Position numbers and translations under genes: made by a program
In this document: one piece after another, positions 1-64,000 of the stretch
Layout of the letters: each line of letters begins with the position of its first letter
How positions within the stretch are numbered: the first letter of the stretch is position 1
Origin: Candidatus Bathyarchaeota archaeon
GTDB taxonomy: Archaea > Thermoproteota > Bathyarchaeia > Bathyarchaeales > Bathycorpusculaceae
Assembly: GCA_026014725.1 (NCBI GenBank)
Contig: JAOZHV010000044.1
Location: forward strand, 216,272 to 280,271
Direction of reading: 5' to 3'
Length of the DNA: 64,000 nt
The notes under the pieces: generated by a model
Database searches by the model: none
The model's input: only the letters and a program-made list of their open reading frames with translations
Told to the model about the DNA's origin: nothing

Positions 1-186
1 CTTAAAATCAGTGTAGAATTTCAACTCTGCGGCTCTCCTGGTTCTTGGAACGCAGAAAAAACTGTTTAACTCTATTTTAGTTGCTAGTCAAACAACTATT
101 AAAACATGCTTGAAAGCTACCGCAGTAATGGTTACCAGTAGGGAAAGTTAAAAAGTAAGGATGAGTAGTTACAAAATGGTATATTT
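1..186. other. Leading stretch before the first complete gene
   Basis: Frame 1 of the plus strand stays open from the window edge to a TAA at 67-69 (22 codons). This could be the last part of a gene cut off by the window, but the peptide is too short to recognise. The remainder up to 186 is AT-rich and holds no convincing gene. A purine-rich run around 143-164 (including AAGGATGAG) lies too far upstream to be the ribosome site of the TTG start at 187. Confidence 0.3.
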
Positions 187-1518
187 TTGCCAAATCCATG
201 GTTGACTTATATTCTTCTTTTAAATGCTATGAACAGACTAAAGTGGAACGAAAAGAAACTGAAAGATTACCAAAATCTGCAGGTTCGCCGAGTAATTTAC
301 AACGCATTTGAAAACGTGCCTTTTTATCGCCGCATATTCCAAGAAAAAGGCATTCATCCCTCAGACATTCGGGGAATAAACGACCTACATAAAATCCCCA
401 TCTTTAAAAAATCTGATTTAAAAAAGCTACCCTCTCAAGATTTAATCTCAATTAAGAAAAATCTCAGTAGCCTCAAAAAAATTACAACAGGCGGATCTAC
501 AGGAAAGCCCTTCTCTATATACTTAGACAGCAATGAAGATGCATGGCGTAAGGCAATTTATTTACGTGCAAACATTGCATGCGGACAAAAAGCGAAGGAT
601 AAATGGTTTACTATTATTGATGTCCAATACTCTAGTGGAAGAAGCAAGCTCCAAGAACTCTTTGGTTTCTACATTCGGAACATTGTTCCAATCACTCTAG
701 ATAGAGATACAAGATTAAAAATTATTCAAAATCAAAAACCCGATGTATTGGACGGTTTCCCAAGTGCATTATTTCTTCTGGCTAAAGACTACGAACAGAA
801 AGGCGGCGCACCGATTGAGCCTCGGTTGATATTTGGGTCAGGGGAATTAGTGGATAAACACAAAATTTCTTTTCTTCAAAAAATATTCAAAGCACCCTAT
901 CTGGATCAGTTTGGATGCACAGAAATCGACAGGGCAGCTTGGCAATGCGTCAAGCAAGGTGGGTACCATATGGACGTAGATTCAGTAATCATGCAGTTTG
1001 TAGACGAAGAAGGCAACGAAGTTAGTGCTGGTGAAGAAGGAGAAATCGTTTACACAAGCCTTTTCAACTATTCATTTCCCATTCTCAGATATAACATCGA
1101 AGATGTCGGGGTTTCGATTAATGAAAAATGTAGTTGCGGAAATAAACTTCCATTGATGAAGTTGATGATGGGAAGGCAGAACTCGTATTTGGTGTTTCCT
1201 GGTAACCAGATTGTTTCTCCGATTGATTTTATCGAAGTCCTTGGCGCGTTCAAACTTGAGCGGGAAATCGAACAGTACAAGGTTATTCAAGAAAAAATCG
1301 ATTACTTGCGTATAATCATACAAAAAACGAATCCTAACGTAGACGAGAGGAAAATTCGAGAAACTCTCACGGAAAATTTGAAGAAATTCTCAGAAAATCC
1401 ACTGTTAAGAGAAGCGAAATTTTCTTTTGATATAGATTTCGTTGAAGAAATACCTCGGACTTCTAGAGGAAAATTGAATGTAATTTCCTCTAATGTTCCA
1501 ATATCATTCGCTATGTAA
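187..1518 (+). CDS. PaaK/CapK-like adenylate-forming ligase
   Basis: A 443-residue member of the phenylacetate-CoA ligase/CapK branch of AMP-forming enzymes, which activate a carboxylic acid as acyl-AMP and pass it to CoA or another acceptor. The P-loop-like motif TTGGSTGKP sits near residues 100-108. A PILRYNIEDVG segment follows, and a late RTSRGKLN carries the C-terminal lysine used in adenylation. Length is normal for PaaK-like proteins (about 430-450). The start is TTG; the frame is closed by a TAG at 163-165 just upstream. No aromatic-acid degradation genes are nearby, so the substrate is unknown. CapK-type members often belong to surface polysaccharide loci, a possible alternative role. 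Family assignment is firm; substrate is not. Confidence 0.85.
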   Translation: MPNPWLTYILLLNAMNRLKWNEKKLKDYQNLQVRRVIYNAFENVPFYRRIFQEKGIHPSDIRGINDLHKIPIFKKSDLKKLPSQDLISIKKNLSSLKKITTGGSTGKPFSIYLDSNEDAWRKAIYLRANIACGQKAKDKWFTIIDVQYSSGRSKLQELFGFYIRNIVPITLDRDTRLKIIQNQKPDVLDGFPSALFLLAKDYEQKGGAPIEPRLIFGSGELVDKHKISFLQKIFKAPYLDQFGCTEIDRAAWQCVKQGGYHMDVDSVIMQFVDEEGNEVSAGEEGEIVYTSLFNYSFPILRYNIEDVGVSINEKCSCGNKLPLMKLMMGRQNSYLVFPGNQIVSPIDFIEVLGAFKLEREIEQYKVIQEKIDYLRIIIQKTNPNVDERKIRETLTENLKKFSENPLLREAKFSFDIDFVEEIPRTSRGKLNVISSNVPISFAM

Positions 1519-1642
1519 ACAAAACAGCTTACGTTTCATTGCTGCATAAAATCAATTTTTTCAGGCAAAACTTTTACGTGAATAATTTCGTCGCGTCTTG
1601 GAAGATTTTTAAGCAGTCAAGTCCTATTAATAATGAACAACA

Positions 1643-2062
1643 ATGGTATTCAATCACTTTAAATTTTTACACGATTTTTCGGGTAGAAAGGGGTTCGCTG
1701 CCAAGTTTGCCACTATTGCTGTTTTAATATTATTGATTGGTTTGCTGGTTTGGCAGCTTCCTGCAATAACCTCTTTTTTTGAAGAAGTGATTGGAGGGGG
1801 CGCTGAGGACGGGTATTCTACGTTGAGTTTAGTGCCGGGTGTATCCGTTACGTATTCTTATGCCAATGATGCATTTGTTTTTAGTTATCGTATGACACCA
1901 ACAGATGAATCAGGCTTGTTTTACGTAGCCAAAAATGTTGAGCAGACCCGTTCTTTTCCAGCAGTAGCAGGAGCCAAATACTCGGCGCTCGGCTTAGAGA
2001 TGCGGGTGTCTTCGGTGACACCGAATCTTTTAGTTCTTTTAGTGAAACCTATCGCAGAATAG
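1643..2062 (+). CDS. Small membrane-anchored protein of unknown function
   Basis: A 139-residue protein I do not recognise. Residues about 21-40 form one strong hydrophobic segment preceded by basic residues, followed by an acidic glycine-rich linker and a roughly 85-residue beta-rich domain. This is the layout of a single-pass protein with its C-terminal domain outside the membrane. The ATG at 1643 has no good ribosome site. The gene is followed 132 bases later by apgM in the same direction, but nothing ties their functions together. The last residues (LLVLLVKPIAE) are again hydrophobic and probably form a core strand. Confidence 0.55.
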   Translation: MVFNHFKFLHDFSGRKGFAAKFATIAVLILLIGLLVWQLPAITSFFEEVIGGGAEDGYSTLSLVPGVSVTYSYANDAFVFSYRMTPTDESGLFYVAKNVEQTRSFPAVAGAKYSALGLEMRVSSVTPNLLVLLVKPIAE

Positions 2063-2194
2063 CCCCCACCGTTCGTGAAATTTCTAAAATCTGGCGCTAA
2101 GCAGATAAATACACGGTTACACTATTCAATGAAACATAAAAAAAGCAGGGTTCAGGCTGGTACCCTTGGAAAAACGCTTGGAGCAAAGAGCTAA

Positions 2195-3409
2195 ATGAAA
2201 TATTTACTGGTTGTCGGAGACGGCATGGCAGATTACCCAGTGCCAGAACTAGGCAACAAAACGCCGCTTCAGGTGGCACGCAAGCCACACATGGACTCCA
2301 TAGCCGCCAAAGGTAGAAACGGGCTAATCAAAACCGTGCCTGACGAATGCACGCCCGGCTCAGATGTGGCTATTTGTTCAGTTCTAGGTTATGACCCAAA
2401 AATCTACTGCACAGGCAGAGGCGCGCTAGAAGCACCATCCAGAGGCATAGAGTTGGCAGAGAATGATGCGGCTTACAGGTGCAACCTTATAACCGAAAAC
2501 AACGGTGAAATTGCTGATTATTCGGCAGGTCACATAACCACTGCAGAAGCAGCCAAACTCATAGAAGCAGTAAAGAAAGAATTCGCGAAGATAAATGGCA
2601 TCGAGTTCTATGTGGGCTTAGATTACAGACACTTTTTGATACTGCGAAACTTCCCCAACCCAGAGCTTATCGAGTGTACGCCGCCACACGATGCTATCGG
2701 AGAAAAGGTTTCAGCGGCTCTGCCAAAAGCGAAATCACCCAAGGCCGAAAGCACTGCACAAATGCTCCGAGACCTGATTAACTGTTCTAGAGGAATTCTA
2801 AAGTCGCATCCTGTGAACCTTGCAAGAGTAAAAGCAGGCAAAAACCCAGGCAACCTAATTTGGCCATGGGGCGGCGGCAAAAAACCCTCCATGCCCACGC
2901 TAAAAGAAAAGTACCTTGTAAAGTCAGCGGTCATCTCTGCGGTTGATTTAGTGAAGGGCATTGGAACTTACGCTGGCATGCAAATTATCACGGTTCCTGG
3001 AGCCACGGGCTTGTACAATACTAACTATGAGGGCAAAGCAGACGCGGCGCTAAAAGCCCTAAAGGACAATGATTTGGTTTTTGTGCATGTTGAGGCACCA
3101 GACGAAGCGGGGCACGTTAAGGATTACAAGCTGAAAGTGAAAACAATCGAGGACTTAGACAAACGGCTACTCGGCAGAATTCTCGACGGCATCAGAGAGC
3201 CATGTGCGGTGGCAATTTTGCCAGACCACCCTACGCCTCTAAAAATCGGTACGCACACACGTGACCCTGTGCCTTTTGCCATCGCATCGCCCAACCTGAA
3301 GCCTGACGGCGTTAAAGCATTCGATGAGGAATCAGCCAAGAAGGGCGCCTTCGGCTTGATTGAGAATGACTTTTTACTTTCTCTTTTCATTTCTTCAGCG
3401 AAAAATTAG
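2195..3409 (+). CDS. apgM: 2,3-bisphosphoglycerate-independent phosphoglycerate mutase, archaeal type
   Basis: Interconverts 3- and 2-phosphoglycerate in glycolysis/gluconeogenesis in the cytosol. It belongs to the alkaline-phosphatase-like metalloenzyme superfamily. The N-terminal VVGDGMADYPV supplies a metal ligand. TPGSDVA (near residue 53) holds the serine that carries the phosphoryl intermediate. The C-terminal LPDHPTP and GTHTRDPVP segments supply the remaining metal-binding Asp and His residues. The length of 404 residues matches archaeal ApgM (about 400-415). The start ATG directly precedes the conserved KYLLVVGDG strand. The gene ends in TAG and overlaps the convergent gene at 3387-3710 by 23 bases. 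Confidence 0.95.
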   Translation: MKYLLVVGDGMADYPVPELGNKTPLQVARKPHMDSIAAKGRNGLIKTVPDECTPGSDVAICSVLGYDPKIYCTGRGALEAPSRGIELAENDAAYRCNLITENNGEIADYSAGHITTAEAAKLIEAVKKEFAKINGIEFYVGLDYRHFLILRNFPNPELIECTPPHDAIGEKVSAALPKAKSPKAESTAQMLRDLINCSRGILKSHPVNLARVKAGKNPGNLIWPWGGGKKPSMPTLKEKYLVKSAVISAVDLVKGIGTYAGMQIITVPGATGLYNTNYEGKADAALKALKDNDLVFVHVEAPDEAGHVKDYKLKVKTIEDLDKRLLGRILDGIREPCAVAILPDHPTPLKIGTHTRDPVPFAIASPNLKPDGVKAFDEESAKKGAFGLIENDFLLSLFISSAKN

Positions 3410-3710
3410 TTAGCTTGCAATCTGCTTTTGAGTCGATGTCTTTTAAACGTTTGTTTATAACCTCTTTGATTTCAGGGTCATCTTCATGGCGGGCGGCTTC
3501 GGTTAGAAGTTTTTTTGCTACGTAGAAGCTTTTTTCTCCAAAGAGTTTAGCGAATTTGCTTGAGCGTTTTTCCAATAGGCGAAAGTAGCGTGGCAGGATG
3601 CACACGAAGTTTAACGGGTAGCGTTTGCTTTTGTCTAGGTCTACTACGACTAGTTGGACGCGGTCGAATGGTTGGTTACCTTTTTTTATGGCGCATAGTT
3701 TTAGGTTCAT
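3387..3710 (-). CDS. Conserved-looking hypothetical protein
   Basis: A 107-residue protein, basic and mostly alpha-helical in its second half, with a beta-rich N-terminus. No motif lets me name a function. The initiating ATG and the well-behaved composition argue for a real gene, although its 3' end overlaps apgM by 23 bases on the opposite strand. The C-terminal 40 residues are charged and may form a helical hairpin. Confidence 0.55.
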   Translation of the reverse strand: MNLKLCAIKKGNQPFDRVQLVVVDLDKSKRYPLNFVCILPRYFRLLEKRSSKFAKLFGEKSFYVAKKLLTEAARHEDDPEIKEVINKRLKDIDSKADCKLTNFSLKK

Positions 3711-3863
3711 TTTGCCCCTCGAGCCATTGTTAACTTCTTAAGTTTGTGGTAATTATAGGTGCAACTCTTTATCATCCTTTCAAGAACCCGCGTCATATTA
3801 ACGTTCCTAAAAACCGACACAAATCGTCAGGGAAAAACTTCAGTAAAATAGCGCTCTGTTCTG

Positions 3864-4271
3864 TCAGAGTTGAATTCGTTTTATCTCCTTTACAACATCA
3901 ATATCTTTATCGTCGCTTATGATACTGTTTAATTTTCTATCGGCTGCTGAAGCGATATGGATAGAATCCCTAGGAGACAAGTTATATTTAGTCATAAGCG
4001 ATTGAGCTTGGCTCAAAATGTTTTCATCCACGCTGATGAATTCTAGGTTGAGGAACCCTAACAATTTTTGACCTTGACTTATTGCTTCACTCATCCCCAT
4101 AGTTTTCCGAACTACCCAAACGACTTCATCCCAAGTCAAAGTTGATGTGTACGCATGCAGTTTGCCGCTCTCTATATTTATCAAAATTTCTTTAGCTTTC
4201 TTTACTTTAGGCTCTACATCAGCAGTGTACAAAATTGGATACAGGAATACGTTAGAATCAACGTAGGCCAT
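3864..4271 (-). CDS. vapC: VapC-type PIN-domain ribonuclease toxin
   Basis: A 135-residue PIN domain. The acidic residues expected for metal-dependent RNA cleavage are visible: Asp in YVDSNVFLYP at the N-terminus, Glu in TWDEVVWV, Asp in SPRDSIHIASA, and Asp in IISDDKDID near the C-terminus. It is translated after the antitoxin gene and overlaps it by 14 bases (4258-4271), the usual arrangement of a VapBC toxin-antitoxin pair. The target RNA cannot be told from sequence. Confidence 0.9.
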   Translation of the reverse strand: MAYVDSNVFLYPILYTADVEPKVKKAKEILINIESGKLHAYTSTLTWDEVVWVVRKTMGMSEAISQGQKLLGFLNLEFISVDENILSQAQSLMTKYNLSPRDSIHIASAADRKLNSIISDDKDIDVVKEIKRIQL

Positions 4272-4509
4272 GGCGCTCTTCGACTTCTGAAGTGATTAAC
4301 TCTTTAATATTCACTCGTTTTTTTAGCTTCGGAGAAGCGGTACTTATGAAGTATTCAGTATAGCTACCTTTAACTTGAGGCTTCTTGATTACAATTTCTT
4401 GATCTCTCAATTCAAGGGTTACTTCAACGCCGGGCTTTAATCCAAGGGCTTCTCGCATTCGTTTAGGGATTACAACTTGTCCCTTTTGTCCAACATTTTT
4501 TGTGGGCAT
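4258..4509 (-). CDS. vapB: AbrB/MazE-fold antitoxin VapB
   Basis: An 83-residue protein. Its first 45 residues are a SpoVT/AbrB DNA-binding hairpin (GQKGQVVIPKRMREALGL, then PGVEVTLELRDQEIVI). Its C-terminal half is the variable toxin-neutralising tail. As in other VapB proteins it should dimerise, bind its own promoter and mask the VapC active site. A GGTGG ribosome site lies just before the ATG, and an AT-rich TATA-like stretch (GTATAATTA) lies about 15-25 bases upstream, so the leader is very short. Confidence 0.9.
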   Translation of the reverse strand: MPTKNVGQKGQVVIPKRMREALGLKPGVEVTLELRDQEIVIKKPQVKGSYTEYFISTASPKLKKRVNIKELITSEVEERHGLR

Positions 4510-4613
4510 TTTGTTCCACCAATTAATTATACATTCTTACCAATAAGTATTACTTTTACTTTTTAAGCTTTAATAGGTGTTTCGCCGATTTTCCAGTTTA
4601 GCCGTGGTCTACA

Positions 4614-5885
4614 ATGGAAGAGCAAGAATCCCGAAAGCTTAAGCGTTCAATTGGCTTGTGGAGCGCCGTTGCCATAAACGTTGGCGCAATCATAGGCGGC
4701 GGAATCTTTGTTGTCACAGGCATCGTCGCGGGTTACGCTGGTTCAGCGCTTGTCATATCCATGATAATCGCAGGCATCATAGCCTTCATTACTGCCACGA
4801 GTTTTGCAAGGCTGACGGCGTGGCAGCCCGTGGAAGGTAGCGTGTACGAGTATGGGCGGCAGTTGGTTTCGCCTTATGCTGGGTTTTTGGCAGGGTGGAT
4901 GTGGATAGTCGCAAACACGTTCACGGGCGCGGCTGTTTCGCTTGGGTTTGCATATTACTTAACATCAGCGTTTCCTAGTTTGCCTACAAACGTGGTCGCC
5001 GCAGTTTTGTGCTTAATGTTTACAGGTTTGAATTTGGTTGGCGCAAAAGAATCGGCAAGCGTAAACAACGTTTTGGTCGCAATCAAGCTTTTAGTGTTAG
5101 CTTTTTTTGTGGCTTTCGGCGTTTTCCACGTTTCTGCAGGCAATTTTTTGCCGTTTGAGCCGCTGACCAGCGGCGTTCTGTATGGAACTTTTTTTATTTT
5201 CTTTGCTTACGGAGGATTTGCAAGAATCGCCGTTCTTGCCGAGGAAGTGAAGGATGCTAAACGTAATGTGCCTCTGGCGATGCTTTTGTCCCTTGGAATC
5301 TCGATGGTAATTTATGTTTTAGTCGGCTTGATTGCTGTAGGCTTAGTTGGGGCTGGCGCACTTGCAAGTTCTGGTTCGCCTTTGAGTGAAGCAATTAGCG
5401 TTACAGGAAACCCGCTTGCTGTTCAAGTTGTGGCCATCGGCGGTTTAGTAGCGACTGCTAGCGTGTTGTTGACGGCGATTTTGGGTGTTTCGCGGATGGC
5501 GTTTTCTATGGCAAGACGCAACGATTTACCCTCTGCTTTGGCACGACTGCACAGAAGGTTTTTCACGCCTTACTACGCGATTTTGGCGACAGGATTAGTA
5601 ATGGCGGGTTTAGTGCTGTTTGTAGATTTAACTAGGGTTGTGGCAATTAGTACCTTTGCGCTTCTCTTTAACTATTCAATAACTAACATTTCAGCGTTCA
5701 AACTAAAAAACAACGGTCGGCAGAAGATTCTGCCTTTGCTCGGTTTGGCAACGTGCATTATGCTTTTGTTATTTATTCTGTTTGCGTCTGTTGAAGCTTG
5801 GTTGGCTGGAGTTATCTTTTTAATGGTTGGCACAGCGTACTATTTCGTGCGGAAAAGGTTAGCGTCCGATAAAATGCATGTTTAG
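4614..5885 (+). CDS. APC-superfamily amino acid permease
   Basis: A 423-residue polytopic membrane protein with about 12 hydrophobic segments. The first transmembrane segment contains the glycine-rich substrate-binding signature GAIIGGGIFVVTG typical of the amino acid-polyamine-organocation family. The following EYGRQLVSPYAGFLAGW and SRMAFSMARRNDLP segments are also typical. It is probably a proton- or sodium-coupled amino acid transporter; substrate unknown. The start ATG is followed by a charged cytoplasmic N-terminus. The gene stands alone, reads toward the HAD gene 52 bases downstream, and ends in TAG. Confidence 0.9.
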   Translation: MEEQESRKLKRSIGLWSAVAINVGAIIGGGIFVVTGIVAGYAGSALVISMIIAGIIAFITATSFARLTAWQPVEGSVYEYGRQLVSPYAGFLAGWMWIVANTFTGAAVSLGFAYYLTSAFPSLPTNVVAAVLCLMFTGLNLVGAKESASVNNVLVAIKLLVLAFFVAFGVFHVSAGNFLPFEPLTSGVLYGTFFIFFAYGGFARIAVLAEEVKDAKRNVPLAMLLSLGISMVIYVLVGLIAVGLVGAGALASSGSPLSEAISVTGNPLAVQVVAIGGLVATASVLLTAILGVSRMAFSMARRNDLPSALARLHRRFFTPYYAILATGLVMAGLVLFVDLTRVVAISTFALLFNYSITNISAFKLKNNGRQKILPLLGLATCIMLLLFILFASVEAWLAGVIFLMVGTAYYFVRKRLASDKMHV

Positions 5886-5937
5886 GGTGCGATAAGAATT
5901 TTAAGCTTTATCAAGACTTAGTGTTAGGAATTTCCAG

Positions 5938-6657
5938 ATGCCCATTAAAGCTGTTCTGTTTGACATGTTCGATACCCTCATGCTTATCGAGAGAAATCAT
6001 GAGTTCTACAGTCCTTCACTTATGAGAATGTACCGTTACCTAAACAATCACGGCATCAATGTTCCCTTTGAAGAATTCAATCAAGCCTACATCAAAGCGC
6101 GAGATGAACTCTATGCTAAAGCAGACGCAAACTTGGAAGAACCACACTTTAACGTTCGCATTTCTGACGCACTAAAAAGTTTAGGCTACAACTACGATGT
6201 CTCCAACCCCATTGTGACTGGAGCGACAAGCGAGTTCTGTGAAGAATTCATGAAGTTCGTACGAATAGACAGCGATGCTGAGGCAATACTAAAGATTCTG
6301 CATGGAAAATACAAGCTGGGTTTGGTTTCTAACTTTGCCATCCCCGAATGCGTTCTCAAACTGCTCAAAACCAGCCACATAGACCACTTCTTTGATGTAA
6401 TCGTGATTTCGGGGGCAATTAACAAGCGCAAACCAAGCCCAGAAATCTTCCAAACCGCACTTAAGATGCTTGGCGTTTCGGTGGATGAAACGGTTTTCGT
6501 CGGCGACACCATTGACGCGGATATAGAGGGACCTAAAGCGGTTGGCATGAAGGCGATTTACATTGAACGCCGCATCCAGAAAAAGTCTGAAAAGTACTGC
6601 CCCGACCAAGTTATAAAGAGCCTAAGCGCATTAGCATCAGCGCTCGATAATTGCTGA
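5938..6657 (+). CDS. HAD-superfamily hydrolase
   Basis: A 239-residue phosphatase-like protein. Motif I is FDMFDTL (nucleophilic Asp, then the acid/base Asp two residues on). Motif II is the VSNF region around residue 127. Motif III is the Lys in NKRKPSP, and motif IV is VGDTIDADIEG. A helical cap of about 90 residues lies between motifs I and II, as in the haloacid-dehalogenase/phosphoglycolate-phosphatase subgroup. The substrate cannot be predicted. It may be co-transcribed with the permease upstream (52-base gap). Confidence 0.88.
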   Translation: MPIKAVLFDMFDTLMLIERNHEFYSPSLMRMYRYLNNHGINVPFEEFNQAYIKARDELYAKADANLEEPHFNVRISDALKSLGYNYDVSNPIVTGATSEFCEEFMKFVRIDSDAEAILKILHGKYKLGLVSNFAIPECVLKLLKTSHIDHFFDVIVISGAINKRKPSPEIFQTALKMLGVSVDETVFVGDTIDADIEGPKAVGMKAIYIERRIQKKSEKYCPDQVIKSLSALASALDNC

Positions 6658-6713
6658 GTTTCATTGTAGTCATCGTTTAAGCATTAAAGTGTTAACACAC
6701 GCCAAAAAACATG

Positions 6714-6722
6714 TATATAAAA
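6714..6722 (+). promoter_or_regulatory. TATA box of the Smc5/6-like operon
   Basis: TATATAAAA lies 92 bases before the SMC start codon and is preceded by A-rich sequence (CCAAAAAACATG) that could act as a BRE. Transcription would begin near 6745, giving a leader of about 70 bases. Confidence 0.5.
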
Positions 6723-6813
6723 GCCTGATTTTCAGCGCAAACATGCCTAATTAGTTAAATAAGAGAGTCTTCACACTACTATTTTCCACATCAAAAGGCA
6801 AAAGTAATCAATA

Positions 6814-8736
6814 ATGCTTATCCAAGAGCTGATCCTTGAAAACTTCATGAGTTACGAGTACGCCAGAGTACCCCTAAAACAAGGCGTAAACGTAATCGGC
6901 GGACCAAACGGAGCAGGAAAATCCTCACTTCTTTTGGCAATCTCCGTTGGCTTGGGACAATCCTACACGGAACGCTCCAGAAAACTAAGCGACTTAATAC
7001 GCTGGGGACAAGACCAAGCCCGAGTAACACTCATCCTCGACAACAGCAAGATGGGCAACAAACGCCCCGTAGCCAAATACCAAAAAGACCAACTCTTCCT
7101 AACCCGCATTTTACGCCGAGACGGCAAGTACTGGTTTGAACTCGAAAACCGAGCCGTTGGCAAACAAGACGTTGAACGCTTGCTCGGCAAGTTCGGCGTT
7201 GACCCCGACAACATGCTAATCATAATGCACCAAAACATGGTGGAACAATTCAGCGTTCTCAGCAACACGGAAAAATTGCGCATGGTTGAAGCCGCAGTCG
7301 GCTTAGAACCTTTCCGAGAAAACGTAGTGCAAGCCAAAACCAAACTGATGCGCATCCTAAGCCAAGAAGAATCCGTCAGCAAACTCCTCGAACAAGCCCA
7401 ACAAACCCTCAATTACTGGCACGAACAATACGAGAAATACCAACAAAAAAAGCAACTGCAACTCAAACGGCGATTCTTAGACCGTGAACTCGTTTGGGCA
7501 GAAGTCGAAAGACGCGAAAGCACCGTTAAGGGTTTGCAGGCAAGCTTTAACAAGACTCAGCAAGCACTGGGCAAGATTGAGGACGAGTGGCAAGCGGCAA
7601 TCAGCCAAATTGATGCCCAACAAACCCAACAGCAATCCCTCAGAGGAGAAATCAAATCACTGTTTGATGAGCGCTTAAGCTTGGAACGTGAAATAGCACA
7701 AAACGAATCCGTCTTATCGCTGATTACTCAGCTGTTGAGTGAAACCCAAGTTATTGAAAATCAAATTTCAAACCCAAGCCAACTCAAACTGCTACGGAGC
7801 GAGAACCTAAAAGAAATGCTGGAAAACTCTAAGCAACAAATCGAAAGGGCAAACGAGCAAGTGAAAGAAAACCAAACCAAACTGCTCAATTTGGAAGATT
7901 CCACTGACAAAGTAACTGCGCAAGCCTTAGAGAAGCGCGTGAGCCTTGCCTTGCTAGAGTTCAAAAAAGCCAGCACAATTGCAGATTTAAAAAGCGTTGA
8001 AGAATCCCTAAAAGAAGCACAAGAAGCACTAAACACGGCAATCCAGAAAGCACAAGAATCGGGCGAACGCATTGCAGTCCTCAAAAGCGCCAACGATGTT
8101 TTGGATGAAATCCGCTTAACTGAGGGGCACTTAGCGGCGCTCTCTGATGTTTCAGAAGACATCGAACGCCAATACGAATCCTACTCAAAACTCTACTTAG
8201 AACTCAAAGAAAAAGCCGCACTAGTAGCAGAGAACCGAGAGAAAACGCTCGAGGAAGTCAGAACCCGCATGCAAGCATGGCACAGCGTAATGGAGAGCCT
8301 GCTTGAACGCGTCAACATAGAGTACCAAAAAATCATGAGCCAAACGCTTGCGTCGGGCGAAGTGCAGCTCTCAAACACTCAAGACATTGAAACCGCAGGC
8401 TTAGAAATCTATGTGGGATTCAAGGGCGGCAAACCCGTGGCACTGGACGCTTACACGCAAAGCGGAGGAGAACGAACAACAGCTACTATGGCTTTCCTCT
8501 TAGCCCTCCAACAGCACGTGCGTTCGTCGTTCCGAGCAGTAGACGAGTACGACATCCACATGGACCCGAAAAACCGCGAGATGATTGCGAAAGTTCTGGT
8601 TTCTATCATTAAGGATGCGAGTGCTCAGTACGTGGTGATTACGCCCAGCCAAATCACTTTTGCCCAGCAAGATGCCAACGTCATCACGGTTCAGAACATT
8701 GAAGGCAAATCAGTCGTGCGTGAGGTAACCGCCTAA
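6814..8736 (+). CDS. Short SMC-family ATPase resembling Smc5/Smc6 heads
   Basis: A 640-residue ABC ATPase of the SMC/Rad50 class, predicted to bind and move DNA using ATP. Walker A is GPNGAGKSS (residues 30-38), the ABC signature SGGERT is at 550-555, and Walker B/D-loop is FRAVDEYDIHMDPKNR with the catalytic Asp-Glu at 577-578. Three features resemble eukaryotic Smc5/Smc6 more than Smc1-4 or Rad50: the opening LENFMSYEYA, the LLLAISVGLGQ after Walker A, and a DEYDIHMD D-loop (Smc6 has DEFDVFMD). Coiled coil spans roughly residues 170-500, but there is no globular hinge and no Rad50 zinc-hook CxxC. The protein is about half the size of a usual SMC. Its stop overlaps the next start (TAATG), so it is translationally coupled to a kleisin-like and a KITE-like gene. 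Family is sure; subfamily is inferred. Confidence 0.85.
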   Translation: MLIQELILENFMSYEYARVPLKQGVNVIGGPNGAGKSSLLLAISVGLGQSYTERSRKLSDLIRWGQDQARVTLILDNSKMGNKRPVAKYQKDQLFLTRILRRDGKYWFELENRAVGKQDVERLLGKFGVDPDNMLIIMHQNMVEQFSVLSNTEKLRMVEAAVGLEPFRENVVQAKTKLMRILSQEESVSKLLEQAQQTLNYWHEQYEKYQQKKQLQLKRRFLDRELVWAEVERRESTVKGLQASFNKTQQALGKIEDEWQAAISQIDAQQTQQQSLRGEIKSLFDERLSLEREIAQNESVLSLITQLLSETQVIENQISNPSQLKLLRSENLKEMLENSKQQIERANEQVKENQTKLLNLEDSTDKVTAQALEKRVSLALLEFKKASTIADLKSVEESLKEAQEALNTAIQKAQESGERIAVLKSANDVLDEIRLTEGHLAALSDVSEDIERQYESYSKLYLELKEKAALVAENREKTLEEVRTRMQAWHSVMESLLERVNIEYQKIMSQTLASGEVQLSNTQDIETAGLEIYVGFKGGKPVALDAYTQSGGERTTATMAFLLALQQHVRSSFRAVDEYDIHMDPKNREMIAKVLVSIIKDASAQYVVITPSQITFAQQDANVITVQNIEGKSVVREVTA

Positions 8737-9563
8737 TGCAGACAACAAAAGACCACAAGCAACTAGGCAAAGAGCGGCTGGAACGCATTATTGAAATGTG
8801 CATCGCCATCGAAAACCACACCGTTGATCCCTTCACGCTGGAAATTGACGAAATCATCAGGGTTGTTAAGGAGTATTTTCCGCATTGGGAGCACCCAGAC
8901 GAGCTAAAACTTGACGCTGAAGCACTTCATCACTTGGCAACGGTGATTAAGATGCAGAGCGAATGGGTCAAGCAACGCTCAACTGCCCTTTACACTGACC
9001 CGTTCCTGCTGGAAGAAAAAATCCGCCAAACAGACAAACAGGGCATGGTAGAAGTTTTTCTTGGCGCTTGGAGCCCAATCATCGAGTTCGAGCAGCTTAG
9101 CCTTCACGGTTTAGCTCAGGGCTTGCTGTATTGGGAAGCACTTCCGCCCATGGGCGAGCGGTGGAAAGACATTGAAGTTTCTGAGACAGCAATGGGCGCG
9201 GTGAGCCGTGACGAACTCATCAAACAGCGCGTCTTGAGCGACAAGGAATTTTCAGAAGAACTAGAGTGCTACTGGCACGAACTCAAAACCAAAGCCGCCG
9301 AGAAGAGCGCTGACGGCAAAATCGCCTACTGGGATTTCATCGGCGCAGACACTTACGAGGAAACCGTGCAACGCGCCTTCATAACCAGTTTCCTTGTGAC
9401 TTACGGCTACGCTACTTTGGAAGTTGACAGGCTTGAAGAAACCGTCTTCCTCCAACCTTACGATACACCCCGAAACGCGGCTTTGACGGTGCAGTCAACG
9501 TCAGTGCCGATTGCCGTGTCCTGCGAAGATTGGCAAAAATGGAAAAGAGGCGAAACACCTTGA
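8736..9563 (+). CDS. Kleisin/ScpA-like partner of the SMC protein
   Basis: A 275-residue protein starting inside the SMC stop codon (TAATG). Residues about 20-95 look like a kleisin N-terminal helical domain: ...LDAEALHHLATVIKMQSEW followed by DPFLLEE resembles the ScpA segment that embraces the SMC neck. The last ~80 residues (WDFIGADTYEETVQRAFITS, then a short hairpin ending FLQPY) resemble the kleisin C-terminal winged helix that caps the other SMC head. A charged, less ordered middle joins them. Known kleisins bridge the two ATPase heads and carry KITE or HEAT subunits. Assignment rests on shape and gene order, not on a search. Confidence 0.55.
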   Translation: MQTTKDHKQLGKERLERIIEMCIAIENHTVDPFTLEIDEIIRVVKEYFPHWEHPDELKLDAEALHHLATVIKMQSEWVKQRSTALYTDPFLLEEKIRQTDKQGMVEVFLGAWSPIIEFEQLSLHGLAQGLLYWEALPPMGERWKDIEVSETAMGAVSRDELIKQRVLSDKEFSEELECYWHELKTKAAEKSADGKIAYWDFIGADTYEETVQRAFITSFLVTYGYATLEVDRLEETVFLQPYDTPRNAALTVQSTSVPIAVSCEDWQKWKRGETP

Positions 9564-10213
9564 GCAAGAAGAAAGGCGTTTACGGCAGCAAAGTCAAGAA
9601 GGCAACACAGATGCTCTTCTACAAGCGGCACCAGAAGCCAGGCGTGAAAGGCTGGGAACTGCACAAGGCGTTGGGTTCAGACTACCTGAAAGTGCTCGAT
9701 TTGCTGGATGACTATTTGAAGCCGCTTGATTTGCAAGTGAAAACCATATTTGAAGAAGAGAAAACACCAGAGAAGCCAACGCTTGAGGAGATGGACAGGG
9801 CACGGTTCTTTGTAACGTTGCGCGGCGGCACTGTGAGCAAGGACAAGCTGATGGGTTGGCGTATCGACGACTTAGCAGGCTTAGCCATAACAATCTCGTT
9901 CATTATCAGCAAGAAGGGGCAAGCCACACGAAAAGACGTAGAAACGCTTTTGGCGGAAAAAATGCCCGGCTGGAAAGTTGGCTTAAACGTTGACCGCTAC
10001 ATCCGCTACGGCTACTTGATGCAGGACGACAAAGGCATGCTCTATTTGGATTGGCGCACCAGAGCGGAAGTGGATGAGAAAGCGCTGATTGGCATGTTGT
10101 TGTCGGCTGAGAAGCAGGCGGGGGCAGAGGCAGAACCAGCTGAGCAGCCAGAGGAAGAAGCGCAGGAAAATCAGCCAGATGAAACGGTGCAAGAAGAGCA
10201 AGAAACCGACTAG
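9560..10213 (+). CDS. Tandem winged-helix KITE protein resembling Nse3/MAGE
   Basis: A 217-residue protein from the TTG at 9560, whose start overlaps the kleisin stop (TTGA) and is preceded by GAGG at 9547-9550. An in-frame ATG at 9530 is the alternative. The first winged-helix-like unit spans about residues 10-70 (KATQMLFYKRHQ, then GWELHKALG, LKPLDLQV). The second spans about 95-180 (LAGLAITISFIISKKGQAT, DVETLLAEK, IRYGYLMQ, MLYLDWRTRAEVDEKAL). The second half follows the Nse3/MAGE homology domain closely: a hydrophobic helix, a short loop and helix, a basic recognition helix, an aromatic wing and a final PRA-H-E-like helix. An acidic Glu-rich tail follows (about 185-217). It is predicted to sit on the kleisin and bind DNA. 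Confidence 0.6.
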   Translation: MSKKKGVYGSKVKKATQMLFYKRHQKPGVKGWELHKALGSDYLKVLDLLDDYLKPLDLQVKTIFEEEKTPEKPTLEEMDRARFFVTLRGGTVSKDKLMGWRIDDLAGLAITISFIISKKGQATRKDVETLLAEKMPGWKVGLNVDRYIRYGYLMQDDKGMLYLDWRTRAEVDEKALIGMLLSAEKQAGAEAEPAEQPEEEAQENQPDETVQEEQETD

Positions 10214-10275
10214 ACACAGTTTCAATTTTTCTTTTTGTAGATAGTGTTTTAAGTTTGTTTTTGTTCTTGTTATTT

Positions 10276-10674
10276 ATGCAAATTGGATACATTTTTTTAT
10301 GCACCACCTACGACATAACCGAGTGCACCAAGAGCAAACGGTTTTCTTGCTCGGACAGGCAAGTTGACACCTCAAAAATCAAAGGAAACGACATTGTTTT
10401 CTTGTTTAATGACAAGACTGGAACGCTGGTTGGTCCGTTTACGGCTGGCGAATCCGAAAACTTTGAAGAGGGCGCTCTTTACAGTGGCGTCCAGAAAGAC
10501 CAGCTTTCAGAAAACATCACCGTGGAGTGGGAAAACCTGCACGAACTAAAAAATGCCCCAGACAAAATACCGTTCCTCAAAGACATTAAGTCGTGTCCGC
10601 TGCCTGCGCTTTGGACTCAAGAACTGCTGACAGCATTAAAACAAGCCCCACCCTACACCCAGACACAGGAATGA
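10276..10674 (+). CDS. DCD/PUA-like domain protein
   Basis: A 132-residue soluble protein. The motif order YIFLCTTYDITECTKSKRF, then KGNDIVFLFNDKTGTLVGPF matches the development-and-cell-death (DCD) domain of plants and the related PUA/ASCH/EVE-like barrel. Those families bind nucleic acids or modified bases; its own ligand is unknown. An in-frame TTG at 10255 would add seven hydrophobic residues, but ATG 10276 leads straight into the first conserved strand. It lies 62 bases after the SMC-kleisin-KITE operon in the same direction, so co-expression is possible but not shown. Confidence 0.6.
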   Translation: MQIGYIFLCTTYDITECTKSKRFSCSDRQVDTSKIKGNDIVFLFNDKTGTLVGPFTAGESENFEEGALYSGVQKDQLSENITVEWENLHELKNAPDKIPFLKDIKSCPLPALWTQELLTALKQAPPYTQTQE

Positions 10675-10769
10675 TAGGGCGTGCTCGTCTTTTGATGCTA
10701 ATATAAAACGTTTAATAATTACCGCCAGTTAGAAAAAGAGCAAAAGAAGCTACTGGTGTTCAGTTAAAG

Positions 10770-12080
10770 ATGTGGGCGGCTCAGCATTGGGAGAAAAATT
10801 TAGTCTGTCCAACCTGCAAAGGAAACTTAAAGGTTACTGGTGTCTCAATGCTGTGTCAGGGCTGTCAAAGGACTTACCCAATTATCGACGGTGTTCCGTG
10901 TTTTGTTCCTAATGTTCTTGATGAGCACCAGAAAGCTGAAATGGATTCAGTACTATCCAAACATTCACACCATAAAACCAGTTCCGCAAGAAAGTCTGCA
11001 ACTGATTTTGTTCCTCCAAAATAGCTCGAAAGTAAACTAGACCACACAACGGTAGATCAAAATACACGTATAGTTAGTTTAGGAGGAGGTAGCGGTGATG
11101 ACTTACCGCATGTTGCGTCAGATTTTAAGTTCAATGTTGATCATCTTGCGCATGAATACATCAAACTTGCACCCGAAATGGCTCAGGATCAGGCAACAAA
11201 AGGCGCCATTAAACATATAGCCTCCACAACTGAAACGCTTCCTTTTGCAGACAATTTTGCCGATGTAGTGTATTCACGCAACAGCCTTGATCACTTTAAC
11301 AATCCACTAAAAACAATGTTAGAGATAAGCAGAATCTTAAAGCCGAACGGAAAATTCTTCCTATCAGTTTTCTATAACTCCAATTTTATTGATTGTTGCG
11401 AAACTACAATAATCGATGAGGATTTTGTTGAGAATCACCTCAAGAACATCTTTGATGTGGAATGGCTGGAAATTTGCTCTATCGAAGAAGAACAGGGGAA
11501 TCAGCCGCCAAAATTTTCCTTACCAGAAAGGCGAAAGCTTGAATGGCTGCATGCAGTATGCCTAAAGAAAAAAGACCCCCGTCCATATGACACTAAAACC
11601 TTAGAAGAGTACGGTAAACTTACCTCAGACTTCCACACAGCCCTCTACTACGATGAAATTTTACAACATGAAAAAGCCTCCGAATTCTACCTCAATGTCA
11701 TAAATGAAAGACCTTTCTTGGAATCGGATAAAATGCGCATTTTATACTCTAAAATCCGCTACCTTTCAATAAACGACCACGAAGGCTTCAAGGCATTCTT
11801 TGAAGAATTTAAGCGTTCGAATGATGACCCCTTCTGGTGGAGGATAGTTATTCTCTCGTCAGGCTCGTTCATGAAGAGCGAACTGGAGAAAGAAATAAAC
11901 GAGCGGTTTTCAGGCGAAGAGTTGGCATTTCTAAACAATAGTATGAAAGCTATGGTTGGATTAAATTTCAAGCGGTTCGTAAAAAACAGAAAAACACTCT
12001 ACAGGATGTCAAGACCAATTTACAAGGTTCTCAAAAAGTTTATGAAAAACAAGGACTTTTTTGAACGAAATTCCTTCTGA
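10770..12080 (+). CDS. Class I SAM methyltransferase with Trm112-like zinc ribbon, interrupted by one in-frame TAG
   Basis: Two open segments, 10770-11024 and 11025-12080, are in the same frame and separated only by TAG at 11022-11024. The first encodes a Trm112-type zinc ribbon (CPTCKGNL, then CQGCQRTYPIIDGVPCFVP). After the TAG the frame continues with methyltransferase motif I (VSLGGGSGDD), the motif around TLPFADNFADVVYSRNSLDH, and ILKPNGKFF. A C-terminal region of about 180 residues, helical and basic at the end, follows. No frameshift is present. Motif I begins about 19 codons after the stop and no good start lies between, so the downstream piece alone would be inactive. It is either a recent nonsense mutation, an assembly error, or readthrough. 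The methyl acceptor is unknown. Confidence 0.75.
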
Positions 12081-12152
12081 TAGCATGAGAATTTAATCAC
12101 TAAGAAAAAGGGGGAAAGAGCAGCACTAACTGCTCCCTCGAAGATATTTGCC

Positions 12153-12323
12153 TTAAGTTTTTGTGGGTGTAGTTTTCAGCTCTTCGTTCTCTTTCTTTAA
12201 AGCGGAATTCTCATCCATCATCAGCTTAACGACAGCGTTGAGTTGGGTCATCATGTCATTGATTCGCAGGTTCAACATACCAACCTGTTGCATTATAGGG
12301 TCTGTTTGAGTTTGTGTAGACAT
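12153..12323 (-). CDS. 56-residue coiled-coil protein of the virus-like island
   Basis: ATG at 12323 opens a 56-codon frame ending in TAA at 12153. The peptide starts MSTQTQTDPIMQQVGMLNLR and continues with a heptad-like helix rich in Met, Leu, Asn and Glu, ending in a TTPTKT tail. It lies 25 bases downstream of the tail-fibre-like genes in the same direction. Short coiled-coil proteins of this kind often sit next to phage tail or baseplate genes. A GGTGA about 7 bases before the ATG supports translation. Confidence 0.55.
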   Translation of the reverse strand: MSTQTQTDPIMQQVGMLNLRINDMMTQLNAVVKLMMDENSALKKENEELKTTPTKT

Positions 12324-12348
12324 TATCTAGTCACCTTTTCATTCTTTG

Positions 12349-12942
12349 TTAATTTATCCAGATGGTTGCTAAGTTATTAGCTGCTGCGCCTTGAATTACT
12401 GTGTATATTCCATTGGTCTTTGTTGCTTTTCCAACATTGTTTGATGTTACTTTGTCGCCTGCATTTAGTGTTTCTGCTGCGTAAACTTGTGCTCGACCTG
12501 ACTTTATGATTTTTACCTTCTGGCCTTGATTACTCTGCAACGCGTATGTGACTGTTGCAACAGGCACACCATAAACGTTTGTTGATCCAGTAGATTTGGT
12601 GACAACATTGTTGCCTTGTATGCTGCAGAAATGATTTGCTTCAACACCAGACGCATCAACAGTACAACCTACATCCACTATGATAGCGCTTAGATTCCCA
12701 GTTGCCCCATTGCTTCGTTTTATGTACAATGTATCGAATGCACCTGCGCAGAGGTCGCCCGCAGGGACATATTGTTGAGAGTCTCCATTATATCTATATA
12801 ATCCTCCAAGGTCAGGACGGTTTACGCAATGACCTGGTCCAATAGCCGGGGGATAGACAAAAGTGCCTGTCCGATACCCATAAACTGTTTCGGAGTCAGC
12901 TAAGGTAATCTGTGGGGGGGTCGGTTGAGCCTTGAAAACCAT
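12349..12942 (-). CDS. C-terminal part of a tail-fibre/decoration-like protein (frameshifted from the upstream gene)
   Basis: This 197-residue frame overlaps the end of 12896-14302 in another phase. Deleting one C from the C7 tract (plus-strand G7, 12914-12920) would join them into one protein of about 660 residues reading ...GSTDPP then QITLADSE. The second half is beta-rich and small-residue-rich (AQVYAAETLNAGDKVTSNNV, then IQGAAANNLATIWIN). It resembles short phage head-decoration or fibre-tip domains (DUF2190-like). The apparent start lies within the overlap and is probably not used if the gene is intact. Confidence 0.5.
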   Translation of the reverse strand: MVFKAQPTPPQITLADSETVYGYRTGTFVYPPAIGPGHCVNRPDLGGLYRYNGDSQQYVPAGDLCAGAFDTLYIKRSNGATGNLSAIIVDVGCTVDASGVEANHFCSIQGNNVVTKSTGSTNVYGVPVATVTYALQSNQGQKVKIIKSGRAQVYAAETLNAGDKVTSNNVGKATKTNGIYTVIQGAAANNLATIWIN

Positions 12943-14302
12943 GGCCTAACATGATTGCTCCACCTCCGTAGCTTTTCCAAGGATCGCTTGTACAGAATAG
13001 AGCGCCGTAGGTTTGAATATCTTTTTCAGCCCACAAACCATGATCTGTCGCAATTATGGGACAATAATTAGTTCCCAACGGATCTGCGGGGTCTTGTACC
13101 ATTACCAGAAAGAAACTTGAGCATTGCCCGTCAAGAAAACGATGTTGCCCGTCAGGTTGCGTTGTGTCCTTGAAAAAGATATTACCGTTTCCAAGAGTAG
13201 AATACGCATGGGGAAATGGCAAAAGGCATTGAGTTGGGAGTTGCAAAGCGTTGTTACCAGTTAACATTATTTGGGGCGCATTAGTTTCAATGCTTGCACC
13301 GCTGGCAGTCACTAGTCCTGCTGCAGTGCTCTGAACTGGAAGTTTTAGTTGTCCATCTTGGGTTAAGGCTGATAGCAAGTTCCAGTTTGAACCATTGAAG
13401 TAATCGTTTTTTATTTTATATTTGCTGTCTGTATCGTAGTTTCCGAGTATTCGCATTTTTTTGTTGTTGTATGCGTCTTTGAATTCTATTGCGCCCGTGT
13501 TTGTGCCTGTTATTCCGCCGGTTGAACTAGCGAATGTAATTGAACTCCCTGATGCTGGTAATTGTAAATGTCCATTGCAAGTAGTGTCTCCGTTAACAGT
13601 TAACGTCTCTGCAACTGTTGCATCCTCATGTACCGTCAAATTCCCCACTTCAAGGTCTTCATACTCAACAGTTTCTTCTTTGAATGTTGCAATGCATCCT
13701 GCCCAAGCTGGTGTACCGCTGGTGGTTGCAGAAACGTTAGCGGTTCCTGTGGTGCTTACGATTTTTTCGCAGTATGCTGCTTCTATGCTCCAAGTGAGGG
13801 CTCCGTCTAGCATGGTAAAGTTGTTTGTTGGATTTGATAAACCTGCGGAACCGCTTGTACCGCATAAGCTTCCTACCCATACTTCATTTGCTTGAGTTGT
13901 TGTAGCGGTTGTTCCTGAATCTACAGTGTTACCGTACCCACTGTTGCTTGCTCTTTTATCCAAGGGTGATGACATTAAGCCACTGTATTCACAAACATTA
14001 CATATGTGATAGTAAAGTGACTGCGTTAAGTTAACAGTAATATTCTTTGATGCACTACTAAGAACGTTGCCGAGCCATATTTCAGATTCTGCTACATTGT
14101 TAGCGCTTACTGAAGATCTAATTTTACTCCAGCTAACGCCGCTTTGAGAAATAGATGAAACGTGGCAATCGCCGCCGTCAGAACCGTTTGCTATTGCAGC
14201 GATTAAGGTATTTCCGACAGTAGGCGTATTATTTAGCGTGACATTTATTGTTGTACTTTGATTTGAAGTTCCTCTTTTATACTGGATTCTTGTTATGGTC
14301 AC
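12896..14302 (-). CDS. Virus-like/tail-fibre-like surface protein, N-terminal part
   Basis: A 468-residue beta-rich protein with a GTG start at 14302 and a strong AGGAGGG ribosome site 8 bases upstream. Residues 1-210 form a jelly-roll-like module, rich in Thr/Ser/Asn, of the kind seen in phage fibres and cell-surface proteins. Residues 215-290 resemble a fibre shaft entry (LTVNGDTTCNGHLQLPASGS). The rest is Gly/Thr-rich with many repeats of short strands. There is no signal peptide, which fits a virion component or a protein exported another way. The frame ends at TGA 12896 because of the C7 shift. No capsid, portal or terminase gene is nearby, so this is an isolated cassette or a provirus relic. 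Confidence 0.6.
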   Translation of the reverse strand: MTITRIQYKRGTSNQSTTINVTLNNTPTVGNTLIAAIANGSDGGDCHVSSISQSGVSWSKIRSSVSANNVAESEIWLGNVLSSASKNITVNLTQSLYYHICNVCEYSGLMSSPLDKRASNSGYGNTVDSGTTATTTQANEVWVGSLCGTSGSAGLSNPTNNFTMLDGALTWSIEAAYCEKIVSTTGTANVSATTSGTPAWAGCIATFKEETVEYEDLEVGNLTVHEDATVAETLTVNGDTTCNGHLQLPASGSSITFASSTGGITGTNTGAIEFKDAYNNKKMRILGNYDTDSKYKIKNDYFNGSNWNLLSALTQDGQLKLPVQSTAAGLVTASGASIETNAPQIMLTGNNALQLPTQCLLPFPHAYSTLGNGNIFFKDTTQPDGQHRFLDGQCSSFFLVMVQDPADPLGTNYCPIIATDHGLWAEKDIQTYGALFCTSDPWKSYGGGAIMLGHGFQGSTDPPTDYLS

Positions 14303-14503
14303 TCAATTTCCCTCCTGTAACTGCATGGACTGTTGTCTGTTGTTTGATGTTCTGTTTTGATTCGATTGTTGAATTGTTTTTCTTTCATTTTTATCACTGC
14401 TCAAAAAAATTAGCGTTCGTTTTTAAATGAAAGGCGGAATACATGAGAAATATACTGCGAAACGTATGAAAACCAAGTAATTTGAAGTGGTGGCTATTCG
14501 CTT

Positions 14504-14779
14504 TTACTGTTCTAAGGTTTTCAAAACTTTAATCAGGACATCAGTTTTGGGATTATCCCTGTTTAGCCGCAAAACCCTAACCTTACCACGCCTGACCTTC
14601 ACGCGGTACTCGTTTATGATAATTCCCTCTTTCTCCAAAATCAACAGGTTTCGATTCAGCTCGTTGTAGGTGGTGCCGACGTTGCTGGCGAGTTTCATGA
14701 CTTGGAGTTCGTGTTTTTGCGCGAGTACTTTTAGGATTTTTTGCCGTACTGAAGAAGCTATCACGACTCGCAGGTCCAC
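14504..14779 (-). CDS. Winged-helix (ArsR-like) DNA-binding protein
   Basis: A 91-residue winged helix-turn-helix: VVIASSVRQKILKVLAQ forms helix 1, ELQVMKLASNVGTTYNELNR the recognition helices, and GIIINEYRVKVRRGKVRVLR the basic wing. There are no metal-binding cysteines, so it is unlikely to be a metal sensor. Its gene faces the same way as the virus-like genes and is separated from them by about 200 bases. It could regulate that island or be an unrelated local repressor. Confidence 0.75.
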   Translation of the reverse strand: MDLRVVIASSVRQKILKVLAQKHELQVMKLASNVGTTYNELNRNLLILEKEGIIINEYRVKVRRGKVRVLRLNRDNPKTDVLIKVLKTLEQ

Positions 14780-15172
14780 ATGTTGCGCCTCAAATCAAGA
14801 CAGCGCAGGCTGCAAATTTAAAGAATTTTGTCAAACAAAAAGCACTTTTAGAAAACACAAATTTAAGCAACCAAACTCTCTCAAGGCATCTTTAGAAGAA
14901 AACGCACGCAAACGCCCTCAACAAACCGCCCAAACAAAAACACCGCTTAACCCGTCAGTTCAATCCTGCACTGGTTGTACAAACCCCACAATCAACACAA
15001 AACCCAAACCACAAACAAAACCCAAAAAACACTGCTCTGCCAAACCCACAGGTTGATGATGAACTAAGGCACCCCCTCATCATCTACTACTAGAAAAAAC
15101 AAAACAAAAACTTTCAACAAGAAAGCAAGCTAACTAAGCCAAAGAAAGAAGGCTAGGAAATTAAGCCTCTGC
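14780..15172. other. Intergenic stretch with no supported gene
   Basis: About 390 bases, A/C-rich on the plus strand (many CAAAAC, CCCAAAC runs). The one open frame here is low-complexity Lys/Thr/Pro and starts inside the winged-helix gene on the other strand. I see no tRNA, repeat array or promoter that I can support. Confidence 0.5.
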
Positions 15173-15397
15173 TCAATACGGCTCTTTTTTACCAGTCAGG
15201 TAAGCCCAAGCGCCAACAAGCACAACAGTCAAGACTGCACCGGCGCATCCAGCAACAATAAAGCTTGTTAAACCGCCAAGCAACGGCAAAACCGACACCA
15301 ACCAAGGAATAACAAAGACTGCTGTGACCTGCGCAATGACACCTGCAACGAAGCCTAAAAGAGCAATCAAACCGAACACTTTCAATCTGCTATTCAT
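15173..15397 (-). CDS. Small two-helix membrane protein
   Basis: 74 residues with two hydrophobic segments (about residues 8-32 and 40-67) joined by a short Pro/Gly turn, and a charged KKEPY C-terminus. No family is recognised. It is transcribed away from the Cdv cluster, with about 228 bases between the two starts. That shared upstream region is AT-rich with several TATATA-like runs (15530-15590). Whether it has anything to do with division is unknown. Confidence 0.6.
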   Translation of the reverse strand: MNSRLKVFGLIALLGFVAGVIAQVTAVFVIPWLVSVLPLLGGLTSFIVAGCAGAVLTVVLVGAWAYLTGKKEPY

Positions 15398-15624
15398 ACA
15401 TTTTCACCTTTAGCATAGCAATAGCCCACACATCATTTTAGTCTAACTAACACATTTATGTATAATCCCAAAACCGCCACAACCATGTTTAACTCCATTA
15501 GTATAAACCCCCCAACCCATTTTTACAACACATATAGCTCTACATATATACGTCCATATTGCCAACATATTAACAACGTATAAGACCATTTTCCGCACTC
15601 TGTCCTCAATAGAGGTAAATCAAA

Positions 15625-16278
15625 TTGTCAGAAAGATTCGCTAAGAAATGGGAAAGTAAACGGGAAGATGAGCCATTCACAAATCGCATAAAAGACGCGG
15701 TAAAACCACCAGGTCCACTAAAACCGCGACTCGACTTTGCAGTCAGGCGCATCGAACTCCAAGTGCAAAAACTCGACCAAGCAACAGACCGATTCAGCCA
15801 AAGAGACAAAGCAATCTTCGCCCGCATCGTTGACGCCTACACAAAACACGACAGCGCACGCGCAAACGTATTCGCCAACGAACTAGCCGAAGTCCGAAAA
15901 ATGTCAAAACTAATCATGAACGCCAAACTCGCCCTAGAACAAATCACCTTAAGATTACGAACAGTATCAGAACTAGGCGACGTAGTATCCACACTCGGCC
16001 CAGCCGTAGGAGTCCTACGATCAGTCCGAGCAGGCTTAACAAGCGTATTCCCAGAAGCAGAAAACGAACTAGGCGAAATCGGCAACATGCTCAGCGGAAT
16101 CATGATCGAAGCAGGCCAAGGCAGCGGAATGACACTCAACTTCGACACAGTAAACGAAGACGCAGCCAAGATTCTCACCGAAGCAGCAACAGTCGCAGAG
16201 CAGAAGATCAAAGACAAATTCCCAGACCTACCAGCAGGAATCCCAGCCGCCCCAACTTCAGAAGCGGAGAAATTCTAA
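15625..16278 (+). CDS. cdvB: ESCRT-III/CdvB-family protein lacking the winged helix
   Basis: A 217-residue ESCRT-III (Snf7/Vps24-like) protein that should polymerise at the division neck. The core helices run from LKPRLDFAVRRIELQVQKLD through SKLIMNAKLALEQITLRLRT to about residue 140. The C-terminus contains FPDLPAGIPAAP, a proline-containing MIM2-like motif expected to bind the MIT domain of CdvC. There is no C-terminal winged helix, so it resembles the shorter CdvB1/B2-type paralogues. The start is TTG at 15625 with GAGGT 9 bases upstream. A GTATAAGA element near 15578 is a likely TATA box. First gene of the cluster; 17 bases before cdvA. Confidence 0.9.
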   Translation: MSERFAKKWESKREDEPFTNRIKDAVKPPGPLKPRLDFAVRRIELQVQKLDQATDRFSQRDKAIFARIVDAYTKHDSARANVFANELAEVRKMSKLIMNAKLALEQITLRLRTVSELGDVVSTLGPAVGVLRSVRAGLTSVFPEAENELGEIGNMLSGIMIEAGQGSGMTLNFDTVNEDAAKILTEAATVAEQKIKDKFPDLPAGIPAAPTSEAEKF

Positions 16279-16295
16279 ACTAAGGAGGAAAAAAA

Positions 16296-17030
16296 TTGTC
16301 CAACTCCAATCTTTTTCTTTCAATCGGAAAACCAATCAAAAACGAATACGGCCGAGTAATCGGAAAAGTAGCATCATTCGCATTAACCCCAAACGGGAAA
16401 TTTGACGCAGTATTCATAGAATTTGGCGACGGCCAATTCTCAAAACAGCCCATGGAAAGCCTAAGATTCAATGGCGCTGAAGTCACATTCATCTCAAAAA
16501 TCAAAAACCAAGCAAACACACTTTGCGACCACATCCCACTAATCTGGCGCAAAGACCAAGCTCTAAAAGAACTAGCCGAAAAGAAAAAAATCGCACCAGA
16601 ACTCTACCAAGAAATGCACTCCAGCTTCGAAAGCGTTTTGGCACAACTCAAAAAAGACGCTCAAATAGTCGTTGACGATGCAGCCATAGAAATCGAACGG
16701 TGCCAAGAAGAAATCTCCTCACTCACTTACGCCATCGCGAACCTAGAAATCGAACACGAAATAGGAAAAATAGACGAAGAAAGCTACCGAGCAGCCTTCA
16801 ATCTTTTACAGGAAACACTAAAACGTGCAACCGCGGAAAAGAACGATTATGAACTAACAAAAAGCAAACTCTCCAGCGTCCTGCTTGGCGAAGCTGTATC
16901 ACAAAGTGACCAGTCACAAGTTGCACCAAAAACAACTAAAGTCTACGCTGAACAAGTCAATACATCAACAAAACTGCCTGAACCTCCCGTTGTTGTTTAC
17001 GTGAAAGAAGTCGGAAAAGCTGGCTTATAG
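16296..17030 (+). CDS. cdvA: CdvA, membrane-recruiting archaeal division protein
   Basis: A 244-residue protein with the CdvA layout. An N-terminal PRC-like beta barrel (about residues 5-75: GKPIKNEYGRVIGKVASFAL, then MESLRFNGAEVTF) is followed by a long coiled coil (about 85-195). A flexible linker then leads to a C-terminal peptide LPEPPVVVYVKEV that matches the position of the E3B motif, which binds the winged helix of CdvB. CdvA forms filaments on the membrane and recruits ESCRT-III. The TTG start at 16296 has a strong AAGGAGG site 6 bases upstream. It lies between two ESCRT-III genes. Confidence 0.9.
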   Translation: MSNSNLFLSIGKPIKNEYGRVIGKVASFALTPNGKFDAVFIEFGDGQFSKQPMESLRFNGAEVTFISKIKNQANTLCDHIPLIWRKDQALKELAEKKKIAPELYQEMHSSFESVLAQLKKDAQIVVDDAAIEIERCQEEISSLTYAIANLEIEHEIGKIDEESYRAAFNLLQETLKRATAEKNDYELTKSKLSSVLLGEAVSQSDQSQVAPKTTKVYAEQVNTSTKLPEPPVVVYVKEVGKAGL

Positions 17031-17104
17031 CCAACATTAAGTGGAGACGACACGCTACGGAGGGAATAAAAATCAAAAACTTAACTAACCCAGCTCCCTC
17101 TCCA

Positions 17105-17965
17105 GTGCGTGAAGTCGCCACAAAATCCATTTATACACTTAAAATTCAACAAAACAAACTTGAGCAAGCGAGTTTCCGCTTAAAAGAGCGCGACCGTGTT
17201 CTCTTTGAAACCTGCATGAGTGCTCTTAAGAAAAATAACAAAGAAAGAGCCGCAATGTGTGCAACTGAGATTGCGGAAGTGCGCAAGCTTGTAAAGTTTC
17301 TCTACAATGTCCAGTTAGCTATTGAACGTGTTATCCTTCGTCTTGAAACCATCAAGGAACTCGGTGACATTGTTTCTGATTTGAAACCTGCTTTGCGGTT
17401 ACTGCAAGGTGTTTCGCAGGAACTGTTCCAAGTTTTGCCTGACGTTAGTAGCGAATTGAATAATGTTAACAGTGCTATCCAAGAAACGCTGCATGCTGCC
17501 AAGATTACGACCGACGAGAACATTATTCCTGTTGGTAAAAAGACTGAAGGCGGCGAAGAAATCCTCAAAGAGGTCTCGGGCTTTTTGGAGCAGAAAATCG
17601 CTGAGAGCCTTCCTGAGCCTCCTGCTACTGCACCTGTAAAGGAGAAGACACCGATTAAGGAGCTGGTTGCTTTAACAGCGAGTTCTTCACAGGTGTTTGG
17701 CACCAAAACAACGGAAGAGGCTGGGTTTGATCCAACGCGGTCGCTATTTTCGTATAAGAAATCTGAGATTAAGGAGTTTTCGCTTAAGGTTGACAAGCCT
17801 TCTTTGGAAGATGTCTTGTTAGAGTATGTACGTAAGACTAACGGTGAGATTGATTTGAGTCGTTGTTCGAGTGAGTTAAAGACATCGAACGAGGAAATTG
17901 AGCGTGCGTTGGAGAATTTGGGAACTAAAGGTAAGATTAGGATAGAGTTAAGATCACCTGAATAG
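17105..17965 (+). CDS. cdvB: ESCRT-III/CdvB with C-terminal winged helix
   Basis: At least 286 residues. An ESCRT-III core (about 1-140) is followed by a linker with a MIM2-like SLPEPPATAP (about 192) for CdvC. A C-terminal winged helix (about 230-286: SLEDVLLEYVRKTNGEIDLS, then ERALENLGTKGKIRIE) corresponds to the domain that docks on CdvA E3B. The GTG at 17105 is the first standard start, but the ribosome site GGAGGG is at 17059-17064, about 40 bases away. The frame is open further upstream, and the extra residues (KNLTNPAPSPV) align with the opening of the other CdvB. The real start may therefore be the ATC at 17072, 7 bases after the site. It ends in TAG 14 bases before cdvC. Confidence 0.9.
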   Translation: MREVATKSIYTLKIQQNKLEQASFRLKERDRVLFETCMSALKKNNKERAAMCATEIAEVRKLVKFLYNVQLAIERVILRLETIKELGDIVSDLKPALRLLQGVSQELFQVLPDVSSELNNVNSAIQETLHAAKITTDENIIPVGKKTEGGEEILKEVSGFLEQKIAESLPEPPATAPVKEKTPIKELVALTASSSQVFGTKTTEEAGFDPTRSLFSYKKSEIKEFSLKVDKPSLEDVLLEYVRKTNGEIDLSRCSSELKTSNEEIERALENLGTKGKIRIELRSPE

Positions 17966-17978
17966 GAGAAAGGGAAAA

Positions 17979-19160
17979 ATGAGTGCGTCACACGAATTGG
18001 AGAAAGCTGCAACAGCCTACGCTTTAGATGCTGTGCGTTTGGATAAGCAAGGCCAGAAAGGCCGTGCAATTACGCTTTATCAGAAGGCTATTGAAAGCTT
18101 GTTGCAGTTGGTTCAACTTTATCCTGAGTATGGTCTAAACAAGGTTTATGTTCAGAGAGCTATTGCGTATCAAGAGCGGATTAAAGCTCTGCAGGGTGCT
18201 GTTTCACCTGTTGAGATGAGCGATGCAACGAATGCTGATGGTGGTGGTTCTGCGACGATGGATGGCAACGGTGGTAATGGCGGTGGTGGTAAGGCTGAGG
18301 AGTTGGTTATAACGGAGAAGCCGAAAGTGAATTGGGATGAGGTTGTTGGTTTAGATGTTGCTAAGAAGGCTGTGAAGGAGGCTATTGTTTATCCTGTTCA
18401 GCGTCCTGATTTGTTCCCGCTTGGTTGGCCTCGTGGGATTTTGTTGTTTGGTCCTCCTGGTTGTGGTAAGACGTTGTTGGCTGCTGCGGTTGCGACTGAG
18501 ATTGATGCGAATTTCTATTCTATTGATGCGGCTTCGATTATGTCAAAGTGGCTGGGTGAGGCTGAGCAGAATGTTGCGAAGTTGTTTGGTGCAGCGCGCA
18601 AGTCTTCAAATGATGGTAAGCCTGCAATTGTGTTTGTTGATGAATTGGACTCTTTGATGGGTGCGCACAGCAACGAGGTTGGAGGCGAAATCCGTGTGCG
18701 GAATCAGTTCCTCAAAGAGATGGATGGGATTGTTGATAAAGGCAAAGCATTACACGTTTACGTGATTGGCGCAACCAACAAGCCGTGGGATTTGGATTGG
18801 GCGTTTATTCGTCGTTTCCAGAAACGCATTTTGGTACCGTTGGCGGATCACGCGACACGTTTGAGTATGCTAAAGTTGTATTCGAGTAATTTGCATCTTG
18901 CGCGTGACGTTGATTTGGATGAGTTGGCGCGTTTAGCTGAGGGCTTTTCCGGAAGCGACATTCGAGATGTATGCCAGTCGGCGCAACTCAAGTTAATTGG
19001 TGAGTTCTTTGAGTCGGGTCAGGCGATGGATAAGGAAGCGAAGCCTCGTGCTTTAACGATGGCTGATTTTCGCCAGATTCTAGAAGAGCGCAAACCATCA
19101 GTTTCGTTGGATATGCTATCGATGTATAATCGGTGGTTTGAAGCGTTCAAAGCACTGTAG
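17979..19160 (+). CDS. cdvC: CdvC/Vps4-type AAA ATPase
   Basis: A 393-residue ESCRT-III-disassembling ATPase. An N-terminal MIT three-helix domain (residues about 1-75) binds CdvB MIM motifs. A Gly/Asp-rich linker follows (about 78-105), then an AAA domain with Walker A GPPGCGKT (158-165), Walker B VFVDELDS (Asp-Glu at 221-222), the second region of homology with GATNKPWDLDWAFIRRF, and sensor-2/beta-domain-like C-terminal helices. The ATG has a GGAG-type site (AGGAGAAAGGG) 7-15 bases upstream. It is the last gene of the cluster; a T-rich tract (CTTTGACTTTTTT, near 19313-19322) could end transcription. Confidence 0.95.
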   Translation: MSASHELEKAATAYALDAVRLDKQGQKGRAITLYQKAIESLLQLVQLYPEYGLNKVYVQRAIAYQERIKALQGAVSPVEMSDATNADGGGSATMDGNGGNGGGGKAEELVITEKPKVNWDEVVGLDVAKKAVKEAIVYPVQRPDLFPLGWPRGILLFGPPGCGKTLLAAAVATEIDANFYSIDAASIMSKWLGEAEQNVAKLFGAARKSSNDGKPAIVFVDELDSLMGAHSNEVGGEIRVRNQFLKEMDGIVDKGKALHVYVIGATNKPWDLDWAFIRRFQKRILVPLADHATRLSMLKLYSSNLHLARDVDLDELARLAEGFSGSDIRDVCQSAQLKLIGEFFESGQAMDKEAKPRALTMADFRQILEERKPSVSLDMLSMYNRWFEAFKAL

Positions 19161-19762
19161 CATGGTAATGGAGGGCAAAAAAAGAAATCTGAAAATTAGA
19201 ATGCAAGGGTTGGTGGAAAGGTTTGGAGAAACAATTATTTTTGCACGCTCTCCCTTCTCCCCCTCAAACTATCTCCAAACCCCACAAACAAAGCAACCCT
19301 CTGCGTTCTGCTTTGACTTTTTTCTATAGCCCTTATTTATACTTATAAAACTCGAGTTTTTGTTGCTCTGCCATAGACCCCCCTCCCCCTATATAAAGCT
19401 GGGTCACTTGGTTTTTTACTACGTACATGGTCATGTGCTGTATTTCTACGTACAACAACCCCCATGTACGTAGTTAAGAGAGCCCAAAGAGGAAAACCCA
19501 AATGTGCGGAGCAAAACGTAAGAGGCAAAGCAACCTGCCCATAACAGTTTTGAATGTTAGGATTCAAATATGCTCAGGCATTAGTCAAATGCTCAGGAAA
19601 AGGCTTCTTGCTTTGAGTCTTCCCGTCTACATGCGCAGTGTGTCTATTTTGCCTTAATTATGACTGCCTTTTTATTCTCTCTTTTGAATATGCATCTTCG
19701 ATGAACATGCTTTTAAGCAAGATAGACCTATTCTTTTCAAATCAGAAAATTGGGGTCTAAGT
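19161..19762. other. 600-base intergenic region between cdvC and aIF1A
   Basis: I find no supported protein gene; a 74-codon minus-strand frame here (19343-19567) is proline/arginine-rich and has no ribosome site. The region holds T-rich tracts after cdvC, a C-rich patch at 19378-19390 followed by TATATAAA (19390-19397), and the 13-bp inverted repeat listed separately. The TATATAAA could drive a short transcript across the inverted repeat. The 80 bases before 19763 are the likely aIF1A promoter. Confidence 0.4.
19418..19474. repeat. Perfect 13-bp inverted repeat with a palindromic core in the loop
   Basis: ACTACGTACATGG at 19418-19430 is exactly complementary to CCATGTACGTAGT at 19462-19474. 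The 31-base loop contains a third CTACGTAC (19446-19453). The shared core TACGTA is itself palindromic. It could be a structured RNA, a cluster of operator sites or a mobile-element end; no gene overlaps it. Confidence 0.6.
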
Positions 19763-20068
19763 TTGGGAAAGAAAAAAGTCTTAAGTGAAGGCGCAATCAG
19801 TGAAATGGTCTATCCTGGACAGGGTGAAGTCTTAGGCGTTGTAGTGAAACTGCTTGGCTTTGACCGAATATTGGTTAAATGTCAGGATGGCGCTGAACGG
19901 TTATGCCGAATTCGCGGCAAAATGAAGAGGCGCGTCTGGATTCGCGAGGGCGATATCGTTATTGTTTCGCCTTGGGACTTTCAAAGTGACAAACGTGGCG
20001 ACGTGGTTTGGCGTTACACTCATGCGCAAGCTGACACTTTGAGGCGCAAGGGTATCTTAACCCTGTAA
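19763..20068 (+). CDS. Translation initiation factor aIF1A
   Basis: A 101-residue OB-fold protein. The sequence from GQGEVLGVVVKLLGFDRILV through RIRGKMKRRVWIREGDIVIV to WDFQSDKRGDVVWRYT is diagnostic of eIF1A/aIF1A. This factor binds the A site of the small ribosomal subunit during start-site selection. The start is TTG at 19763. Length is typical (about 100). In many archaea this gene is followed directly by rio1 and a Dim2-like KH gene; here those two lie beyond a 2.6-kb surface-protein gene on the opposite strand. Confidence 0.95.
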   Translation: MGKKKVLSEGAISEMVYPGQGEVLGVVVKLLGFDRILVKCQDGAERLCRIRGKMKRRVWIREGDIVIVSPWDFQSDKRGDVVWRYTHAQADTLRRKGILTL

Positions 20069-20322
20069 TTTCAACAGTATATTCCCTTTCTAACCAGCTA
20101 AACTAAATATTCAATGCGATGGTAGTGTGTGCCCCCTGCATCTCCATCATGGATTTTTATAGTAACACTTACGTAGTGGCCTCAAAGTCTAAACGTATCG
20201 CATAGGCAAGATAATCGTTAGTGAACAAAGTAACCTGTTGCCTTTTTTGTCTATTAAAAAAGTTCGTGTTTCTTGCTTTGAGCCCAAAATAAAAAGAGAA
20301 AAGGGGTGGATTTGATTTGAGT

Positions 20323-22890
20323 TTAGCTTACTTTTTTGCGTACCAGCAGGATTATGACTACGCCGATGACTATGATGGCAACTATTATTGCTGCTACTGA
20401 AGGCAGGAAGTATTGTTCAACCACGGTTGGTGGCGCTTGAGTTGGTGCCGCTGTAGGTTCTGGTGCTTCATCTACTGCGAATGCTGTGGTTGCTTGTGAT
20501 GGCCAGTATGATTCAGAGCCCATGAACGTGGCGTAGACTGTGTATTTGCCCGAGATGTCGGGTGTCCATTGTAGACTGTAGAAGCCCGTAGCGTCTGTGG
20601 TCGCAGTTCCTATACTGCGGTAGTTGTTGTTAGAGTCAACTACGAATATTTCGACTGGAACACCTTTAACGTCAGTTGGTTTCGGCTGGTCCATGTAGAC
20701 ATATTCCATCCACTTACTCATGCTTGCATCAGAGACCACTGGAACACCGTTGGGGAAGCGTGCTGCTTGTTCTGCCTGTAAAGTGCCTGCGGCGATGTCA
20801 GATACTGTGCCAGTAATAAGTACGCTTTGGCATGGTGCTGCTGCGAGGTTTGGAGCAGACACTGTTGTCTTGCTTGGGCCTTTGCCTACACAGTAGATTT
20901 GGTTGTCATAGTAGTTGTAGTAGACTAAGAATCCGTCTGCTAGTGCCGCTGTTGATGTGCCTGTTCCACCAGTTTGGCCTGACCAGCTTAGCATCTTGTA
21001 GATTTCGTCGCCTGTGGTTGCGTTTAAGCAGTATATAGAGTAGCCTTTGTAAAGTGGCGCGTTTGGAGAGTGCTCATTGTTAAACGCATAGACTTTGCCT
21101 TCTGCTATTGCCGCTATGAAAATTGGCATCAAACCCCAAGAGGTATCCATGCCACTGTTTGTGTTGTTGTATTTCCAAAGTAGTGATCCATCTTTCACGT
21201 TATAGCAGAACAGTTCTCCGCCGAAGCCCTGAACATACAAGTTGCCGTAAGCTGTGACTCCTCTTTGACCGGCACCTGAACCGCTACTGAAGAATTGCAT
21301 AGCACGTGTCGGTGTATTTGTTGGACCCCATAGAAGGTTGCCGTTTTCTAAGCTATATCCTAGCCACTGCATTGTTTCAGCATCAGTCATAGTCCAAACC
21401 CGGTTCACTGGATCTAGTGGTCCGAGTGTCCTAGAATTGTTGCCTGATGGTGCAGGGTAGGATTTCTTCCATAAGAGTTGTCCTTCTTGACCCGGCTTTA
21501 GGCTCATTGCCCAAACCGTGTAAGGATTAGGAGTGCCTCGTGTGCTTGCGACACCTGCAGTTATTGCACTGCTTCTGCCAAGGATAATGTCACCGGGTAA
21601 AACGTAGACGATGGAGGGCGCTTGATTTCCAGTTAAATCGGCTGTTATCGTTTTGTTCCATGAGTATGCTGTGCTTGTGTCGATTGTTTTTCCTACGGGT
21701 CGGTATTGTAAAGCGTTAGTTCCAGAACCAGGTAACCCTAAGGTTACGGTTGGTGCTGCTGTCCAGTTCCAGAGTGCTAGCCAGCCAGTTTTTGTGGTTG
21801 TGTTGTAGTTTAGTATGTATCTTACTATTTCGCCTTTTTCAGTGTATACGTTGGTTCCTGTGGGGACGTTTGTTAAGTTGAATAGCCAGTTGCTTGTTAG
21901 TGGGTCATATGCCATCCATGTGGTGCCTGAAACTTGCCATAAGTAGCCGTTTGGAATAACGCCGTGTTGGTTTGGTGATTCATAGCTGTAGAGTTCGCCA
22001 TAGGTTGGATAGATGTTGGCATTTGTCCAAAGCACTTTGCCCGTGCGTAAATCAAGGGCTGTATATGCTCCTGAGGTGGGCATGTCACTTAGTGGTGCTT
22101 TGAAGAAGAGTTTGCCGTCTAGTATTATTGCGTTTTGGAATCTGCCTTGGTATGAGCCGCCTGAATAGTAGGTTGAGCTTTCGATGCCAGTGTTTGTTCC
22201 ACCGACTATACCGCCTGACTCGATTGGGTAAGTCCACATGATGTGGGAACTACCAGGACCTGTACCACTTTGCTGCCATAGGTTATAGCCACCTTGCTGG
22301 AAGAGCCCAAATTGGTTTGAGCCACTGCCAAGCCAGTGTGATCCAATGGTAGACCAAATGTGGTTTTGTCCGAAGATTGGGCGGGTCCAATATTCAGTGG
22401 GCAACGGAGTATCGGGTGTAACGCTGATGGGTGCTTCTTGTACTGTGAGTGTTGTGGTTGCAGATGCGGCTAGGAATTTGGTGTTGTTGTATGCGGCGCT
22501 GATTGAACCCCAAGTGTATACCTGACCTGGATACTCAAATTTGAGGGTGTACGTTCCAACTTGAGTTGGCGTATAAGAGGTAAACTGTACGCCTGTGGTA
22601 TCCCAGATTATGTCCCAACTCTTTGTTTCTGTGTCGCCGTTAGGTGCAGTGATTGTGAGTTTGTAGTTATGACGTCTAACATCGTTAGCTTCTGATGCGC
22701 CAGGTAAAGGAACATCGACAAGCATTGAAATGTATGTGGTTTGACCTACACCCACAGGGTCGGGTGCAACTGCAATGTAAGCGTACGAAGCCATTTCGCC
22801 AGAAACTTGTGCACTAGTAGAAACGAAAGTGATAGCGAGTGTTGAAATTAATACGAGCGCAATCAAAACTGCTGTTTTTTTAATTTGCAT
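20323..22890 (-). CDS. Secreted PQQ-type beta-propeller protein with C-terminal membrane anchor
   Basis: An 855-residue surface protein. Residues 1-28 are a signal peptide (KKTAVLIALVLISTLAITFV). An Ig-like beta domain (about 35-150) is followed by a beta-propeller with PQQ-like repeats (ALDLRTGKVLWTN, YSLENGNLLWGP, YNVKDGSLLWKYN, YCLNATTGDEIYK) spanning about 190-680. A further Ig-like domain (about 690-815) precedes a Pro/Thr linker and a final hydrophobic helix ending VRKKVS. The propeller signature does not prove PQQ binding; such folds mostly bind proteins or sugars. The ATG follows a GGAGAAG site on the minus strand. It interrupts the usual aIF1A-rio1 neighbourhood. Confidence 0.85.
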   Translation of the reverse strand: MQIKKTAVLIALVLISTLAITFVSTSAQVSGEMASYAYIAVAPDPVGVGQTTYISMLVDVPLPGASEANDVRRHNYKLTITAPNGDTETKSWDIIWDTTGVQFTSYTPTQVGTYTLKFEYPGQVYTWGSISAAYNNTKFLAASATTTLTVQEAPISVTPDTPLPTEYWTRPIFGQNHIWSTIGSHWLGSGSNQFGLFQQGGYNLWQQSGTGPGSSHIMWTYPIESGGIVGGTNTGIESSTYYSGGSYQGRFQNAIILDGKLFFKAPLSDMPTSGAYTALDLRTGKVLWTNANIYPTYGELYSYESPNQHGVIPNGYLWQVSGTTWMAYDPLTSNWLFNLTNVPTGTNVYTEKGEIVRYILNYNTTTKTGWLALWNWTAAPTVTLGLPGSGTNALQYRPVGKTIDTSTAYSWNKTITADLTGNQAPSIVYVLPGDIILGRSSAITAGVASTRGTPNPYTVWAMSLKPGQEGQLLWKKSYPAPSGNNSRTLGPLDPVNRVWTMTDAETMQWLGYSLENGNLLWGPTNTPTRAMQFFSSGSGAGQRGVTAYGNLYVQGFGGELFCYNVKDGSLLWKYNNTNSGMDTSWGLMPIFIAAIAEGKVYAFNNEHSPNAPLYKGYSIYCLNATTGDEIYKMLSWSGQTGGTGTSTAALADGFLVYYNYYDNQIYCVGKGPSKTTVSAPNLAAAPCQSVLITGTVSDIAAGTLQAEQAARFPNGVPVVSDASMSKWMEYVYMDQPKPTDVKGVPVEIFVVDSNNNYRSIGTATTDATGFYSLQWTPDISGKYTVYATFMGSESYWPSQATTAFAVDEAPEPTAAPTQAPPTVVEQYFLPSVAAIIVAIIVIGVVIILLVRKKVS

Positions 22891-22947
22891 TCTTTTCTTC
22901 TCCTTAATTGGTGAGTAGTGAAGGTGGAGTTATGGCTAATAAGCATC

Positions 22948-22964
22948 ACTCACGATAGGTGAGT
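22948..22964. promoter_or_regulatory. Palindromic operator-like site upstream of the propeller gene
   Basis: ACTCAC-GATAG-GTGAGT is a perfect 6-bp inverted repeat with a 5-base spacer. It lies 58 bases upstream of the minus-strand propeller start and 157 bases upstream of rio1. Another GTGAGT half-site is at 22911-22916. This fits a dimeric regulator site, but no regulator is assigned. Confidence 0.4.
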
Positions 22965-23120
22965 AAAACGCGCAAAATCGAAAACAGCAGAAGGAACATA
23001 AAGAAAACTTTCAATCGGAATACTGGTTGCCTTCGAGAAGCACTTGCGCTTATGTTTTTAATGGTTTATTTGATTTAAGTGATTTTAAATAGTTGGCACG
23101 TCATAAGATGGTGAATATTT

Positions 23121-23906
23121 ATGTCTAGAAAAGCTCAGGAACGCCTTGCACACCGCGAAAAAGCAGTGGAACGAAGAGACAGAATGCTTATTCATGACGT
23201 GTCCAACGAACGCGCAACTGTCGAAGAGGTCTTTGATCAGGCAACACGTATGGTTGTCTTTGAGATGCTAAATAATGGCATTTTTTATGAGTTAAATGGC
23301 GTTGTGAGTTCAGGTAAGGAGGCACGGGTTTACTGGGCTACTGACAAGGAAGGCAAGGATTTAGCAGTAAAAATTTACTTAACTTCATCTGCTGAATTCA
23401 AGAAAGGCATGCTCAAGTACATCGAGGGTGACCCCCGCTTCCAAGGCGTGAAGCGAGACACGCGCTCTTTGATTAGTGCTTGGGCGCAGAAAGAGTTCCG
23501 CAACCTAAAAGAAGCAACAGAAGCCAAAGTTCACGTTCCCCAACCCATAGCCGTAAAAAGCAACGTAGTAGTCATGGAGTTTCTAGGAAAGCAAGGCGTT
23601 ACTGCACCTTCATTAAAAGAGCAGCCGCCTGAGAATCCTGAAAGAGTTTACCGTTTAATAGTTACTTATCTTAAACGTCTTTACCAGAAAGCCCAGCTTG
23701 TCCACGGTGACTTGAGCGAATACAACATTTTAATGTGGAAGGGCAAACCTGTAATTTTTGACATGTCTCAATCAGTTTCTGTGAAGCATCCGATGGCTGA
23801 CTTCATGTTACGAAGGGATTTGACGAATTTGAATAGGTTCTTTAGTCGGCTAAACGTTAAAGTTATTCCAATTGAAGAATTGCACGATATGGTTGTTGGA
23901 AAGTAA
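23121..23906 (+). CDS. rio1: RIO1-family atypical protein kinase/ATPase
   Basis: A 261-residue RIO kinase that acts in late maturation of the small ribosomal subunit. Visible motifs are the RIO1 P-loop region VVSSGKEARVYWAT, the ATP-anchoring Lys in LAVKIYLTSS, the hinge VVMEFLG, the catalytic loop HGDLSEYNIL and the metal-binding IFDMSQSV. RIO2-specific N-terminal winged helix is absent; the short charged N-terminus fits RIO1. GGTGA lies 6 bases before the ATG. It overlaps the KH gene by one base (TAATG), so the two are translationally coupled. Confidence 0.95.
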   Translation: MSRKAQERLAHREKAVERRDRMLIHDVSNERATVEEVFDQATRMVVFEMLNNGIFYELNGVVSSGKEARVYWATDKEGKDLAVKIYLTSSAEFKKGMLKYIEGDPRFQGVKRDTRSLISAWAQKEFRNLKEATEAKVHVPQPIAVKSNVVVMEFLGKQGVTAPSLKEQPPENPERVYRLIVTYLKRLYQKAQLVHGDLSEYNILMWKGKPVIFDMSQSVSVKHPMADFMLRRDLTNLNRFFSRLNVKVIPIEELHDMVVGK

Positions 23907-24484
23907 TGTCTGGTCCTGATACGTTTGTTAGAATTCCTAAAGAGCGCGTTGGCATTTTGATTGGTCCAGAAGGCAAAGTTAAACAGTACATAGAAAGCAG
24001 ACTCACAGTCAAATTAAACATCGATAATGAAGGCAGCGTTACAATCACATTATCAGAAACAGCAACAGACCCCTCGTTGCTATTAAGAGCAAAAGACATC
24101 GTCACTGCCATTGGCAGAGGCTTCCCCCCAGAAACAGCCTTCCGCCTCATACGAAACGAAGATGACATTTTTGATGTTGTAGACTTGCGCTTGATTTTCG
24201 GGCGCTCAGAATCCGATATCAAACGTATAAAGGGCAGAATCATTGGTGCTGACGGCAAAACACGCAAACTCATCGAAGAACTAACAGAAGCTGACGTAGT
24301 AGTTTATGGACACACCATTGGCATAATCGGCAGTTTCGAACAAGCTGATTCTGCACGTAACGCTGTGCAAATGATTATTGACGGATGCCAGCACCACACT
24401 GTCTACAAGTATTTGCAACGTAAGCGCACAGAACTCAAGAAGGAAAAGCTGGAGTTATGGGAGAAACCTCCTGAAGAGAAGTAA
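23906..24484 (+). CDS. Dim2/Pno1-like KH-domain RNA-binding protein
   Basis: A 192-residue protein with two KH domains. KH1 contains RVGILIGPEGKVKQYIESR with its GxxG loop (about residues 15-30). KH2 contains IKGRIIGADGKTRKLIEELT (about 105-125). This is the archaeal homologue of Dim2/Pno1, which binds the 3' end of small-subunit rRNA and works with RIO1 during 16S maturation. It is coupled to rio1 by a one-base overlap, consistent with that partnership. Confidence 0.93.
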   Translation: MSGPDTFVRIPKERVGILIGPEGKVKQYIESRLTVKLNIDNEGSVTITLSETATDPSLLLRAKDIVTAIGRGFPPETAFRLIRNEDDIFDVVDLRLIFGRSESDIKRIKGRIIGADGKTRKLIEELTEADVVVYGHTIGIIGSFEQADSARNAVQMIIDGCQHHTVYKYLQRKRTELKKEKLELWEKPPEEK

Positions 24485-24590
24485 CGAGCCATCACCAACA
24501 GCCTTTTTCAGTATACGACCAATTTATGCCTTTTTAAGCAAAACTTTATAACATCGCCGAGCGTTTTGAGTTCTAAAAAGGTAGAGCAAA

Positions 24591-25514
24591 TTGAAATTCG
24601 GTACATACATGTTTGAAGCAAAGAAAGTTCCAGGCTTCGACTTTGACCTTTTCCGAGTTAAACCAGAAGTAGGCAGACGAATGCCCCCCAAAGCAGACAT
24701 GCACAGCAACATCGCCATCTTCGGAGACAACGTAACAGCACGCCTCCACCCAGACTGGATATCACAATCCGCACTAGGTCCAGCATGGAGAACAAACGAC
24801 AACTTCAACGTACGCTGGGAAGTTCTCTGCGCAACTCAACCAGAACACCGCGCTGAGCAACTTGATTACATCGAAGACGTAGCACGTAAAAGCCAAGGAA
24901 TCTGGCTAAACAGCATCCACTTCGCCGAACACGGACACTGCATATGCCCACGCTGCAAAGAACTCCACGCAAAAAGCGGTCTGAGTTGGTATGAATGGAG
25001 ACGAAAAGAAATCACCGACTACATGGCACAAGTCAGCGATCGCGTACGCAACAAAGCAAAGAAACCACTCTACATCGGTGTCCTCCCAGACCCAGTCACA
25101 AACTATGAGCGCTTCGGCGTAAACTTCGATGATTTAGCACCACTCACCGACGAATTCCTCGTTGTCATGTTCAGCAAAAACTACGCAACACCATGGTACT
25201 GGGAAACCCTCACACGCAACTTCAAAAAACTCTTCAAAGACGTCAAACTGAACGCTGCACTCTACGTTATCGGTCCAGGCGACGACCCCAAAGAAACACC
25301 AACACCAAGCGAACTCTTAACCGTCTCAGTTCGCATGGCAAGAGCAGGCGTAGACGGCCTCTTATACCTCACAGACAAAGCGGCACAGATGGTTGAATTC
25401 CAAAAGAAAGCAATCGCAGAAAAGGACACACGGGAACGCCTAAAGAGCTACGGCGGCAAAGCGGGTCAAGAAGTTCTCGACCTCGTTACAAGCTGGGAAA
25501 AGATCGTAGGATAA
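24591..25514 (+). CDS. Uncharacterised TIM-barrel/glycosidase-like protein
   Basis: A 307-residue cytosolic protein from a TTG at 24591, with no signal peptide. Alternating helix-strand pattern with strands such as GIWLNSIHFAEHG, KKPLYIGVLPDP, DEFLVVMFSKN, LNAALYVIGPG and VDGLLYLT suggests a TIM barrel. HCICPRCKELHAKSGLSWYEW resembles the CxCxxC segment seen after a barrel strand in several glycoside-hydrolase-like families. No catalytic pair is certain, and I cannot name a substrate. It stands alone behind the rio1-KH pair with a 106-base gap and its own likely promoter. Confidence 0.6.
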   Translation: MKFGTYMFEAKKVPGFDFDLFRVKPEVGRRMPPKADMHSNIAIFGDNVTARLHPDWISQSALGPAWRTNDNFNVRWEVLCATQPEHRAEQLDYIEDVARKSQGIWLNSIHFAEHGHCICPRCKELHAKSGLSWYEWRRKEITDYMAQVSDRVRNKAKKPLYIGVLPDPVTNYERFGVNFDDLAPLTDEFLVVMFSKNYATPWYWETLTRNFKKLFKDVKLNAALYVIGPGDDPKETPTPSELLTVSVRMARAGVDGLLYLTDKAAQMVEFQKKAIAEKDTRERLKSYGGKAGQEVLDLVTSWEKIVG

Positions 25515-25587
25515 GCCAAACAAACTATGCTGGCAATACAACCTAATGAGTGGTGAAAAACCACCAAGGTTGCCTTTTTATTATTTT

Positions 25588-26019
25588 TTAATGAATATAA
25601 CCCAAATTTTTGACTTGCGTTTCGTTTATTTCTTTCATTGACTCATATTGTGCTTCAATGAGTATTTTGAGTGCTTCAATGTTCTTCTTTATGTCTTCCA
25701 CTTCACCACTTTTTTGCAAGACCCCAGATTTGACAAGTTGCTCGTTAATTTTCTCAACGGAAACCTCAAGCACTTTAACTTTGAAAGCAAAAATCTGAAG
25801 CGTGTAGAGCAAACTCAACTGAGAATTTAAGCGTTCTAAACGGTACAAATCAAGCATCTGCCCGATGAACGCCTTCATTTTTTGCTCTTGCGTTGCTTCT
25901 GGCAATTTCTGTAACTGCTCATACAATGCTAATTGTTTTGTAGATGATTCTTTGGTTTCATCAACACTTTTTTGTATGCGTTTTGCTAGTTTATCTAGCA
26001 TTTCTAACACTTCATCCAA
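25588..26019 (-). CDS. Coiled-coil protein of unknown function
   Basis: 143 residues, almost entirely helical, with heptad patterns at about 1-75 and 85-135 and no cysteines or membrane segments. It could be a small structural or adaptor protein. A minus-strand neighbour (HEAT-like, 26163-26681) lies 143 bases upstream; they may be separate units. Confidence 0.6.
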   Translation of the reverse strand: MDEVLEMLDKLAKRIQKSVDETKESSTKQLALYEQLQKLPEATQEQKMKAFIGQMLDLYRLERLNSQLSLLYTLQIFAFKVKVLEVSVEKINEQLVKSGVLQKSGEVEDIKKNIEALKILIEAQYESMKEINETQVKNLGYIH

Positions 26020-26162
26020 GCCTTGTTATCCCTCGAACTACCGCTAATTCTGCTTTCAGAAAACTATAAAATCCATTATATATAGCTTAATAACAGCAAA
26101 TTGCCAAATTTTAAGCAACTTCAGAAAATCTTGCCTCGTAGAAAATTTTCTTAATTCAAGTT

Positions 26163-26681
26163 TTATAGATGGCTCTTCCCAATCTCTTTGAGAACATTGG
26201 TTATGTCCCGATTTAAGAGTGACACCTGATTTTCCTTGTACTGAGAAAGCTTCAGCTTGGCTAGACCCTGCTTGATTTCCTGATTGTATTTGCTGGTTGT
26301 TTTCACTATTGTTTGGAGTCCTTGGATGGCCTGGCGGGAAGTTATGAATTTCTCGTCATTACAACAACGAAGGTACTTGCCGATTGCTTTGCTGAACCTG
26401 TCTTGCTTGTCCCAGCGTACGTTTTCTGCAAGAAGCATTATGCCTATGCTTCGCTGATAGGAGTTGTCGCTTGATAATCTTTCTTCCAACACATCCCAAT
26501 AATTGTACACAATTGGTGACTCTTTGGAAAACGCTTGTAAGAGCAGAAATGCGTTGTATCTGATTTTGTCATCCTTTTCAGTTAAAAACGGTATAAGAAA
26601 ATCTACGTCAGCGTTAGTTAATTTTTTGGATACTGCCGAAATTTGCTCCTTGGAGAGGTTTTTTAGTTCATCTAATTCCAT
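26163..26681 (-). CDS. HEAT-repeat-like helical protein
   Basis: 172 residues made of paired amphipathic helices. Segments such as LIPFLTEKDDKIRYNAFLLL and DNSYQRSIGIMLLAENVRWD have the spacing of HEAT/armadillo-type repeats. It probably forms a protein-binding solenoid. The next minus-strand gene upstream encodes a Rieske protein 28 bases away, so they may share a transcript. Confidence 0.6.
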   Translation of the reverse strand: MELDELKNLSKEQISAVSKKLTNADVDFLIPFLTEKDDKIRYNAFLLLQAFSKESPIVYNYWDVLEERLSSDNSYQRSIGIMLLAENVRWDKQDRFSKAIGKYLRCCNDEKFITSRQAIQGLQTIVKTTSKYNQEIKQGLAKLKLSQYKENQVSLLNRDITNVLKEIGKSHL

Positions 26682-26709
26682 GTTTTGTTCGCCACTTTTT
26701 TTGTGTATG

Positions 26710-27033
26710 TTAGAAGTCGTCGAACATTCTCATGAGCACTTGGCCGTTTTCGACTTTGCACTCAAAAGTCATTAACACTATCGATTTATTGCTTTGATAC
26801 TGACCGTTACGTACATCAAAACTCCAACCGTGACAAGGGCAAGTCAAAATGTACCCATTGAGTTTTCCGTTAGCAAGAGAACAGCCCATGTGGGGGCAAC
26901 GACTTGCAACACCATACACTTGTCCATCGCGTTTAATCAGTAGTACGCTTCTGCCCACAACTGTAACTGGCTTAATGGTGCCCTCTTTAACCTCTTCGGC
27001 ACTTATAACAGGGATAAAATCGCTACCACTCAT
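26710..27033 (-). CDS. Rieske-type [2Fe-2S] ferredoxin
   Basis: A 107-residue soluble Rieske domain. The two cluster-binding boxes are CPHMGC (about residue 47) and CPCHGW (about 66), giving two Cys and two His ligands with the usual spacing. There is no transmembrane segment, so it is an electron carrier or oxygenase-type ferredoxin rather than a cytochrome bc subunit. The ATG at 27033 (MSGSDFIPV) is preferred to a start three codons earlier. No oxygenase partner is adjacent. Confidence 0.9.
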   Translation of the reverse strand: MSGSDFIPVISAEEVKEGTIKPVTVVGRSVLLIKRDGQVYGVASRCPHMGCSLANGKLNGYILTCPCHGWSFDVRNGQYQSNKSIVLMTFECKVENGQVLMRMFDDF

Positions 27034-27101
27034 CCAAACCAACCTATTAGGGATTATTATACATGCGATAATTTAAACGCTCATCAATCGTAAATGAATT
27101 T

Positions 27102-27569
27102 TCATTTAGCTCCTTTAGGTGGGCTGTACCAAAGCCGTTTGCCCTCAACAAAAGCTTTAGTTCCATCGCGCTTGATTTTCCGCAGATTCTTTTTGTGAGC
27201 GTCTCCATGGACAGGAACCAGGAACTCTAGCTTTTCACACGTCTCAAAACCAGAACACAGCCAGCAGCCTTCAAAGCCCTTCTCTTGAGCGCATTTCCTG
27301 ATTTTGCAGAACGGTGAACCACCGCCTCCTTTACATCCTTTCTTGCAACGAAACTTTACCATTGCGCCAAGAACTTTGTAGCATTCGTCATAATCCTTAA
27401 AGTCTTTACCGAATCCCCATTGAGATATGAACCCAGCGAATTTATCATATCTTGATTTGCGCAGTTCTTCCCGCAGGTCTCTTGCGAGGTCTGGGATTCG
27501 CCCATTGAACCCATGGCAATCTTCACAACAAAGACCACAATAAGCAAGTAAGCCTTCACGTTTTTCCAC
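27102..27569 (-). CDS. Cysteine-rich DUF3795-like protein
   Basis: About 155 residues with many cysteines: AYCGLCCEDCHGF at the start, CKKGCKGGGGSPFCKIRKCA in the middle and GCWLCSGFETCEKLEF later. The pattern matches the DUF3795 family, proposed to bind zinc or iron-sulfur clusters; function unknown. The frame is open to 27623, but a TATA-like TTTTATAT lies around 27605-27612. GGTGG precedes the GTG at 27569, so the start there (MEKREGLLAYCG) is more likely. Confidence 0.7.
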   Translation of the reverse strand: MEKREGLLAYCGLCCEDCHGFNGRIPDLARDLREELRKSRYDKFAGFISQWGFGKDFKDYDECYKVLGAMVKFRCKKGCKGGGGSPFCKIRKCAQEKGFEGCWLCSGFETCEKLEFLVPVHGDAHKKNLRKIKRDGTKAFVEGKRLWYSPPKGAK

Positions 27570-27780
27570 AGTTACCACCAAAAGATTAGTTTCCAGTTGA
27601 CAGGATATAAAATAATTGTGCACTTAACCATATAAAAAAGGGTTTTCGGGTCTTCTTGTACTAAGTGTCCAGTTTGAGGTTTGAAAAATTTTGGTTTGTT
27701 ATTTGCGGGATTAAAACCTGAAGACGGATAGTAAGCCTTTTAGGTTAAGTAGCGACATGCTAACTGCATTGGTGTTGTTC

Positions 27781-29295
27781 ATGCTGGGCGGTTTATTCGG
27801 TGTCGCATCAAAAAATAGCTGCATTAAAGACTTGTTCTTTGGAACTGACTATAACACTCATTTAGGAACAGAGGTTGGCGGATTAGCCGTACTTGACGGT
27901 GACATCGAAACCATCTCCCACAATATCAGCAACAGCCAATTCAAGTCTCGCTTTGGCAAGTACTATGAAAAACTAAACGGCGAACTAGGCATCGGTGTAA
28001 TTAGCGATACTCAAGAGGAGCAACCGATAAAGTTTGAGTCAAAAATCGGCACCTTCGCTTTATGCACTGTCGGCTTGATAAAAAACCCCCAACAAGTATA
28101 TGCTTCCCTGACCGAGAATGGTGCAACCTTCAAAAAATCCATGCAAAAACATGGAACAAACATCTTAAACCAAACAGAGCTTGTTGGCGAGCTCATCTGC
28201 AGGGGAAACAGTATAGTTGATGGTATACAAAAAATGTACCAAGCCATCGAAGGCACAATCTCGTTGCTTTTGCTCTCAGAACGCGACCGAACTATTTACG
28301 CCGCAGGAGACACTTTTCCCCTCGTTGCAGGCTCAAAAGAGGGCAGTTGGGTTGTTGCTTCTGAAACCACAGCCTTTCCAAACCTAGGATACCATATCGA
28401 CAAATTCCTTGATTACCGCGAAATCATTGCATTTGGGCAAAACGGCTTCGTAACCCGAATTAACACACAAGGAAAAAAGAAGTATTGCCCATTCCTGCAC
28501 ATCTACTCTGGTTTTCCAGCCTCAGATTTCTATGGCATAAACTCAGAAATTGTGCGAGAACGTTGCGGCGGCTTCTTAGCGGAGAACGACAACATTAAAG
28601 CAGACTTGGTTTTAGGAATCGCTGATTCAGGCCTACCGCATTCAGTTGGGTACGCCAAAAGAAAAATCGAGTTAACCAAGGAAACTGCCAAAAAAGCACT
28701 CGCAGATTTGAATGCTGGAAAGATAAGCCAAGAGGAATGCGAGAAGAAAATCAACGATGCAATGGATTTGATGGCTCCGCTTCGCCGTCCACTCGTAAAA
28801 TACACTCCTGGCTGGGGCAGAAGCTACATTCCTCCTGTTCAGGAAAAACGTGAACTTGTTGCCCAATACAAGCAGGTACCGAATCCTCAGATGATTCGCG
28901 GAAAAAGCATTATTTTAGTTGATGACTCAATTAGGCGGGGGACTCAACTTCGCAATCTTTTACGCGAGAAGATTTTGCCCTTTGAGCCAAAAGAAATCCA
29001 TGGACGCATAGCTTCGCCGCCTCAATTCCACCCGTGCATTTATGACCTTGCAACTAAACATAGCGACCTTGCCACTTACAGGAAAACTGAGGAGATAAAG
29101 CCAGGAACTAACCCCGTCGTCTCAGAACGCAGTGATTATGAGACAATGGTTGAGTCAATTAGGAAACGGATAGGGTTCACGACACTGCGCTTCTTAACGA
29201 TTGAGGAAATGGTTAAGGCAGTGATTGAAGCACCGAACAATAAGGGGCTCAAAAAAGAAGATTTATGTTTATACTGTTGGACTGGCTGTTTCTAA
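27781..29295 (+). CDS. PurF-like amidophosphoribosyltransferase homologue without the catalytic N-terminal cysteine
   Basis: A 504-residue protein with the two PurF domains: class II glutamine-amidotransferase fold (about 1-230) and phosphoribosyltransferase (about 255-470). The PRPP loop is IILVDDSIRRGTQLR, and VLGIADSGLPHSVGYA corresponds to PurF VPDSG. True PurF begins, after processing, with Cys-Gly that hydrolyses glutamine. Here the equivalent opening is MLGGLFGVAS, with Gly instead of Cys. Other hallmarks (HLGTEVGGLAV, CTVGLI) are retained. The ATG at 27781 has GGTG 6 bases upstream; an in-frame ATG at 27757 would add eight hydrophobic residues. I recall such Gly-Gly-x-Phe-Gly PurF paralogues in other lineages; function is unknown. 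No pur genes adjoin. Confidence 0.8.
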   Translation: MLGGLFGVASKNSCIKDLFFGTDYNTHLGTEVGGLAVLDGDIETISHNISNSQFKSRFGKYYEKLNGELGIGVISDTQEEQPIKFESKIGTFALCTVGLIKNPQQVYASLTENGATFKKSMQKHGTNILNQTELVGELICRGNSIVDGIQKMYQAIEGTISLLLLSERDRTIYAAGDTFPLVAGSKEGSWVVASETTAFPNLGYHIDKFLDYREIIAFGQNGFVTRINTQGKKKYCPFLHIYSGFPASDFYGINSEIVRERCGGFLAENDNIKADLVLGIADSGLPHSVGYAKRKIELTKETAKKALADLNAGKISQEECEKKINDAMDLMAPLRRPLVKYTPGWGRSYIPPVQEKRELVAQYKQVPNPQMIRGKSIILVDDSIRRGTQLRNLLREKILPFEPKEIHGRIASPPQFHPCIYDLATKHSDLATYRKTEEIKPGTNPVVSERSDYETMVESIRKRIGFTTLRFLTIEEMVKAVIEAPNNKGLKKEDLCLYCWTGCF

Positions 29296-29458
29296 GGTTT
29301 CTTGCTTGAGCAGTAACCCTCTTGACATTATTGACTTGGTTTCCTTATGTAAATTATCATTCAAAAATTTAGTCAAACTTTCTTGACTAACCATTGATTT
29401 GGCTTGCTCAAAGTTTCTTGACGAAAAACGCTTTAAGGCTGCAATCGCCCGCCATTGA

Positions 29459-30706
29459 TTGATAGATATGAAAGCCTTCGCTGCTCTAATCATGGCAACC
29501 CTCATAGTTACAGTTCCACTTGTTGCCCTGTCAACTTTTGCTTATGCTACGCCTTCGGTAGGAGTCAAAGAAGGTGACTGGATTGAGTACAACGTTAACG
29601 TGAGTGGCGTTGGGACTCCTCCTCCAACACACGATGTCAGATGGTTTAAGATAGAAGTGCTGTCCGTTGAGAGCACAGCGTTCTCAGTGAATCTAACTTC
29701 TAGGTATGCTAACGGAACATTAGGCAATGCTATTTGGAAGTTTAACTTTACTGAAGGCAATGTTGGCGGATGGATAATCATTCCCTCCAACCTTAGTCCA
29801 GGAGACACGTTTTACGATTCTTCAATACACAACAAAAAACCTGTTAACGTAACCATCCAAAGCCAAGAACAAAAAACAGTGTTAGGGGCTATCCGAACTG
29901 TAACATATGGCAACGACTCGTTTAGACACAAAGAATGGGATAAAGCCACTGGCGTGTTTGTTGCCTCCTCTGAAGTCTATAGAAACATTACAAACAAGGA
30001 TGGCTGGTACATTGAGGACTTGACGGTCACAATAGAAGCAATTGCCACTAACATGTGGAGCCCTCAGATTCAGGTATTAAATCAGACTTTGTTCTACTTG
30101 GTAGTTGCGTTGAGTGTAGTTGTAGCAGTGCTGGCGTCCTCCACGCTGTTTCTATTTGTAAGAGGCAAAAATCTGAGAAGACCAGCGTTGCGTCGCCCTT
30201 CACAAGGCAAAATTGCACTAATAACCATTCTCACGGTGGTTTTGGCAGAAATTTTGAGTATACTTTTCTTTCCTTTTTATCACGTTGGTTTGACTATAGC
30301 CGAAATTAACCTTATCATGCAAACCATTTGGACAGCGCTAGTTATACTGAGCATGTGGTTTAGGCTGAGAGGCAACTACTTTGTCCATCAAATAATAATG
30401 TTGATAGTGGTCTGCGCATGGATAGTTGGCTTCTCTTCAGTGTTGCTTATGGATCCCTTCAGCGGCAGTTCCTCAGAAACATTTGCCAGTACACCTTTGC
30501 GGTTGGTGATGAACAGTTTACACGCTATCTTTTCGGTTCCAGCATTAGTTTTTTCGGCATGGCTTGTGGCGCTTTGGCGTCCGCAGTCAACAACGTTTGC
30601 GGTTAAAAGCAGAAAAATAGCGCTATTAACAATCGCTTTTTGGATACCGTCGTATGTGGTGGGCGTTTTGGATTTTATGGTTCTTCACACAACCATTTTT
30701 GGATGA
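29459..30706 (+). CDS. Membrane protein with N-terminal extracytoplasmic domain
   Basis: 415 residues not matching a family I can name. Residues about 5-28 are a signal peptide or first membrane helix (ALIMATLIVTVPLVALSTFA). Residues 35-195 form a beta-rich outside domain with several Asn-x-Ser/Thr sites. The C-terminal half has about five hydrophobic helices (about 200-225, 245-270, 275-295, 305-325, 345-400) separated by Arg/Lys-rich loops. The start is ATG at 29468, or the TTG at 29459 (MIDMKAF). Confidence 0.65.
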   Translation: MIDMKAFAALIMATLIVTVPLVALSTFAYATPSVGVKEGDWIEYNVNVSGVGTPPPTHDVRWFKIEVLSVESTAFSVNLTSRYANGTLGNAIWKFNFTEGNVGGWIIIPSNLSPGDTFYDSSIHNKKPVNVTIQSQEQKTVLGAIRTVTYGNDSFRHKEWDKATGVFVASSEVYRNITNKDGWYIEDLTVTIEAIATNMWSPQIQVLNQTLFYLVVALSVVVAVLASSTLFLFVRGKNLRRPALRRPSQGKIALITILTVVLAEILSILFFPFYHVGLTIAEINLIMQTIWTALVILSMWFRLRGNYFVHQIIMLIVVCAWIVGFSSVLLMDPFSGSSSETFASTPLRLVMNSLHAIFSVPALVFSAWLVALWRPQSTTFAVKSRKIALLTIAFWIPSYVVGVLDFMVLHTTIFG

Positions 30707-30732
30707 ACCATTTTTTTAGTCTTTGCTGTTTT

Positions 30733-30845
30733 TTCTAGTAGTTGTTGTGAGTGCCCCTCCCCCTTACAACAACAATCAGCGGGTTGTGGGAAACGTTGCT
30801 TTTTGGCATCAGATTGAGAGGTGGATTGCTTGCTGGTTGTGGACG
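30733..30845. repeat. Dispersed repeat, copy A
   Basis: About 113 bases that match 61075-61191 along their whole length with scattered substitutions and small indels. Both begin TTCTAGTAGTTGTTG and end near GTCGTGGACG/GTTGTGGACG. The first 40 bases can form a hairpin: GTTGTTGTGAG pairs with CTTACAACAAC around a C-rich loop. It sits in a gap between convergent genes. Function unknown; structured RNA or mobile-element remnant are both possible. Confidence 0.6.
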
Positions 30846-30906
30846 TTGCCACAAGTAGAAACGCCTATTAATCTTCCAGAAAGCAAGTTCACGTTATCGC
30901 GGTAAG

Positions 30907-31320
30907 CTATGAGTGTGAAGTGGTTTCTTTTTTGGTATGCCCAGCGAAACTTGCGAGTAACAATCGTCTTTCAGTTACTAATCCAAGGATGCTCTTGCCT
31001 TTAACAACGATGAGTCTTCTTATGTTGTTATCCTTCATAATTTTGAGTGCATCTTGAATCGTTCTATCATAGTGTATAGTGATTACAGGCGAAGTCATTA
31101 TGTCCTGAGCGACTAAACCGTATAGGTCTCTTTTTCCAAGAGAAACCCGCTCTATTATGTCTCTTTCAGTCACAATGCCTAAGACTTCAAAATCTCTGGT
31201 TACTATAACAGCACCTATGTTCTGCTTAGTCATTATTGAGGCAATCTCAGTGACAGGCGTTGAGGCACTAACTGACGGAACGGACAGCCTAGCTATTGAA
31301 CCAACAATCTGATTAGACAA
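30907..31320 (-). CDS. Two-CBS-domain protein
   Basis: About 138 residues with a tandem CBS pair, a Bateman module that typically binds adenine nucleotides. CBS1 covers VPSVSASTPVTEIASIMTKQ to VTERDIIERV; CBS2 covers DIMTSPVITIHYDRTIQDAL to GLVTERRLL. No other domain is attached, so it probably senses energy state and acts on an unknown partner. The open frame extends to 31401, but a TATA-like GAATATATCC lies about 25-30 bases before the TTG at 31320. That TTG gives the normal length for this class. Confidence 0.85.
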   Translation of the reverse strand: MSNQIVGSIARLSVPSVSASTPVTEIASIMTKQNIGAVIVTRDFEVLGIVTERDIIERVSLGKRDLYGLVAQDIMTSPVITIHYDRTIQDALKIMKDNNIRRLIVVKGKSILGLVTERRLLLASFAGHTKKETTSHS

Positions 31321-31427
31321 TTCAGTAGCTTCCCTTATTTCCTTACTATGGATATATTCTCTTTGGCGCTTAATTAGTGTGAGGGCGCACCAAAAAATCA
31401 AACTCTTGTAATACTAAACCATTCTAA

Positions 31428-31460
31428 TGGACCGGCGATTTTAACCCCCACCCCCCGACA
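31428..31460 (-). other. Degenerate tRNA-3'-end-like sequence
   Basis: TGGACCGGCGATTTTAACCC on the plus strand is an imperfect copy of the 3' end of the tRNA-Ala gene at 36353-36426 (T arm plus discriminator, read on the minus strand). The T stem is broken and no acceptor partner or anticodon arm is present. It is weaker than the two other remnants. Confidence 0.35.
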
Positions 31461-31649
31461 AGCTCGAGGTCCCGCTCGAAAGCACCTCTTTTCTTTGTGA
31501 AGATTACTAAAAGCGAAACACAATGGAACAAGCAGCCGCCAAATACTTTATTATTACCGCATTATTCTCCATAGCAATCATTAATGGCTGGTATTATAAT
31601 GAAGTCACCATTCCTAAAGGAGGCTTAAATCACGGAATTCTTTGAACTT

Positions 31650-32393
31650 ATGAGCATCTCACACCGCTATATGGAGATACTCAACCCCTCTACACCCGAA
31701 AAAATTATCAAACTCGGCAAACTGCTCAAGTTAAAAAAAGGCAGTCGGGTTATCGACTTCGGTTGTGGTTGCGCTGAATCGCTCATTCTCTGGGCTGAGG
31801 AATTCGGTATCACCGGTATTGGCATAGATATATCCAAAGATTTCTGCGACCGAGCCAGAGATAAGCTGGCCAAGAGAGGGCTGTGGGACCAAATCGAAAT
31901 CGTATGCTCTCCCGCGGCTGACTACGTGTTCAAAGAGGAGGTCTTCGATGCCGCAACATGCCTTGGGGCAACTTTTGCTTTTGGCGGCTTCCAACATACA
32001 ATCCAGGCGATGAAGCGGACTGTGCATCAGAATGGACGCCTCGGCATCGGTGAAACTCACTGGCTTAGCAATCAAGTACATCCGCAATATGCCCAAAAAC
32101 AGACAACTACCCACACGGAACCAGAACTGGCTCAATTTACCCGAAATGAAGGATATGAACTCGAAGGCATCATCCGTTCCAGCCGTGACGACTGGGACAG
32201 GTACATTTCGGATAGTTGGTATGGACTGATACGTTGGCTTGAAGAAAACCCCAACCACCCTGATTATGCACAGGTATTCAAATACTTCCGCACCGACCAA
32301 GATGATTATTTACAGTTCCAAAGTCAATATATGGGCTGGGCTATGTACTGCCTCGCCCCACTGAAAGCTCATCTGCCAAGCAGTCAATTATAA
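31650..32393 (+). CDS. Class I SAM-dependent methyltransferase
   Basis: A 247-residue methyltransferase. Motif I is VIDFGCGCAES (about residue 37), followed by the acidic GIGIDISKDF strand end, a motif II region (DAATCLGATFAFGG) and motif III-like (HQNGRLGIGE). The C-terminal 90 residues (SSRDDWDRYISDSWYGLIRW) are aromatic-rich and may form the substrate cover; the substrate is unknown. The ATG at 31650 lacks a near ribosome site, yet AAAGGAGG is at 31616-31623 and the frame is open back to an ATC at 31629, 5 bases after that site. It lies inside the decayed tRNA-flanked zone, and its high cysteine/tryptophan content hints at acquisition. Confidence 0.85.
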   Translation: MSISHRYMEILNPSTPEKIIKLGKLLKLKKGSRVIDFGCGCAESLILWAEEFGITGIGIDISKDFCDRARDKLAKRGLWDQIEIVCSPAADYVFKEEVFDAATCLGATFAFGGFQHTIQAMKRTVHQNGRLGIGETHWLSNQVHPQYAQKQTTTHTEPELAQFTRNEGYELEGIIRSSRDDWDRYISDSWYGLIRWLEENPNHPDYAQVFKYFRTDQDDYLQFQSQYMGWAMYCLAPLKAHLPSSQL

Positions 32394-32450
32394 AATATGA
32401 AATTTGATTCTTATGAGCCACCTTTTAATTGTTCCGAAAAAGAAAGTTCT

Positions 32451-32484
32451 GGTGGACCGGGGGATTTGAACCCTGACCTCTTGC
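32451..32484 (-). other. tRNA-Ala 3'-end remnant
   Basis: On the plus strand this reads TGGTGGACCGGGGGATTTG, then AACCCTGACCTCTTG. It matches tRNA-Ala (36353-36386) through the T arm, variable loop and anticodon-stem edge. It has two bases missing in the T-stem/acceptor junction and one more change. A CCA is encoded after the discriminator. The 5' half of a tRNA is absent, so this is a partial copy, as left by tRNA-targeted integration. Confidence 0.55.
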
Positions 32485-32572
32485 GACAAAACCAAATGCT
32501 CATATGGTTCGGATAAATCTAAAGTTACGTTCCTTTAACGAAGGCAAGCACTGGTGTAAAATGCATGTTTTT

Positions 32573-32962
32573 CTATTCCTTTACATTTTTACTTTTCTTA
32601 TACTGTTGTTCCATAAATTGCACATATTGTTTGAAGGACAATTTTGGGGTGATCCATTCACAAATTGACTCGCCGCATGTTTTCTTAACGTGAAAAAAAA
32701 GTTTTTCCCTGCATAGAATTTCCATTTGTGCAGCGCCTGATTTTAGCAGGTCTTCGAGGGCTTTTGAAAAGTCTTCGATTCGTTGCGGAATCCCTTTTTT
32801 GTCAATGTGATATTTGCTATTGAGGTAAGAGTAGATTGCTGTTTTTGGCTTTTCTCCAAGTGTTGAGAGGGCTTCATCAATTGCTTTAACGGCTAGGCTG
32901 TCGAAGTCTTCAAAAACTGTGTTTTCTGATTGTTTTTTATTTTCCGCTGGTTCGCTAATCAT
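32573..32962 (-). CDS. Hypothetical helical protein
   Basis: About 129 residues, acidic then basic, with no recognised family. The core LAVKAIDEALSTLGEKPKTA and IYSYLNSKYHIDKKGIPQRI looks like a small all-helical domain. Two cysteines flank KKTCGESICEW. The ATG at 32962 is chosen because GGTGA lies 5-7 bases upstream; an ATG five codons earlier lacks a site. Confidence 0.6.
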   Translation of the reverse strand: MISEPAENKKQSENTVFEDFDSLAVKAIDEALSTLGEKPKTAIYSYLNSKYHIDKKGIPQRIEDFSKALEDLLKSGAAQMEILCREKLFFHVKKTCGESICEWITPKLSFKQYVQFMEQQYKKSKNVKE

Positions 32963-33139
32963 TTGGTCACCTTTCAATTTAAAGCGTTATTGCCATAGTT
33001 TTTGGTTTATAAGCTGTTGTTGGTGGAAATTCTTCCACTTGAAAGACGCTTACAGAGAACACTTTATATATCACACATCTTATGTCTAACGAAACACTAC
33101 ATCTCTGTTTAACCTGTGCCCCGGGAGAGTAAAACCACA

Positions 33140-33919
33140 TTGGACAAAAACGACGAAAGCACAAAAATAATGATCGCTTTTGGTCTCAAACGATCTCAAG
33201 CACGAACATACTTGACCCTTCTAGACATAGGGGTTGCCTCGGTAAAAGAAGTGGCAAAGAAGTCAACTGTAGCCCGACCTGACACTTATCGTGCACTAAT
33301 AGATTTGCAAGAACTTGGTCTGGTTGAAAAAATCGTAACGTTCCCAACAAAGTTCAAACCTCTCCCCATTGCAGATGCAGTAAGCATTCTTATGCTGAGA
33401 AGAAATAAAGAAACTGTTGAGTTAGGCAAAAGAGCTAGCGCGCTCATCGGACTTTTAAGCGAAAGGACATTACACACACAGTGGTCAGAAGACAGCCAAT
33501 TAACTACTATCCTTGGAGGAGATGCAATTATCGCTAAACTGCATAAAATTATGCGAAACTCAAAGGAACAAATTTGCGTCTTATGTTCAAAGAAGGAATT
33601 TTTCCAATGCAAACAACTTATCCTTGAAAACTTTCAGAACCCTTTATGCAACACAATAGTTCTCAGGGTTATGACTGAAGACCACGCAGGTCCTCGTGAA
33701 TCAAAGGAAATTCGCGAGTTAAAGAAAAACCCTAATATCCAAATAAAATATCTTGATTCAGTACCCTCTGTTTGCTTTGCTGTTTTTGACAAAAAAGAGA
33801 TTATTCTTATTAACACTCCTGAATTTGGATTTTCAAACTCATCTGTGATCTGGTCAAACAACCCCCGCCTCATAGAATTAGCCCAAAGCTACTTTGAACA
33901 CATCTGGAACCAAACATAA
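33140..33919 (+). CDS. TrmB-family transcriptional regulator
   Basis: About 259 residues. An N-terminal winged helix (about residues 10-75: FGLKRSQARTYLTLLDIGVA, then VARPDTYRALIDLQELGLVE) is followed by a coiled-coil and a phospholipase-D-like effector domain, the TrmB layout for sugar- or metabolite-responsive regulators in archaea. The GGGAG at 33123-33127 serves the TTG at 33140; the GTG at 33116 would place that site inside the gene. A TATA-like TTTATATA at 33063-33070 is the likely promoter. Its target is unknown; the gene lies in the tRNA-flanked zone. Confidence 0.85.
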   Translation: MDKNDESTKIMIAFGLKRSQARTYLTLLDIGVASVKEVAKKSTVARPDTYRALIDLQELGLVEKIVTFPTKFKPLPIADAVSILMLRRNKETVELGKRASALIGLLSERTLHTQWSEDSQLTTILGGDAIIAKLHKIMRNSKEQICVLCSKKEFFQCKQLILENFQNPLCNTIVLRVMTEDHAGPRESKEIRELKKNPNIQIKYLDSVPSVCFAVFDKKEIILINTPEFGFSNSSVIWSNNPRLIELAQSYFEHIWNQT

Positions 33920-34345
33920 CAAATTAAATCCTGCTCCCCTTTGCCAAAATAAACTTTTTTGACCTAAAAAAGGGTTAGAAATCATTAACCGAAGATGTCA
34001 CTGCCTAGAAAAAATCAAAAACTTCAAAATCATAAAGAGCGCTGAGACAAAAATTAGTAAAAAAAGTAACGGTAAAAGTGGACCAAGGGATTTGAACCCC
34101 AACTGGTGGCGGCATCGCCAAATTCTGCCTCTTCTACGCAGACAATTTCCCTTTTTTAGACAGAAAAAAGGATTTTTTCTAATTAAAGAGCATAAAGGCA
34201 ATTTTATTTTCTTGAAAATAGTAAGCAGGTATTGTGTCTTGTTTTGTAGTGTCTTGAGAGCTAACTCGCTTTGTTGTCTTTTCTCTGTGGCGTTGGAGTT
34301 AAGGATGGCAGGTGCGTAAGTTGGGTGAACCTGAAGCTGAAACCG
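33920..34345. other. Intergenic stretch with a tRNA-like relic
   Basis: About 425 bases. It contains the partial tRNA-like sequence at 34079-34150 and AT-rich DNA on both sides. A 75-codon plus-strand frame (34092-34319) is Phe/Arg/Cys-rich with no ribosome site and is not supported. Confidence 0.4.
34079..34110 (-). other. tRNA-3'-end-like remnant
   Basis: The plus strand reads TGGACCAAGGGATTTGAACC, the reverse of a T arm plus 3' acceptor with discriminator A. Two hairpins follow on the minus strand (TCTGC/GCAGA and TGGCG/CGCCA), but no 5' acceptor strand complements GGTCC. I read it as a third relic, though a tRNA with an unusual intron cannot be fully excluded by eye. Confidence 0.4.
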
Positions 34346-35620
34346 TTAATCAGCTATCGCCGTTTTGGACGTTTGGAACCCTGTTTTTCCTCTAACCACG
34401 AACATAGCGGCAGCTAAAACCACCACGGTAGCCACAACCGCAACGACGATTACCCAGCTATCAACGCCACCAAATTGACCTGCCGCCTTCGAAGACCCCA
34501 AAGCGTACACATTGTGGTCCCATGATGCAATGTAAACGATTCCATCCGAGACTGCGGGCGAGGAGTTGATGTGAGCTTGTGTCGTGTACGTCCAGATTTC
34601 CGCGCCATCTGTCGCGTTGAGACAGTAAATGTTGCCGTCCCAGCCGCCGATATAAACATAGTCACCGGCCACGGCGGGAGAGGAATAGATACCATCGTAG
34701 GTTTGGTAGTTCCAGACTTTTTCTCCAGTTTGCGTGTTTAAGCAGTAGACATTTTTATCTGGGGTATCGGATACGCCTGAACCTACGTAGATGTACCCGT
34801 TGGCGACGGCAGGTGAAGAGTCAACCCAACTTTCTATCCAAGAGTTCCACACCTTTTCGCCAGTTAAAGCGTTTAAGCAATAGATGTTGCTGTCCTGTGA
34901 ACCTATGTAGACATATCCATCTACGACTGCAGGGGAAGATTGTATGGTTTTATCTGTAGCATAACTCCAGATTTTTTCTCCTGATGTAGCATCAAGGCAG
35001 TAAACGTTTTTGTCAGCTGAACCAAAATAAACTCTGCCATCCACAACTGCAGGAGAAGAATCCACTAACGCACCTGTAGTGTAATTCCAAATCTTTTTGC
35101 CTGATAGTGCATCTATACAGTAGAGGTCTCCATCCCAAGAACCGATGTAAACACGACCATTTGCGACTGCTGGAGACGACTGAATACTATTTCTCGTTGA
35201 ATAAGACCACACGATTCTACCGTCAGCAGCATCTAAACAGTATACATAACCGTTAAAGCTCCCAAAGTAGAGTTGTCCCTCAGAATAAGCTATAGAGGAA
35301 CTTACTATCGACCTAAAGCTTAAGCTAACTTTCCATACTTGGGAGCCATCCTTTGCGTTAAGACAATAGATTGAGCCAGCGTTAGATGCAATGTAGACTT
35401 TTCCATCTACAATCGTTGGGGATGCACCTATAGTTGATCCCGTGTCAAATTTCCAGAGCACCTCATTCGATGTTGCAGGAGCCGTAGTTGAGTAGCCAGT
35501 GTGTTTTAAATCTCCGCGAAACATCGACCAATCATCGCCCGAAGAAGCTGCTAATACATTCGCGAAAAATGGCGACAACACAACTGCAAGAAATAAGACG
35601 GCAAGCATTTGTTTTTTCAT
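34346..35620 (-). CDS. Secreted PQQ-like beta-propeller protein
   Basis: 424 residues: signal peptide (about 1-25, MLAVLFLAVVLSPFFANVLA), then at least eight PQQ-like repeats of the form VYIGSxDGNIYCLNAxxGxxVW covering about 35-370, then a C-terminal hydrophobic helix (about 380-405) and a short basic tail. Predicted to sit on the outer face of the membrane as a compact propeller. Repeats are very similar to one another, suggesting recent repeat amplification. Ligand unknown. Confidence 0.88.
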   Translation of the reverse strand: MKKQMLAVLFLAVVLSPFFANVLAASSGDDWSMFRGDLKHTGYSTTAPATSNEVLWKFDTGSTIGASPTIVDGKVYIASNAGSIYCLNAKDGSQVWKVSLSFRSIVSSSIAYSEGQLYFGSFNGYVYCLDAADGRIVWSYSTRNSIQSSPAVANGRVYIGSWDGDLYCIDALSGKKIWNYTTGALVDSSPAVVDGRVYFGSADKNVYCLDATSGEKIWSYATDKTIQSSPAVVDGYVYIGSQDSNIYCLNALTGEKVWNSWIESWVDSSPAVANGYIYVGSGVSDTPDKNVYCLNTQTGEKVWNYQTYDGIYSSPAVAGDYVYIGGWDGNIYCLNATDGAEIWTYTTQAHINSSPAVSDGIVYIASWDHNVYALGSSKAAGQFGGVDSWVIVVAVVATVVVLAAAMFVVRGKTGFQTSKTAIAD

Positions 35621-35623
35621 TTT

Positions 35624-35833
35624 TCATCGATTCCGTTCTGTTGCTTCAATTTTTATACTCTCGAGAGCTATTCCGCTGTAATTCGTTTTGCTTATTTCTT
35701 TATCTTCACCGATGATTTCCACTTTAAAGCCTGCTTGCTGTATTTTATCTAAGTAATATTCTTCTGCATTGCACCGTTCACGCATCCAAAAAACCAAATC
35801 TACATCTTTTGGGCAGTTTGGGCTTATGACCAA
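35624..35833 (-). pseudogene. C-terminal fragment of an ArsM-like methyltransferase
   Basis: A 69-codon frame whose second half (AEEYYLDKIQQAGFKVEIIG, then GIALESIKIEA) resembles the C-terminal part of arsenite S-adenosylmethyltransferases (xxYLxxIxxAGFxxVxI...SIxVxA). The SAM-binding part is missing and the frame is closed just upstream by TGA. The TTG at the left end has no ribosome site. I take it as a gene remnant. Confidence 0.45.
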
Positions 35834-35958
35834 AATTGTTATTCACGTCCCTTCTTGGTTGTCTGCGCCCTTTTTAGGGGGATTTGTTATTAAAAGATTT
35901 ACCCAAATCTATCCCTGACCAACAGCTGTTAAAAAATTCCTTAAATGCGCGATGCTAG

Positions 35959-36102
35959 ATGAGCATAGATCCTAGCATTAACAGCGCCTTCGACGACCCC
36001 GCCTCGGTTTTGGGTTATCAAGAAGAGCAGTTAGCGAAGTTTAGGGAAGTAAGAGACCAGATTGAGGCGAAGATTACGTCTTGGCTCAAAACAAGGGCGT
36101 AA
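35959..36102 (+). pseudogene. C-terminal fragment of an arsenate-reductase/LMW-phosphatase-like protein
   Basis: A 47-codon frame, [20 protein letters not shown] then [20 protein letters not shown]. It resembles the last third of ArsC-type low-molecular-weight phosphatases (FDDPAxxxGxxEExLxxFRxVRDEIxxRIxxWL). The phosphate-binding CxxNxxRS loop is absent and nothing upstream supplies it. Its proximity to the ArsM-like fragment on the other strand suggests the wreck of an arsenic-resistance locus. Confidence 0.5.
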
Positions 36103-36220
36103 TTCAAGTTAATGGTTGATTAATGAACTGATATTCCCCTCAAGTATTTAGTCGAGTGTTTCCCATACAGCGTCAGCCTTTACTTTCAATTCCCGTTTCT
36201 TGGGATTTTTTCAATGCACC

Positions 36221-36295
36221 TGCAAGCTCATAGAATCAGGCTTTGAGTTCGTATGCGACTTTGACCGCAACAAAATCTTCAGAAAACGCAAATAA
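36221..36295 (+). pseudogene. Short gene tail, possibly of a tyrosine recombinase
   Basis: A 24-codon in-frame tail ending FEFVCDFDRNKIFRKRK and TAA. From memory, several archaeal integrases end in a similar F-x-x-RKRK peptide, but I cannot verify this. Its position 58 bases from the tRNA-Ala 3' end, where integrase ends are expected after tRNA-targeted integration, is the reason to record it. Confidence 0.25.
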
Positions 36296-36352
36296 CAAGG
36301 TTAACCACAGCAACCGCCAGAGTACCGGGAATCACTAGAAAGCATGTATAAG

Positions 36353-36426
36353 TGGACCGGGGGGGATTTGAACCCCCGACCTCTTGAGTGCAAGTCAAGC
36401 GTTCATACCAACTGAACTACCGGCCC
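36353..36426 (-). tRNA. tRNA-Ala (UGC)
   Basis: A complete 74-base cloverleaf on the minus strand. Acceptor GGGCCGG pairs with CCGGTCC and includes the G3-U70 alanine identity pair. D stem is GTTC/GAAC, anticodon stem CTTGA/TCAAG with loop CTTGCAC (anticodon TGC). T stem is GGGGG/CCCCC with loop TTCAAAT. The discriminator is A and CCA is not encoded. No intron. Confidence 0.95.
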
Positions 36427-36558
36427 GTTGCTTTTCTTCCATTCATTAGCATTCGATGATATTTAGGTTTTGTTTGATGCAAAGGCGAATTACAAGAGGA
36501 AATGGTTGATTAAAAAATAAAATAGAATAAGCATACAACGGTTGATTAAGCGATTAGC

Positions 36559-36702
36559 TTAATATCGTTTTGGCCTTGCGGGTCGTTTCTTTGACCAACA
36601 TTCTCGACAGTATACTGGTCTGTTTGGGTCTGGTTTGAATGGAACTTCGCATTCTTGACCGCATTCAGAGCAAGTTGCCTTGTGCATTTCTTTTCCGGAC
36701 AC
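36559..36702 (-). CDS. 47-residue zinc-ribbon-like protein (CxxC...CxxC)
   Basis: GTG at 36702 opens a 47-codon frame ending TAA at 36559. Two knuckles, CSECGQEC and YCRECW, are separated by a Pro-rich loop, and the tail is basic (SKKRPARPKRY). This matches the short CxxC-x17-CxxC archaeal family, which is presumed zinc-binding and possibly nucleic-acid-associated. A GGAG site lies about 11 bases upstream. Its own AT-rich promoter region follows the adenosine-kinase divergent gap. Confidence 0.7.
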   Translation of the reverse strand: MSGKEMHKATCSECGQECEVPFKPDPNRPVYCRECWSKKRPARPKRY

Positions 36703-36873
36703 TATACTTTCAACTCCTTCTAACATTTACGGTGCAAAAATTGCTTCTTGCAACGTCAGTATGCATTGTAATGAGAAATATAAAAATTTATCATTGACTT
36801 CACTCGCTCAAACACACGGTTAAAAGTTATATTTCTGCATCAGATAAACATAAACACGGAGACCTGAAGGATA

Positions 36874-37359
36874 ATGGAGTTTAAACAGGTTAAAATTGAT
36901 CCTCCTAAAGACTGCAACGTCATCTTAGGCATGGCACATTTCATAAAAACCGCTGAAGACCTCTACGAAGCACTGGTTAACTCTGTGCCCAACATCAAAT
37001 TTGGGCTGGCTTTCTGCGAGAGTTCTGGACCCTGCCTTGTCAGGCAAGAAGGAAACGATGAGGAACTGAGGCGTTTGGTTGCTGAGAAAGCCTTCGAAAT
37101 AGGCTGCGGTCACAGCTTTTTAATCTACATCAAAAACGCTTACCCGCTGAATGTTTTGGATAAAATCAAGAAAGTGCCCGAGGTCTGCACGATTTATGCT
37201 GCAACAGCCAACCCGCTGGAAGTTTTGGTTGCTGAAACTACGCAAGGAAGAGGCATCATCGGTGTTGTGGACGGATTGAAAAGTAAAGGCATAGAAACTG
37301 ATAACGACATAGCGGAAAGGCGGCAGTTTCTGCGCAAAATAGGTTACAAACTTGGCTAA
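36874..37359 (+). CDS. Adenosine-specific kinase (DUF355 family)
   Basis: 161 residues matching the archaeal/bacterial adenosine-specific kinase family throughout: [40 protein letters not shown], and the C-terminal [16 protein letters not shown]. Members phosphorylate adenosine to AMP in nucleoside salvage. Length is typical (about 160). A TTATATTT element near 36827 is a plausible TATA box, and GGAGACC/GAAGGA precedes the ATG. It overlaps the convergent threonine dehydratase by 4 bases. Confidence 0.9.
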
Positions 37360-38345
37360 CGGCATTCCCGTTGCGAGTCTACGATGCTTTTGAACAGTGA
37401 GTCGTCAATGTTTCCGCCAGTAATAACTACAGCCACCGTTTGACCGATAAACAAGCCACTGTTTTCCAGCAACATCGCAATGCCTGCAACGCCTGAGCCT
37501 TCAACGATTTGATTCTCGTTTTTCCAAAGCAAATAAACCGCTTTCCTAATCGTTTCCTCCTTAACCAAAACCACCCTGTCAACGTACCGTTGCGCGATTG
37601 AGAAGGTTATGGAGCCCCTCTCTATCCCGCCAGAGAGCCCCTCAGCAACAGTGTAAGGTTGGTGTCTGTGTGGGGAAACGATTCTGGCAGCCTTCAAAGA
37701 CTCATACATAACAGGCACCGCCTCGGACTGAACACCAATAACTTCAGCGCTCGTTTTTTGGCTTTTAACCGCTATGCTAACACCCGAGATTAAGCCTCCA
37801 CCCCCAACGGGCACAATAACCGCATCAACATTTGGCAGTTCTTTGAGAATCTCTAACCCGGCAGTTCCATGCCCAGCAACAATTAACTCATCATTGTACG
37901 GCGAAATGTAGAGGCGCCCCTCTTGTTTGGCGATTTCTTTGGCTTTAGCTTCAGATTCAGGATAAGTGTCACCATACAACAAAAGGTCAGCGCCAAACTG
38001 CCTTATCCCGTCAACCTTAACCTTCGGCGTGTTAGTCGGAACTACAACCTTAGCAGAAAAGCCGAGTTCCCGAGCGCCAAAAGCGACGGCTTGCCCGTGA
38101 TTGCCAGCCGAAGCCGTCACAACTCCCAAAGCCTTCTCTCCTGGACTTAGGTGCAACAGTTTGTTTATGACACCGCGAATCTTGAATGAATGAGTGACCT
38201 GTAAGTTGTCAAGCTTCAAATAAACATCAGCCTTACATACCTCACTTAGAAAGTTTGAGCGTTTCAAAGGCGTTTGCTTCGCATAGGGCGCTATGACTTT
38301 TTGTGCTTCCCATATATCCTGTAGGTTCACCAATTCTATCACCAT
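37356..38345 (-). CDS. Threonine ammonia-lyase (PLP-dependent)
   Basis: A 329-residue fold-type II PLP enzyme. Lys in [14 protein letters not shown] forms the cofactor Schiff base, TASAGNHGQ binds the substrate carboxylate, and VGGGGLISG binds the PLP phosphate. It converts threonine to 2-oxobutyrate and ammonia. With 329 residues it lacks the C-terminal ACT-like regulatory domain, so it is the catabolic/non-feedback type or a serine/threonine dehydratase; serine racemase activity is an alternative. Confidence 0.88.
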
Positions 38346-38434
38346 AAAACTATCTGCTGACTTGTTACTGTAGCACCATAAACTATTTTAGCTTACTTAA
38401 GAATCACCTAACAAACATTTGAACTGGTGTTTTT

Positions 38435-39286
38435 ATGAGTTTAGAAAGAAACATGGCTCAACTGGAAGCTTACAGGCAACAACAATCCGAAGAGCAACAA
38501 AGGCTCAAGGATAGAATGGGAAAAATCAAACATAAAATAGCCGTAATAAGCGGTAAAGGAGGCGTAGGCAAGAGCACCATAACCGTGAACCTTGCCGCGG
38601 CTTTCGCCCAAAAAGGAAAAAAAGTCGGCGTTTTAGACGCAGATATTCATGGACCAAGCGTTCCAAAACTTCTCGGCTTAGAAGGACGACAAGTCAAAAC
38701 TGGCCCGCCAGGTGTTTTCCCTGTTGAGGGACCATTGGGCATGAAGGTTATGTCTATTGATTTCTTTTTGTCCGAGCAGATGCCGACCATTTGGCGTGGT
38801 CCCCTAAAAATGAGAGCTATCCGCCAGTTTCTCTCAGACATCGTTTGGGGCGAACTAGATTTCCTCTTCATCGATTTGCCGCCTGGAACAGGTGATGAAC
38901 CGCTCAGTATCGCTCAACTTTTGCCTGAAATTGACGGTGTAGTAATTGTTACTATGCCTTCGCAGTTGTCAAGCTCCATAGTCAAGAAAGCCATAACTTT
39001 CGCTCAACGATTAAACATGCCAATCATTGGCGTAGTGGAGAATATGAGCGGGTTTATTTGTCCGCATTGTGGTGAAAAAACCGAGATTTTCCAGGCTGGC
39101 GGCGGAAAAGACATGGCACAGCAAGCGGACATGACTTTTTTGGGCAGCATTCCCATTGACCCAAAGGTCGGTGTGGATTCGGATAAGGGAACGCCGTTTG
39201 TTTTGTCACAAAAAAATTCTGCGGCAACAGTGGCGTTCATGGAAGTTGTTGAAAAAGTCGAGGATTACCTCAACAAAAACAAGTAA
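38435..39286 (+). CDS. Mrp/NBP35-family ATP-binding iron-sulfur carrier
   Basis: A 283-residue P-loop ATPase that assembles or delivers Fe-S clusters. The deviant Walker A is GKGGVGKSTITVN (about residue 40), DADIHGPS follows in the switch region, and IDLPPGTGDEPLS is the Mrp signature. A single CPHCG near residue 212 holds the bridging cluster at the dimer interface. The long charged N-terminus (residues 1-30) is common in archaeal Mrp. The ATG has a GGTG upstream. Confidence 0.95.
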   Translation: MSLERNMAQLEAYRQQQSEEQQRLKDRMGKIKHKIAVISGKGGVGKSTITVNLAAAFAQKGKKVGVLDADIHGPSVPKLLGLEGRQVKTGPPGVFPVEGPLGMKVMSIDFFLSEQMPTIWRGPLKMRAIRQFLSDIVWGELDFLFIDLPPGTGDEPLSIAQLLPEIDGVVIVTMPSQLSSSIVKKAITFAQRLNMPIIGVVENMSGFICPHCGEKTEIFQAGGGKDMAQQADMTFLGSIPIDPKVGVDSDKGTPFVLSQKNSAATVAFMEVVEKVEDYLNKNK

Positions 39287-39355
39287 CTCTTTTTTTGGTA
39301 AAAAGGTTGGAGAGCTTAAAACTCCCGTTTTTTATTGGTTTGTCCTGCCATGGTT

Positions 39356-39643
39356 CTACTTAGATAGAGTAATTTCTATCGTGGAAACCATCCTGGACTT
39401 GTTTTCGCCTTCTCTTGGTGGCATCTCTGCGGTTCCGATTGCGATCTTTGTCACTTTAAGGTCTTTGATGAAGCGACTTCTGGTGATTTCTGCAACGTCA
39501 ACGGCGGTGGTGATTGCTTGGCCTCGTGCTTTTAGAGTTATTTCTTTTTGGGCTCCTGAAGAGAATGCTGTTATGATAGCGAGCACATAGCTCATTGGTG
39601 GTTTGTTTCCAACGAAAATCACGTCATTAGATTTTTCTGCCAT
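39356..39643 (-). CDS. albA: Alba, archaeal chromatin protein
   Basis: A 95-residue DNA/RNA-binding dimer. The signature region NDVIFVGNKPPMSYVLAII and EITLKARGQAITTAVDVAEI includes the conserved lysine environment acetylated in other Alba proteins. IGTAEMPPREGENKSRMVST forms the DNA-touching hairpin. AGGAGTG precedes the ATG. The gene is isolated between two plus-strand genes, as is common for alba. Confidence 0.97.
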   Translation of the reverse strand: MAEKSNDVIFVGNKPPMSYVLAIITAFSSGAQKEITLKARGQAITTAVDVAEITRSRFIKDLKVTKIAIGTAEMPPREGENKSRMVSTIEITLSK

Positions 39644-39873
39644 TTTTATTTCACTCCTTTTTATAGTTGTTTCTTTTGCAATGTTAGTAACGTTCTATCC
39701 GTCGGCTTGACTTTTGAACGTTACTGCATTAGTACGCTAATCTTCCTTATAAACGCAATTCAGCACTCAGACTCCGAGATAGTACTCAGGACATATAAGA
39801 ATTCGAAGCCTGTCTCAAAAAGCGCTAAAGTTTTATACCTCAACCTGAAAGGGAAGAGTACGCATGGAGAATT

Positions 39874-40650
39874 ATGCCAATGTCTGTGTCACCTAGTCTT
39901 CGAGAAGTTTTAGCTAGAAGAATCGCTGGAGAAATAATCCTCTCAAATAAGCCAGGGGCAACCATGCGTAAGTGGCGAGAACTTTTCGCAATTTCTCAGA
40001 TGAATTTATCGGAAGCCATGAAGCTCTCCGCCTCCGTTATTAGTGACTATGAAAGTGGCAGGCGAGAAAGCCCGGGTGCAAAGTTCATCCGAAGGTTTGT
40101 ACTTGCATTATTGCAGATTGACGAGCAAAAGGGTAGCCGCTTCATAAGAGAATTCGCAAAACTAACCAGTTCACCCAGCATGGCAGTGATGGATTTGCGT
40201 GAATTTCCCATTCCTGTACGTGTCGAATACCTGTGCAAAGCTATCGGCGGAGAAGTGGTTGCTTGCAGGGAAAAGTACGTTAAAGAGGTTAACGGCTACA
40301 CTGTTATAGATAGCCGCAAGGCAGTTGAGGCATATTCTGGCTTGGACTACGCTCAACTTTTCGGTGCCACGACCGAGAGAGCACTGGTATTCACTAATGT
40401 TGAATCTGGATGCTTGCCCATGATGATTGTGCGAGTCAGTAGCTTAAAGCCTAGAATAGTAGTTTTCCATAAGACCCGCCCTGACGAAGAATCCGTGCGC
40501 ATAGCTGAGTACGAACAGATACCGCTTATTTATTCTACTGCCCCAAATGTTGAGCAACTGGTGAAGTCTTTGCGTAAACTCTACCGCATAGCACTACGAA
40601 TTAAACTAGGCAAAAAGCGGGTGCGCCCCCCGCCAAAAATAAGCACATAG
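39874..40650 (+). CDS. XRE-type HTH regulator, archaeal COG1709-like
   Basis: 258 residues. A helix-turn-helix (about residues 31-75: MRKWRELFAISQMNLSEAMK, SASVISDYESGRRESPGAKF) is followed by a conserved C-terminal domain (IPVRVEYLCKAIGGEVVA ... LVFTNVESGCLPMMIVRV) of unknown ligand found in archaeal regulators. The C-terminus is basic. It has no linked target gene in an operon. Confidence 0.75.
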   Translation: MPMSVSPSLREVLARRIAGEIILSNKPGATMRKWRELFAISQMNLSEAMKLSASVISDYESGRRESPGAKFIRRFVLALLQIDEQKGSRFIREFAKLTSSPSMAVMDLREFPIPVRVEYLCKAIGGEVVACREKYVKEVNGYTVIDSRKAVEAYSGLDYAQLFGATTERALVFTNVESGCLPMMIVRVSSLKPRIVVFHKTRPDEESVRIAEYEQIPLIYSTAPNVEQLVKSLRKLYRIALRIKLGKKRVRPPPKIST

Positions 40651-40683
40651 GCTCCCTGAATATTTCAAGCATTTGTTTTTGAC

Positions 40684-41754
40684 TTAGGCGAGTTTTCTTA
40701 TTTCTGGTTTTACGTCCCCTTCTATTCCCAACGTCTTGGCTTCCTCAACCTGCAACATGCAGTCTACATGCGTCGCATCGTTGAAAACCCTATAATCAGC
40801 CATCTCTAGGAATGCGCCATCAATGGATACAGGCGAGTCAGCTGCAAGTACTCCTATATCTTTCATGACAATTTTGCCTGGGTTAGGCAAGCAGTCGCAG
40901 TACTCCGATATGTCCTTGGCAAAGCTGACGTAGGAAACTTTTTTTGGCTTGAATGTTGAGCGCACACCAAAAGCTGCTGAAGCAAGCGCCTTTGAGAGGT
41001 TTTCTTTGTTAACGTAGGTTATAGCTTGCATTGGGCAAACGTTGAGGCATACAGAGCAACGCATGCATAAAGGCGAGGTGTTCCTTGCTTTTCCCTCGAT
41101 GATTTCAGGCAAGTCTAAACTGCAAGCTTCTTTACATTTTCCGCATCCTGTGCACTTTGAAGTGTCAATTTCTAAACCCACCGTGCGATGCTGCCGAAGT
41201 TTTCCAGCTCGCGAGGTGCAACCCATACCTAAATTCTTGATGGCACCGCCAAAACCGCTAAGTTCATGCCCCTTGCAATGGGAAACTACAATCATGGCAT
41301 CGGCTTCCGCTATGGCGCCTGACACTTCTATTTCTTGCAGGATACCTCTTGTTTTTACTAATCGGTAATTTTCGCCTTTTAGGCCATCGGCAACAATGAA
41401 TGGTGCCCTGTTAAAACCGTTTGTCAACGCGTTTATCATGTGGTCATAAGCGTTATGACGCTGCGCATGATAGTACGTGTTAGAATCGGTTAGAAAGGGT
41501 TTGCCGCCTGCCTCTTTAACCCGCCGGACTACGTCGTGAACAAAGAACGGTTGCACAAAATAGGGATTACCAAATTCGCCGACATGAATTTTTACGGCAA
41601 CAAGGTCACCCTTCTCGATACAGTCAAAGGTGCCTGCAGCGTCATAGAGGCGGTTTGCCTCATCAATCATGTTGCGGCTAATATCCCATGGAACCAGGTG
41701 AACAGTCATACAATTATGCCCCTTTGCACGTATTTTAGCAATTATGCTTTCCAT
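40684..41754 (-). CDS. DUF362 protein with two 4Fe-4S ferredoxin motifs
   Basis: 356 residues. The N-terminal half is DUF362 (VAVKIHVGEFGNPYFVQPFF ... MIVVSHCKGHELSGFGGAIK). The ferredoxin insert has CTGCGKCKEAC and CMRCSVCLNVCP near residues 200-240, giving two [4Fe-4S] sites. This architecture is widespread in methanogens and anaerobic archaea; a redox role is likely but the reaction is unknown. Start ATG as given; a second ATG 15 codons in (MTVHLVPW) is an alternative. Confidence 0.85.
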   Translation of the reverse strand: MESIIAKIRAKGHNCMTVHLVPWDISRNMIDEANRLYDAAGTFDCIEKGDLVAVKIHVGEFGNPYFVQPFFVHDVVRRVKEAGGKPFLTDSNTYYHAQRHNAYDHMINALTNGFNRAPFIVADGLKGENYRLVKTRGILQEIEVSGAIAEADAMIVVSHCKGHELSGFGGAIKNLGMGCTSRAGKLRQHRTVGLEIDTSKCTGCGKCKEACSLDLPEIIEGKARNTSPLCMRCSVCLNVCPMQAITYVNKENLSKALASAAFGVRSTFKPKKVSYVSFAKDISEYCDCLPNPGKIVMKDIGVLAADSPVSIDGAFLEMADYRVFNDATHVDCMLQVEEAKTLGIEGDVKPEIRKLA

Positions 41755-41804
41755 ATAAAAGTAATGATAAGAAATAACAAACCAAACGATATCAGAATTA
41801 ATAG

Positions 41805-42062
41805 CTAGTATTTTTTGCCTAAACTCAACTTTTTCTCAATCTCAGAAACATCTGCTTTGCTATCTGCCAAAATGTTTAGCCATAACTCGAACTCCGCTTG
41901 TGAAATCTCCTTTTGGATGATGCCTTTCTGGTCGCCTGAAAAATACTGGGAGGGCTGATTGGAATGCAGTTTTACGTAAAAAATGCGGTCTGCAATCACT
42001 ATTTGTGAAGAACAGCCTGCCCGTTCGCCTGCGGCATAATCAATCGTGTAACCCAAGTCCAT
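41805..42062 (-). CDS. Small hypothetical protein
   Basis: 85 residues, mixed alpha/beta, with no recognised motif. The opening MDLGYTIDYAAGERAGCSSQ and IVIADRIFYVKLHSNQPSQY could be a beta sheet, followed by helices (ISQAEFELWLNILADSKADV). It may be a small soluble domain. Sits 50 bases upstream of the DUF362 gene in the same direction and could be co-transcribed. Confidence 0.55.
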   Translation of the reverse strand: MDLGYTIDYAAGERAGCSSQIVIADRIFYVKLHSNQPSQYFSGDQKGIIQKEISQAEFELWLNILADSKADVSEIEKKLSLGKKY

Positions 42063-42251
42063 TGACCTCTGCTGAATGCGTTAGTTTGTCATTACTTAAA
42101 ATTTTCTGTGAAAAAGACAATCTCCTGCTGGTACAGGTAATCCGAAAATTCATAGTCATGGGAGTAGTGGCAGGGGGATGCGGCGCTATTCTGTGGTTTA
42201 GTTGCTTTTTAGGTTTATTTCAGCCTTTGTTTTGATTGTGTAGGATACCGT

Positions 42252-43892
42252 TTAACTGCTGTTTGATGCTTGAACTGCTTTTTTATTACTTGCTTTTCTA
42301 CGTTTAAAAAACAGGAATCCTGCAGCAAACACTATAGTTAGTATAGTAACGGTTGCCACCACAGCGATTGTGGGGAATAGTGCTACGCTGAAATAAACTG
42401 TCTTCTCTGCAACATTTCCCATTTCATCCGTTGCATAAACAGTTAAACGATGTGCCCCCTCGGACAATGCTAAGAGGGTTACGTTTCCAAGAATTGGTAC
42501 TTCCTCAAGGCCGTCTAGGCTGTAAGCTAAATATGTAACATTTTCATTTGTGATGAAAGACAATTGAATGTTGGTTGAGTCGTAGGATTGATTTTTTGGA
42601 GTTATAATGGTGATGTCTGGTCCGATAGTGTCGATGGAAAAGTAAACAGTGTTCGAAGAACCCATGTTGCCCAGACTATCGTTAGCGTAAATAACTATGC
42701 TATGGCCCCCTTGAGGGATGCCGACAAGTTCTATTGGTCCTTGTATAGTTACATTGGCTTGGTTATCTAAACTGTAAGCCATCCATTCGGTTGCTCTATT
42801 AACCGTAAAGCTTAGCGATAACTTAGTGTAGGTTTTGTTTTCAGGAGAGGTAATTTGGACTTTTGGTGCAACTGTGCCGTAGTCTGCTGGTTTATACTGC
42901 TCATTAACTTTAAGCCAATTTGTGCCATCGAACCCTCCAATAGCGTATAGAATGTCGTCAACAACTGCGATGCTCAAATACGCTCTCGCGGTAGGCATTG
43001 GCTCAGCAATGTTCCAAGAGTTATTTTCTGGGAAATACACTCTATTTAGACCAGTAAATTCTCCTGAAGAGAACCCGCCAATATAGAATATTCTTTGAGG
43101 TACCATATATCCTTCGGTTGCCGCCGCTGCTCCATAACTGTTAACGTTGGGTAATTGAGCCGACATGTTCCATTCGCCTGTTTTAGGATTAAACACTTGG
43201 TTGGCGTCAGTTATGATGGTATTGCCTATTGAGATTGGTTCCCTTGAGCCTCCGATAATAAAGATTTTATCGTTTAGCACTGCTGAAGAGTAACCCTGAA
43301 CTCCCATAGTCATCGCAGGTCCTGTACTCCAGCTATTATTCACAGGGTCATAAACTTCGTTTATGTCTGTTTCTTTGTAGAATGGGCTTTTGCTATCGTA
43401 TTTCTTTCCACCAATAAGATAGATTTTGTCACCAACCACGCTTGCGCATAAATCAGCTCTAGGCGTAGGCATGGACGTTTTCGTTTGCCAAGTGTTCGTG
43501 GCTGGGTCGTAAACTTCGTTGTTTCCGATATATCCTGAGCCTACTGTTCCGCCTATTACGTAAATTTGGTTTTTGTAAACTGCGATGGCAAAACCGCTTC
43601 TCGCAGTAGGCATAGGAGTTTTGGTAGTCCACTGGTTTGTCGCAGGGTTATATTCTTCAACAACATTGAGTGGCGCATCTCCGTTTAAGCCGCCTATGGC
43701 ATATATTTTCCCATTTACTACAGCGACGCCGAATCCGCCTCTTGCGGTCGGCATTGACGCCATACTAGTCCAAACGCCTTGGTTTTTTGCGCTAGCAGGT
43801 AAGACAGTAGCGAACGCTGGCAGAACTGCTGTTGTAATAAGCAGTGCTAGTAGGAATTGGGTTTGTTTCTTTATCGGTAAACCCCCAGCCAT
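42252..43892 (-). CDS. Secreted Kelch-repeat protein with Ig-like domains and membrane anchor
   Basis: About 546 residues from ATG 43892 (GAGGAG upstream). Signal peptide (LLALLITTAVLPAFATVLPA), then six Kelch repeats with the GG...W pattern (AIGGLNGDAP, VIGGTVGSG, LIGGKKY, IIGGSREP, YIGGFSSGE, AIGGFDGTN) to about residue 335. Two Ig-like modules (VQITSPENKTYTKLS and ITIITPKNQSYDST) follow, then a final transmembrane helix and a basic tail. Predicted to be displayed on the cell surface for binding. Its Ig modules are near-duplicates. Confidence 0.85.
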   Translation of the reverse strand: MAGGLPIKKQTQFLLALLITTAVLPAFATVLPASAKNQGVWTSMASMPTARGGFGVAVVNGKIYAIGGLNGDAPLNVVEEYNPATNQWTTKTPMPTARSGFAIAVYKNQIYVIGGTVGSGYIGNNEVYDPATNTWQTKTSMPTPRADLCASVVGDKIYLIGGKKYDSKSPFYKETDINEVYDPVNNSWSTGPAMTMGVQGYSSAVLNDKIFIIGGSREPISIGNTIITDANQVFNPKTGEWNMSAQLPNVNSYGAAAATEGYMVPQRIFYIGGFSSGEFTGLNRVYFPENNSWNIAEPMPTARAYLSIAVVDDILYAIGGFDGTNWLKVNEQYKPADYGTVAPKVQITSPENKTYTKLSLSFTVNRATEWMAYSLDNQANVTIQGPIELVGIPQGGHSIVIYANDSLGNMGSSNTVYFSIDTIGPDITIITPKNQSYDSTNIQLSFITNENVTYLAYSLDGLEEVPILGNVTLLALSEGAHRLTVYATDEMGNVAEKTVYFSVALFPTIAVVATVTILTIVFAAGFLFFKRRKASNKKAVQASNSS

Positions 43893-44032
43893 CTCTCCTC
43901 TATAGAATAACACTTTATGCTTATATTATTAAAGGGTAACTGAGCGGTAAAGTAATCAAGCAAACGATGACACAATGTGAGAAAAAAAGATTAATTCTGT
44001 GAAAGCATAATATTTTGCTTGGGTGTTATTAT

Positions 44033-44488
44033 TTGATTAAGAGAGTCTTGGTTGCTGTTGATGGCTCGGAAAATTCTAACAGGGCACTGGACTTTGCATT
44101 AGACCTCGCCGAAAAATACAATGCCAATGTAACGGTGCTGAATGTTTCAGAATCGCCCGCTATGGGGGTAGTTTCCCTTGAACCTACTGAGCCTATGGCT
44201 TATGCAGGCGGCACTGTGGATTTTTATAAGGACTTTCACCGGTTTCATGAGGACATTTTAAGGAAAGCGGTGAATCGTGCCCGAGAATTTAAGCCTAATG
44301 TGACTGTTTCATCAAAGTTGCGGGAAGGTAACGCTGCCTCGGAAATTGTTGCTGAAGCAAAAGAGGGCGCGTTTGATATTATTGTGGTTGGGCATAAGGG
44401 GTTGGGCAGAGTTAAGGAGCTTTTTTTGGGTAACATCAGTGAGAGGGTAGCTCATTTAGCGCCTTGTCCAGTCATAATTGTTCGGTAG
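44033..44488 (+). CDS. Universal stress protein (UspA family)
   Basis: About 151 residues, a Rossmann-like alpha/beta domain. It starts IKRVLVAVDGSENSNRALDF, and near the C-terminus IIVVGHKGLGRVKELFLGNI is the G-x2-G-x9-G(S/T) ATP-binding loop of the ATP-type Usp. The TTG at 44033 has GGGTG 7 bases upstream; a TTG at 44015 would add six residues. It acts in the cytosol in stress adaptation. Confidence 0.93.
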   Translation: MIKRVLVAVDGSENSNRALDFALDLAEKYNANVTVLNVSESPAMGVVSLEPTEPMAYAGGTVDFYKDFHRFHEDILRKAVNRAREFKPNVTVSSKLREGNAASEIVAEAKEGAFDIIVVGHKGLGRVKELFLGNISERVAHLAPCPVIIVR

Positions 44489-44573
44489 TTCGCTACTGCA
44501 ATCTTTAAGGAAGGCTATAGTCGCTTGAGATTTAAGACGTGATGGGGAATAGACAAAGAAGGGATTGTTACGA

Positions 44574-44768
44574 CTATGTGTGATTTCTGTTTCTGGCGCA
44601 GTAAAAGTTACCGTTTAACCGCACAAACGCCGGGCATTTTCCGTCGTAGCAGTGTTCTAACCATTGGCATGGCGCACGGACCTCGTGTACTCGAGGCATG
44701 TATCCATGTGAATTAACTTTTTCTTTTTGGGTTGTTCGTTTGGAGAGTTGTTCTAACATTGCTTCCAT
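44574..44768 (-). CDS. Small cysteine-containing protein
   Basis: About 64 residues from ATG 44768 (GGTG 7 bases upstream; an ATG eight codons earlier has no site). The C-terminal half holds CQWLEHCYDGKCPAFVRLNG then FYCARN: four cysteines of a possible metal or disulfide site. No family recognised. Confidence 0.5.
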   Translation of the reverse strand: MEAMLEQLSKRTTQKEKVNSHGYMPRVHEVRAPCQWLEHCYDGKCPAFVRLNGNFYCARNRNHT

Positions 44769-44830
44769 ACTAAAACACCTCATCAGCTCCAATAGAAATT
44801 GAAATATTATTGACGACGTGTAGTAATTAA

Positions 44831-45880
<1,050 letters not shown>

Positions 45881-45882
45881 TT

Positions 45883-48096
45883 TTAAATTGATGAAAAGCG
45901 GTCGAACGTTGTCAGCGTGCTCATCGCGCCGCATGAGGGGCACTTGTGCAGTGTGGCAAACCAGCTCTTTTGGCAGTTACTGCAGACGCTGACTTGTCTA
46001 TTGTAAGTGAAAAATTCCGTAGCTTGATTCTCAATTAGGTGTCGTGTTAACTCCATGAGTGCTTCAGGTTTGTATTCTGCGCTTTCTAATTCTAGAACGT
46101 CTAAACTTCCGCCCAAGTTCAACCCCTTCATGGTCTGCGCCATCTCAAACATGCTGGTCGGCGCTTTGAGCGGTTCAGCGGCTTTTATCTGGATTCTATT
46201 TAGCGTTGAATAGTAGGGTTTTTCTCTTGTTCCAGAAAACTTCAACTTGGCAACCCCGTAACGTTCGATGTCTAGTTGCGCGAGGCGTTCAGCAGCTTCA
46301 TGGTTGCCCAGCACGACGGGGTAAAGGCGTTTGCCGTATTTTCTCCCAAGCTTCTGTTTAAACGCCAGCACATTGGCAATTAGTTCCATGCTGAACCTGC
46401 GGCTCTCCTCTGAAGTTATGCTCTTTTCAGTGAATGCTTCTACTGCCTCCTTGAACCCTACAAGGTTAACTATGCGCAAGCAGTTTTCCAAACGGAAATA
46501 CGTGTCACCATTACTCTTCTGCAAAAGGAACGGCAGAAAATTTTTCCCAAACTGCTTGAGAGCATTACCTTTTATTCCCAAGGCACGAGCAGCAAGTTCG
46601 AAGCGTTCCTTAACCAAGTCCAAGAATTTGTTCTTATCTTTCTCGCATTCTTGAGCAATTCTTGGCAAGTTAATGGTAACGCAGCCCAAGCATCCAGTGC
46701 GCAGAGTATCGGTTTCCCACTCACCTGTTAAGTCAGATGCAAATTTAACTCCTGAGGCAGCGAAAGCCACGTTTTCGTTTTCTTTTTTTGTCAAGTTGGC
46801 GAAATATGGGGCTCCGCTTTTTGCCGCTAGCTGGTGTGCTTTAAGAAGCATGTTTTTTGACTCTTCGTCGCCAAAGGTGGTATTGTTAATTTTTATGACA
46901 AGCTTTGGGCTAAGCAACGGCTTTGGTGAGCTTTCCTCTAAGAAAACGTCTAGAATAAGCGAAGTTAACAGTTGGCTTTCTTTGGCATAGTCGCCGTACT
47001 TGCCTACTGCTTTGCCTTGTGGTCCAATGGCTTCTTTCTCCGCGACCGATTTAGGAATGGAAAGTTCAAGCCCCAAAGATGCGTCTACGTGTTGGTTGAG
47101 GTTCAGAATAAACAGGCGCAGGGCTTCTTTTAGTTTAGCTACCTCATTGCCTCTGACAAACGGTGCAAGCGCCAAATTGAAGTAGTTGAATGTTTGTGTG
47201 CTGTTGGTTTCTTTGCTTGTGTGTAATAGCACGTTAAAAGCGATGGAGAGTGCTGATTTAAAATTGGCTGGCGGTTCCATGGAAACCTGCAGAGTGCCGT
47301 CGGGTCTTATACCGTGCTGGAAGAAGTACCGTATGTCATGGATGACCTCGTTGGGTTTGAGTATCCATGTTCCTAAACCATCAATGTGAATTGCTCCTGA
47401 GAGGTGAGCATCGGCGATGTCTCTTGGAAATATATTTAGTAATGTGTATTCTCCCAAGACGGTTTGTCCTGCCTTACTGATTGTAGCCGCTGAATCCTGT
47501 GTGGCATCTTTGGATTCGATGAGCACGGTTACCTCATGGACAGGCATGCCGACGCGGGTAAGTTTATGTCGGTAATCTTCATAACCCTTCTCAACCAAAA
47601 TCCCATTCACAACTTCTCTAATCAACGAAGCAGTAAGATACTTTGTTTTTGACTTCATGAGGCGTTTCTCAGCTTCTTTAGCCGCTTTCTGTGCCAGTTC
47701 AGCGGGAACTTTTGCCTCTCTAATCAGTGAATTAGCGATTTTATTGGCATCAAACTCTTCGAGCGTTAAATGGGACGTGCGGACAACCATGCCCCTTGGC
47801 TTAACCGCTTTCTTTTCCACGCGGTCAGCAACGTCAAGCACCATTTTGCCAAGGTCCGTTAGAAAATATTTTTTTGCGTCCACATCTGCCTCAACCAAAT
47901 CCGCCTTCAGCAGGAATTTGAGATGATAAGCGAACCTGCCTGCGTCTCGGCTTGGGTTCATTTTAAGTTGATTCATCAGTTCAGTGTAGGAGAGGGCGCT
48001 TTTGTCAAAGAGCAAGTTTAAAATTTGCAGCCTGAGGGGTGAAGAAACAGCTTTAAGCACTTTTACTCCTCGTGTACGATGCGGCGGATTAACCAT
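45883..48096 (-). CDS. ArsR-HTH/ATP-cone/NrdD-like fusion lacking the glycyl-radical motif
   Basis: 737 residues in three parts. An ArsR-like winged helix (about 8-95: VLKAVSSPLRLQILNLLFDK, then RFAYHLKFLLKADLVEADVD) is followed by an ATP-cone (about 104-190: VVRTSHLTLEEFDANKIANS), the dATP/ATP-sensing module of NrdR and ribonucleotide reductases. The third part is an NrdD-like barrel (about 215-735) with LHTSKETNSTQTFNYFN and TGCLGCVTINLPRIA. At the C-terminus the zinc ribbon CSNCQ...CPSCG is followed by only about 14 residues ending DRFSSI, where NrdD carries the glycyl radical (RVxGY). No such Gly is present and pyrB follows immediately. It may be a nucleotide-sensing regulator rather than a reductase. 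Confidence 0.8.
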   Translation of the reverse strand: MVNPPHRTRGVKVLKAVSSPLRLQILNLLFDKSALSYTELMNQLKMNPSRDAGRFAYHLKFLLKADLVEADVDAKKYFLTDLGKMVLDVADRVEKKAVKPRGMVVRTSHLTLEEFDANKIANSLIREAKVPAELAQKAAKEAEKRLMKSKTKYLTASLIREVVNGILVEKGYEDYRHKLTRVGMPVHEVTVLIESKDATQDSAATISKAGQTVLGEYTLLNIFPRDIADAHLSGAIHIDGLGTWILKPNEVIHDIRYFFQHGIRPDGTLQVSMEPPANFKSALSIAFNVLLHTSKETNSTQTFNYFNLALAPFVRGNEVAKLKEALRLFILNLNQHVDASLGLELSIPKSVAEKEAIGPQGKAVGKYGDYAKESQLLTSLILDVFLEESSPKPLLSPKLVIKINNTTFGDEESKNMLLKAHQLAAKSGAPYFANLTKKENENVAFAASGVKFASDLTGEWETDTLRTGCLGCVTINLPRIAQECEKDKNKFLDLVKERFELAARALGIKGNALKQFGKNFLPFLLQKSNGDTYFRLENCLRIVNLVGFKEAVEAFTEKSITSEESRRFSMELIANVLAFKQKLGRKYGKRLYPVVLGNHEAAERLAQLDIERYGVAKLKFSGTREKPYYSTLNRIQIKAAEPLKAPTSMFEMAQTMKGLNLGGSLDVLELESAEYKPEALMELTRHLIENQATEFFTYNRQVSVCSNCQKSWFATLHKCPSCGAMSTLTTFDRFSSI

Positions 48097-48324
48097 GCTA
48101 CCCCTTCTTCCTTAGCCCTTCAAATTTGGCGCTCTACTTATTATTCAACGGTTGACTTTAAACTTAACGAAGGATTTTTTATGGCAAACTTTTGTTGAAC
48201 AAATCTGAAAATTGCGCTTGAAAACGAAAAAGATTGGTAGATTAAAGTAAGCAACCATTTCATAATGAATAAATTAACAACTTGCAATCAACTTCTGTTG
48301 GTATTGTAAAAAATTACCATTCGT

Positions 48325-49776
48325 TTGTTATACTTTTGTGTTCAAAAATACTTAATTCATAATGAGGGCATAAACTATGTGAAGGCTCTTTTTACGTTTT
48401 TTCGGGTGGCAATACGCTTGAAAATTGTTAAGGAAGAAAATAAAGCCGTCGTGGAAACAAGCGGAAGGGGTGCTCAGCCTATACGGAAAATTATTGGTTG
48501 GTTGAAATGCGCTTTGAGGCAGAATTCGTATGAGAATAAGGATGAGTATAAACGGCTTTTTCTTGCGGCAGATATTTCGCAGGCTAAAATCGTTATTGTT
48601 CTATTTGCAGCGATAATAGTGCTTTTTATTTTAAGTGATTACATGTTTTTTAATTTGTCAGTGGTATTCTACGAGTTGGTGGCCTTAAGGCTGGTTTTGC
48701 TTGCATATTGTGTTTGGCAGTTTATGTTCATCGGTAAAGTAGAGAATTACTGCTCCTACGACAGGTCAACTCTCCTTTACTTACTCACAATTTCGGTTGG
48801 AATATTAATCGTAAATTCTACGCGCCCTGAAAATTTTCTTCCACACATAATTGTTATTGACACTGCCGTCTTTGTCTACTATCTTGTTATCCCAAACCGA
48901 TTCATCTACCAAGCAATACCAGCGTTAGTTTTCACTTTAGGAGAGGTCGCAATCCTCATGCTAACTTTTGAGGTATTCGAGATGCCAGCACTTTTCATAG
49001 CCCTTCTAAGCCTAGCGTTTACCAATGTCGTCGGTGCATTGGGCGCCCTCCAACTTCACTCATATCGGCGAAGAATTCTTGAAAATGTAACAGAACGCAA
49101 AGAAACTGAACGTCTTGCGGCAATTGGGCAGACCGCAAGCATGATTGGGCACGATATAAGAAATCCTCTGCAAGCGATTGTTAGCGAATTATATCTAGCA
49201 AAAGACGTCATCACCAGTGGTTCTCACCCTGAGGAGGAAAAAAAGCCAGCGCTAGAGAGCATAAACATCATCCAAGAGCAAACTGATTATATTAGCAAGA
49301 TAGTATCGGACCTGCAAGACTACGCTAGGCCGATAACACCAGAATTTTCCAATGTTGATTTATCCGAATTAATTGTCAGTGTGTTTCAAACAATTAGTCT
49401 CCCCGATGAAATTGTGTTAAAAATAGATGTGAAAGGGTTTCCGAAAATAGAAACCGACCCAACCTTGATAAGACGCGCCCTGACCAACCTAATCAACAAC
49501 GCCATCCAAGCAATGCCTGACGGTGGCACACTGGGATTAACAGCGGTAAAAACAAAGGAATACATCATCATTAAAATTTCTGACACAGGCAAAGGCATAC
49601 CTGAAGAAATCAAACCAAAACTATTCACGCCACTGGTGACCTCCAAGGCTAAAGGTCAAGGGCTAGGACTAGCAGTCGTTAAACGGCTAGTTGAAGCATT
49701 GGGCGGCTCAATAACGTTTGAAAGCCAACTTGACAAGGGAACAACATTCACCATCCGCTTACCTGTCAAAGATTAG
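48325..49776 (+). CDS. Membrane sensor histidine kinase
   Basis: 483 residues. The N-terminal third has five to six transmembrane helices (about 88-255) with no recognisable sensor domain. The kinase has H-box ASMIGHDIRNPLQAI, N-box ALTNLINNAIQAM, G1 DTGKGIPEEI and G2 GQGLGLAVV. It autophosphorylates its His and passes phosphate to a response regulator. None is adjacent, so it is an orphan kinase. The start could be later than 48325. Confidence 0.88.
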   Translation: MLYFCVQKYLIHNEGINYVKALFTFFRVAIRLKIVKEENKAVVETSGRGAQPIRKIIGWLKCALRQNSYENKDEYKRLFLAADISQAKIVIVLFAAIIVLFILSDYMFFNLSVVFYELVALRLVLLAYCVWQFMFIGKVENYCSYDRSTLLYLLTISVGILIVNSTRPENFLPHIIVIDTAVFVYYLVIPNRFIYQAIPALVFTLGEVAILMLTFEVFEMPALFIALLSLAFTNVVGALGALQLHSYRRRILENVTERKETERLAAIGQTASMIGHDIRNPLQAIVSELYLAKDVITSGSHPEEEKKPALESINIIQEQTDYISKIVSDLQDYARPITPEFSNVDLSELIVSVFQTISLPDEIVLKIDVKGFPKIETDPTLIRRALTNLINNAIQAMPDGGTLGLTAVKTKEYIIIKISDTGKGIPEEIKPKLFTPLVTSKAKGQGLGLAVVKRLVEALGGSITFESQLDKGTTFTIRLPVKD

Positions 49777-49876
49777 CGTGCCGAAACAGTTGTTTGTCAT
49801 GCCTTCAGGGTTCGGCAAAGAAATTCTTTATTAAGTTAGAGTGTTGACAATAGTTAGTTTACTCGGGGCTAAACAA

Positions 49877-51214
49877 ATGAAAGCATTCATAATCCAGTTT
49901 CCCTTCGGCGTAGTAGCCTTCAATGAAAAAAACAACCTAGTCGAGAAGGCGCTGTTTCCAAAAAAGCCACAAGCAGCGGCAAAAAACCTGCTAAAGACCG
50001 AGACGGGAAAGCTATCAGACCAAGTTTCTTCACTCATCACCCTGTTAAAGAATGTAGATTATGACACGTTTGTTTTTGAAACAGCCAGTTTAGCAGAGGA
50101 AGCCCAACGGAAACTAAAGGTCCACGTTGAGGTAGCTAAGCCTGCGGAAGCAGCAGTTTTGCACTCGCATATGGGGGAAATCGCGCTTGAAAGCGGCTTC
50201 GTCAAAGACGAGCAAGAGCTGAACCTTTGGAACCGCAATGTCAGCATGGAACTTGCGAAATTAAGGATTAAAGGTGCAACTGCTAAGCGTGACTTAATCG
50301 TTGCTCAAGGCATCCAAACACTCGACAGTTTAGACCAAACCGTAAACCTGTTCATGGGCAGACTACGCGAGTGGTATGGCGTTTATTTCCCAGAGCTTGA
50401 CCGTCTCATTGAAAAACATGAAACCTACGCGAGGCTCGTCATAAACCTCGGAGCCAAAGAAAACTACACCGCTGAAGCGCTGGAAAAAGAAAATATTCCC
50501 AAAGAGCGAGCCCAGCTTGTAGCCAAAGCGGCTGAATCATCCATGGGCGCAGACATCGCTGAGACTGACATAGAACAAATACAAGCCTTAGCCAAAGACG
50601 TGCTTGAATTCTATAACCTGCGCAAAAGCATGGAAGACTATGTTGATAAAACTATGGAGGAAATGGCACCGAATGTGCGTGCTGTTGCAGGAGCACTTTT
50701 GGGTGCACGCTTAATTGCCATTGCAGGTAGCCTCCAGAATTTGGCTATGCGACCAGCCAGCACAATACAAGTTTTAGGCGCAGAAAAAGCACTTTTCCGC
50801 TCACTAAAAACAGGTGCGCGTCCACCAAAACACGGCTTGATATTCCAGCACACGCTGTTGCATGATGCAAAACGCTGGCAGAGAGGAAAAATCGCCCGAG
50901 TTATCGCGGGGAAACTCGCCATAGCCGCCCGAGCAGACGCGTTTGGAGGAGGCCACTACATTGGAGAAGAACTCAAAGCAGACATAAACAAGCGCATCGA
51001 AGAAATCCGCGAAAAATACAAGGAGCCGCCGCCACCAAAAGAACCCAAATCAAAACCAGTGTTTGAACGGCGAGAAGAACGACCTCAAAGACGCGAAAAC
51101 TTCCGAGAAGGCGAACGAGGCGGATTCAGGGAAAGACCACGGCACGAAGGGCCTCCAAGAGGCGGAAAGCGCAGGCGTAAACAGTGGAGAGACAAGCGTG
51201 CCCGTCAAGGTTAA
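49877..51214 (+). CDS. nop5: Nop5/Nop56-like C/D-box RNP protein
   Basis: About 445 residues from ATG 49877 (KAFIIQFPFGVVAF opening); an earlier start at 49841 would add 12 residues. The protein guides 2'-O-methylation together with fibrillarin and L7Ae. The coiled-coil domain is followed by the Nop domain with ALLGARLIAIAGSLQNLAM and the RASTIQVLGAEKALF segment (here PASTIQVLGAEKALF). The C-terminus is an unusually long Arg/Gly/Glu-rich tail (about 385-445). It overlaps the fibrillarin gene by 17 bases. Confidence 0.95.
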   Translation: MKAFIIQFPFGVVAFNEKNNLVEKALFPKKPQAAAKNLLKTETGKLSDQVSSLITLLKNVDYDTFVFETASLAEEAQRKLKVHVEVAKPAEAAVLHSHMGEIALESGFVKDEQELNLWNRNVSMELAKLRIKGATAKRDLIVAQGIQTLDSLDQTVNLFMGRLREWYGVYFPELDRLIEKHETYARLVINLGAKENYTAEALEKENIPKERAQLVAKAAESSMGADIAETDIEQIQALAKDVLEFYNLRKSMEDYVDKTMEEMAPNVRAVAGALLGARLIAIAGSLQNLAMRPASTIQVLGAEKALFRSLKTGARPPKHGLIFQHTLLHDAKRWQRGKIARVIAGKLAIAARADAFGGGHYIGEELKADINKRIEEIREKYKEPPPPKEPKSKPVFERREERPQRRENFREGERGGFRERPRHEGPPRGGKRRRKQWRDKRARQG

Positions 51215-51896
51215 ACCACACCCTAAGTTTAAAGAAATCTACCAAGTCACCTTAGAAGATGGCGCGCAAAGGTTAGGCACAAAAAACCTCACGCCAGGCT
51301 TAAACGTGTATGGCGAACGGCTCGTCAAGTTCAAGGGTGTTGAGTACCGTGTGTGGGATGCTTTTCGTAGTAAGCTTGCAGGCGCAATAATCAAGGGCTT
51401 GAAAAACGTTCCCATTGAACCAGGCTACAGAGTGCTATATTTGGGTGCGGCTTCAGGCACAACACCCAGCCACGTTTCAGACATTGTGGGTGACACGGGT
51501 CACGTGTACTGTGTCGAGTTTGCTCAGCGGTCACTCCGAGACTTAGTGAATAATGTTGCCGCTTACCGAACCAACATTTCACCGATTTTAGACGACGCAA
51601 GAATGCCAGAAAGGTACGCCATGTTCATCTCAAGCAAAGTAGACACAATTTATTGTGACGTTGCCCAACCAGAACAAGCAAAGTTGCTGGCGGACAACGC
51701 TGACTTTTTCCTCAAGCCAGAAGGGTGGGTTATGTTGGCATGCAAGTCGCAGAGCATCGATGTCACTATGGCTCCAGACGCGGTTTACCAGCATGAAGCC
51801 CGAGTTTTAAGGAAGAGGGGCTTTGATGTTAAAGAAATCGTGGTGTTGGACCCGTTCGATAAAGCGCACGCCATGATTGTGGCTCAGCGACAATAA
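51198..51896 (+). CDS. flpA: Fibrillarin-like rRNA 2'-O-methyltransferase
   Basis: A 232-residue methyltransferase of C/D-box RNPs. Motif I is VLYLGAASGTTPSHVSDIVG. VYCVEFAQRSLRDLV follows, and DTIYCDVAQPEQAK is the catalytic Asp region, with KSQSIDV later. The GTG at 51198 has GTGGAG 8 bases upstream and begins PVKVKPHPKFKEIYQV, the conserved N-terminus; an ATG at 51063 inside nop5 is a false longer frame. Coupled to nop5 by a 17-base overlap. Confidence 0.95.
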   Translation: MPVKVKPHPKFKEIYQVTLEDGAQRLGTKNLTPGLNVYGERLVKFKGVEYRVWDAFRSKLAGAIIKGLKNVPIEPGYRVLYLGAASGTTPSHVSDIVGDTGHVYCVEFAQRSLRDLVNNVAAYRTNISPILDDARMPERYAMFISSKVDTIYCDVAQPEQAKLLADNADFFLKPEGWVMLACKSQSIDVTMAPDAVYQHEARVLRKRGFDVKEIVVLDPFDKAHAMIVAQRQ

Positions 51897-51911
51897 ATTA
51901 TGTTCCACCGA

Positions 51912-54023
51912 CTATTTGCTCTTCACATAAGTGTCTTGTCTTAAAAATATAATTATCAGTACGACTGCAACCGCCGTCAGTGCTGCTATTCCCACGTAAA
52001 GAATTACAGGTGTATTATTGGCGGCATACGGATTCGGTGTCGCTGTTGCTGTTGGCGTCGGAAGAGGTGTTGCAGTTGGCTGGGGCGTTATAATCGGGGT
52101 TGGTGTGGGTTTAGGTGTAGGTGCTGGTGTCGGCGTTGGGGTTGGAGAGGGCGTTGCTGTTGGGGTTGATGTTGGAGTAGGCGAAGGCGTAGGTGTTATA
52201 GGGATTGGTGTAGGAGTTGGGGTTGGATTAGGAGTCTGCGTTGGGTTCGCTAAGTTTACATATGTGGTGTATGCCTTTTTGGGGTTTGCGTTAATATCAA
52301 ACAAGCCGAAAGTATCGCTTCCTCTATCATTTAGTTCATACCACGTGTAAGCTTTCACGTTTTGGGTACTCAGAAGAGTGAAGGATTGATTGAGGAAATT
52401 AACCTGTTCAGGCTCAAAGAGGTCAAGGTAGAATGATTGTTGCCCAATCTCTGTTATCCAAACATCCTTTCCAGTAATTTCACGATATGTAACGATGGAG
52501 TTTATGAATGCCCTTTGCGCCCTAGCAGAATATGCTCCCCAAGGGTAAGCGTGAAGGCTGATTGCATCGCAATAATCCATGCCTCCCAGCGAAACAACTT
52601 GTTTAGCGAAGTCAAAGCCTTGCTCAACTAAAGGCTCATTGCCAGAGTAGAGGTGTAATCCTCCAAAAGCGATTACTGTAGATTCTGGCGACGCTGACTT
52701 TATTATCATATAAGCCGCCTTCAGCATTTCGGAATATGTAGTGGCAGTGCCGTCAAAGTATCCGAGCCAATATTGAGCATCGGTGGGTTCATTCCAAATC
52801 TCCCACGTCTTCACTATGTCCCCGTATTGCTCAACTGCTGTTTTGACTGTTTGATTCCAGTCTTGTAAGGTGAATGAGTCGTTGAAGTTCATGGTGCGGT
52901 GCAGTAGTTTCCCGATTAAGGGTATGTTGTATTTTTTTGAAAGTTGGTAAATATTTTGCCAGTTGCTGTTAGGGTCATTTATTTCTACATCAGCGAGGAT
53001 GGTAAAGCCGTCGGCTGCTATGGTTGCGGCTTGTGTTTCACTCATTTCGTGTGCTAATATGCCGTTTATCATGGGACATTTTCTCAAGTGCAAGTAGTCA
53101 ATGTATGCCTTAGTGAGGTCCAGCAGATAAGACGGCGACACGTTCGCCGTGCTGTCGATGTGGGATTCAATTGCTGTTCGCTTTGCAAACTCGTTCCAAG
53201 ATATAATCGTGATTATCTTGACATTACCTTGGCGTGCTTCATTTACTGCTCTGCTCCACTGCTGACCATATAATCCCTGTGTATAGTTTACGTCTACTTG
53301 CCAGCCATCTGCGTCATATCTTGGGCAAACGCTTATCTGGCCATCTCTGACTGAAACAGGCTGTGTTGACAGCGTTGGGTCTGGAACTTGATATTCCCAA
53401 TCATCAAGGTCGCTGTGGCAACCGATTAGGCGCATGCTAAATCGAGGGTCTTGTGGGACGCCGTTTGCCGTTAGGTTTCTGCTGTGGTCGTCGTAGAAAC
53501 CAATGGCAGGTTTGCTTTCCAAGAGAAAATAATTAGAGGAGTATTTTGACGCGTAAGTATCATAAAGGTAGTTGTAAATCATGGTAAAATTGTAGTTTCC
53601 AGTTGTGCTGTTGTAAGCTTCTGCCCAGCCATTGCCAAAAGGTTCCACCATCATGAAAAACTGTATACCCGTGTAGTTTGTAGTTATTTGATTGACGATT
53701 TGTTGGGTATTGTTGTCAGAAGCAGAACCTTTTCCCCACCATGAAAATATAATAAAGTCTATTCCTGACTGGTTAAACCAATCAAGATGTTGCATAATCA
53801 CAGAAGTGTTTGAAGAGTCATACGTGCCCAAGATGGGCGTATCAACACAGTTAACGTGATTTACTGCCCAGTCACCATTGTACCATGGATAATAATATAT
53901 GCCTACTTTAACGTCATCAAACGCAGATGCCCTAACGCTTGTGAAAACTGGTAAAATGAATAGTTGTGCTAAAAGAAAGAACACAAGGACGGGCAGAATT
54001 TTTTTGATTTTTAAGTCAGGCAT
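51912..54023 (-). CDS. Secreted two-domain glycoside hydrolase with Thr-Pro stalk and membrane anchor
   Basis: 703 residues. Signal peptide (about 1-32), a GH99/WbsX-like domain (about 38-310, [31 protein letters not shown]), then a clan GH-A barrel (about 315-590). Its acid/base is Glu412 in EIWNEPTD and its nucleophile is Glu525 in VWITEIGQ, with HAYPWG between. A Thr/Pro repeat stalk (about 597-665) and a transmembrane helix (about 671-693) follow. Predicted to degrade polysaccharide outside the cell while anchored. Substrate is unknown; endo-mannanase/glucanase types are possible. Confidence 0.85.
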
Positions 54024-54228
54024 TGCTCGTATAACTCAGTGCTGAGTCCTTAAAAATTTTCCACATATACCGCCTAAATTCAAACCTCGGCATTAGCAAG
54101 ATAAGACCTAAAGTTATCTTAAACCCTTTGAGAAAGGCATAGCTTGCACCTAAGAAATGATTGAAGCAACCGACGAATAACACCAGCGATAAGTGCGCTT
54201 TTATACTCTAAAGGACTATTCAGTATTT

Positions 54229-54651
54229 ATGCAGACCATCCTTAGTTTTAGTACTCTTGCCAGTTTACTAATAGCCGTGCTTTTAGGCGCCATAGTAGGG
54301 ATAGAAAGAGAAATCACCCACAAACCTGCAGGGTTAAGAACGCATATGCTGGTTTGTTTGGGGTCATGCCTGTTCACGCTTGTGTCGATTGGGTTTAGCG
54401 TTGACCCAGCTCGAATAGCCGCTGGGATAGTAGCGGGAATCGGTTTCATAGGCGCAGGCACAATTTGGTCTGAAAAAGACAAGGTGCAAGGCATAACTAC
54501 TGCTGCGAGCCTTTGGGCAACGGCAGCTATCGGGTTAGCGACAGGGATAGGCGATTATCCTTTAGCAGCTGCTGTAACTATACTTGTGTTCTTGATATTG
54601 TTGGCGCGGTACCCTTTAAGAAAATCAGGGTTAGAAAAACATGTGGACTAA
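54229..54651 (+). CDS. MgtC/SapB-family membrane protein
   Basis: About 140 residues with four hydrophobic helices. The family signature is GAIVGIEREITHKPAGLRTH, followed by IGFIGAGTIWSEKDKVQGIT and AASLWATAAIGLATGIGDY. Linked in other organisms to magnesium homeostasis and membrane potential; exact role unclear. ATG at 54229 (MQTILSF) is chosen; an upstream TTG would add 12 residues. Confidence 0.92.
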   Translation: MQTILSFSTLASLLIAVLLGAIVGIEREITHKPAGLRTHMLVCLGSCLFTLVSIGFSVDPARIAAGIVAGIGFIGAGTIWSEKDKVQGITTAASLWATAAIGLATGIGDYPLAAAVTILVFLILLARYPLRKSGLEKHVD

Positions 54652-54778
54652 CGACTTCAGACGTTCTCGTGTAGCTTGCAACCAGACCTTAACCGAAATA
54701 TCTTTGTCTTAGTTGTTACTCCAACACAGTCACAAATTCTTATTAATTAAAGAGTCAGCCAATAAATCAGGTGAAACA

Positions 54779-55909
54779 ATGCTTTTTTCAACTAGAAAAA
54801 TATTTTTTGCACTATTGTTTCCGCTTCTCATCAGTATACCTTTAGCTTCGGCGCAGCAGGGACCTGCAAGGGTAACAAGCCCCACAAGCCAAAACCTAAA
54901 CCACATCACCCCCGTCAGCACATCTGAAGCATGGGCAGTAGGTGACAACGGCGCGATAATAAAATGGGATGGAACAGACTGGAGCCTTGTGTCTAGCTCA
55001 ACAACAGCCAATTTAAATTCAATTTCTTTTGGCAACGCTTCTAGCGGATGGGCGGTTGGCGCCTTAAACAACAACGGCGTCATACTATATTGGAATGGAT
55101 CAACATGGAGTACTTGGACAGATGTGACAGTTGACACTACAGGCTTGACTGGGGTACCACTTTATGGAGTAAGCATGCTTGACGGCTCCTTTGGTTGGGC
55201 AGTAGGCGCCAGCGGCACTGTCGTTGTTTGGGACGGAACCCAATGGGCAGGACAAAAAAATGTAACACCCAACACGCTTCGCTCAGTAGCTACAGTCAGC
55301 CAAACAGATGCTTGGGCAGTAGGCGACAACGGAGTAATCATGCGATGGACAGGCACCGAATGGACCAGCGTATCAAGCCCCACTAGTTCTAACTTGTATT
55401 CGGTATTCACGTTCAACTCAACAGATGCTTGGGCAGTCGGCGGCGAACAGAACACAGGTGTCATATTGCACTGGAACGGGTCAAATTGGTCAGAATGGAC
55501 AGACATCATAATGTATCATCCTGAATCAGGCACTGCACCACCAAGTGAACCGGTCGATCACGTTAACGCAACCCTACACTCAGTCTTCGTTTGCGACACA
55601 GGAGACGGATGGGCATCAGGAACTGACGGCATGGTCGTGTATTGGAACGGTACATTATGGAATGCCATAAGCAGTGGAGCCTCAGAAACTCTCAGGGGAA
55701 TTTCTGTGGTTGTACCAGCAACTGGAACTACACCGTCCAAGGGATATGCTGTTGGCGATGGCGGTATAATTCTCGGTTGGGAAGGACACCAATGGATACC
55801 AGAAATATCAGTATTCATACTTGCGCCAATACTATTAACGTTCGCTGCATTACTTTTAATACTTAAGAAAACGGCAAAAAGACCAAATCTCTTCTTTTTT
55901 AGAAAATGA
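54779..55909 (+). CDS. Secreted WD-like/YCF48-type propeller protein
   Basis: About 376 residues. Signal peptide (FALLFPLLISIPLASAQQ) followed by six to seven repeats of the form AWAVGDNGxIIxWDGTxWxxVSS (about 35-340), a single-blade-per-repeat propeller, then a C-terminal helix (ILAPILLTFAALLLILKK) anchoring it to the membrane. Ligand unknown. ATG at 54779 has an AGGTGA site upstream; the frame extends to 54713 without a site. Confidence 0.85.
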   Translation: MLFSTRKIFFALLFPLLISIPLASAQQGPARVTSPTSQNLNHITPVSTSEAWAVGDNGAIIKWDGTDWSLVSSSTTANLNSISFGNASSGWAVGALNNNGVILYWNGSTWSTWTDVTVDTTGLTGVPLYGVSMLDGSFGWAVGASGTVVVWDGTQWAGQKNVTPNTLRSVATVSQTDAWAVGDNGVIMRWTGTEWTSVSSPTSSNLYSVFTFNSTDAWAVGGEQNTGVILHWNGSNWSEWTDIIMYHPESGTAPPSEPVDHVNATLHSVFVCDTGDGWASGTDGMVVYWNGTLWNAISSGASETLRGISVVVPATGTTPSKGYAVGDGGIILGWEGHQWIPEISVFILAPILLTFAALLLILKKTAKRPNLFFFRK

Positions 55910-56214
55910 AAAGCGCTTGGCGGATCAGCACGATAGCCGCCTAAAAGAAGAAACCAAGTGATTTGCTACCGTGGTTCGCCAAGCTGATTTTTCCGTTTGA
56001 TTACTGATTTGTATATCAGTCACGTAACTTATTTTTCATGTTTTAGTCTAATGTGATTTTTTTGATTACAACTATAATGTAGCCAAAACTATCCAAAATT
56101 TTGCCAAATACGTTTTTCTATTAAACAATGTGCGGTGGCTTGTTTATTTTTTTTTGAGTTTTTCATTAATTAGTTAATATCTTGTATTAGAGAAAAAACA
56201 ATAATTTGGCATAA
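55910..56214. other. AT-rich intergenic stretch
   Basis: About 305 bases. CTTGGCGGA at 55916-55924 can pair with TTCGCCAAG at 55974-55982 across a 49-base loop, a possible RNA hairpin downstream of the propeller gene. The rest is AT-rich with no supported gene and probably holds the promoter of the next gene. Confidence 0.35.
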
Positions 56215-57255
56215 TTGCAAGGAAGCCTTGGGCTGCTTGATAGGGAAAGGATAAATCCGAAAAATACATTAAGAGTCAACGTCCCTACAGAAAAACTGGT
56301 TATTAGAAAGATGGTCAAGAAAGAGGAAAAGAAAAAATCAAAACTTGAGTTACCCTTCGATTATCATTCGTCAAGATTCTTCTCTCTTCTTTTCCCAGCA
56401 GTATACTTAATAGCCATAGGAATATTTAGCGTCCAATATAGCATAATTCCTGGACCCGAACTTTTGATTTTAGCTTTTTTAATTTATGCAGCATACAACA
56501 AGCGCACATGGCGTTTTCTCAAAGATTGGCTTCCATTTATCACAGTCTTTATTTCATATGAATTGATGTATGGCTTAGTGGGAAGCATATCCCAGAATAA
56601 TCTACATTTGGGACCTTATCGATTGGAAGCGGCCTTATTTGGTCAAATTCCGACCATAGTTCTTCAGCAAACAATCCGGACGCCCTTTCTTGATTACATG
56701 GGAGCCTTTTTTTATTCTCTCCATTTTTTTGCACCAACAATCTTTGCTTATATACTATGGCGGGTAAGCCACAAAAACTATTGGAAGTACACTGTCGCTT
56801 TCGGAATATGCACCTACGGTGCGCTCATAACTTTCCTCTTTTACCCAGTGGCACCCCCATGGATTGAATTGAACTCAACATATAACCTCGCCTATTCAGG
56901 GCCGCAGGTTTTGCGAATCCTGACTGGTTCAGTTGATGCTAGTTTGGGTATTCCTGTTTACAAGACACTCTTTGACTTCTTAAGTCCCAACTTGTACGCT
57001 GCCTTTCCGAGCATGCATTGCGCATTGCCCTCGCTAATTTCTTTTTTCGCCATCAAACTTTGGAAGAAAAAAGCGCTCCCAATCTTAATCTTTCCAATTG
57101 GTGTCTTTTTTAGCGCCGTCTACCTTGGCGAACATTATATCGTGGATGTTGTGGGTGGAATCGCGTATGCTGCAATAGCGTTTTTAGCTGTAGAGAAACT
57201 CTTGCCTTTGCTGTCGAGCAAGAGTGACTTTCTGAAAAAGCATACGCCTGTTTGA
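56215..57255 (+). CDS. PAP2/Aur1-like membrane phosphatase
   Basis: 346 residues with about six to eight transmembrane helices. The active-site segments AFPSMHCALPSL and YLGEHYIVDVVGG correspond to phosphatase motifs C2 and C3 of the PAP2 superfamily. The N-terminal layout resembles inositol-phosphorylceramide-synthase-like proteins. It probably cleaves or transfers a lipid phosphate. ATG at 56311 (MVKKEEKKK) may be the real start; the leading 32 residues have no supporting site. Confidence 0.8.
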   Translation: MQGSLGLLDRERINPKNTLRVNVPTEKLVIRKMVKKEEKKKSKLELPFDYHSSRFFSLLFPAVYLIAIGIFSVQYSIIPGPELLILAFLIYAAYNKRTWRFLKDWLPFITVFISYELMYGLVGSISQNNLHLGPYRLEAALFGQIPTIVLQQTIRTPFLDYMGAFFYSLHFFAPTIFAYILWRVSHKNYWKYTVAFGICTYGALITFLFYPVAPPWIELNSTYNLAYSGPQVLRILTGSVDASLGIPVYKTLFDFLSPNLYAAFPSMHCALPSLISFFAIKLWKKKALPILIFPIGVFFSAVYLGEHYIVDVVGGIAYAAIAFLAVEKLLPLLSSKSDFLKKHTPV

Positions 57256-57341
57256 TTAATGTCTTTTGATACTAAAGGATAATAGAGAGAACGGCTTATT
57301 TTTTGATGAATGTCTAGCCCGAAAGGCAGTGACTGATATTT

Positions 57342-58769
57342 ATGGAAGTTATATCAAAAAATACTCAATCTTACAGTATAACTCCCAATGTTCCCCAGAG
57401 TTACATGAGCAAACTCTACGACTTCATGTACCGATTCTTTCTTCTTCCTCAGAAAAATCGGTTTGCTGATATTTCGCTTGGAACGTTTTCAATCAGTTAT
57501 TCCGTTATCGATGCTTCTGGAAAGAGAAAGTTACGTGTTCAAGCTCATGGCAACGAACAGCTAAACGTGACTATTGAACCGATTGAGACGTTGCCCGAAA
57601 AGGAAATTTTGAAGTCAAAAGAAGACATTGTGATTGCAGTAAACATGTTTGAAGAGCAAGTGCAAAAGAACAGTCTCTTTTTCGCTTGGAGAGAAGGCGA
57701 ATCAATACTTCCTGAAGCCATGTCTGGAAGAGAGAATAAGTCCCTTCGTCGGATTTTTCTGGAGACACAGATTTTGCTGATTGCTTTTTTCATGACTGTG
57801 GGTATTATCCTGTTTTTATTCATTGGACCGTTTGTTCCGATAGTTTTGCTTGCAATACAATTTGTGTTTGTTTTCTTTTCCAACAAGATAATTGCTAGAA
57901 CGGCTGATTGGCACATTACCGAGAAGAATCCATACATCCATGTTCTTCAGTACCCGCTCTCTGCCGGAGAGGACAATCCTGTGCAGAAACTTTCCAAAGA
58001 GGAAATTACCAAATTAAAGAAGCAAATATATGAAACAACAATAGCAAAAACTGGCGGGCTCGATTGCAGCGTGGCGGAGGGCGTTTTTTCTCAGTATGGG
58101 ATAGCATGTAAACAGGAGAATTTGATAAGTCGCAAAGTAAACGTTTACGAAATAGTGCAAAACACAGCAGCAAAATTTGGCTACAAAGTGCCTGAAATCG
58201 TTGTTTCAAATACTCTTCTTCCTAACGCGGCAGCATCTGGTCCCAGCCCAAGCCGAGGCGTAGTGCTGATAACAACAGGAACCTTTTTACACCTTAACAA
58301 GGAGGAAATCATAAGTGTATTGGGACACGAGTTTGGTCATTTGAAAGGGCGCGACCCATTGTGGTTATACGGCTTGTCAGCGGTTCAATATCTCTTCTGG
58401 TTCTATGTAATTTTTGGGCTGTTGCCGACAACATCATTCCTTTTACTGTTCATTTACTTGTGGGCACTGCTAACCCTGACATATTTTATAGCCAAATTCT
58501 TTGAGGCAAGAGCCGATTTGATTTCAGCCATGGTCATAGGTCAACCGCATGTTTTAGCCGACGCCTTAGAAAAGATAGGCTTCCAAAGGCTGCTCTACGA
58601 GCGCGTACCTTCCTTCCGTTTTCAAGAATGGCTAAGTATGGACCCGCATCCGCCTATTTACTTTAGAATAGCTCGCCTACGTGCAATAGTTGGAAAGATT
58701 GAGGCGAAGCATCCCCTTATAAGATCAGCACGAGAAGTTACAAGGGGCTTCTTCAACAGTTTTTCTTAA
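57342..58769 (+). CDS. M48-family (HtpX-like) membrane metalloprotease
   Basis: 475 residues. Zinc motif HEFGHLKGRD (two His plus Glu) lies about two-thirds along; the third ligand is Glu in FEARADLISAM. Two hydrophobic pairs (about 145-190 and 345-390) anchor it. An extended N-terminal soluble domain of about 140 residues is larger than in bacterial HtpX. Presumed to degrade misfolded membrane proteins. ATG at 57342; ribosome site is weak (AAAGG 17 bases away). Confidence 0.85.
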   Translation: MEVISKNTQSYSITPNVPQSYMSKLYDFMYRFFLLPQKNRFADISLGTFSISYSVIDASGKRKLRVQAHGNEQLNVTIEPIETLPEKEILKSKEDIVIAVNMFEEQVQKNSLFFAWREGESILPEAMSGRENKSLRRIFLETQILLIAFFMTVGIILFLFIGPFVPIVLLAIQFVFVFFSNKIIARTADWHITEKNPYIHVLQYPLSAGEDNPVQKLSKEEITKLKKQIYETTIAKTGGLDCSVAEGVFSQYGIACKQENLISRKVNVYEIVQNTAAKFGYKVPEIVVSNTLLPNAAASGPSPSRGVVLITTGTFLHLNKEEIISVLGHEFGHLKGRDPLWLYGLSAVQYLFWFYVIFGLLPTTSFLLLFIYLWALLTLTYFIAKFFEARADLISAMVIGQPHVLADALEKIGFQRLLYERVPSFRFQEWLSMDPHPPIYFRIARLRAIVGKIEAKHPLIRSAREVTRGFFNSFS

Positions 58770-59034
58770 TTAAAACTGCTCCATTCACTTTCCAGCGGCA
58801 CAACAAAAAGAGCACTGGCGAGATTGATTATTTTTATAAAACATAGCATATTTGGAGCCTATTAGAAACTCGTTGCAGAATCTATAGAGGGGTAGGTCGT
58901 ATTGGCGGTTTTCAATACCAAAAGCTTGCTGGGCAATCGGTGCTTTAAATAGGAGGATAGGGGTAGCTGGCAGAGCAACAAAGTTACTCACTTACTAATA
59001 GATGATAAGCGGTTGCGCTAAGAGAATTTTTCAC

Positions 59035-59643
59035 TTATACGGTTTTAGTTTCAACAGGACTCTCCGTTGGCTTTACATCAACAACTTTTTCAGTTAACAC
59101 TTTAGCCGCCCGTCCATGGTAGAGCTTTGCACCAATACAAAGGGCAGCTGCAGAAACTGCAAGCCAAAATGGCAATAGAAAGCCACCTGAAACAAACACT
59201 TTAAAGTTTACACCCAGTCCAAAGGTCAAACTCTCCGGCAATGTTAGAGCTGAAGTGCCCATCAAAGGAATGTTTATGCCTAAAAAGGCAGCGATTCCAA
59301 CGGGGGTTAGCAAACCAACGATAAAACCAACTAAAGCCCACAATGGCTTCTTGTAAGAAAAGTTTAGCAAATGAATCGCATAAGGCTTGGTAGGAACGAA
59401 AGAGTAAATCAGCATTATAATGCCAGCCGCGGTGAACAGAAGAATGCTTGATATGTTTAGTGCCAACAAAAGAGGTATAGTAAACGAGTCGCCTAATAAC
59501 CCAAAGTTAGTGTACAAGGGCGAAGCATTAATTTTGAACAAGCTATCGCCAACAGTTAAGACCCACCATGGCATAAATATTGAAAGAACTATCACTAACA
59601 ATGTTAGAATGCCTGCAACTAGACCAAACCAGTTAATCCTCAT
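59035..59643 (-). CDS. Multi-pass membrane protein of unknown function
   Basis: 202 residues with four hydrophobic helices (about 8-32, 55-82, 100-130, 155-175) and a charged C-terminal tail (VLTEKVVDVKPTESPVETKTV). No family recognised. Its start overlaps the end of 59633-60211 by 11 bases, so the two are likely made together and may form a membrane complex. Confidence 0.65.
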   Translation of the reverse strand: MRINWFGLVAGILTLLVIVLSIFMPWWVLTVGDSLFKINASPLYTNFGLLGDSFTIPLLLALNISSILLFTAAGIIMLIYSFVPTKPYAIHLLNFSYKKPLWALVGFIVGLLTPVGIAAFLGINIPLMGTSALTLPESLTFGLGVNFKVFVSGGFLLPFWLAVSAAALCIGAKLYHGRAAKVLTEKVVDVKPTESPVETKTV

Positions 59644-60211
59644 GCGGCAAAACTCCTACTGGTAACTGAATGGGACCTAATAATTCACGAGGCAATTCAT
59701 CTAGCTGAAATTCAAGCCCCGCTACTGCTACGTTAATATTTTTGAATGTAACATCGATTGTATCCGAATTAGAATGGCTCTTAAAGTAGTCTAAAGCTTC
59801 TTGGCTCCAACTGCCCGCGATATCGATAAGTCCACTCTCATTCGGACCAATACTTAAGGGATTACCCAACGACACATTACCTAAAAAAGTGCCATCCTTA
59901 GAATAGACGCCAGCGGTAAATGAATCAACCGAAATTTCCTCAGCTATTGGGTTAGTGAAGTTAAAAGCCAACGCGTAGCTGCCGTTTTCAGAGAAGTATT
60001 GGCTTCCCACAAGCTCAGGCGGCTTAATATCAGAGCCGATAGAGGCAAGGTTTTCCAGATTGAAAAATTCTTCATTACTCGTTGAACCGCCAAATTGGGG
60101 AGGAAGCACCAGCCCGATTAAATTGTCACGATAAATAAAGACCATGCAAAGCAATGGACCTATCATAATGGCTATTGTAAGAGCTGTAATGGCTATCTTG
60201 ACTTTTTCCAA
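59633..60211 (-). CDS. Membrane-anchored extracytoplasmic protein
   Basis: 192 residues: N-terminal helix (about 5-35, KIAITALTIAIMIGPLLCMV) then a soluble beta-rich domain. FNFTNPIAEEISVDSFTAGV and GNPLSIGPNESGLIDIAGSW resemble the LEA14/water-stress-type Ig-like domain seen in archaeal envelope proteins. Function unknown. Translationally coupled to the multi-pass protein that follows. Confidence 0.65.
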   Translation of the reverse strand: MEKVKIAITALTIAIMIGPLLCMVFIYRDNLIGLVLPPQFGGSTSNEEFFNLENLASIGSDIKPPELVGSQYFSENGSYALAFNFTNPIAEEISVDSFTAGVYSKDGTFLGNVSLGNPLSIGPNESGLIDIAGSWSQEALDYFKSHSNSDTIDVTFKNINVAVAGLEFQLDELPRELLGPIQLPVGVLPHED

Positions 60212-60298
60212 TCAATCGCCTATCAGCTATTTAACACGTTTAGCTTTTAACCTTTATGGAATCCTGCTTCATGTTACAGTTTATTTAATACTTTTGAG

Positions 60299-61006
60299 TT
60301 ACGCCTTGTAGGGTGTACTTAAAACATCCTTAACCCGATTAGTAATGACAGGACCAAGACCTTGCACAGACTTTGACCAATCGTCCACATTAATCAAAGC
60401 ATTCATAGGCGTCTGATAAGCATTCAAAACAGCCGTAGCTTTCTCTCGCCCAACACTTGGCAAACTCGCTATAAAATACACTTGAGCATCAGAGAGCGTA
60501 TCACATTTTTTGAACGCATGCACAACTGCACTTCGTTTTTCAACAATTTGCTCTTGCCTCGCCGCCGTGTAAAGAAAATCAATGGTTTCCTTTTGCGATG
60601 CAGTGTTAACTATGGCGATGCCGTTCTTTGCAAGATTGAACATTGCTCCCCAGATGGAGCTGGGTTGGATGTGGCTGAACTTGTAGATTATTGGCAAGTA
60701 GCCTTCAAGAACAATCAGCGATTTTGGGTAAACGTCTTTTAGCCTAAACAGCTGCTCGAAGAGGTAGCGCCGTGTAAGCGTGTAGACGAAGTCGTGAACG
60801 GTTTTGCGTTCTACGGCGCATTGATCTGAGAGGATGTAGTCGCCTTTCTCTAGAACCTCGGTCTTGACGTTTACTCCTTTTTCGACTAGGCCTTTTACGA
60901 TTTTTTGGGCGCTGCTTGCTTCGCGGCTATCTACGATTATGGTTGGTTCTTGGTCGTTCTTCTTTTTTTGGGTGATGAAGGGAACTAGCGTTTCTGCACT
61001 TGGCAT
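60299..61006 (-). CDS. xpf: XPF-family structure-specific endonuclease (short crenarchaeal type)
   Basis: 235 residues: an ERCC4 nuclease domain with IVDSRE (Asp26), GDYILSD and the catalytic VERKTVHDF (Glu66-Arg-Lys...Asp72), then tandem helix-hairpin-helix motifs (SLPSVGREKATAVLNAY and QGLGPVITNRVKDVL). It cuts flaps, nicked forks and other branched DNA as a dimer. Like crenarchaeal XPF it lacks the helicase part of Hef. The C-terminus ends STPYKA without an obvious PCNA-binding box, which in Sulfolobus XPF is at the end. Confidence 0.93.
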   Translation of the reverse strand: MPSAETLVPFITQKKKNDQEPTIIVDSREASSAQKIVKGLVEKGVNVKTEVLEKGDYILSDQCAVERKTVHDFVYTLTRRYLFEQLFRLKDVYPKSLIVLEGYLPIIYKFSHIQPSSIWGAMFNLAKNGIAIVNTASQKETIDFLYTAARQEQIVEKRSAVVHAFKKCDTLSDAQVYFIASLPSVGREKATAVLNAYQTPMNALINVDDWSKSVQGLGPVITNRVKDVLSTPYKA

Positions 61007-61074
61007 AAGTGGTTCACTATGCTTGCGGTTATGTAGAAGCGGTTAATGTCACTTTCGTTTGAGCCGAGAAAATT

Positions 61075-61191
61075 TCTAGTAGTTGTTGTTGAGTAAGCCC
61101 TCTGCCCTTTACAACATCAACCAGTGGATTGTGGAAAACGTTGCGTTTTGCTTTCTGATTTGGGTTTGGGTAGCTGGCTGGTCGTGGACGC
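61075..61191. repeat. Dispersed repeat, copy B
   Basis: Second copy of the element at 30733-30845. It starts TTCTAGTAGTTGTTG and keeps the block ATTGTGG-AAACGTTGC and the terminal GGTCGTGGACG. The first 40 bases can again fold (TTGTTGTTGAGTAA with TTTACAACATCAA). It ends exactly where the prenyltransferase-like fragment begins, so it may have come with that insertion. Confidence 0.6.
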
Positions 61192-61411
61192 CGGGCTTAG
61201 TAACGTGGGCTGGGTTAAGAAAGTCATTGATTACGTAGTTAATCGTCAGAACAGCGACGGTGGCTACACTTTTTGCCAAGGCACCGAATCTAGTGCACAA
61301 GACACCTATTATGGACTTGCCATCCTGAACATGCTGAACGTGAAATTTCCAAACGTTGAAAAAACAATAAAATTTCTAAATGATCTTATGCTGCTTTTTC
61401 ATTTCCGATAG
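61124..61411 (+). pseudogene. N-terminal fragment of a prenyltransferase/squalene-cyclase-type repeat protein
   Basis: From about 61200 the frame reads VKKVIDYVVNRQNSDGGYTF, then AQDTYYGLAILNML, matching the QxxDGGY...DTYY repeats of the terpene-cyclase/protein-prenyltransferase alpha-toroid family. Only about 60 residues remain. The frame then runs into unrelated MFS sequence at 61384 and stops at 61409-61411. The first 70 bases of the frame lie within the dispersed repeat. Confidence 0.5.
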
Positions 61412-61797
61412 GTGCATTAAGCGACAGGATAGGTAGGCGAAGAATTCTTGCCGCAGGTTATTTCATATCTGCCATAGCCTGCCTAGGAACAGCTTTTCTT
61501 ACACCTGACTTTTTATTCCTGGTACCGCTTTTCCTCATAGCGGGTCTCTTCTCAGCAATCACAGATACGCTGGAGGGAACAGCGGCGGCTGACCTGTTGC
61601 TATCTGAATCAAGAGGAACAGGCTTTGGAGTGCTGCAAACAGTTGAGGGTGTCGGCGACTTTGCATCCAGCGCTGTAGTTGGAGTGCTTTGGGCAGTCAT
61701 ATCGCCGATGGTAGCCTTTTCGTATGCAGCAGTGCTGTCGGCATCTGGAGGAGTTATTCTTCTTTACTTAACAAGAGGAAATCATCCTTTACGATAA
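61384..61797 (+). pseudogene. C-terminal fragment of a major-facilitator transporter
   Basis: A frame open from 61384 to 61797, with no start codon, encodes FPIGALSDRIGRRRILAAGY (the MFS loop G-x-L-S-D-R-x-G-R-R) and three to four hydrophobic helices. The upstream half of the transporter is missing and is replaced by the prenyltransferase-like piece. It ends 41 bases before ppa. Confidence 0.65.
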
Positions 61798-61838
61798 CTT
61801 AAAAACCGAAATACACCATAAGAAAGTGATGTGGAAAA

Positions 61839-62423
61839 ATGAATCTGTGGAAAAAAATTCCAGCTGGAGATAAGCCTCCCAAATTCCTCAACATGGTTAT
61901 TGAGGTAGTAGGAGGTTCCCGAGACAAATACCAATACGACGTAATGCAGGAAGTACTTGTTTTAGACCGCATTATTCCGTCCTCAGTTGTTTTCCCCGTT
62001 GAGTACGGCTTTGTCCCCCAAACCCTCTCTGCGGATGGCGACCCTTTAGATATCATGGCATTAAGTTATGAGCCATTAGAGGTGGGTGCAATAGCTAGAG
62101 TTAGAGTAATAGGCGCATTGATAATTGAAGATGAAGAAGGCATTGACCCCAAAATCCTCTCAGTGCTCGTTGACGATGCAAGATTCAAAGGAATTGAGGA
62201 TGCATCCCAAATACAAAAAAACAAGTTGATTGAGATTCAAGAATTCTTCGAGACCTACAAAAGACTTGAGCCGCACAAATGGACTAAGATAAAGGAATGG
62301 AAAAACGCTGAAGAAGCCGTGAAAATAGTGGTAAAAGCAATAGAAACTTATCAAAAGTCCGAGTTTGCACATAACACCAAAGATATAAACAAAGATAAGG
62401 TGACGGAGGCGACCAAAAGCTGA
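61839..62423 (+). CDS. ppa: Inorganic pyrophosphatase, family I
   Basis: 194 residues. Hydrolyses pyrophosphate released by biosynthesis. The metal-binding DGDPLDIM (about residue 67) and the VEYGFVPQT and DKYQYDV segments are family I hallmarks. The C-terminal 20 residues form an extra charged tail (TKDINKDKVTEATKS). The Nudix gene starts 15 bases after its stop, so they are probably co-transcribed. Confidence 0.95.
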   Translation: MNLWKKIPAGDKPPKFLNMVIEVVGGSRDKYQYDVMQEVLVLDRIIPSSVVFPVEYGFVPQTLSADGDPLDIMALSYEPLEVGAIARVRVIGALIIEDEEGIDPKILSVLVDDARFKGIEDASQIQKNKLIEIQEFFETYKRLEPHKWTKIKEWKNAEEAVKIVVKAIETYQKSEFAHNTKDINKDKVTEATKS

Positions 62424-62437
62424 TCTCGCAACGAGAT

Positions 62438-62884
62438 GTGCCCAAAGGCAAGGTCTTGGTTAGCGCCTATGCTGTAATTGAGGGAAAAGAAGAAGGAATC
62501 TTGTTCATAATTGAAGGCGATGCGCCTTACCATAAAATGGTTGTCCTTCCCGGAGGATACGTTAAGCCAAATGAAACAATAGAGCAAACAGTTGTCCGTG
62601 AAGTTGAAGAAGAAACAGGCTTACATGTTGCTACAACTAAATTTCTCGGTCTCTATCAGGATTTCTTAACTGAAAACGGTGACGACCCTGTCAATCACAT
62701 CATCGCCGTCTACAAAGTTGACGTTGTTGGAGGCAGATTAATCTTCTCTAAAGAAGCAACCGCGTACAAGTGGCTAACTGCGCAAGAAGCACTGGCTTCT
62801 GCAGAATTGCCTAACATATTCAAACAAATCATCGCAGATGTTGGAAAAGAACACAAAAGACGTTTCAAAATAGGGAACCCTTAG
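62438..62884 (+). CDS. Nudix hydrolase
   Basis: 148 residues from a GTG at 62438. The Nudix box is GGYVKPNETIEQTVVREVEE followed by ETGL, giving the G-x5-E-x7-REUxEE-x-GU pattern. Substrate among nucleoside or sugar diphosphates unknown. Its place behind ppa suggests housecleaning of diphosphates. Confidence 0.92.
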   Translation: MPKGKVLVSAYAVIEGKEEGILFIIEGDAPYHKMVVLPGGYVKPNETIEQTVVREVEEETGLHVATTKFLGLYQDFLTENGDDPVNHIIAVYKVDVVGGRLIFSKEATAYKWLTAQEALASAELPNIFKQIIADVGKEHKRRFKIGNP

Positions 62885-62902
62885 CTTTTTCCAGGGCGTG
62901 GT

Positions 62903-63322
62903 TTGGTGACAAAGTTAAGCGAAAGTCACGAGCGAGCCTTGAGCAGCAGCCTCTACATTATAGAAGATAATTTGCAACGGATAAAGGCGCTTCTAAAGCA
63001 AACAGGCGAAAATGAACAAACCATCACATACCGCAGGGTAGGCAAGATAAGCCCTGAATCAAAATGCAAAGCGCTTGAGGCTATAGTTGAAATGCTAAAT
63101 GAAATCAAGCAGATCAAGGAAACATTCGAGTTAGAAACTGAAAAAATCAACTTAAGAGCAGAAATTTCAGCCGCTCTAGACGAAGTTTGGATTATCCTTG
63201 TCGATTTGGCGCCTGACAGGTTGAAAGCCTATGGAGAGCTTTCCGAGACTGAGAAGGCTTTGATTGCGTCTTATGCTTCATCGCTGGCGGATAAACTGAA
63301 GAAAATACAGGAATCCCTATAA
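62903..63322 (+). CDS. Coiled-coil hypothetical protein
   Basis: 139 residues, all-helical: three helices about 5-35, 55-100 and 110-138, with a basic loop ITYRRVGKI between. No family recognised. A TTG at 62903 or the next codon GTG starts it, 19 bases after the Nudix stop, so it is likely in the same transcript. Confidence 0.6.
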   Translation: MVTKLSESHERALSSSLYIIEDNLQRIKALLKQTGENEQTITYRRVGKISPESKCKALEAIVEMLNEIKQIKETFELETEKINLRAEISAALDEVWIILVDLAPDRLKAYGELSETEKALIASYASSLADKLKKIQESL

Positions 63323-63433
63323 ATAAAGAGAAACAGTTTGCGAATTTTTGTGTTTAAGGCATTAGGTAAACATTAAGAATAAGACTGCGTATTAATCAAG
63401 CAATCAACTATTAATTATAGAAGGTTTTATCTG

Positions 63434-64000
63434 TTGTCTTCTCAAGATGCTGAAAAAACTTCTAGCCCTTTGGACTTTAACTTAAAAACGGGTCTCTCTT
63501 CCGAAGAAGCACAGAGAAGATACCAGAAATTTGGCTATAACGAAATTCCAGAGAAAAAAATTAGTCCCTTTCGAAAATTTCTAAGCTACTTCTGGGGACC
63601 TATCCCTTGGATGATAGAGGCAGCCGCGGTTTTGTCTTTGGTGATTCAGCATTGGGAAGACTTCGGCATTATCTTGACCCTATTGATGGTTAACTCGATT
63701 GTGGGCTTTTGGCAGGAACGCAAAGCTGAAAGCGCAATTGGGATGCTAAAGAAAAGATTGGCGCCTACAGCACGTGTGCTACGGGATGGAGTTTGGCGTG
63801 AGATGCCGTCAAGAGACCTTGTGCCTGGCGACGTAGTTAGAGTACGTTTAGGCGACATTGTTCCAGCTGACGTTAAGCTCATGAAGGGCGATGATTTATT
63901 GCTTGATGAATCAGCGCTTACAGGCGAATCCTTACCCGTGGAAAAACGTGTTTCGGACTTGGCATACTCAGGGACAATTGTAAGGCAAGGAGAGATGGAT
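63434..64000 (+). CDS. P-type H+-ATPase (PMA1-like), N-terminal part, cut by the window
   Basis: 189 codons from the TTG at 63434 (AGAAGG 9 bases upstream) run off the right edge. The N-terminal cation-ATPase domain (KTGLSSEEAQRRYQKFGYNE) is followed by the first transmembrane pair (PIPWMIEAAAVLSLVI) and the actuator domain with LDESALTGESLPVEK (TGES motif). PGDVVRVRLGDIVPADVKLM is typical of plasma-membrane H+-ATPases of plants, fungi and some archaea. The phosphorylated DKTGT lies beyond the window. Confidence 0.88.
   Translation, partial: MSSQDAEKTSSPLDFNLKTGLSSEEAQRRYQKFGYNEIPEKKISPFRKFLSYFWGPIPWMIEAAAVLSLVIQHWEDFGIILTLLMVNSIVGFWQERKAESAIGMLKKRLAPTARVLRDGVWREMPSRDLVPGDVVRVRLGDIVPADVKLMKGDDLLLDESALTGESLPVEKRVSDLAYSGTIVRQGEMD

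Follow-up and report, generated by a model that had tools for sequence, protein, structure and literature searches.

Three overlapping genes on the plus strand of a Bathyarchaeia genome (positions 6814-10213) very likely encode a compact KITE-type complex of SMC and kleisin that belongs to the Smc5/6 lineage and probably has the composition SMC2-kleisin1-KITE2; their products are an SMC ATPase, a kleisin and a KITE protein with tandem winged helices. The genes lie in a window of 64,000 nt, the whole stretch of DNA that was analysed, from Candidatus Bathyarchaeota archaeon (GCA_026014725.1, contig JAOZHV010000044.1, positions 216,272-280,271 of the forward strand). The features of the locus, numbered from the first nucleotide of the window, are as follows.

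6714..6722, plus strand: candidate TATA box TATATAAAA, proposed from the sequence only, about 90 nt 5' of the SMC start
6814..8736, plus strand: SMC ATPase, Smc5/6-related, without detectable hinge, 640 aa (ORF, PDB matches, head tree)
6901..6927, plus strand: Walker A motif GPNGAGKSS, residues 30-38 of the SMC, nearly invariant in 42 relatives (sequence)
7309..8238, plus strand: predicted coiled-coil hairpin between the head halves, about residues 166-475 (conservation; boundaries inferred)
8461..8475, plus strand: ABC signature SGGER, residues 550-554, invariant in 42 relatives (sequence)
8530..8577, plus strand: Walker B / D-loop FRAVDEYDIHMDPKNR (PDB alignments)
8736..9563, plus strand: Nse4-like kleisin, 275 aa (Pfam Nse4_C, PDB profile, Foldseek)
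9345..9542, plus strand: predicted Nse4_C-type C-terminal winged helix, residues 204-269 of the kleisin (Pfam; low-confidence model)
9539..10213, plus strand: KITE protein, tandem winged helix, 224 aa from ATG 9539 (AF2 model, Foldseek, Pfam)

Gene arrangement, distribution and neighbourhood

The first-pass annotation had described three open reading frames on the plus strand, with the kleisin gene starting inside the SMC stop codon, and the sequence agrees with these coordinates and with the position of the kleisin ATG at 8736 (TAATG, 8734-8738). For the third gene, the end at 10213 and the reading frame stand as annotated, but the start is more likely the ATG at 9539 than the proposed TTG at 9560, as this ATG aligns with the start of most relatives; read from there, the KITE gene and the kleisin gene share 25 nt. 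The three-gene arrangement is not a product of chance, since relatives keep SMC, kleisin and KITE in the same order and on the same strand at 20 of 20 order-level loci and at 37 of 40 more distant loci, with the SMC gene located elsewhere in the remaining three genomes.

In 61 close relatives, SMC and kleisin occur strictly together, both in 44 genomes and neither in the remaining 17, canonical Smc having been recovered in 59 of the same 61 genomes; this presence in only 44 of 61 shows that the operon is dispensable. In the phylum, the kleisin is found in 157 of 398 genomes. One Smc5/6-type SMC is encoded per genome (six genomes checked), together with one KITE protein per locus. The genome under study harbours, in addition, a separate canonical Smc-ScpA-ScpB system, of which the hinge, ScpA and ScpB are all recognised by Pfam. 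Two Mre11-Rad50 loci are also present in this genome.

Two genes recur beside the operon in relatives, namely a gene for a large Lhr-type helicase, no more than about 6 kb away in 25 of 61 loci and often convergent just downstream, and a gene for an uncharacterised protein of ~230 aa, in 24 of 61 loci and often divergent just upstream. Neither adjoins the operon in the window, and a Lhr-type homologue is encoded elsewhere in the same genome. Lhr-type helicases are linked with DNA repair, and the second-best NCBIfam name for the neighbouring helicase is DNA-damage-response helicase. Over the 61 loci, the neighbours of which were individually annotated in part, neither a nuclease gene nor any other effector gene was seen to recur beside the operon.

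These neighbourhoods bear on the alternative that the operon is a Wadjet- or Lamassu-like defence module directed against plasmids or viruses, the SMC-kleisin-KITE core of which would sense foreign DNA. We consider this unlikely. The patchy presence of the operon within one genus would suit such a module, as would the KITE chains of JetABC among the top folds of the third protein, the matches of the PADLOC profiles mad3 and LmuB to the SMC and the restriction of extrachromosomal DNA by eukaryotic Smc5/6 (PMC10586767). However, it is the helicase and the ~230-aa protein, and not an effector, that recur at the 61 loci, while the PADLOC matches reflect a generic ATPase similarity of a protein that the head tree places with Smc5/6. 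Moreover, the kleisin was not found in a search of phage and plasmid collections, on which ground a linkage to mobile elements was rejected.

Lineage and architecture of the SMC protein

A single-sequence search of the PDB with the SMC protein places Smc5 (8e-30) and Smc6 (2e-26) on top, followed by prokaryotic Smc (1e-21), Smc3 (4e-16) and Rad50 (3e-8), and a profile of 42 relatives gives Smc5 at 1e-70, Smc6 at 5e-67 and prokaryotic Smc at 3e-52. The ranking is reversed for the control, the genome's own canonical Smc, with 345 bits for Pyrococcus Smc, 116-177 bits for Smc1-4 and 35 bits for Smc5.

For the phylogeny, PDB alignments supplied the head halves of Smc5, Smc6, Smc1 and Smc3, while canonical SMC and Rad50 sequences came from the same genome and related genomes; yeast sequences of Smc1 and Smc3 served as search probes, with only the letters of PDB entries entering the tree. 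With three Smc5/6 and three Smc1/Smc3 sequences as its only eukaryotic sampling, the rooted head tree separates the archaeal SMC family, Smc5 and Smc6 from the rest (SH-aLRT/UFBoot 99.4/99); within this group, the archaeal family is monophyletic (98.9/97) and Smc5 and Smc6 are weakly joined (54.6/79). Applied to a subset of 22 sequences, the AU test rejects a position of the archaeal family beside canonical archaeal SMC (2e-71), beside canonical SMC plus Smc1/Smc3 (0.017) or beside Rad50 (0.0015), and does not separate the branching orders among the archaeal family, Smc5 and Smc6. As judged by sequence, the SMC heads fall in the Smc5/Smc6 clade. This bears out the first-pass annotation, which had favoured Smc5/6 over condensin and had named a grouping of the heads with Rad50 or canonical archaeal SMC as the contrary outcome; neither grouping was seen.

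A second, divergent copy of the prokaryotic Smc-ScpA-ScpB condensin is, on the same data, very improbable. Such a copy would share the three-part composition, the SMC_prok_A profile covers the SMC protein and, among the matches of the kleisin, ScpA C-terminal domains come next after the Nse4 family, but Pfam, which finds the genome's own ScpA and ScpB, gives no ScpA or ScpB match for the operon proteins, the canonical Smc of this genome shows the opposite of the preference for Smc5 and Smc6, and the tree, at its present sampling, rejects the grouping with canonical SMC.

The Walker A, signature and Walker B motifs are all intact, and the Walker B/D-loop segment FRAVDEYDIHMDPKNR has the pattern FR..DE....MD..N, as it occurs in Smc5 (FRVVDEINQGMDSRNE) and Smc6 (FRCLDEFDVYMDMVNR). 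Between the head halves, conservation reaches its minimum at residues 281-360, where a hinge would sit, and with a single proline in this segment the turn of the hairpin is probably near Pro321. The SMC_hinge family (PF06470) matches 0 of 21 SMC relatives; the positive control, the canonical Smc of this genome, is hit at 1.2e-23. In the simplest reading, two arms, each roughly 150 residues long, form a short coiled-coil hairpin. Both Smc5/6 and canonical SMC proteins have hinges, and loss of the hinge in the archaeal SMC is therefore probably derived; as a hinge is not detected, closure into a classical SMC ring cannot be taken for granted.

The shortness of the SMC-like protein might also suggest an archaeal protein of the Rad50 or ASRP type (ClsN, Sph) that merely neighbours unrelated genes, a reading even less probable than a condensin copy. 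The match to the ASRP profile is weak (66 bits, cut-off 300), whereas a CxxC zinc hook is lacking in all 57 family members searched, the AU test rejects grouping with Rad50, and linkage of the SMC gene to kleisin and KITE is strict. Assignments to Smc-ScpAB, Rad50/RecN and ASRP were rejected on the tree, Pfam and motif tests.

The kleisin and the KITE protein

The second protein is identified, by sequence and predicted fold, as an Nse4-type kleisin. Pfam Nse4_C matches 21 of 21 close relatives and 34 of 48 diverse kleisins, the next family matching two, and a profile of the diverse kleisins retrieves yeast Nse4 (7e-6) and human EID3 (1.6e-4) from the PDB before ScpA C-terminal domains. When 300 genomes of the phylum were scanned with Nse4_C, 65 gave a match at E<=0.01; ten were above the Pfam cut-off, all of them at kleisin loci. 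The Nse4_C matches coincide with the loci found independently by the kleisin profile, save for one weak match in one genome (G227). Confidence in the AF2 model is low overall (mean pLDDT 66) and best in the C-terminal third. Its top two Foldseek matches are both yeast Nse4, with ScpA, Scc1 and more Nse4 chains behind them; the predicted C-terminal winged helix of this model also resembles those of ScpA and Scc1.

For the third protein, sequence profiles gave no significant match in the PDB, and its assignment consequently draws on fold and Pfam evidence. The AF2 model (mean pLDDT 80) consists of two winged-helix domains, and the top PDB folds in Foldseek are 7dg2 (Nse1-Nse3-Nse4), 5hvq (MAGE-G1-NSE1) and 8dk1 (JetABC), with MAGE proteins further down and MukE and a ScpB-like protein lower still. 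Among 49 relatives, Pfam reports MAGE in 10 (best 2.8e-4), SMC_Nse1 in 8 (best 3.3e-4) and the next family in 2, so that the likeness to Nse1/Nse3, as far as sequence can tell, is weak but specific. A single archaeal protein resembling both Nse3 and Nse1 would be the expected look of a KITE protein before its duplication. The earlier proposals of a kleisin-like second protein and of an Nse3/MAGE-like tandem winged-helix third protein have consequently held, the former by sequence as well as fold, the latter by Nse1/Nse3 as nearest solved folds and by MAGE and SMC_Nse1 as top Pfam families.

Proposed mechanism and relation to known systems

The claim of a Smc5/6-like complex stands in so far as SMC, kleisin and KITE each match Smc5/6 parts. 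The description as ancestor-like is half right, since the partner set is minimal, yet the hinge-less, short-armed SMC looks derived. With one SMC and one KITE gene, and without RING, hinge or zinc hook, the archaeal system is a derived cousin and not an intact ancestor of Smc5/6. More tentatively, and somewhat short of what we would call probable, the system may be a homomeric sister of Smc5/6, with one SMC and one KITE, that branched before the Smc5/Smc6 and Nse1/Nse3 duplications, the kleisin persisting as Nse4, and the SMC of which lost the hinge but still acts as a loop-capturing motor.

In the working model of the compact complex, two identical SMC heads would sandwich two ATP, and the kleisin would bridge the SMCs asymmetrically, with its N-terminal helices on one neck and its C-terminal winged helix on the other head cap. 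A KITE homodimer would sit on the middle stretch of the kleisin and help to clamp DNA on the engaged heads, whereupon ATP hydrolysis would lead to DNA loading or loop capture. With arms of about 150 residues each, any captured loop would be smaller, and without a hinge the two SMCs would have to pair through other contacts. The complex may act in chromosome maintenance or DNA repair, beside rather than replacing Smc-ScpAB, and a possible partner is the Lhr-type helicase whose gene is frequently a neighbour in relatives; we infer the possible role in DNA repair from neighbourhood and homology only.

Work by van Hooff et al. from 2025 reportedly treats SMC evolution from archaeal ancestors. As the first-pass annotation had suspected, archaeal SMC proteins related to Smc5/6 have been noticed before, having been published by Yoshinaga and Inagaki in 2021 (cited in PMC9389158). 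Judged by the citing text, these proteins are archaeal, group with Smc5/Smc6 and very probably represent the same SMC family. A description of the kleisin and KITE partners or of the operon was not found in the open-access literature, and it is the operon with these partners that may be new, the SMC itself, as far as the citing text goes, having very probably been described already. Among the SMC complexes of eukaryotes, Smc5/6 alone has retained KITE subunits (PMC5228436). With its single SMC, Nse4-like kleisin and KITE, the widespread archaeal operon allows a direct test of the duplication scenario for the origin of the Smc5/6 heterodimers and provides a small system for structural work and for the question of how Smc5/6 arose and works. 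Likewise, whether SMC motors need a hinge at all could be tested on an SMC-kleisin-KITE machine in which none is detected.

With bacterial and archaeal Smc-ScpA-ScpB, the archaeal system shares the SMC-kleisin-KITE composition and probable homodimers of SMC and KITE, whereas Smc-ScpA-ScpB belongs to another SMC clade, has a hinge, long arms and subunits of the ScpA and ScpB families, and is encoded separately in the same genome. The overall composition and the KITE fold, with JetABC and MukE chains in the fold search, are also shared with Wadjet/JetABCD and MukBEF, but the SMC lineage differs and a JetD-like nuclease is missing from the conserved archaeal neighbourhood.

Smc5/6 is a DNA-repair and virus-restricting machine in human and yeast cells. 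Compared with this eukaryotic complex (Smc5, Smc6, Nse4, Nse1 and Nse3), the archaeal system has one SMC gene and one KITE gene instead of two each, an SMC with short arms and without a hinge domain, and a KITE protein without RING, and its genes form one operon. Neither Nse2 nor Nse5/6 was seen, although for Nse2 the zf-Nse search of the genome gave no match for the control either. What both systems have in common is the lineage of the SMC heads, a kleisin of the Nse4 type, a KITE protein of the Nse1/Nse3 fold and no evidence of HAWK subunits on the archaeal side; the archaeal system would act in the manner of Smc5/6 and belongs to its lineage, but is not a complete Smc5/6.

Genes flanking the operon in relatives

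Among the 61 relatives' loci whose neighbour genes were compared, a conserved protein of about 230 amino acids and of unknown family is encoded near the operon in 24, often divergently and directly upstream of the SMC gene. Pfam and NCBIfam searches with this protein returned zero matches, and PHROG a single weak one to an entry of unknown function; the protein is possibly an extra subunit or a regulator. A large Lhr-type helicase gene, often convergent with the KITE gene, is present in 25 of the loci, across several families. Examples, among others (locus, then coordinates within it):

L049:3348-4043, L151:3401-4090, L161:8489-9223: about 230-aa protein
L148:7640-10522, L160:2461-5304, L162:2502-5351: Lhr-type helicase

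Further genes in the window

3864-4509 (-): toxin-antitoxin-type pair, MazE-like antitoxin and PIN-domain toxin
10255-10674: 139-aa ORF
12349-14302 (-): two adjoining phage-structural-like genes
15625-16278: CdvB/ESCRT-III (Snf7) gene

One member of the phage-structural-like pair is a 197-aa cement/scaffold-like protein (Pfam Phage_cement; PHROG head scaffolding), while the other, of 468 aa, is without family matches; the pair may be the remnant of a virus. The 139-aa ORF weakly matches the plant Development and Cell Death domain, slightly under the Pfam cut-off.

CdvB and canonical Smc

Roughly 5 kb separates the operon from the CdvB gene downstream of it, and CdvB is likewise close to the operon at loci L056, L058, L059 and L159. 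Several of this group's canonical archaeal Smc proteins (L189, L190, L191 and others) carry SSGERS where the SGGE signature is usual.
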